Virus record (IMG/VR): IMGVR_UViG_3300031972_000982
Span: 1-21,183 of that record
Direction: 5' to 3' (one strand)
Length of the DNA stretch: 21,183 bases
Source: a virus
Of this stretch, positions 1 through 21,183 are shown in pieces; the first letter of the stretch is position 1; every line of letters begins with the position of its first letter. The notes below the pieces were generated by a model. The model made no database searches and was not told where the DNA came from. It saw only the letters and a list, made by a program, of their open reading frames with translations. A program made the translations under genes and the position numbers.

Positions 1-40
1 GGTTACTTTTTTTCGCTACAAAAACGGGATAGGGGGGTAC

Positions 41-55
41 TGCAACTGAATTGCA
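41..55. repeat. Short inverted repeat upstream of the terminase genes
   Basis: TGCAA and TTGCA are separated by five bases, with a run of six G at 32-37 just upstream. Bases 1-79 hold no gene. In cos-type HK97-like phages the DNA end site usually lies next to the small terminase gene, so a G-rich run plus a dyad here is a possible terminase recognition element. The repeat is short and could occur by chance, and no known cos sequence was recognised. Confidence 0.25.
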
Positions 56-79
56 TTTAAAACAATAAAATTTGATACT

Positions 80-427
80 ATGAATTACTTAAATAAACGA
101 GGAAAAGAGATTTACAAAGAGATTGAAAAGCATTGCAAAGCACAAGGATTTGAAGATAAAATATTTTCTCATAAGCTTGGGATGGTGGCAAGTGCTTTAT
201 CTGTATTCGAAGAAAACGCAGCTTTCATTTCCAAAGAAGGTAGCACACAAAAAACCCCTTCAGGATATACACAGGTAAGGGGTGAGTTTACTGCAATGAA
301 TCAAGCTTTTAACATAGTTCAAAAAATGGGTGGTGATTTCGGACTAGACCCAATTAGCCTAGCAAAGATGTTAAAGGATAAGCCAGCAACAAACGATTAT
401 AACGCACTAGCTGAATTTGTAGGATAA
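80..427 (+). CDS. terS: Phage terminase small subunit, P27-like
   Basis: Small terminases bind the packaging start site on phage DNA and hand it to the large subunit. The 115-residue product has a helical N-terminal half and then the segment GGDFGLDPISLAKML (about residues 83-97). This matches the conserved FGL-x-P-x-S/A-x-x-x-L signature near the C-terminus of P27-family small terminases. Length is at the short end for the family. It is the first gene of the packaging and head operon, lies two genes before the large terminase, and its stop overlaps the next start. There is no clear Shine-Dalgarno site before the ATG, as for most genes here. The call rests on the motif plus position, since this family diverges strongly. 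Confidence 0.72.
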   Translation: MNYLNKRGKEIYKEIEKHCKAQGFEDKIFSHKLGMVASALSVFEENAAFISKEGSTQKTPSGYTQVRGEFTAMNQAFNIVQKMGGDFGLDPISLAKMLKDKPATNDYNALAEFVG

Positions 428-786
428 TGGAATTAAAAGAAAGAATTAAAAGAAATCATAACTCAATAAAGGAATATCAAAAACAAATTGAGTATTGGGA
501 AAAAGAAAACAAAGTATTAGAGAAATTAAAAGAACCTAGTACAGTAGATTTGTTTAATGGTATAGAAAAGTATTTTGTAATACAATTAGAAGAGGGTGAG
601 TATAATCATATACTAGGGGGTGATGGAAGGTCGCAGCCTTGGAGTGAAACAAGAAAAGGGTTAACTATTATTGTGCAGCCAGCAGAAGGTATTTATCTAA
701 ACGGATACCAAAAAAAAACAATTAAAGACTATATTAAAAAAACTTCTGAAAGTGATAGTGTGGTTTTTAAAGAAGATAGGTATTAA
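427..786 (+). CDS. Unknown protein between the terminase subunits, N-terminal coiled coil
   Basis: I do not recognise this 119-residue protein. Residues 1-38 are a charged helix rich in Lys and Glu with regular hydrophobic spacing, consistent with a coiled coil. The rest looks like a small mixed domain with several beta strands (for example KYFVIQLEEGEY and GLTIIVQPAEGIYL). No signal peptide or membrane segment is visible. It overlaps the small terminase by one base at its start and the large terminase by one base at its end, so it is almost certainly translated with them. A role in packaging or in binding terminase is suggested only by position. No HNH nuclease motif is present, although such a gene is common at this place in cos phages. 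Confidence 0.6.
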   Translation: MELKERIKRNHNSIKEYQKQIEYWEKENKVLEKLKEPSTVDLFNGIEKYFVIQLEEGEYNHILGGDGRSQPWSETRKGLTIIVQPAEGIYLNGYQKKTIKDYIKKTSESDSVVFKEDRY

Positions 787-2456
787 TGAACTACGCAGAC
801 AAATATGCTAATGATGTAGTAAGTGGTAAAATACTTACAGGGCGGTTTGTAAAATTGTCGTGCCAATTACATTTAGACAATCACAAAAGAGATGATTTAT
901 ATTTTGATGCAGAATTAGTTGATAAAATAGTAAAGTTTGTAGAGAAGTGTTTATGTCATTGGGAGGGTCAATGGAGAGGTCAACCAATGTTATTGAGTGA
1001 TTGGCAAAAGTTCGTAGTTCAAAACATATTCGGCTGGAAGTATAAAGAAACAGATTTACGTTTGTATCGTTCTGTTTATATTGAGATTGCAAGAAAGAAC
1101 GGAAAGACTACTTTCGCTTCAGTCATTGCTTTAATTTGTTTGTTAATAGATTCAGAAAAAACACCGCAAATTTTAGTAGGTGCAAACAATGAAGACCAAG
1201 CAAAGATATGTACTAATTCAATTGGAAACATTTTAGAAATTAGCCCAGCGTTTAGCGATTCAATCCGTAGAGGTGAAATAAGTATTTTTAAATATGCTGG
1301 TAAAACTAGAGGTGTTAAAAGTGTACTAGGTGGTAAGGATGGTAGTATAAACGCCATGAGTAAAGAAGCCAATACTAAAGATGGTTTTAACCCCAGTCTG
1401 GGTATTATAGATGAATATCACGAAGCGAAAACAGATGCTTTATTAAATGTTATTCGTTCAGGACAAGGAGCGAGAAAAGAGCCTTTACTAGTGGTTATTA
1501 CTACGGCTGGATTTAATAAAAACGGGGTTTGTTATGCGAAACTTCGTAATATGTCAATAAAGGCACTAGATAAAGTCGAAGCTGCTGACCGCCATTTTTC
1601 TATGATTTATGAAATGGACGAGGAGGACGATTGGGAGGACGAAACAAATTGGATAAAGGCAAACCCAATGATTCAGGACATGGACACATTGATTCCATTC
1701 TTAAAAACTGAAATAGGGGTTGCAAAGTCAGAAGGTGGAACGAGTGAGGTAAACTTTAAGACTAAGAACCTTAATATGTGGACTAATTCGGCTGAAACTT
1801 GGATTAGTGCAGAAGATTGGGCTGACCAACAAGAAAAGGTTTCAGATTTAAGATATTACCCTTGTTACGGTGGTATGGATTTAGCGTCAACTAGGGATTT
1901 AACCGCATACAGTTTAATATTTGATTGTGAGACACATTATCACTTGAAAACTTGGTACTGGTTGCCTGAAGAACGTTTAATGGAACGAGTGAAAGAAGGC
2001 TATGTTTACGACCAATGGGTTAATGAGGGCTGGATAAGGTTGACTAGTGGAAACGTTACGGATTATGACGAAGTAGAACAAGATATAAAAGAAATAAATT
2101 CGCAGTACAATTTTCAGAATTTCAACTACGATAGACATTTTGCCTATACTTTAGTGAATAACTTAGAGGAAATAGGTTTTAAGGGTAACCCGTTTAGTCA
2201 AACATTTGGAGAAATGAATGTCCCAACTACGGAATTTGAAAAGTTCGTGTTTCAAGATAGAATCACACACGATGGAAACCCCGTAACTAAGTGGATGCTT
2301 TCGAATGTTGAGATATTAAGAGACACTAGAGGTTTAATAAAAGTAAGTAAGAAAGAAGCAGATAAAAAGGTTGATGGTGTAGTAAGTGCTATTATGGCTT
2401 TTGCTGCTGCTTATTCAAAAGATAATTTTAACGATTCTGTTATTGAAATTTGGTAA
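786..2456 (+). CDS. terL: Phage terminase large subunit (ATPase and nuclease)
   Basis: This is the packaging motor that cuts the concatemer and pumps DNA through the portal. At 556 residues it has the usual two-domain length of the HK97/YmfN-type large terminases. The ATPase half has a Walker A variant ARKNGKTT near residues 102-109, a Walker B segment LGIIDEYHE near 205-213 with the Asp-Glu pair, and a coupling motif ITTAG near 238-242. The nuclease half shows the expected acidic residues in GGMDLASTRDL (about 362), FNYDRH (about 446) and KKVDGVVSAI (about 528). The start overlaps the preceding stop as TAATG. The next ATG begins three bases after its stop, so the operon continues into a small zinc ribbon gene and then the portal. 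Confidence 0.95.
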   Translation: MNYADKYANDVVSGKILTGRFVKLSCQLHLDNHKRDDLYFDAELVDKIVKFVEKCLCHWEGQWRGQPMLLSDWQKFVVQNIFGWKYKETDLRLYRSVYIEIARKNGKTTFASVIALICLLIDSEKTPQILVGANNEDQAKICTNSIGNILEISPAFSDSIRRGEISIFKYAGKTRGVKSVLGGKDGSINAMSKEANTKDGFNPSLGIIDEYHEAKTDALLNVIRSGQGARKEPLLVVITTAGFNKNGVCYAKLRNMSIKALDKVEAADRHFSMIYEMDEEDDWEDETNWIKANPMIQDMDTLIPFLKTEIGVAKSEGGTSEVNFKTKNLNMWTNSAETWISAEDWADQQEKVSDLRYYPCYGGMDLASTRDLTAYSLIFDCETHYHLKTWYWLPEERLMERVKEGYVYDQWVNEGWIRLTSGNVTDYDEVEQDIKEINSQYNFQNFNYDRHFAYTLVNNLEEIGFKGNPFSQTFGEMNVPTTEFEKFVFQDRITHDGNPVTKWMLSNVEILRDTRGLIKVSKKEADKKVDGVVSAIMAFAAAYSKDNFNDSVIEIW

Positions 2457-2458
2457 AA

Positions 2459-2620
2459 ATGGCTATATTCGATTATAAATGTAAGTGCGGAAAAGAAAAA
2501 CTAAACAAGTTTGTTAAAAAGCACGATGAAACGGTACTTTGTGACTGTGGTAAAAAGATGATAAAAAAAGTATGTGCGCCTAATATTGGTGGCATGGATA
2601 ATTTAGGAAGAAGTAAATAA
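2459..2620 (+). CDS. FmdB-like small zinc ribbon protein
   Basis: This 53-residue frame starts with MAIFDYKCKCG and carries two cysteine pairs: Cys8/Cys10 in KCKCG and Cys28/Cys30 in LCDCGK. They are separated by a 17-residue spacer, followed by a basic segment with a further Cys39. The opening aromatic-Tyr-x-Cys and the paired knuckles match FmdB-family zinc ribbon proteins, whose usual knuckle is CxxC; here both are shortened to CxC. It begins three bases after the large terminase stop and ends three bases before the next gene, so the spacing supports a real gene despite its size. The biochemical role of phage FmdB-like proteins is unknown. A zinc-stabilised nucleic-acid- or protein-binding function is inference. 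Confidence 0.72.
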   Translation: MAIFDYKCKCGKEKLNKFVKKHDETVLCDCGKKMIKKVCAPNIGGMDNLGRSK

Positions 2621-2622
2621 CT

Positions 2623-2817
2623 ATGATGCAATTAACAAGTGCAGGTTTTGAGGCTGTGTTTCATCACTTTTCGGAGGTGACAGAAACGCAGTCTAAAGCT
2701 TATGAAATGGCTGAAAAAGTACATGTTTCTATATTTGGTCGTGAAAGATATTCAGACCACGATAGTTTTAAAAAGTATCAAACAAGAAAACGGACAAAAT
2801 CCACTAACAAAAAATAG
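2623..2817 (+). CDS. Unknown small protein between terminase and portal
   Basis: The 64-residue product is mostly helical and becomes strongly basic at the end, with a Lys/Arg-rich tail (KKYQTRKRTKSTNKK). A central segment VSIFGRERYSDHDSFKK looks like a conserved folded core. I recall similar short proteins in other Bacteroidota phages, but I cannot name a family. Two ATG codons lie in tandem at 2623 and 2626, and either could be the start. The gene sits three bases after the zinc ribbon gene and 22 bases before the portal, so it is probably co-transcribed with the head genes. No enzymatic motif, signal peptide or membrane segment is visible. Confidence 0.6.
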   Translation: MMQLTSAGFEAVFHHFSEVTETQSKAYEMAEKVHVSIFGRERYSDHDSFKKYQTRKRTKSTNKK

Positions 2818-2839
2818 GAAAGATAGTATTTTGCTTTAA

Positions 2840-4105
2840 ATGGCAGAAAATCAATCCTTTTTTCGTAAAATATTTAGTAAAAAAGCAGAAAAACGGTCGT
2901 TTATGAACGATTATTTATCTGCTTTATGGTCAACTTTCGCACCTAATTCTAGTGGCGAAGTAGTTAATACAGATACCGCAATGAAACTAAGTGCGGTTTA
3001 TACTTGTATTAATGTTCTATCTGAAACCGTTGCCGCGTTAAAATGTGGCGTTTTTAAAACGGGTGAAGATGGAATACAACAAAAAAGAACGCATCCAGTA
3101 AATTTATTGTTAGAGAAAGAGCCTAACAGATACATGACTAGCTTCAATTTTATGAAGGCTTTAGTTGTTAATCTATTTGGGTGGGGTAATGCTTACGCTT
3201 TAGTAATAAGGGGTTCAGACTACAAGCCTACGTCTTTAAGAATCATAACACCTAGCGATGTAAAAGTAAAAGAGATTTCAGGAGAATACTTTTATTATGT
3301 TAAAGGTGCTTTAGTTAGTGATGCAGACATTCTACACTTCAGATTGTTTTCGTATGATGGTATTAACGGTATTAGTCCAATTACACAAAACGCTGAAACT
3401 TTAGGTGTTGCAATTAAAGAACAAAAGTTTAGAGGTAATTCTTTAAAGTCTCGAATTACTGGTTTCTTATCATTCGGGCAAACGTTAGACCAAACACAAA
3501 GAGAGCAAAATAAAAAGGCTTGGCAAAGTCAAATAGACGATGGTGGTACACCTGTTTTAAGTGGTGATGCTAAATACAACCCTTTAATGCTAAGTCCAGC
3601 AGATGCACAAATAATTGACAGTATAAAAGCCAGTAAAGAAGATATTTATGGTATTTTTAGAGTACCACCAAACTTAGCGCAAAGCTATGAATCAAGTTCT
3701 TACAAAGGTGGTGAAATACAAGATTTACAATTTATTAAGCATACATTAAACCCTATTTTAGAATGTTTAGAGCAGGAGTTTAATAAAAAAATGTTTACCG
3801 AAAGCGAGAAAAGAAATGCTAATCCTCCTTATGTTAACTTTAATATTGATACGCTTTTGCGTGGTGATATCAAGACAAGAAAAGAATACTACGAATCAGG
3901 AATAAAAAATGGTTATCTAAGCCCTAACGATGTTAGAAAAATGGAAGGTTTAGGTAAAACGGATGCAGGTGATATCTATGTAATGCAAGGAGCTATGACA
4001 ACCTTAAACAACATAGAAGAGGGGGTAAATTATACCAATGAATCAACAGGTAAAAGTGAAGAGGAAATAGAGAAAGAGCCAAAAGAAGAAATTATAGAGG
4101 AATGA
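2840..4105 (+). CDS. Portal protein, HK97 family
   Basis: The portal forms the dodecameric ring at one head vertex through which DNA enters and to which the neck binds. The 421-residue length is normal for HK97-type portals. Near the N-terminus, AMKLSAVYTCINVLSETVA (about residues 46-64) is the typical start of the domain, followed by LLEKEPNRYMTSFNF and the GWGNAYALV segment. The wing and clip regions follow, with SPADAQIIDS and FRVPPNL, where the family often has GVPP. The C-terminal 35 residues are Glu-rich and probably disordered. The ATGA overlap with the protease gene and its place between terminase and protease fit the HK97 head order. Confidence 0.95.
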   Translation: MAENQSFFRKIFSKKAEKRSFMNDYLSALWSTFAPNSSGEVVNTDTAMKLSAVYTCINVLSETVAALKCGVFKTGEDGIQQKRTHPVNLLLEKEPNRYMTSFNFMKALVVNLFGWGNAYALVIRGSDYKPTSLRIITPSDVKVKEISGEYFYYVKGALVSDADILHFRLFSYDGINGISPITQNAETLGVAIKEQKFRGNSLKSRITGFLSFGQTLDQTQREQNKKAWQSQIDDGGTPVLSGDAKYNPLMLSPADAQIIDSIKASKEDIYGIFRVPPNLAQSYESSSYKGGEIQDLQFIKHTLNPILECLEQEFNKKMFTESEKRNANPPYVNFNIDTLLRGDIKTRKEYYESGIKNGYLSPNDVRKMEGLGKTDAGDIYVMQGAMTTLNNIEEGVNYTNESTGKSEEEIEKEPKEEIIEE

Positions 4106-4731
4106 AAAAAGATTATATAGAAAACGTAGAGAACGCAGAAAGACGTTTCTTTATGTCAACAGTAGAAAGCAGAAGTTCAGAAGATGAAGGGGAGACTATT
4201 GAGGGTTATGCAGCTCTTTACGGTTCACGTACTGATTTAGGAATGTTTCACGAAGAAATTAGAAGTGGCGCGTTTGATGGTGTTTTAAACGATGATGTTA
4301 GAGCATTATACAACCACGACCCAAACATGGTTTTAGCTCGTTCAGTAAATGGAGAGGGGACTTTAAAATTATCATTAGATGCAAAGGGTTTACGATACTC
4401 TTATAAAACACCTAACAGAAGTTATGCTAAAGATTTGGCAGATGCCATTCGTAGTGGAGATGTTAGTCAGAGTAGTTTTGCTTTTCAAGTAGAAAGTGAC
4501 GAATGGAAAGAGGGTAGAAGCGGTGAACCAGATGTAAGAACAATTACAAAGTTTAAGAAATTATTTGATGTTAGCCCTGTTACTTATCCAGCGTATCCAG
4601 ATGCTACGGTTGGGGCTAGAGGACTAGAAACAATAAAACAAGAAAAAGAAGCACGAGAAAAAGAAAAGTTAGAGTACAAAAGAAAAGTAGAAAAATTAAA
4701 GCAAATACAATTAAAACAAAAAGTAAAATGA
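4102..4731 (+). CDS. Prohead protease, HK97 (U35/S78) family
   Basis: This serine protease cleaves the capsid protein scaffold region and itself during head maturation. Residues 33-170 are the family domain: EGYAALYG, then FHEEIRSGAFDG, then LYNHDPNMVLAR with the catalytic His72, and DVSQSSFAF with the probable nucleophile Ser125, followed by LFDVSPVTYPAYPDA. These are the standard blocks in the standard order. The C-terminal part, from about residue 175 to 209, is an almost uninterrupted Lys/Glu helix. It may help assemble the protease inside the prohead, which is inference. Both junctions are ATGA overlaps, so translation is probably coupled to portal and capsid genes. The length of 209 residues is typical. 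Confidence 0.95.
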   Translation: MKKDYIENVENAERRFFMSTVESRSSEDEGETIEGYAALYGSRTDLGMFHEEIRSGAFDGVLNDDVRALYNHDPNMVLARSVNGEGTLKLSLDAKGLRYSYKTPNRSYAKDLADAIRSGDVSQSSFAFQVESDEWKEGRSGEPDVRTITKFKKLFDVSPVTYPAYPDATVGARGLETIKQEKEAREKEKLEYKRKVEKLKQIQLKQKVK

Positions 4732-5984
4732 ACAAGTTAAAAGAACTAAACGAGGAAAGAGGTTCTTTGTTATCAGTAAATGAAGGTTTACTAGCAAAAG
4801 AAAATATTTCTGACGAGGAATTCAGAACAATTGAAGAAAACAATTCAAAAATCGAGGGATTAGACAAAAACATTGAAGCATTAGCTAAAGCAGAGTCTTT
4901 AAAGGCTGCGCGTTCAGTTGGTTCTATCCAAACAGAAAGCAAAGAAGAAAGAGAAATTAAAGGTAACTACTCTTTACACAAAGCAATCGTTTCTTTAAGA
5001 AGTGGTAGAGCTTTAGAGGGTAGAGAAGCAGAAGTTCAACAAGAAGCAGAAAAAGAAGCTCGCGAGGCTGGTGTTTCTCTTTCAGGTATTGGTATTCCTT
5101 CTTCAATGTTGGAGACTAGAACGGATATTGACCAAACAACTTCTGGTATTCAACCAACACAAGTTGGAGCGTTCGTTGATGCGATTCGTGAAAGCTCGGT
5201 ACACTCTAAAGTTTTACCTGCTGGTTCAATTATGAACGGTTTAACTGCTGATTATAAAATTCCAGTAGTAGGGAAACAAAGTGTTGCATGGGCTACGGCT
5301 GAAAACTCGGCTGCTGCTGATGGTGGTACTAACTTTAGTTCAGTTACTTTAAACCCAACTCGTTTAACTGGTTATGTAGATATTTCTAACAGAGTATTAC
5401 TACAAAACGGACAAGGGGCAATGACTTCAGTGATGAATGATTTAGGTCGCGAGTTTGGACAAAAAATTGATGCTGCAATGTTTAGTACTGCTTCAGTAAC
5501 AAACGCGCCAACGTCAATCGCTGCAACTTCAGGAGTGGGAACATTCACAGAAGCAACTTATTCGGCTAACGCTTCTATCTATTCAGATTATATTGAGGCA
5601 TTACAAACTTTAGCAGATGCAGAAGGTTTACAAGGAAATGTTTCATTCGTTGGGGCTACAAACTTAATGACTGATTTATTCAAATCATCACAAGTTGCTA
5701 GTGTAACAGGTGCGACAGGAACTAACTTCGGGAACGCGATGCCAATTGCTGGTTATCCTTCTTATTTCACTACTGCTGCAACTAGTTCGGCTGGTGTATC
5801 TGGGGATTTCATTGTAGGTGATTTCTCAAAAGTTAAATTAGGATTCTTTGGAGGTTTAGACCTTACAATAGACCCTTATTCGGCTTTATTGAATGACCAA
5901 GTAAGATTAGTAGCACACAGACACTTGGATTTTGCATTAGTGCAAGGTGCAGCGTTTGTGAAAGCGACTTCATTAGTAGCATAA
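4728..5984 (+). CDS. Major capsid protein, HK97 fold
   Basis: This is the head shell subunit. Residues 1-65 or so form a highly charged helix predicted to be a coiled coil, the counterpart of the HK97 delta domain that scaffolds assembly and is removed by the protease. The capsid domain starts around residue 110, after the SGIGIPSSM segment common in this family. It continues through ATAENSAAADGGTNFSSVTL (about 185-205), the long spine-helix region around VMNDLGREFGQKIDAAMF, and the C-terminal P-domain and A-loop features including DFSKVKLGFFGG and VAHRHLDFALVQGAAFV. At 418 residues it is normal for the unprocessed protein. The exact cleavage site cannot be fixed by eye. A terminator-like hairpin follows. 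Confidence 0.96.
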   Translation: MNKLKELNEERGSLLSVNEGLLAKENISDEEFRTIEENNSKIEGLDKNIEALAKAESLKAARSVGSIQTESKEEREIKGNYSLHKAIVSLRSGRALEGREAEVQQEAEKEAREAGVSLSGIGIPSSMLETRTDIDQTTSGIQPTQVGAFVDAIRESSVHSKVLPAGSIMNGLTADYKIPVVGKQSVAWATAENSAAADGGTNFSSVTLNPTRLTGYVDISNRVLLQNGQGAMTSVMNDLGREFGQKIDAAMFSTASVTNAPTSIAATSGVGTFTEATYSANASIYSDYIEALQTLADAEGLQGNVSFVGATNLMTDLFKSSQVASVTGATGTNFGNAMPIAGYPSYFTTAATSSAGVSGDFIVGDFSKVKLGFFGGLDLTIDPYSALLNDQVRLVAHRHLDFALVQGAAFVKATSLVA

Positions 5985-5991
5985 TTTTAAC

Positions 5992-6016
5992 GGGAGGGCT
6001 TAGGCTCTCCCTTTAT
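5992..6016 (+). terminator. Terminator-like hairpin after the capsid gene
   Basis: GGGAGGGC pairs with GCTCTCCC, an eight-base-pair stem with one G-U pair and a TTAG loop, followed by the T-rich stretch TTTATTTAT. It lies eight bases after the capsid stop. Downstream head and tail genes on the same strand have no obvious promoter of their own, so partial termination or mRNA 3-prime-end protection is more likely than a complete stop. Confidence 0.75.
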
Positions 6017-6018
6017 TT

Positions 6019-6144
6019 ATGAAAAAATTAATCAGAAAATACAGGAGGGAAATTGAAAGAATTGGCTATGATTATATACAGTTTTTGCAACTTTCTTTCA
6101 TAATAATATTACTTATATGTCAAATCCTTTCCCGTCTGGTTTAG
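6019..6144 (+). CDS. Possible 41-residue membrane peptide
   Basis: A short frame begins directly after the post-capsid hairpin. It has a basic start (MKKLIRKYRRE) and one hydrophobic stretch LSFIIILLICQIL near residues 25-37, so the peptide could span the inner membrane. It overlaps the next, much better supported gene by 28 bases in another frame and has no clear ribosome binding site. It fills the gap 5985-6116 that otherwise holds only the hairpin. I do not recognise it. Chance is a real possibility in AT-rich DNA, where hydrophobic codons are frequent. Confidence 0.22.
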   Translation: MKKLIRKYRREIERIGYDYIQFLQLSFIIILLICQILSRLV

Positions 6145-6881
6145 CAGATTACACCCAAGAAATAACAAGGGGTACAATTCCAAGCGCTGAGATATGGAAT
6201 AAATTTGGATATAATAAAGATGTAGATTCTGCAAGTCCTGAAATTATCGCTTCATGGGGTGGTACTTTCAACTACTTAACAACGGCTTCAACATTAGAAG
6301 TTGTTTCTAGTTCTGCACAAGATGGCACAGGTGGAACTGGGGTAAGTGTTGTTTTAATATACGGGGTAAATGAAAACCATGAACACGTTATCGAGGTGGT
6401 TTCTATGAATGGAACAACACCAGTAACAACAGCAAATTCTTATTTCGGTGTTAATAGAATGGCTAACTATGTTACAGGTAGTTCAGATTCAAATGAAGGA
6501 ACAATAACAGTAACAGCAACAACAGGAGGCAGCACACAAGCACAAATGCCAGTCGGTGAGGGTACAACACAACAATGTATTTTTCACGTTGGTATTGGTA
6601 AAATATTTAACGCGTCTTATTTAGACATGAATATAAATAAGCTTTCGGGTGGTAGTAGTCCGAGAGTTACAGTAAAGGGGTGGACTTATTCACATGTTAC
6701 AGATTCAAAATACCAAATCTTTGAATGGACAGTAGACACATCAACAGACCACAACATACAAATACACCCTAAAGAGCCTTTTATTGTTACGGGTAGGCAA
6801 ATAATGTGGTTTGAAGCAGATACAGACACAAATAATACAGTTGTAAATATGAGGTTTGGGGGTAAATTAATAAAAGCATGA
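6117..6881 (+). CDS. Probable head decoration or minor structural protein
   Basis: The 254-residue product is rich in Thr, Gly, Ser and Val and appears to be almost all beta strand. It opens with a segment in which a Trp-Asn-Lys-Phe-Gly-Tyr-Asn block is followed by a stretch around ASWGGTFNYLTTASTLEVVSS. Next comes VSVVLIYGVNENHEHVIEVV, then the block MNGTTPVTTANSYFGVNRM. Proteins with this 'asparagine-Gly-Thr-Thr-Pro-Val-Thr-Thr' core are found beside the capsid gene in many marine phages, where they are usually listed as structural proteins of the head. I recognise the pattern from memory and not from a search. No signal peptide is visible. Position between capsid and connector genes fits a decoration or head fibre protein. 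Confidence 0.65.
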   Translation: MSNPFPSGLADYTQEITRGTIPSAEIWNKFGYNKDVDSASPEIIASWGGTFNYLTTASTLEVVSSSAQDGTGGTGVSVVLIYGVNENHEHVIEVVSMNGTTPVTTANSYFGVNRMANYVTGSSDSNEGTITVTATTGGSTQAQMPVGEGTTQQCIFHVGIGKIFNASYLDMNINKLSGGSSPRVTVKGWTYSHVTDSKYQIFEWTVDTSTDHNIQIHPKEPFIVTGRQIMWFEADTDTNNTVVNMRFGGKLIKA

Positions 6882-7057
6882 CACGATATAAAAGCAGAAA
6901 CACGTTTAATAATGGTAAAGTACAATACGTCCGAGGTAGGGTTTATGATTCTATTGAAAAAGGCGAAGAGGGCATGTTTGTCGCTTTTGAAGAAAAGGTA
7001 GAAAAAGCAGAAGCAAAGCCAGTACAAGAAGTACGTAAAAAAAGAAGACGTAAGTAA
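6878..7057 (+). CDS. Unknown 59-residue basic protein
   Basis: The frame is locked into the operon by an ATGA overlap with the gene before and a TAATG overlap with the gene after. This makes it a convincing gene despite its size. The first 40 residues look like a small beta fold (KVQYVRGRVYDSIEKGEEGMF), and the last 20 are strongly charged and end in KKRRRK. No known family is recognised. It may be a small head or neck accessory protein, and the basic tail could contact DNA or an acidic neighbour such as the head-closure protein. That last point is inference from charge only. Confidence 0.65.
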   Translation: MTRYKSRNTFNNGKVQYVRGRVYDSIEKGEEGMFVAFEEKVEKAEAKPVQEVRKKRRRK

Positions 7058-7611
7058 TGGAGTGGAAACTAACAACCGCACCTGCTGAATTAGCTGTAAG
7101 TTTAGCTAATATGAAACTGCATTTAAAAGCAGATTCTAGCGAAGAAGATGACTACATCACTACGTTAATAAAAGCCTGCACTGAAAATTGCGAATATTAC
7201 ACGCAGACACGTTTTGTTAATCAAACTTATACTATAACATTAGATAAGTTCGAAAGTGGTTACATAGAGCTTCCAATAGGTAATTTATCAAGTATTACAA
7301 GTATTCAGTATTACGATGGCGATAATAGTTTACAAACGTGGTCGAGTTCTGACTACATAGTTGACACGAATAGTAAACTTCCTAGAATTAGCCCAGCTAA
7401 CAACAGTTACCCGAGTACATACGATAGAATTAATGCGGTGGTAATTACTGCTGTTTTCGGTTATGGTGCAGATGATACAAGTGTCCCTGAAATAGTACAA
7501 AGTGCAATTAAATTACAGGTTCGGGATTTATACGATAATCCAGACGACCCAGTAAGGGAAAAGAATGTTGCTTCAATGATGCTATTAAATAAAATCAGAG
7601 TTTATCCATGA
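7057..7611 (+). CDS. Head-tail connector protein (gp6/gp15-like adaptor)
   Basis: This family forms the ring that binds below the portal. The opening block LANMKLHLKADSSEEDDYITTLIKA is characteristic of the phage connector family (HK97 gp6-like). It has the helical start Leu-x-x-x-Lys-x-x-Leu-Lys and an acidic stretch followed by a helix that continues into CTENCEYYTQTRF. The centre is a beta region (YTITLDKFESGYIELPIG), and the C-terminus is a helix with VQSAIKLQVRDLYDNPDDP, which is also typical. The length of 184 residues is normal. It overlaps the head-closure gene by four bases (ATGA). Its position directly before the head-closure and gp10-like genes is standard. Confidence 0.88.
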   Translation: MEWKLTTAPAELAVSLANMKLHLKADSSEEDDYITTLIKACTENCEYYTQTRFVNQTYTITLDKFESGYIELPIGNLSSITSIQYYDGDNSLQTWSSSDYIVDTNSKLPRISPANNSYPSTYDRINAVVITAVFGYGADDTSVPEIVQSAIKLQVRDLYDNPDDPVREKNVASMMLLNKIRVYP

Positions 7612-8003
7612 GATTAGACCGCTATATTTCTATTAAGTACAAAGGTAAAACAGGTCAAAACGCTTATGGCGAAAGGACTGTTTCAAAATCTTTGGTTTCT
7701 AACGTGTGGGCTTCAAAAGAAGATGTGGGAGGTAACGTAGGAGACGAAGACGAAGAAGACGACAGAGAGCAAGCGGTTGAAAAAACAAGGTTTGTAATTC
7801 GTTATAAAAGAGGGATTACAACTAGTCATTTCATTGAATATGATAATATACATTACGACATAACAAGCGTAAGAGAAAAAGGGCGTAGTCAGTATTTAAT
7901 ATTGATAACTGAAAACAGGGGCTTTATAGATGAAAATAAAGTGTTGTTAGAAGATGGAACGCCTTCGAGGTTAGAAGATGGAACTTTTGAACTATTTGAA
8001 TAA
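7608..8003 (+). CDS. Head-closure / head-tail joining protein
   Basis: Head-closure proteins plug the connector after packaging and form the surface for tail docking. The 131-residue product follows the family pattern: an N-terminal strand RLDRYISIKYKG, NAYGERT, VWASKEDVGG, then a strand pair around TRFVIRYKRGITTSHFIEYDNIHYDITSVREKGR. This is the usual Phi-x-Phi-x-x-x-x-Gly-Ile and Tyr-x-Ile-x-x-Val layout. An unusually acidic insert, GDEDEEDDREQ, lies near residues 46-56, where the family has a loop. The last 19 residues carry two Leu-Glu-Asp-Gly repeats encoded by a 14-base direct repeat, an extension beyond the core fold. It overlaps the genes on both sides. Confidence 0.82.
   Translation: MRLDRYISIKYKGKTGQNAYGERTVSKSLVSNVWASKEDVGGNVGDEDEEDDREQAVEKTRFVIRYKRGITTSHFIEYDNIHYDITSVREKGRSQYLILITENRGFIDENKVLLEDGTPSRLEDGTFELFE
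7947..7984 (+). repeat. 14-base direct repeat, in frame, encoding LEDG repeats
   Basis: TTAGAAGATGGAAC occurs at 7947-7960 and again at 7971-7984, with a period of 24 bases or eight codons. Each copy encodes LEDGT, giving the C-terminal repeats of the head-closure protein. The period is a multiple of three, so the duplication keeps the frame. Similar acidic-Gly motifs end the 1024-residue tail protein. Confidence 0.85.
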
Positions 8004-8479
8004 TGGATATACAAGTAGATTTAAAAGGAATACCAGAATTTATGGCTAAAATTAAAAAGCTAGACACAACAGCTAAAAAGCTGCGTTATGCGCGGTCTAT
8101 TTATCGGACTAGTGCAAAGCCATTGATTCAATCAGCCAAAGCAGAAGCACCAGTTTTGAAGGCGTATTATGATGGGAAACCCCAACCCGACCCAGTAAGA
8201 AACTACGAGAAAACGCATAACAGAAAAGGGTATTACGAAAGCGGTAACTTAGGCGATTCTATTGGTTTTTATAGTACTGGTAAAGGAAAGTATTATGTAG
8301 CCCCTAAAGTGGGTAAAAGAGCAACAAGGGGTAAAAGTGGTTTTTATGCTGCTATTATTCATTTTGGCACTAAAAAAATTACTGCTAATCCTTTCATGGA
8401 TAGGGCGGTAAAAAAGACAGGTGGTATAGTTCAGGCAAGTTTAACTAAACACATGAAGAAAAAGATACTAGCGATATGA
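8003..8479 (+). CDS. HK97 gp10-like neck / tail-completion protein
   Basis: The family acts at the neck or tail end during head-tail joining. The 158-residue product starts with VDLKGIPEFMAKIKKLD, the typical first strand and helix. It continues with a basic helix ending in SIYRTSAKPLIQSAKAEAP, which is the family hallmark of a conserved Ala-rich helix followed by Pro. It then has GNLGDSIGFY and KVGKRATRGKSGFYAAIIHFGTKKITANPFMDRAV. The 'His-Phe-Gly-Thr' and 'Asn-Pro-Phe-Met-Asp/Arg-Ala' blocks are the strongest evidence. The protein is very basic. It overlaps the head-closure gene by one base and the next gene by four bases, in the expected order. Confidence 0.9.
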   Translation: MDIQVDLKGIPEFMAKIKKLDTTAKKLRYARSIYRTSAKPLIQSAKAEAPVLKAYYDGKPQPDPVRNYEKTHNRKGYYESGNLGDSIGFYSTGKGKYYVAPKVGKRATRGKSGFYAAIIHFGTKKITANPFMDRAVKKTGGIVQASLTKHMKKKILAI

Positions 8480-8850
8480 ATGGAGGTTTAACCATACGAA
8501 ATTTACTATTTAACGATAGTGCAGTAAATGCAATAGTAGGGACTCGCATTTATCCTAACTACGTACCACAGGACGTTTCGAATCCTTGTATTACCTATAT
8601 GATTGATTCAGATGGTATGAACACAAAAAGTGGACATAGTGGGTATGAGTCAACCGCGCGAATTAATATTTTTGTAGACGAAAACAACTACTCAACGGGT
8701 GTTGATTTAAGTGAAAAAGTTAGGTTGGCTTTAGATGATACAGGAGACAGTAACACGAAAACAATAGATTTTCAGGGCTGTGTGGAGTTATTTGATTTTG
8801 ATTCTAACAGCCACCAATTTTCACATATTTATAGAATGTGGCAAACATAA
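8476..8850 (+). CDS. Tail terminator / completion protein, DUF3168-like
   Basis: DUF3168 proteins (SPP1 gp17-like) cap the tail tube and join it to the neck. In this 124-residue product the family features are visible in order. The opening helix includes LFNDSAVNAIVGTRIYP, followed by VPQDVSNPCITYMIDSD, a variant of the conserved 'Pro-x-x-x-x-x-Pro-x-Ile/Val-x-Tyr'. ARINIFVDENNY stands at the position of the usual 'Val-x-Val-x-Phe' strand, followed by a helix and the final strands HQFSHIYRMWQT. The family residues 'Arg-Ile-Tyr-Pro' are intact. It has an ATGA overlap with the gp10-like gene and is eight bases before the next small gene. Confidence 0.85.
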   Translation: MNGGLTIRNLLFNDSAVNAIVGTRIYPNYVPQDVSNPCITYMIDSDGMNTKSGHSGYESTARINIFVDENNYSTGVDLSEKVRLALDDTGDSNTKTIDFQGCVELFDFDSNSHQFSHIYRMWQT

Positions 8851-8857
8851 AAAGACA

Positions 8858-9028
8858 ATGGGAAAGAATATAAAATTAACAAAAGACTACACGAAGCCAA
8901 ATGGCAAAGTGATTAAATCGGGAACAGAAATATTTGTTTCAGATGAAAAAGCAAAAGAGTTAAAAGAGTATTGCAAAGAATTAAAAAAGGTAAAAATACC
9001 AGTTTCAAATCATAAAATAGAAGAATAA
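8858..9028 (+). CDS. Unknown 56-residue protein before the tail tube gene
   Basis: The frame is open from further upstream, but the ATG at 8858 is the sensible start. It lies eight bases after the previous stop, whereas an earlier ATG at 8780 would run deep inside the DUF3168-like gene. The protein begins with a small beta-like unit (IKLTKDYTKPNGKVIKSGTE) and ends in a Lys/Glu-rich helix. It has the same overall plan as the 59-residue gene near 6878: a small strand-rich core plus a charged tail. I do not know the family. Its stop and the ATG of the tail tube gene are one base apart, so it is co-translated with tail genes. Confidence 0.65.
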   Translation: MGKNIKLTKDYTKPNGKVIKSGTEIFVSDEKAKELKEYCKELKKVKIPVSNHKIEE

Positions 9029-9029
9029 G

Positions 9030-9434
9030 ATGCCAAGTACAGGAGTAAATCATGGGGATATATTTAGTTTAACAATAGCAGGTACTGCTGTGACCCACTC
9101 AACTAGTCACTCGTTTAGTTACGACACAGACACAATAGAAACAACATCGAAAGACAGTTCACAACAAAAATCGTTTATACCTTCTGACCAGTCATGGAGT
9201 TGTTCAGGTGAAGCGTTTTTTGCTGAAGATGCTGCGTACACGTTTACGGATTTATACGCACTTAAAGGTACTATTGTAGCATGTGTTTATACTTCAGGAG
9301 TAACGGGAGACAATCAATATACTGGAAACGGAATATTAACTAACATTAGTAGAACGTCAGGACATGGAGAAGCTGAAACTATTTCATATAGTATTCAAGG
9401 AACGGGAGCATGGACTGAATCAGCTGTATCATAA
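9030..9434 (+). CDS. Major tail tube protein
   Basis: Hexameric rings of this protein form the tail tube. The 134-residue product is beta-rich and has the TP901-1/phage-tail-2-like pattern. An N-terminal FSLTIAGTAVTHSTSHSFS strand pair is followed by the helix-cap segment DTDTIETTSKDSSQQKSF, then SWSCSGEAFF, a short helix AYTFTDLYALKGT, and a final strand region with a GNGILTNISRTSGHGEAETIS segment ending in YSIQGTGAW. The 'Glu-Thr-Thr-Ser-Lys-Asp' block and the 'Gly-x-Gly' near the end are typical of tube proteins. The position, between tail terminator and chaperone genes, is exactly as expected. It starts one base after the previous stop, and the next gene follows after 15 bases. Confidence 0.85.
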   Translation: MPSTGVNHGDIFSLTIAGTAVTHSTSHSFSYDTDTIETTSKDSSQQKSFIPSDQSWSCSGEAFFAEDAAYTFTDLYALKGTIVACVYTSGVTGDNQYTGNGILTNISRTSGHGEAETISYSIQGTGAWTESAVS

Positions 9435-9449
9435 TAAAAATACGACACT

Positions 9450-9785
9450 ATGAAAATTGATGGAAAAGAATACCCTTTCGCCCTTAACATTAATACGTTA
9501 AGAAAAACGGCAAAAATCTTAGGTAAAGAAGATGTAACGTTTTTAGACAAAATTATGTCAGAAATGGGAAAGAATGTGAAAATATCACATTTAGAAACAA
9601 TTGCACATTTAATTATGTGTGGAGTAGATGAGGGGAACAGACTAGCTAGAAAGGCTAACGGTCAAGAAGTATTATTTGAATTAGATTTAGATGATACCGT
9701 GTTAGCTTTAACAGAGAATCCTGAAGAGCTTTCAAACGCTTTGAATGGTCTAGCTAGTGACTTACCTGTTTCTAAAAAAAAATAG
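9450..9785 (+). CDS. Tail assembly chaperone, upstream frame (gpG-like)
   Basis: The 111-residue product has the features of the first of the two tail assembly chaperone frames found between tail tube and tape measure in siphoviruses. It has a short beta start (MKIDGKEYPFALNINTLRK) and a helical body with HLETIAHLIMCGVDEGNRLARK, and it ends in SKKK right at a nine-A tract. Such chaperones coat the tape measure before tube proteins polymerise. The second frame follows in -1 register, so part of the ribosomes may make a 227-residue fusion. The gene starts with ATG after an A/T-rich leader without a Shine-Dalgarno site. No other function is likely at this position. Confidence 0.82.
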   Translation: MKIDGKEYPFALNINTLRKTAKILGKEDVTFLDKIMSEMGKNVKISHLETIAHLIMCGVDEGNRLARKANGQEVLFELDLDDTVLALTENPEELSNALNGLASDLPVSKKK

Positions 9786-9814
9786 TGTCGGGGGAGGCTC
9801 ACGAAGCCGAACCC
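9776..9814 (+). promoter_or_regulatory. Candidate -1 ribosomal frameshift site with downstream hairpin
   Basis: The zero frame ends with AAA AAA AAA TAG. The heptamer A-AAA-AAA at 9776-9782 directly precedes the stop at 9783-9785. The -1 frame has a stop (TAA) at 9773-9775 and is then open to 10132, so a shift could only occur within 9776-9785. Downstream, GGCT (9796-9799) can pair with AGCC (9805-9808), and the G run at 9790-9794 with CCC at 9812-9814. Together these would form a hairpin about 8-13 bases after the slippery site, a usual distance for a stimulator. Confidence 0.78.
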
Positions 9815-10132
9815 ATCACTTTAGATGATTTAGAAAGTTTAGCATTAGGTCGCATTGGTTTGCGTCCTAGTGACTTTGGTGAAATGACACCGAGAGAGTT
9901 CTTTAATTGTGTTAGTGGATGGACTGAAGAGAAATCAGAAAGCGAAGAAAGGGAATTAAAACGCCTACGTTGGATGGGTGCTTTAGTCTTAAATAAAGGT
10001 CGTAAGAAAATACACCAAGTAAAACCTGAAAACTTAATTCCTTTAAAAGGAGATAGTTACGAGGGCAAAGGCTACACAGTAGAAGAACGTAAAGCAATAG
10101 AGGAAAGATTTAAAAAAGCATCGAATGGGTAA
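9785..10132 (+). CDS. Tail assembly chaperone, downstream frame (gpT-like part)
   Basis: The -1 frame encodes a second chaperone domain. A block LALGRIGLRPSDFGEMTPREF (about residues 20-40) has the 'Gly-Leu-x-Pro-x-x-Phe-x-x-Met-Thr-Pro-x-Glu-Phe' pattern known from phage tail assembly chaperones, and charged helices follow to residue 115. It has no ATG near its beginning; the first is within the conserved block. The only start-like codon is a GTG at 9785 overlapping the previous TAG. This fits expression mainly as a -1 frameshift extension of the gene before, in which an Ile codon joins the two parts. Independent GTG initiation by stop-start coupling remains possible. It overlaps the tape measure start by eight bases. 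Confidence 0.78.
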   Translation: MSGEAHEAEPITLDDLESLALGRIGLRPSDFGEMTPREFFNCVSGWTEEKSESEERELKRLRWMGALVLNKGRKKIHQVKPENLIPLKGDSYEGKGYTVEERKAIEERFKKASNG

Positions 10133-12563
10133 TTTATCGGATTTATCGGTAAAGCTCGGAATGGATATCCGAGATTTTGAAACCAAGCTTCAGACAGTAA
10201 GTAAAAAAATGTCTAAGGTTGGGAAGTCGATGCAATCCGTGGGGCGTAATATGTCAACCTACGTAACTGCTCCACTTGTTGCTTTCGGTGCAATGTCAGT
10301 AAAGGTTGCAGGTGATTTTGAAGCCTCAATGAAAAACGTACAAGCCATTACAGGGGTTGTAGGTGATGACTTTAAAAAGCTAGAAGAAAAAGCAAAAGAT
10401 TTAGGAGCAACAACACAATTCACAGCTACACAGGTTGGTGAAGCGATGGGGTTTCTAGGTATGGCTGGTTTTTCAGCGCAAGAAACTTTAACAGCGGTTG
10501 GCGATGTTTTAAATTTGGCTGCTGCTGGTTCTTTAGAGTTAGCACAAGCTGCGGATATTGCTTCTAATATAATGGGGCAATTCGGTATTGAAGCCGAAAA
10601 TACTTCACGAGTTACAAACGTATTAGCAGCAACAGCAAGTTCAGCCAACACTAATGTAGAGCAGTTAGCGGAGGCTATGAAATACTTAGGTCCAACTGCG
10701 AAATCTATGGGTATGAGTATCGAAGAAACCGCTGCAATAGTTGGGGTTTTGGGTGATGCTGGTCTCCAAGGTTCTTTGGCTGGTCGTGCTTTAGGTTCTT
10801 CTTTAATTGGTTTAGCAAACCCCACAAAATCGGTTGCTGAAGGTATGGCTAACATGAAAGTAAATGCTTTTGATGCAAATGGTGAATTTGTTGGTATGGC
10901 TTCGCTTTTAAAACAGATTGAAAACGGTACAGAAGGAATGACCCAAAAACAAAAAGCTGCTAATATAGCTGCAATGTTTGGGAAAGAAGCGTTTCAAGAA
11001 ATAAACATACTTTTAGATAAGGGTGCGGATAATTATGCAAAATATACGGAGGAAATAACGGGCACTAACAAAGCTCAGGAAATGGCTAACAAGAAAATGG
11101 AAGGCTTTAACGGGGCTATGAAAACCCTACAAAGTGCTTTTGAAGCTGTTATGATTGCTATTTCTAATTCGGGTTTATTAGATTTTGTAACTGATTTAGT
11201 AAAAGGATTAGCTGAATTTATTAGAAAAGTAGCAAAATTAAATCCTACATTGTTGAGGTGGGCTACTATTATAGGCGCTGTGTTAGCTGCTATTGGTCCT
11301 TTAGTTTTAGCTATTGGCACTTTCATAGCAATAATACCAACTTTAATTTCAGGACTTACAGCAATAGCTACGGCTTTTACTTTTATGTTAGGACCAATAG
11401 GTTTGGCTATTGCTGCTTTTGCTGCGGTAACTGCTGCGGTTATTTACTTTTGGGATGATATAAAGAAGCCAGTAGAAAACGGTATTAATTTTATTATTGA
11501 TGCTATTAACTGGTACACAAATATCTATAAAGATTTTATAACTACTTTAATAGATTTAGGAATTAAGGCAGGTGATGCTTTAAAATTAGATACTAGTGGT
11601 TTAAAGGCTGCTAAAAAAGATGTGGACGACTTTGCGAAAAGTTTAATGATTAGCCACGTTAATTTTGATAAAGCTAACGAGAAGGCTGTAAAGCCACGCG
11701 AAGCAGAAACAATACAAACACAAGTAAATAAAACCGTAGATGTTCAAGAAATAGATACAGGTGATTATATTGCACCGCCTTTAGACTATTCAGTTAAAGA
11801 AGAGGCTCAACAATCAGCGTATGAAAAAGCTTTAGCAGCACAAGAAGAATTTAATGCTAGAAACAATGCTTTAATAGAAAAGGGTTTACTAGAAAACAAG
11901 TGGACAGAAGACGAGGCGTGGGTAATGCAGCAAGAAGGTAAGCTTGCTCATCTTGAAGCCTTGATGTTGTTAGAGGAAGAAGACAGTTTAAGAAAGTTAG
12001 AACTTGGTAACGAATATCTAAAAACAAAGGCTGCAATGGGTCAGCATGAAATGGATATTGATGAAACCGTTGCTGAAGCTAAAAAGAGGTTACAGAACCA
12101 ACAAATACAAGGGATAAGTAATACTTTGTCAGCAATGACTAGTTTGTTAGGGAAAAATAAAACTTTGGCATTTGCTCAAATAGGTTTTGAAGGTGGTGTA
12201 GCTATGGCTAAGGGTATTAAAGAAGCAAACGAATTGCAATACCCCATGAATATACCTGCAATGTTTTCTGTGGTATCTTCTGTATTAGGTACGTTAGCTT
12301 CAGCAAAGAAAGTTGCAAACGGTTCTTTTGCAAACGGGGGTATGGTGTTTGGTCCTACTATGGCTTTAGTAGGTGAGGGTTCAGGAACTAACTCACAAAA
12401 TCCTGAAGTTATTGCACCATTAGACAAATTAAAGTCTTACATTGATATGGCAGGCGGTGGCGATGGTATGCAGTTAATGGGTAGTGTAAGAATGGTAATG
12501 GAAGGGACTGAATTAGTAGGGGTATTAGATAGAACAAACGTAAAACTTGGAAATATTAGCTAA
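10125..12563 (+). CDS. Tail tape measure protein, TP901 family
   Basis: This protein sets tail length and travels with DNA into the host. Residues about 55-260 are the TP901 core, with VAGDFEASMKNVQAITGV, KAKDLGATTQFTATQVGEAM, GMAGFSAQETLTAVGDVLNL and the later GLQGSLAGRALGSSLIGL, all strongly typical. A hydrophobic region spans roughly residues 378-445, with long Ile/Ala/Leu stretches separated by short breaks. It is probably two or three membrane-active helices for entry through the inner membrane. Coiled-coil-like charged helices follow (about 565-660), then a Gly-rich end with ANGGMVFGPTMALVGEGS, common at the C-terminal part of tape measures. The length of 812 residues would imply a tail of roughly 120 nm, using the usual 1.5 angstrom per residue. 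Confidence 0.95.
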   Translation: MGNLSDLSVKLGMDIRDFETKLQTVSKKMSKVGKSMQSVGRNMSTYVTAPLVAFGAMSVKVAGDFEASMKNVQAITGVVGDDFKKLEEKAKDLGATTQFTATQVGEAMGFLGMAGFSAQETLTAVGDVLNLAAAGSLELAQAADIASNIMGQFGIEAENTSRVTNVLAATASSANTNVEQLAEAMKYLGPTAKSMGMSIEETAAIVGVLGDAGLQGSLAGRALGSSLIGLANPTKSVAEGMANMKVNAFDANGEFVGMASLLKQIENGTEGMTQKQKAANIAAMFGKEAFQEINILLDKGADNYAKYTEEITGTNKAQEMANKKMEGFNGAMKTLQSAFEAVMIAISNSGLLDFVTDLVKGLAEFIRKVAKLNPTLLRWATIIGAVLAAIGPLVLAIGTFIAIIPTLISGLTAIATAFTFMLGPIGLAIAAFAAVTAAVIYFWDDIKKPVENGINFIIDAINWYTNIYKDFITTLIDLGIKAGDALKLDTSGLKAAKKDVDDFAKSLMISHVNFDKANEKAVKPREAETIQTQVNKTVDVQEIDTGDYIAPPLDYSVKEEAQQSAYEKALAAQEEFNARNNALIEKGLLENKWTEDEAWVMQQEGKLAHLEALMLLEEEDSLRKLELGNEYLKTKAAMGQHEMDIDETVAEAKKRLQNQQIQGISNTLSAMTSLLGKNKTLAFAQIGFEGGVAMAKGIKEANELQYPMNIPAMFSVVSSVLGTLASAKKVANGSFANGGMVFGPTMALVGEGSGTNSQNPEVIAPLDKLKSYIDMAGGGDGMQLMGSVRMVMEGTELVGVLDRTNVKLGNIS

Positions 12564-15500
12564 TGGCAAACATTCTACTTGGTTGGGCTAGAAAGAATAG
12601 AAGTACTAATTTAGGGCTTGAAAACGTATGGCTATATTTTGAGACTGAAACAACGTTAATTAAAACCACGTTTTCGCAGCCATTAGACCCCCCTGAAGAT
12701 GGGTTTTTCATCAAGCAATTACAAGACGTTGTTACGGGCAATACGGATGAATGGAGTCAAGCAGAATTATTACAAGAAGAATACGATAGAAGGAGCGAAG
12801 GTTCAACTTTATACTATTACTACGACCCAGCTAATTACACAGGAACACCAGCGGACGATGGTGACGTTATACATTATGCCTGTTTTGGTCCTAGTGGAAA
12901 CCAATTAGTAACAGAATTCTCTTTACCTTTAGAGTATGCTATAACTCCTAGTGGTAATTTAAGTAGTTCCACATGGTACAGGAGTGGGAACGGTGAATAC
13001 TCGGACATCACAGCTTTAACAAGCTCCGACCCTAAATACGCGGTTATTTGTGATGTGTGTCAGATGGATTTGAAAGTTGATAGTATAAGCGTAGAAGTTA
13101 ACGGTGGTGATTACGATGTTACAATAAACGCTACTACTTCGGATGGTTCTATTGAGTTCACAGATACATCAAGCGTAGGCACAACATGGCAAACAGACCC
13201 TTCGTTTACTTATCCAATACCAACAGAAGAAGAAACGATAAGATTTTATATTAGAGATACGGATGGATGCCACGAAATTTATAGAGATGTAGTTTTAAAA
13301 CCATCTACTGAATACACGGTTAAGTATCGTAGTGAATTTAAAGACTATGACGGGCGCGACTGGCGTTGTGATATAGAGAGAAAAGGATATAGTGGAGCTG
13401 TAACAGATTTAAAGCCAACAGCAAACCCTTTAAGCATTACTAGAGGAAATAGAGGTGGCGATAAATTTGGAGTAATACGAGGGAGCGAGGCAAAAATGGG
13501 CGTTGTTTCAGAAACAGATTTTGCTTTAGTAGAGTTATTTAGTGCTAAGGATAAAGAATGGCGTTTAAAAGTTTGGAGGGATGACGACATCGGAACACCC
13601 GAATTGTATTGGACTGGTTTTATAGCTACTGAAGATTATCAAGAAGTTTACAAACGTGCGCCTTATGAGGTGTCACTTTCTTTCTATGATGGATTAGGTA
13701 GGTTAAAGAATTATGATTTTATAACAGATATTGAATTAAACCATAGCAGACGTAGTGCGATAGATATTATAGCCGAATGTTTAAGGGTAACGGGTTTAAC
13801 TTTAGATATAGATACTTTTGTAAAAACTTATAGTGTTAACGATTATACAAATCATTTATACCCTTTAGAATCATATTTAGTAAATACTGAATCTTTTATA
13901 AAAGGTGACAAGTCTAATACGGTTTATGATGTTTTAGAAAAAGTTTTAAAAGTACAAAAGGCTAAGATTTACCAAGAATACGGAAAGTGGAAAATAATAG
14001 ACCGTGACCAAAGCGAAAATTATAACATTAAAACGTATGACACCTACGGGGTAATTCAAGAAGGTGAAAGATTTTATTATAGAGGAACTTTTGATAGTGA
14101 TTTAGGTGGTGATTTTGGTATTGGTGCAGGTAAATTAACAGGTCTTGCTTCAGAAGACGCGGTAGTAGGTGATGCGATAGGTATAGCAACTAGAACACAT
14201 TCAGGGTTTAAAGGAGCGTTTTCATATATAGATTTTGATACAGGAGTATTAACAGTAGGTAAAAAATATTATGTTAGTTGTTATGTTTATGTAGATGCGT
14301 CCAGCACTTCGAATATAGTGATAGGTTTATTGGATAATTATAATTTTACAGATGTTGTAAATAATGAAATACCTTTAAACTCTTTCTTTGATGGCTCGGT
14401 TGAATTATATAAAGACAGGTGGCAAAAATTAGAGTTAACATTTACGGCAACATCTTCAAATTTTTACCCTAGACCGTATTTTGATGGTACAGATACGGGC
14501 ACGTTTAATGTTTGGTTTGATGCTATTGAATACGGTGAATACATAGAACCACAAAAAACAATAGACTTTAGTACTTACAAATGGGTTGCAAATCCTAATA
14601 TGACGTTTATACCAGCATGGCAAAAAATGACCATGAAACAAAAACTAGACAGGCGAAGCGGTGTTGTAAGAAATGGTAAGTTTGAACTAGAAACAGAAAC
14701 AGGGTTTTTAAATTGGCGTAACCCTAATAGTATAATTAAAAAGGTTTCAGTACCTAAGCAGAACACGCTTGAACCAGCTATGAAAATAACAGGTAATGGG
14801 GATGATTCGCCAGCCTTTAAAGTTAGCTCGGAGGAATTTCGTTTTGATGTTACGGGCGATGGTGTAAAGTTTAAATTAAAGTTAGATTATAGAGGTACAG
14901 GAGGTGCACAAAGAATTTTTAAAATGGCGGTTATTTGTGGTTCTAATTATCTGAACAGCGATGGACGTTGGCTAAGTGATGAGACGTTTATAACTGAAAC
15001 CATTGCGGCAGATGACCAAAAGACAAGAACAATAGAAATTAACACGGGGTTAGTAGGTTCTTCTGCTTCTATTTATATGGATATTTACCAAGCTTATGAG
15101 GCTGATGGTGGGGTGATAATTGAAGAAGTTAGTTTAGTGCCTACTGTAAACGATATAGTACCAAAAGAGCAAACTTTAGAATTTATAAATGATGAGAATT
15201 ACATTCATAAACCAGAAGAATATAGTCTTGACTTTGGTGATACTGCGAACTTTACAAACCCTCAAATATTATTTAGCAATAACTTATTTAGTAACGCGGA
15301 TGAAGAACAAGTAGTTTCAGGGTGGAAACTTGGTATTGATGGAGATATAACAACATTAGGAGACTTAATAGGGGGTGCGATTTATAACAATTATTCACAA
15401 CCAACAAAACAAATAACGGGTTCATTACATGGTTATATAGAACTTAGTGATATATTAATAGAACAGGGTGAAAGCTATTTTATTAACTCGGACGTTTACA

Positions 15501-15637
15501 ACGTAAAAACAAAACAACATAGAATAGAAATTTATCAAACATTTGGTAACTTAGTAGAAAATAATTATTTTGAGTACTATGAAGATGGTACTTTAGTAGA
15601 ATTAGAAAATGGAAATTTAGCATTATTAGAATCATAA
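12563..15637 (+). CDS. Large tail protein, probable tail tip hub with glycan-binding-like regions
   Basis: The 1024-residue product follows the tape measure directly (stop and start share one base), the place of tail tip proteins. The first 260 residues contain repeated beta segments and a CDVCQMD Cys pair. Residues about 268-500 contain KYRSEFKDYDGRDWRCDIE, a GVIRGSEAKMGV stretch, ELYWTGFI and YEVSLSFYDGLGRLKNYDF. I recognise this block as recurring in tail proteins of Bacteroidota phages, probably a baseplate hub or distal tail domain. Two later beta-sandwich regions, about 510-665 and 690-875, have strand patterns like carbohydrate-binding modules (for example KYYVSCYVYVDA and FNVWFDAIEYGEY). 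The end is a Leu-Glu-Asn-Gly repeat tail. Domain borders and ligands are inference. Confidence 0.68.
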   Translation: MANILLGWARKNRSTNLGLENVWLYFETETTLIKTTFSQPLDPPEDGFFIKQLQDVVTGNTDEWSQAELLQEEYDRRSEGSTLYYYYDPANYTGTPADDGDVIHYACFGPSGNQLVTEFSLPLEYAITPSGNLSSSTWYRSGNGEYSDITALTSSDPKYAVICDVCQMDLKVDSISVEVNGGDYDVTINATTSDGSIEFTDTSSVGTTWQTDPSFTYPIPTEEETIRFYIRDTDGCHEIYRDVVLKPSTEYTVKYRSEFKDYDGRDWRCDIERKGYSGAVTDLKPTANPLSITRGNRGGDKFGVIRGSEAKMGVVSETDFALVELFSAKDKEWRLKVWRDDDIGTPELYWTGFIATEDYQEVYKRAPYEVSLSFYDGLGRLKNYDFITDIELNHSRRSAIDIIAECLRVTGLTLDIDTFVKTYSVNDYTNHLYPLESYLVNTESFIKGDKSNTVYDVLEKVLKVQKAKIYQEYGKWKIIDRDQSENYNIKTYDTYGVIQEGERFYYRGTFDSDLGGDFGIGAGKLTGLASEDAVVGDAIGIATRTHSGFKGAFSYIDFDTGVLTVGKKYYVSCYVYVDASSTSNIVIGLLDNYNFTDVVNNEIPLNSFFDGSVELYKDRWQKLELTFTATSSNFYPRPYFDGTDTGTFNVWFDAIEYGEYIEPQKTIDFSTYKWVANPNMTFIPAWQKMTMKQKLDRRSGVVRNGKFELETETGFLNWRNPNSIIKKVSVPKQNTLEPAMKITGNGDDSPAFKVSSEEFRFDVTGDGVKFKLKLDYRGTGGAQRIFKMAVICGSNYLNSDGRWLSDETFITETIAADDQKTRTIEINTGLVGSSASIYMDIYQAYEADGGVIIEEVSLVPTVNDIVPKEQTLEFINDENYIHKPEEYSLDFGDTANFTNPQILFSNNLFSNADEEQVVSGWKLGIDGDITTLGDLIGGAIYNNYSQPTKQITGSLHGYIELSDILIEQGESYFINSDVYNVKTKQHRIEIYQTFGNLVENNYFEYYEDGTLVELENGNLALLES

Positions 15638-15641
15638 AACA

Positions 15642-17252
15642 ATGGGAAGAAGTACAACAGATTTAACAGAATTAACGTCCTTAGCTTCGGGCGATTTGGT
15701 TAAAGTAATAGATGTTTCAGAAGCATCGACAACAAACCAAGACAAGAAAGTAACACTAGACACAATAACTAATTACGTAGGTACTAATGTAGCGGTAAAC
15801 GGTATTAGTACGGCTGTGGTAGCTGTATTAGATAGTAATTTTGCAAGTACATATTCTAGCAACGTTTTAACAGCTTCAGGAAATGGAGCGTTTAGCCCTG
15901 ATTCGGTCACGGTTTCGGTATCGGATAGGGTTTTGTTAATTGGGCAAACTTCAGCAGATGAAAACGGTATTTATACAGTTACTACGGTTGGGGATGGTTC
16001 AACGGCTGCGGTTTTAACTAGAGCAGCGGACTTTAATACTAGTGATGGTGTTAACTCTTTCTTAATTGTTCAAAGTACGGGTGGTACAAGTTATAATAAC
16101 ACATTTTGGAACTTAAACCTAGAAAGAGGTAGTTTAGTTTTAGATACTGACGACCTTGTTTTTAGTCAAGTTAAAATACCTTTCAGAAACAAAAAAGAGT
16201 TAACTGCAATACCTAGTAATACTATAACGTTTAGCTATGATACAAAATACATTTTAGCTTCAGCTAGTAGAGCTATAACATTCGCGGCAAGTGGACACAG
16301 TACAGAACCTAGTACAGTTATAATAGAACAAACAATAGACGATACAGATGTTCAAACTATTGATACAACCAACGCAAATGAATTTGCAATACAAGGAAAC
16401 GGGCTTTCAGTAGGTTCAGATAATGTGCATACTTACGACACGGCTAGTAATTCAGCTTCGACACGTATTAATAGGACTGTAATTGAGTGGAACGGTACAC
16501 AAGTAACAAGTATAGTTAATTCTATGAGTGAAGATTATTCCTTCACAGTATCTTCTGCTCCTAATACTGTTTTTCATTACAAACGCGGTACGGGTGTAGT
16601 TGCTGGGGTTGATGAAACAACAGACGCAACATGGACAGACCAAAAAAGGGGTATAGTAGCAACTTCTGATTATGCAGGTTCTTATGAAGTGCCTGTTTAT
16701 GATTCAACAACAGACGATGAGGAATTTACTTTTACTAAAGCAGATAGTCAAGGATTGTTAATTGATGATATGAGTGTATGCTCTTTTGCTAATACTGAAA
16801 CTATAATTGGGCATTGTCACGCAATTGTATCATTTCCAAACTTTACCGAAACAAGAACGGCAATATCAATGAATACTTCAGGAGCAAGTAAGAGGCTTTA
16901 CATAGCTAGTGCAAATTCATCTTCACAGGTTGCCTTCTTTATGGGTGATGGGGGTGGAACGTTTGTAAGTACTAACGGAACAACAACGCTTTCCACTGAT
17001 ACCGAATACTTAATAAGTTGTAAGTTTAATGACGACCAAACAGTAGACGTTTATTTAGATAATGTTTTAGAGATTTCCTCAATAGATATTTCCTCAATAG
17101 ACCCGCAAAACTTTGATTCTATTATGATTGGTGGTAGTGTAGCAAGTGGTACACCTTCTTATGATGATAGTTCTGTAATGGAAATAGCTGGTTTTGTTGG
17201 GGTAGATAATTTTAGTGATGCAGTAACGGAAATGTTAACACGTAAAAACTAA
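15642..17252 (+). CDS. Tail fibre / receptor-binding protein with lectin-like end
   Basis: The 536-residue product starts with MGRSTTDLTELTSLASGDLVKVIDVSE, a segment of the kind that attaches phage fibres and is often followed by Thr-rich strands. Residues about 60-180 look like a repetitive beta module, with DRVLLIGQTSADENGIYTV, a pattern common in phage fibres. Residues about 185-300 are another beta domain. The C-terminal half from about 320 resembles a concanavalin/LamG sandwich, with RGIVATSDYAGSYEVPVYDS, ending in strands such as DTEYLISCKFNDDQTVDVYL. That last segment matches the usual 'Tyr-Leu-x-x-x-x-x-Asp-x-x-x-Val-Tyr-Leu-Asp' LamG strand pair. A receptor-binding role is inference from fold impression and position. 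Confidence 0.72.
   Translation: MGRSTTDLTELTSLASGDLVKVIDVSEASTTNQDKKVTLDTITNYVGTNVAVNGISTAVVAVLDSNFASTYSSNVLTASGNGAFSPDSVTVSVSDRVLLIGQTSADENGIYTVTTVGDGSTAAVLTRAADFNTSDGVNSFLIVQSTGGTSYNNTFWNLNLERGSLVLDTDDLVFSQVKIPFRNKKELTAIPSNTITFSYDTKYILASASRAITFAASGHSTEPSTVIIEQTIDDTDVQTIDTTNANEFAIQGNGLSVGSDNVHTYDTASNSASTRINRTVIEWNGTQVTSIVNSMSEDYSFTVSSAPNTVFHYKRGTGVVAGVDETTDATWTDQKRGIVATSDYAGSYEVPVYDSTTDDEEFTFTKADSQGLLIDDMSVCSFANTETIIGHCHAIVSFPNFTETRTAISMNTSGASKRLYIASANSSSQVAFFMGDGGGTFVSTNGTTTLSTDTEYLISCKFNDDQTVDVYLDNVLEISSIDISSIDPQNFDSIMIGGSVASGTPSYDDSSVMEIAGFVGVDNFSDAVTEMLTRKN
17073..17102 (+). repeat. Tandem 15-base duplication in the fibre gene
   Basis: ATTTCCTCAATAGAT at 17073-17087 is followed directly by ATTTCCTCAATAGAC at 17088-17102. 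The unit is five codons and encodes the doubled peptide ISSID-ISSID, next to a LamG-like strand. The copies differ by one silent base, which points to a fairly recent in-frame duplication or replication slippage. Confidence 0.9.
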
Positions 17253-17253
17253 T

Positions 17254-18033
17254 ATGGAAAGAGTAAAAATAATAGCGTGTGGTCAGAGTAACGAAGTGGG
17301 GTGGGAGTTTGTAACAGAATTTCCAGACACCTATTTACATGAATCACCTAGTGTTAAAGTATTAACAAAGCTTTTTGAATGGGAAAAAGCGTTTTACGGT
17401 GTTAATACAATGGGTGAAGTACCTATATCTAGTCGAAAAAGTGGTAGGTCAGGATATTTAGAAGTATTTGCTAATAAGGTAAAAGAGCTAGGTCATGAAG
17501 TGTTTATGCAAAAAACAGCCGAAGGAGGTTGCGGATGGGTAAATACTAATGGTAATGGTTTTTCTTGGAATATAGACGACACAGATTTAGGTGATTATTC
17601 TTTAGTAAATGAGTTCTATAAACGAAAACAAAACGCACCAATAATTAACGAGGATAAAACCTTATATATTCTTGGGGGTGGTGAACAGGATATTTATGAC
17701 GGGGTAAGCAAAGCGAACTTCATAACCGCTCAGACCGCCTTTATCAATAGGTTGAGAGGTTACGATGCTGTTAATCATCCTATAATTATAATGTTAACTT
17801 CTAACAACACGGTAAGACCAGCAACAGCAGATTTTGCAGGGAAAAGAGAAACTATTAACGAGGCGAAAAAAGAAATAGCAAACGATTTAGATAATGTTTA
17901 TTTGTGTTTTACGGATGGTGATAGATTTTCTTTTCAGCAAGAGGGGACAGTAAGAATACATTATGATTACGATGGATGTGTAGCGGTTGCAGAAGCAATT
18001 AAAGAAGTGGTAGAATTAAACAATTTACTGTAA
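17254..18033 (+). CDS. Tail-associated GQSN-type carbohydrate esterase-like protein
   Basis: The 259-residue product opens with VKIIACGQSNEVG, where Gly10-Gln11-Ser12-Asn13 is block I of the sialate O-acetylesterase / CE6-type SGNH hydrolases and Ser12 the expected nucleophile. ILGGGEQD (about 139-146) matches the position of the family's 'Gly-Glu-x-Asp' block. IHYDYDGCVAVAEAI gives the C-terminal block with His236. In most relatives an Asp lies three residues before this His, but here residue 233 is Val, so the triad would need another acid or work as a dyad. No signal peptide is visible. Located directly after the fibre gene, it is probably a tail enzyme that removes acetyl or other ester groups from surface glycans. 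Substrate is unknown. Confidence 0.66.
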   Translation: MERVKIIACGQSNEVGWEFVTEFPDTYLHESPSVKVLTKLFEWEKAFYGVNTMGEVPISSRKSGRSGYLEVFANKVKELGHEVFMQKTAEGGCGWVNTNGNGFSWNIDDTDLGDYSLVNEFYKRKQNAPIINEDKTLYILGGGEQDIYDGVSKANFITAQTAFINRLRGYDAVNHPIIIMLTSNNTVRPATADFAGKRETINEAKKEIANDLDNVYLCFTDGDRFSFQQEGTVRIHYDYDGCVAVAEAIKEVVELNNLL

Positions 18034-18323
18034 TGGAGGGGTTAGAATGGATAAAATTACATTGGGCAGAAATAGCAGCAGCGTTTGGTATTGGTGGTAG
18101 TTCTGGTTTATTAGGCAAAAAGGCGATGGATTCAAAACAAGATAAGGAAATAAAGCAGCTTTGTAAAAAGGTTGATGTAATAGAAAAAGAGGTTTCAGAA
18201 AACAAGGCGAAACTAGAATTAAACACTACTTTAGACAAACAACTAAGGGAGGACTTAAACCGAGATTTTACACGTATTGACCAAAAGCTTGATAGATTAG
18301 TAGATTTAATGATTAAAAAATGA
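18033..18323 (+). CDS. Holin candidate: N-terminal membrane segment plus coiled coil
   Basis: The 96-residue product has one moderately hydrophobic stretch near residues 11-28 (WAEIAAAFGIGGSSGLLG). It is followed by about 65 residues of charged helix with heptad-like spacing (IEKEVSENKAKLELNTTL, then IDQKLDRLVDLMIKK), suggesting a coiled coil. It overlaps the esterase stop by one base and the spanin gene by four bases, exactly at the start of the lysis cassette. Holin is therefore the best guess by position. The plan is the reverse of XhlA-type proteins, which have the coil first and the membrane helix last. The Gly-rich segment is not a strong membrane helix, so a tail or anchoring role remains possible. 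Confidence 0.45.
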   Translation: MEGLEWIKLHWAEIAAAFGIGGSSGLLGKKAMDSKQDKEIKQLCKKVDVIEKEVSENKAKLELNTTLDKQLREDLNRDFTRIDQKLDRLVDLMIKK

Positions 18324-18742
18324 GGTATTTATTTATATTATTGGTGTTGTGTGGATGCACTACAAAAAGACTAATTAAAAAATTAGAACGTAGAGCAGGG
18401 GTAACAGATACAATTACGGTTGTAATGGTTGACACGGTAGAACGCTTTGTAGTTGATACGATTCACACGGTTAGTTTTCATGATACTGTTACGGTGGTAA
18501 ATAATGAACGGGTTAAGCTTAAATACTTCTACGATACAACACGTCAAGAAATTTGGCATGATGTAGAATGTAAAGAAACGGTAATAAATAAGACCATACC
18601 AGTACCAATTAAAAGAATAAAATACCCTACTTGGTGGGAAAATATAAAAAGTGTTTGGTGGTTAATTTTATTAGTTATAATTTTACTATTCAAAGATAAG
18701 ATAGCAGGCACTATAAAAAATAACTATGAGAAATTTAGATAA
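18320..18742 (+). CDS. Probable unimolecular spanin (outer membrane lipoprotein with inner membrane anchor)
   Basis: The 140-residue product begins with a lipoprotein signal, MRYLFILLVLCGCTT. A lipobox Leu-Cys-Gly-Cys puts the lipidated Cys at position 13. The middle part (about 28-95) is rich in Val/Ile/Thr strands with recurrent Asp-Thr pairs. Near the C-terminus, VWWLILLVIILLF (about 112-124) is one clear membrane helix followed by a basic tail. A lipid anchor at one end and an inner membrane helix at the other, joined by a periplasmic strand region, is the plan of u-spanins such as T1 gp11. These fuse the two membranes after peptidoglycan is cut. It overlaps the holin candidate by four bases and the amidase by 17. 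Confidence 0.74.
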   Translation: MRYLFILLVLCGCTTKRLIKKLERRAGVTDTITVVMVDTVERFVVDTIHTVSFHDTVTVVNNERVKLKYFYDTTRQEIWHDVECKETVINKTIPVPIKRIKYPTWWENIKSVWWLILLVIILLFKDKIAGTIKNNYEKFR

Positions 18743-19151
18743 AATAATATTTCATTGTGCAGATACTAGAATCGACCAAAGTTTTAGTGTTGAGACAGTA
18801 AGAAAATGGCACACAGACCCAAAGCCAAAAGGGCGTGGATGGTCTGACATAGGTTACCATTATTATATCGACTTAAAAGGAACTTTACACAAAGGACGAC
18901 CAATAGAAAAAAAAGGGGCGCACTGCAAAGGATATAATAAAGGTTCAGTAGGTGTTTGTTTTGAAGGTGGTAAAAAAGCAGATGGCTCGAAATGGGATAA
19001 GCCGAAGCCAACACAACTAGAAACAGCGCGTGTATTAATAGGTTATTTAAGAGCAACTTATAATGATAATTTAACTATTCACGGGCATTATGAATTTAGT
19101 TCTAAAAGTTGTCCTAATTTTGATGTTTGTATTATTGAAGATTATACGTAA
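18726..19151 (+). CDS. N-acetylmuramoyl-L-alanine amidase (endolysin), type 2
   Basis: This endolysin cleaves the bond between muramic acid and L-Ala in peptidoglycan. The 141 residues are a single amidase-2 domain like T7 lysozyme, with no cell-wall-binding domain. Visible residues: IIFHCADTR with zinc ligand His10, DIGYHYYI with catalytic Tyr44, then GAHCKGYNKGSVGVCFEGG, and IHGHYEFSSKSCPNFD with His121 and Cys129 as the other zinc ligands and catalytic Lys127. All four functional positions match T7 lysozyme spacing. No signal peptide is visible, so it needs a holin to reach the periplasm, which fits the gene order. The start lies inside the end of the spanin gene. It is the last gene before a terminator region. 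Confidence 0.93.
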   Translation: MRNLDKIIFHCADTRIDQSFSVETVRKWHTDPKPKGRGWSDIGYHYYIDLKGTLHKGRPIEKKGAHCKGYNKGSVGVCFEGGKKADGSKWDKPKPTQLETARVLIGYLRATYNDNLTIHGHYEFSSKSCPNFDVCIIEDYT

Positions 19152-19169
19152 ACAAATATAATTTAAAAC

Positions 19170-19220
19170 AAAACACTAAAATTATACGTTATTAAATATA
19201 AATCACTATCTTAGTGTTTT
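19170..19220 (+). repeat. Inverted repeat enclosing a small hairpin after the lysis genes
   Basis: AAAACACTAA (19170-19179) is the exact reverse complement of TTAGTGTTTT (19211-19220), with 31 bases between. The 3-prime arm can instead pair locally: CACTA (19204-19208) with TAGTG (19212-19216) around a TCT loop, ending in TTTT. The two pairings exclude each other. The element sits 18 bases after the amidase stop and could be a weak first terminator or an operator dyad. Confidence 0.5.
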
Positions 19221-19239
19221 CATAATTGGTTTAAGGGTT

Positions 19240-19273
19240 AAAAAGTGCTATTCGAAAGGGTAGTACTTTTTTT
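19240..19273 (+). terminator. Strong intrinsic terminator closing the lysis operon
   Basis: AAAAAGTGCTATTC can pair with GGGTAGTACTTTTT around a GAAA loop. This gives about 14 base pairs, three of them G-U, followed by a T run that continues to 19273. The A-rich 5-prime arm and U-rich 3-prime arm could serve transcripts in both directions. A GTG inside this hairpin is in frame with the next gene but is not a plausible start. Confidence 0.85.
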
Positions 19274-19313
19274 ATTGCTTTTATTTTTGTTAATTAGTGT
19301 AAATCAAATAATT

Positions 19314-20240
19314 ATGAGATACACAAAAGAAATAATTGAATACATTAAGGTAAAACTAGAAACGTGTGATAATCATTCACAGCTAGCTAGGGAGGTAGTT
19401 AGAAAGTTTCAAATGCCTAACACTTTTGATTCTGTTAGGGTTAAGATTAAATCAATAGCTAACAATGAAGCGTTAAGCAAATCACAACGACCACATAAAA
19501 GACTGTTTTTTGATATAGAAACAAGTTATTTACTTTGTAGGCTTTGGAGGGTTGGAAAAGTTAACTGGGTAGATGCTAACAATATAAAAGAAGACAAAAA
19601 AATAATTTGCATTTCTTATAAGTGGGCTTACGAAGATACAGTACATACTCTTAAATGGGATGAAAAACAAAACGACAAGAAACTAATAAAAGACTTCATT
19701 AAAGTATTAGGTGAAGCAGATGAAATAATAGCTCACAACGGGGATAGATTCGACATAAAAGAAATAAGAACTAGGGCAATTAAACAAGGCTTGTTAATGT
19801 TCCCTAGATACAGAACGCTAGATACACTAAAGAAAGCCCGTAGTAAGTTTAATTTTCATTCTAATAGATTGGACTACTTAGGGGAATTTCTAAGCGTAGG
19901 GCGTAAATTAGAACATGAAGGCTTTCAATTATGGATTGATATAGTAGAGCATAAAAAGAAAAAAGCACTTGATAAGATGGTTAAGTATTGCGAACAAGAT
20001 GTAATACTATTAGAAGATGTTTTCACAGCTCTGAACCCTTACATAGACCATAATACTAATTATGCCGTTTTAAGTGGTAAAGAAAAGCATTGTTGCCCAA
20101 ATTGTGCAAGTAGTAAAGTTAGTTTATGCCATACAGATACTACCCCAATGGGTTACGTTAAAAGAAATATGAAATGTAGTAAATGCAAAAAACAATATGT
20201 GATAAGTAATAAAACTTACTTAAATAGTTTGATAAGATAA
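19314..20240 (+). CDS. DEDDy 3'-5' exonuclease-like protein with HTH-like start and zinc ribbon
   Basis: With the ATG at 19314 the product has 308 residues. A start further upstream, at a GTG inside the terminator, would add a spurious hydrophobic leader. Residues 1-50 look like a helix-turn-helix-type DNA-binding unit (HSQLAREVVRKFQMP). Residues 62-240 are an RNase H-like exonuclease of the DnaQ/YprB type. LFFDIET gives motif I (Asp67, Glu69), IIAHNGDRFDIKEI gives motif II (Asn142, Asp147), and YCEQD gives motif III (Tyr225, Asp229). The C-terminus has two Cys pairs, CPNC (261-264) and CSKC (288-291), forming a zinc ribbon. There is no polymerase part. It stands between two terminators, so it is its own transcription unit. 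Its substrate is unknown; DNA repair or processing is inference. Confidence 0.8.
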   Translation: MRYTKEIIEYIKVKLETCDNHSQLAREVVRKFQMPNTFDSVRVKIKSIANNEALSKSQRPHKRLFFDIETSYLLCRLWRVGKVNWVDANNIKEDKKIICISYKWAYEDTVHTLKWDEKQNDKKLIKDFIKVLGEADEIIAHNGDRFDIKEIRTRAIKQGLLMFPRYRTLDTLKKARSKFNFHSNRLDYLGEFLSVGRKLEHEGFQLWIDIVEHKKKKALDKMVKYCEQDVILLEDVFTALNPYIDHNTNYAVLSGKEKHCCPNCASSKVSLCHTDTTPMGYVKRNMKCSKCKKQYVISNKTYLNSLIR

Positions 20241-20332
20241 TTTTAAAAACTAAGTTTGAATTAACCACTTTTCATCTAGGTTGATGGAATATCATTCTAA
20301 AAAAGGTGAACGGTTGGTTGTTGTTATTAATT

Positions 20333-20359
20333 AGGTCGGGGTGGTTTCCGACCTTTTTT
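20333..20359 (+). terminator. Strong intrinsic terminator
   Basis: AGGTCGG (20333-20339) pairs perfectly with CCGACCT (20348-20354) around an eight-base loop, followed by a run of six T. It lies 92 bases after the exonuclease stop. The region between, 20241-20332, has no coding frame, so it is either a long 3-prime end or a small RNA ending at this hairpin. Confidence 0.93.
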
Positions 20360-20380
20360 ATGAAAGTTTTTTAATAATAG

Positions 20381-20410
20381 TTTGAAAGTATAAATAAATT
20401 AACTATATTG
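20381..20410 (+). promoter_or_regulatory. Candidate Bacteroidota-type promoter
   Basis: TTTG at 20381-20384 is followed after 19 bases by TATATTG at 20404-20410. This resembles the Bacteroidota -33 TTTG and -7 TAnnTTTG elements with correct spacing, though the -7 part is one base short of the consensus. It lies just after a strong terminator and 24 bases before the ATG of the next small gene, where a new transcript would be expected. Confidence 0.45.
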
Positions 20411-20434
20411 CAATCACATTAAACAATTAAGATT

Positions 20435-20590
20435 ATGACAAAAGTTATTTATAAAGAAAAGATTAAAGAAGCGTGGAGTACGTTTGGGGATTGTGTTTGG
20501 CTTCGTGGGGTTGGTTACGTTCCTATTAAAGATATTAAGATACTTGAAACTGATTGGGTAGATGAATTAGAAAAGAGACTATTTAGCTAA
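20435..20590 (+). CDS. Unknown 51-residue protein
   Basis: I do not recognise this protein. It has a short Lys-rich start (MTKVIYKEKIKEAW), a central strand pair GDCVWLRGVGYVPIKDI and an acidic helical end WVDELEKRLF, so it could fold as a very small mixed domain. No membrane segment or metal-binding motif is seen, and it has a single Cys. Evidence that it is real: it follows a candidate promoter, the codon pattern resembles its neighbours, and a TAACG-type element overlaps its stop as in the two next genes. It is probably the first gene of a new operon of early or accessory genes. Confidence 0.55.
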   Translation: MTKVIYKEKIKEAWSTFGDCVWLRGVGYVPIKDIKILETDWVDELEKRLFS

Positions 20591-20614
20591 CGGTTTGGCT
20601 ATGATTAGTGCCGT
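20589..20614 (+). repeat. Post-stop TAACG element with short dyad
   Basis: TAGCTAACGG spans the stop codon of the 51-residue gene. ACGG (20590-20593) can pair with CCGT (20611-20614). Related sequences, TAGCCATAACG after the next gene's stop and TTGCTAACG after the one following, occupy the same position. The pairing is short, and the element's role is unknown. Confidence 0.4.
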
Positions 20615-20645
20615 AACAATAGAAATAACTTAAAAATAAGATACA

Positions 20646-20867
20646 ATGTTTGAGAATTACAATAAGCAAGAAGAAGCAGAACAAAAGGCATTATTTATAG
20701 CTGATATTATGGTTATGTTGCCTACCGAAGAAGAAATAGATGAGTGGTATACTCGTAGAAGCGAAAACCCACCATACATAAATATTAAAACAGTTAAAGC
20801 TATTGAGGGGGCTAAAAAATATAGAGCTATAATGATACAAAGACTTGATAATTTAAAAAGCAATTAG
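20646..20867 (+). CDS. Unknown 73-residue helical protein
   Basis: The product is small, soluble-looking and mostly helical. It has a Gln/Glu-rich start, a segment MVMLPTEEEIDEWYTRRSE in the middle and a Lys-rich helix to the end. No known family is recognised. It lies 55 bases after the preceding gene, separated by a TAACG-type element, and is followed by a similar element and a hairpin. Small acidic proteins of this kind are common in early regions of phage genomes and often act on host factors, but nothing in this sequence identifies a target. The ATG has an A-rich leader (AAGATACA) and no Shine-Dalgarno site. Confidence 0.6.
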   Translation: MFENYNKQEEAEQKALFIADIMVMLPTEEEIDEWYTRRSENPPYINIKTVKAIEGAKKYRAIMIQRLDNLKSN

Positions 20868-20888
20868 CCATAACGTTGAATGTAAACA

Positions 20889-20903
20889 CCGTTTTTTTAA
20901 CGG
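20889..20903 (+). repeat. Small perfect hairpin between two orphan genes
   Basis: CCGTT pairs with AACGG around a five-T loop. It follows the TAACG element at 20871-20875 and precedes the next ATG by six bases, so it could act on translation start or RNA stability. There is no T run after it, so it is not a typical terminator. Confidence 0.45.
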
Positions 20904-20909
20904 ATAGAT

Positions 20910-21173
20910 ATGGAAGAAAAAGAACTAATAGAAATATTTGAGAATCTTATTAAAGATTGTACAAGGCTTGCAGAAGGTACACAGTATGCACAAAACTTAC
21001 AAGTACTAGATGACGCACATAAAGCGCTGAAACAAGTTAAAGAAAATGGTGTTTTACATAGTATTAGCAATTCCGTAAGGAAAGAAGTTGAACGCAGAAG
21101 GGATTTGATAATAAGTGAACCTGACGGAGTAGTAAGAGAAACTATGATAAGTAATTTAGCGATTGACTTATGA
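20910..21173 (+). CDS. Unknown 87-residue helical protein
   Basis: The product is fully helical in appearance. An acidic start (MEEKELIEIFENLIKDC) is followed by a second helix through AQNLQVLDDAHKALKQVKEN and a basic third part SVRKEVERRRDLII. This looks like a small helical bundle, perhaps a dimer. No family is recognised and there is no membrane or metal-binding motif. The start codon lies six bases after a small hairpin. A T-T-G-C-TAACG sequence follows five bases after the stop, as after the two preceding genes, which supports this stop being the true end of a unit. The gene ends ten bases before the window does. Confidence 0.6.
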   Translation: MEEKELIEIFENLIKDCTRLAEGTQYAQNLQVLDDAHKALKQVKENGVLHSISNSVRKEVERRRDLIISEPDGVVRETMISNLAIDL

Positions 21174-21183
21174 TTGCTAACGT

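Follow-up and report, generated by a model that had tools for sequence, protein, structure and literature searches.

Spanins have been catalogued mostly in phages of Proteobacteria. The one-gene kind, the unimolecular spanin (u-spanin), is already known from phage T1, whose gp11 is the prototype, and from flavophages, among which Ingeline and Nekkels already have named u-spanins (PMC8776804). T1 gp11 carries an N-terminal lipobox and a C-terminal membrane helix within 133 amino acids (aa), and its gene adjoins that of the endolysin in a cassette in which holin, endolysin and spanin are consecutive. The Rz/Rz1 spanin of phage lambda is made from two genes. In a 2018 survey, none of the 58 catalogued u-spanins has a periplasmic Cys, which is a regularity among these proteins and not a selection criterion, and Bacteroides phage B124-14 and Croceibacter phages P2559S and P2559Y are listed without a spanin (PMC6139136). 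Spanins have also been mentioned in Crassvirales (PMC10136315).

The window, which is the whole stretch of 21,183 nucleotides of viral DNA analysed here, carries HK97-type head genes. Its assignment to a Bacteroidota phage, proposed in an earlier sequence-only reading, is borne out by tail and terminase genes that match those of Flavobacterium 11b, Cellulophaga, Bacteroides and Salinibacter phages. The terminase has its best match in Cellulophaga phage phi39:1, and a large gene downstream of the tape measure, the product of which is probably a tail protein, has no matches outside phages of Salinibacter, Bacteroides, Flavobacterium and Cellulophaga. An Rfam search of the window gave no match. 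The genes and protein segments under discussion are the following.

18033..18323, + strand: membrane/coiled-coil gene, 96 aa, whose product has a coiled coil and, at its N-terminus, a membrane segment (phrog_462, E 4e-7; Rz-like families, E 0.009-0.09).
18320..18742, + strand: two-anchor protein of 140 aa, probable u-spanin (open reading frame and translation; homologs beside amidases: L272, L279, L291, L298 and two remoter ones, L154 and L157).
18320..18358, + strand: lipoprotein signal peptide with lipobox L10-C11-G12-C13, in which Cys13 is the expected lipid site (sequence; Cys13 invariant in alignments A3 and A4).
18359..18370, + strand: residues 14-17 (TTKR) after the lipid Cys, with no acidic residue (sequence).
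18407..18538, + strand: D-T repeats at residues 30, 38, 46, 55 and 72 of the periplasmic part (sequence; shuffle test).
18500..18574, + strand: conserved core N61-K85, NNERVKLKYFYDTTRQEIWHDVECK (alignments A3 and A4).
18569..18571, + strand: conserved periplasmic Cys84 (invariant in all six members of A4).
18650..18691, + strand: C-terminal membrane helix, about residues 111-124, after a P-V...W-W juxtamembrane motif (hydropathy; modelled helix 105-139).
18692..18739, + strand: short basic tail, KDKIAGTIKNNYEKFR, expected to be cytoplasmic (sequence; topology deduced from the lipid anchor at the N-terminus).
18726..19151, + strand: endolysin, an N-acetylmuramoyl-L-alanine amidase (Amidase_2, E 1.2e-14; phrog_822, E 1.5e-42).

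The amidase gene overlaps the end of the 140-aa gene. Directly before the lysis genes lies an esterase-like gene (17254-18033; weak SASA match, E 0.0066), which possibly encodes a tail-associated carbohydrate esterase. An exonuclease-like gene at 19245-20240 matches phrog_403, a DNA polymerase exonuclease subunit (E 8.8e-60), and its product ends in a Cys-rich, zinc-ribbon-like stretch.

The ATG at 18320 is the start of the 140-aa frame and overlaps the stop codon of the upstream gene. Because an in-frame TAA stands at 18314-18316, an upstream start and a longer signal peptide are excluded, and the signal before Cys13 is very short (12 residues, MRYLFILLVLCGC). The sequence-only reading had described an LCGC lipobox and a C-terminal membrane helix in one protein, and sequence and hydropathy place both in this frame, with a best 19-residue Kyte-Doolittle mean of 1.95 at residues 114-132. 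It is the sole frame of the window that passes our two-anchor test, which was passed by 16 of 20,000 composition-matched full shuffles of the protein. The recurrent Asp-Thr pairs that had been pointed out are likewise unusual: five DT pairs were reached by only 4 of 20,000 shuffles, and the four D[ST][ILV] motifs by 2 of 20,000. The description of the middle as strand-rich, which would accord with the mainly beta-strand periplasmic domain of u-spanins, is weakly supported, in that AlphaFold2 placed strands at residues 57-61, 65-72 and 77-84 with a pLDDT of about 45-50, and the models are poor overall (pLDDT 50.1 and 48.7). The model with these strands contains a helix at 105-139 (pLDDT about 57-76) and, at low confidence, one at 2-26. 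Cys84 had not featured in the sequence-only reading.

The window protein resembles T1 gp11 in its two anchors, its length and its place beside an endolysin gene, but no sequence likeness is apparent. In a tblastn search of a phage collection that includes T1, the window protein gave nothing at E <= 1, and it falls outside the gp11 family as delimited by 40% identity over 40% of the length. Whereas the window protein has D-T repeats and Cys84, T1 gp11 has neither a D[ST][ILV] motif nor a Cys between the lipid Cys and the membrane helix.

Single-sequence searches with the window protein found no relative in phages, viral contigs or genome contigs, nothing usable was matched in Pfam, PHROGs, NCBIfam or PDB sequences, and 395 Bacteroidota genomes yielded only two weak partial matches (E 0.002-0.006). 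Homologs were found by a scan for place and topology around 240 endolysin-centred viral loci. The close group comprises L272 (40% identity, E 3e-27) and L291 (36% identity, E 2e-25) together with the near-copies L279 and L298, and shares the core NNERV...YFYDT.RQEIWH..CK; L154 and L157 are more distant (profile search, E about 2e-7). All six lie beside an amidase gene and keep the lipobox, the C-terminal helix and Cys84. The sequence-only reading had named the lack of either anchor in homologs as a ground for rejecting it, and both anchors are present in each of these six. The family is rare in the 395 Bacteroidota genomes, where the six-sequence profile (A4) gave one match (E 3.6e-6). Amidase relatives at L002-L011 proved to belong to other phage kinds without a two-anchor gene and were set aside.

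The homologs also bear on whether the N-terminal segment might be a signal anchor, either not cleaved or not lipidated, which would leave a holin- or antiholin-like protein with two inner-membrane helices. The 12-residue signal is shorter than usual, and the low-confidence helix at 2-26 could be read in this way. However, the lipobox Cys of the homologs aligns with Cys13 and is invariant among proteins whose longer, standard signals end in VAC or IGC, and the middle part, some 95 residues that are charged and rich in D-T, does not resemble the loop of a holin. We therefore regard a signal anchor as the least probable of the readings discussed here, and a highly improbable one.

A two-component system is the main rival. 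The sequence-only reading had placed the 140-aa gene between a holin candidate and the amidase; the amidase stands, but the holin label is unsupported, since a family search with the upstream 96-aa protein gave no holin match. Its nearest match is phrog_462, a 'lipoprotein' family that was found in 2 of the 395 Bacteroidota genomes. This adjacent gene leaves room for a two-component system in which the 96-aa protein would be an i-spanin-like partner and the 140-aa lipoprotein an o-spanin with an extra membrane helix. The two genes overlap at ATGA, as in many spanin pairs, the 96-aa protein has the weak Rz-like matches listed above, a similar gene lies upstream of the amidase at every homolog locus examined, and two-component spanins typically have a periplasmic Cys. 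Against this, the lipoprotein of such a pair should be without an inner-membrane helix of its own, and the 140-aa protein, with its C-terminal helix, reaches both membranes by itself. At the homolog loci, moreover, the membrane/coiled-coil gene comes first and the amidase follows; the two-anchor gene comes last, preceded in the close group by a holin-like gene for 66 aa with two helices. The amidase therefore stands between the supposed partners. The membrane segment of the 96-aa protein is weak (Kyte-Doolittle 1.03), and its charges (net -1 at the N-terminus, +3 in the stretch after the segment) suggest an N-out/C-in orientation, the reverse of Rz. Two-component action is, on balance, unlikely.

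Positional equivalents of the 96-aa gene occur upstream of the amidase at L272, L279, L291, L298, L154, L157, L096 and L109, and these cassettes consistently encode a protein of about 100 aa with a membrane segment and a coiled coil (window 18033-18323; L272:2170-2514; L291:68-391; L154:574-864; L096:2164-2499). The 66-aa protein of the close group has about two membrane helices, and its gene overlaps the two-anchor gene (L272:3004-3204, L279:3004-3204, L291:987-1187, L298:3007-3207); it is the better holin candidate in the homolog cassettes.

The best reading of the window protein is a unimolecular spanin acting at the final step of host lysis, which we consider probable: both anchors lie in one frame beside an amidase gene, and this arrangement is conserved in the homologs. 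The points against it are that neither a curated family nor a known u-spanin is matched significantly, that the signal is very short, that beta structure is predicted with low confidence, that the conserved periplasmic Cys has no counterpart in the 58 catalogued u-spanins, that a membrane/coiled-coil gene is adjacent, and that in some phages the two-anchor gene is apart from the annotated endolysin. If the protein acts in this way, signal peptidase II would cut before Cys13, and the Lol pathway would deliver the N-terminus with its lipid to the outer membrane, in whose inner leaflet it would remain, turned towards the periplasm, since Cys13 is not followed by a surface-export signal, while the C-terminal helix would remain in the inner membrane. 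The D-T-repeat linker of about 95 residues, probably rich in beta structure, would then bridge the periplasm within the peptidoglycan mesh. Once holin and amidase had removed the wall, the linkers would cluster, possibly as Cys84-linked dimers, and their collapse would draw the two membranes together, so that fusion would disrupt the outer membrane. Lipidation, membrane sorting, bridging, collapse and fusion are inferred for this protein. The expected end result, both membranes joined after loss of the wall, is that of lambda Rz/Rz1, although one gene would suffice here and the lipoprotein has no periplasmic coiled coil.

The window protein is one of a large set of two-anchor proteins in Bacteroidota phages, most of them unlabelled. 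The scan of the 240 endolysin loci gave 52 distinct usable proteins, chosen by topology and place alone at loci seeded with three Bacteroidota-phage endolysins, the hosts not being checked individually. Topology is not highly specific by itself, since near amidases 73 of 1004 sense frames and 17 of 938 antisense frames pass the test. Among named phages, Bacteroides F2 and Flavobacterium 11b (gp49) have the two-anchor protein next to the endolysin, whereas it lies between holin and endolysin in RAP44 and follows the endolysin in P12002S; in phi19:1 and Harreka the gene is away from the annotated endolysin. A search of flavophage lysis cassettes, suggested by the sequence-only reading, found the plan in Flavobacterium 11b and in Ingeline, where the identification of the gene is ours (Ingeline_2 CDS 32051-32524, after the endolysin). 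This protein, like that of the window, has the plan of a one-gene spanin and a periplasmic Cys, but it lacks D[ST][ILV] and no sequence relationship with the window protein was seen. Two annotations may be noted. Bacteroides phage F2 QNO13185.1 (L012:3405-3845), annotated 'putative Arm DNA-binding domain protein', is actually a two-anchor lipoprotein encoded directly after the amidase. For Polaribacter phage P12002S gp33 (L018:28324-28776), the annotated GTG start at 28366 is truncated, and a start at the upstream ATG (28324) gives back a complete lipoprotein signal.

An envelope lipoprotein that serves a different purpose, such as superinfection exclusion or modification of the host envelope, might also come to lie in a lysis cassette by chance, and the F2 and RAP44 relatives have weak N-terminal matches to the signal sequences of Cor superinfection-exclusion proteins (E 0.03-0.05). 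Yet unrelated Bacteroidota phages repeatedly have two-anchor genes tightly linked to an endolysin, be it an amidase, a GH19 enzyme or a peptidase, and a Cor-like lipoprotein would not be expected to keep a C-terminal membrane helix, so that this explanation is very unlikely.

The sequence after the lipid Cys agrees with a spanin. Lipoproteins of Bacteroidota are exported to the surface when K-(D/E)2 or Q-A-(D/E)2 follows the lipid Cys (PMC5080379). Like the window protein, 50 of the 52 two-anchor proteins have no D or E at positions +2 to +5; a surface-export signal is therefore absent, and the proteins should remain on the side of the periplasm, where a spanin has to be. A periplasmic Cys is present in 28 of the 52, and the P12002S group has a different one that is invariant, so formation of disulfide-linked dimers by the Cys-bearing family is plausible.

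The proposal of the sequence-only reading that the DT-repeat part may define a type peculiar to the lineage gains support from a 13-fold enrichment of the motif in the periplasmic parts of those two-anchor proteins that are linked to endolysins. In a first set, collected partly with a motif-rich profile, D[ST][ILV] occurred 1.8 times per 100 aa in two-anchor proteins and 0.195 times in 460 other frames. In the larger set of 52, the values were 2.55 for the periplasmic parts and 0.19 for 329 other frames of the same loci, and several of the motif-richest of these others are lipobox genes directly after an amidase that the scan had missed (L142, L145, L121). The F2 protein shares with that of the window the D[ST][ILV] repeats and the P-V...W juxtamembrane motif, but direct homology with the F2 group is not claimed, because the HMM score of 4.5 bits lies within the shuffle range (it was equalled by 45 of 1986 shuffles of the full protein and by 211 of 2000 shuffles of its middle). 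When the window family was compared with a wider Bacteroides-type group (A5) profile to profile, the score was 64.4 against a maximum of 46.7 in 100 shuffles of the middle columns, which makes remote homology likely but not certain; the comparison with the P12002S group was weak (51.8%).

An inverse arrangement was also seen beside amidases, at a smaller number of loci: proteins with D[ST][ILV] repeats, an N-terminal membrane helix and a C-terminus like an outer-membrane beta-strand (L098:2914-3408, L163:2932-3429, L281:1854-2348, L284:3080-3562, L339:22998-23621). P2559Y gp23 likewise has an N-terminal helix, a beta-strand-like C-terminal end and a D[ST][ILV] motif. Under a looser classifier, which was fitted by eye, 160 amidase loci comprised 71 with the lipoprotein type only, 7 with the inverse type only, 1 with both and 81 with neither, at least one call of the inverse type (L271) being unlike an outer-membrane end. 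The inverse-anchored proteins are possible spanins, and we treat them as a lead, not a result.

The u-spanin kind itself is not new, as stated at the outset; what is newer is the lineage-wide D[ST][ILV] signature together with the conserved periplasmic Cys. Neither the signature nor u-spanins with such a Cys were found described in the literature covered, which is weak evidence of absence because most subscription papers lay outside its scope. With a signature that combines repeats of D[ST][ILV], a lipid Cys not followed by an acidic residue and a place beside the endolysin, missing spanins of Bacteroidota phages become findable. The conserved periplasmic Cys contradicts the rule of Cys-free u-spanins and allows a direct test of disulfide-linked dimers. 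Somewhat speculatively, Bacteroidota phages may share a one-protein spanin class of their own, with a D[ST][ILV] linker, often a periplasmic Cys that may link homodimers, and two opposite anchorings. If so, the linker would be the working part and either anchoring would serve, and some of the phages now listed without a spanin would possess one.
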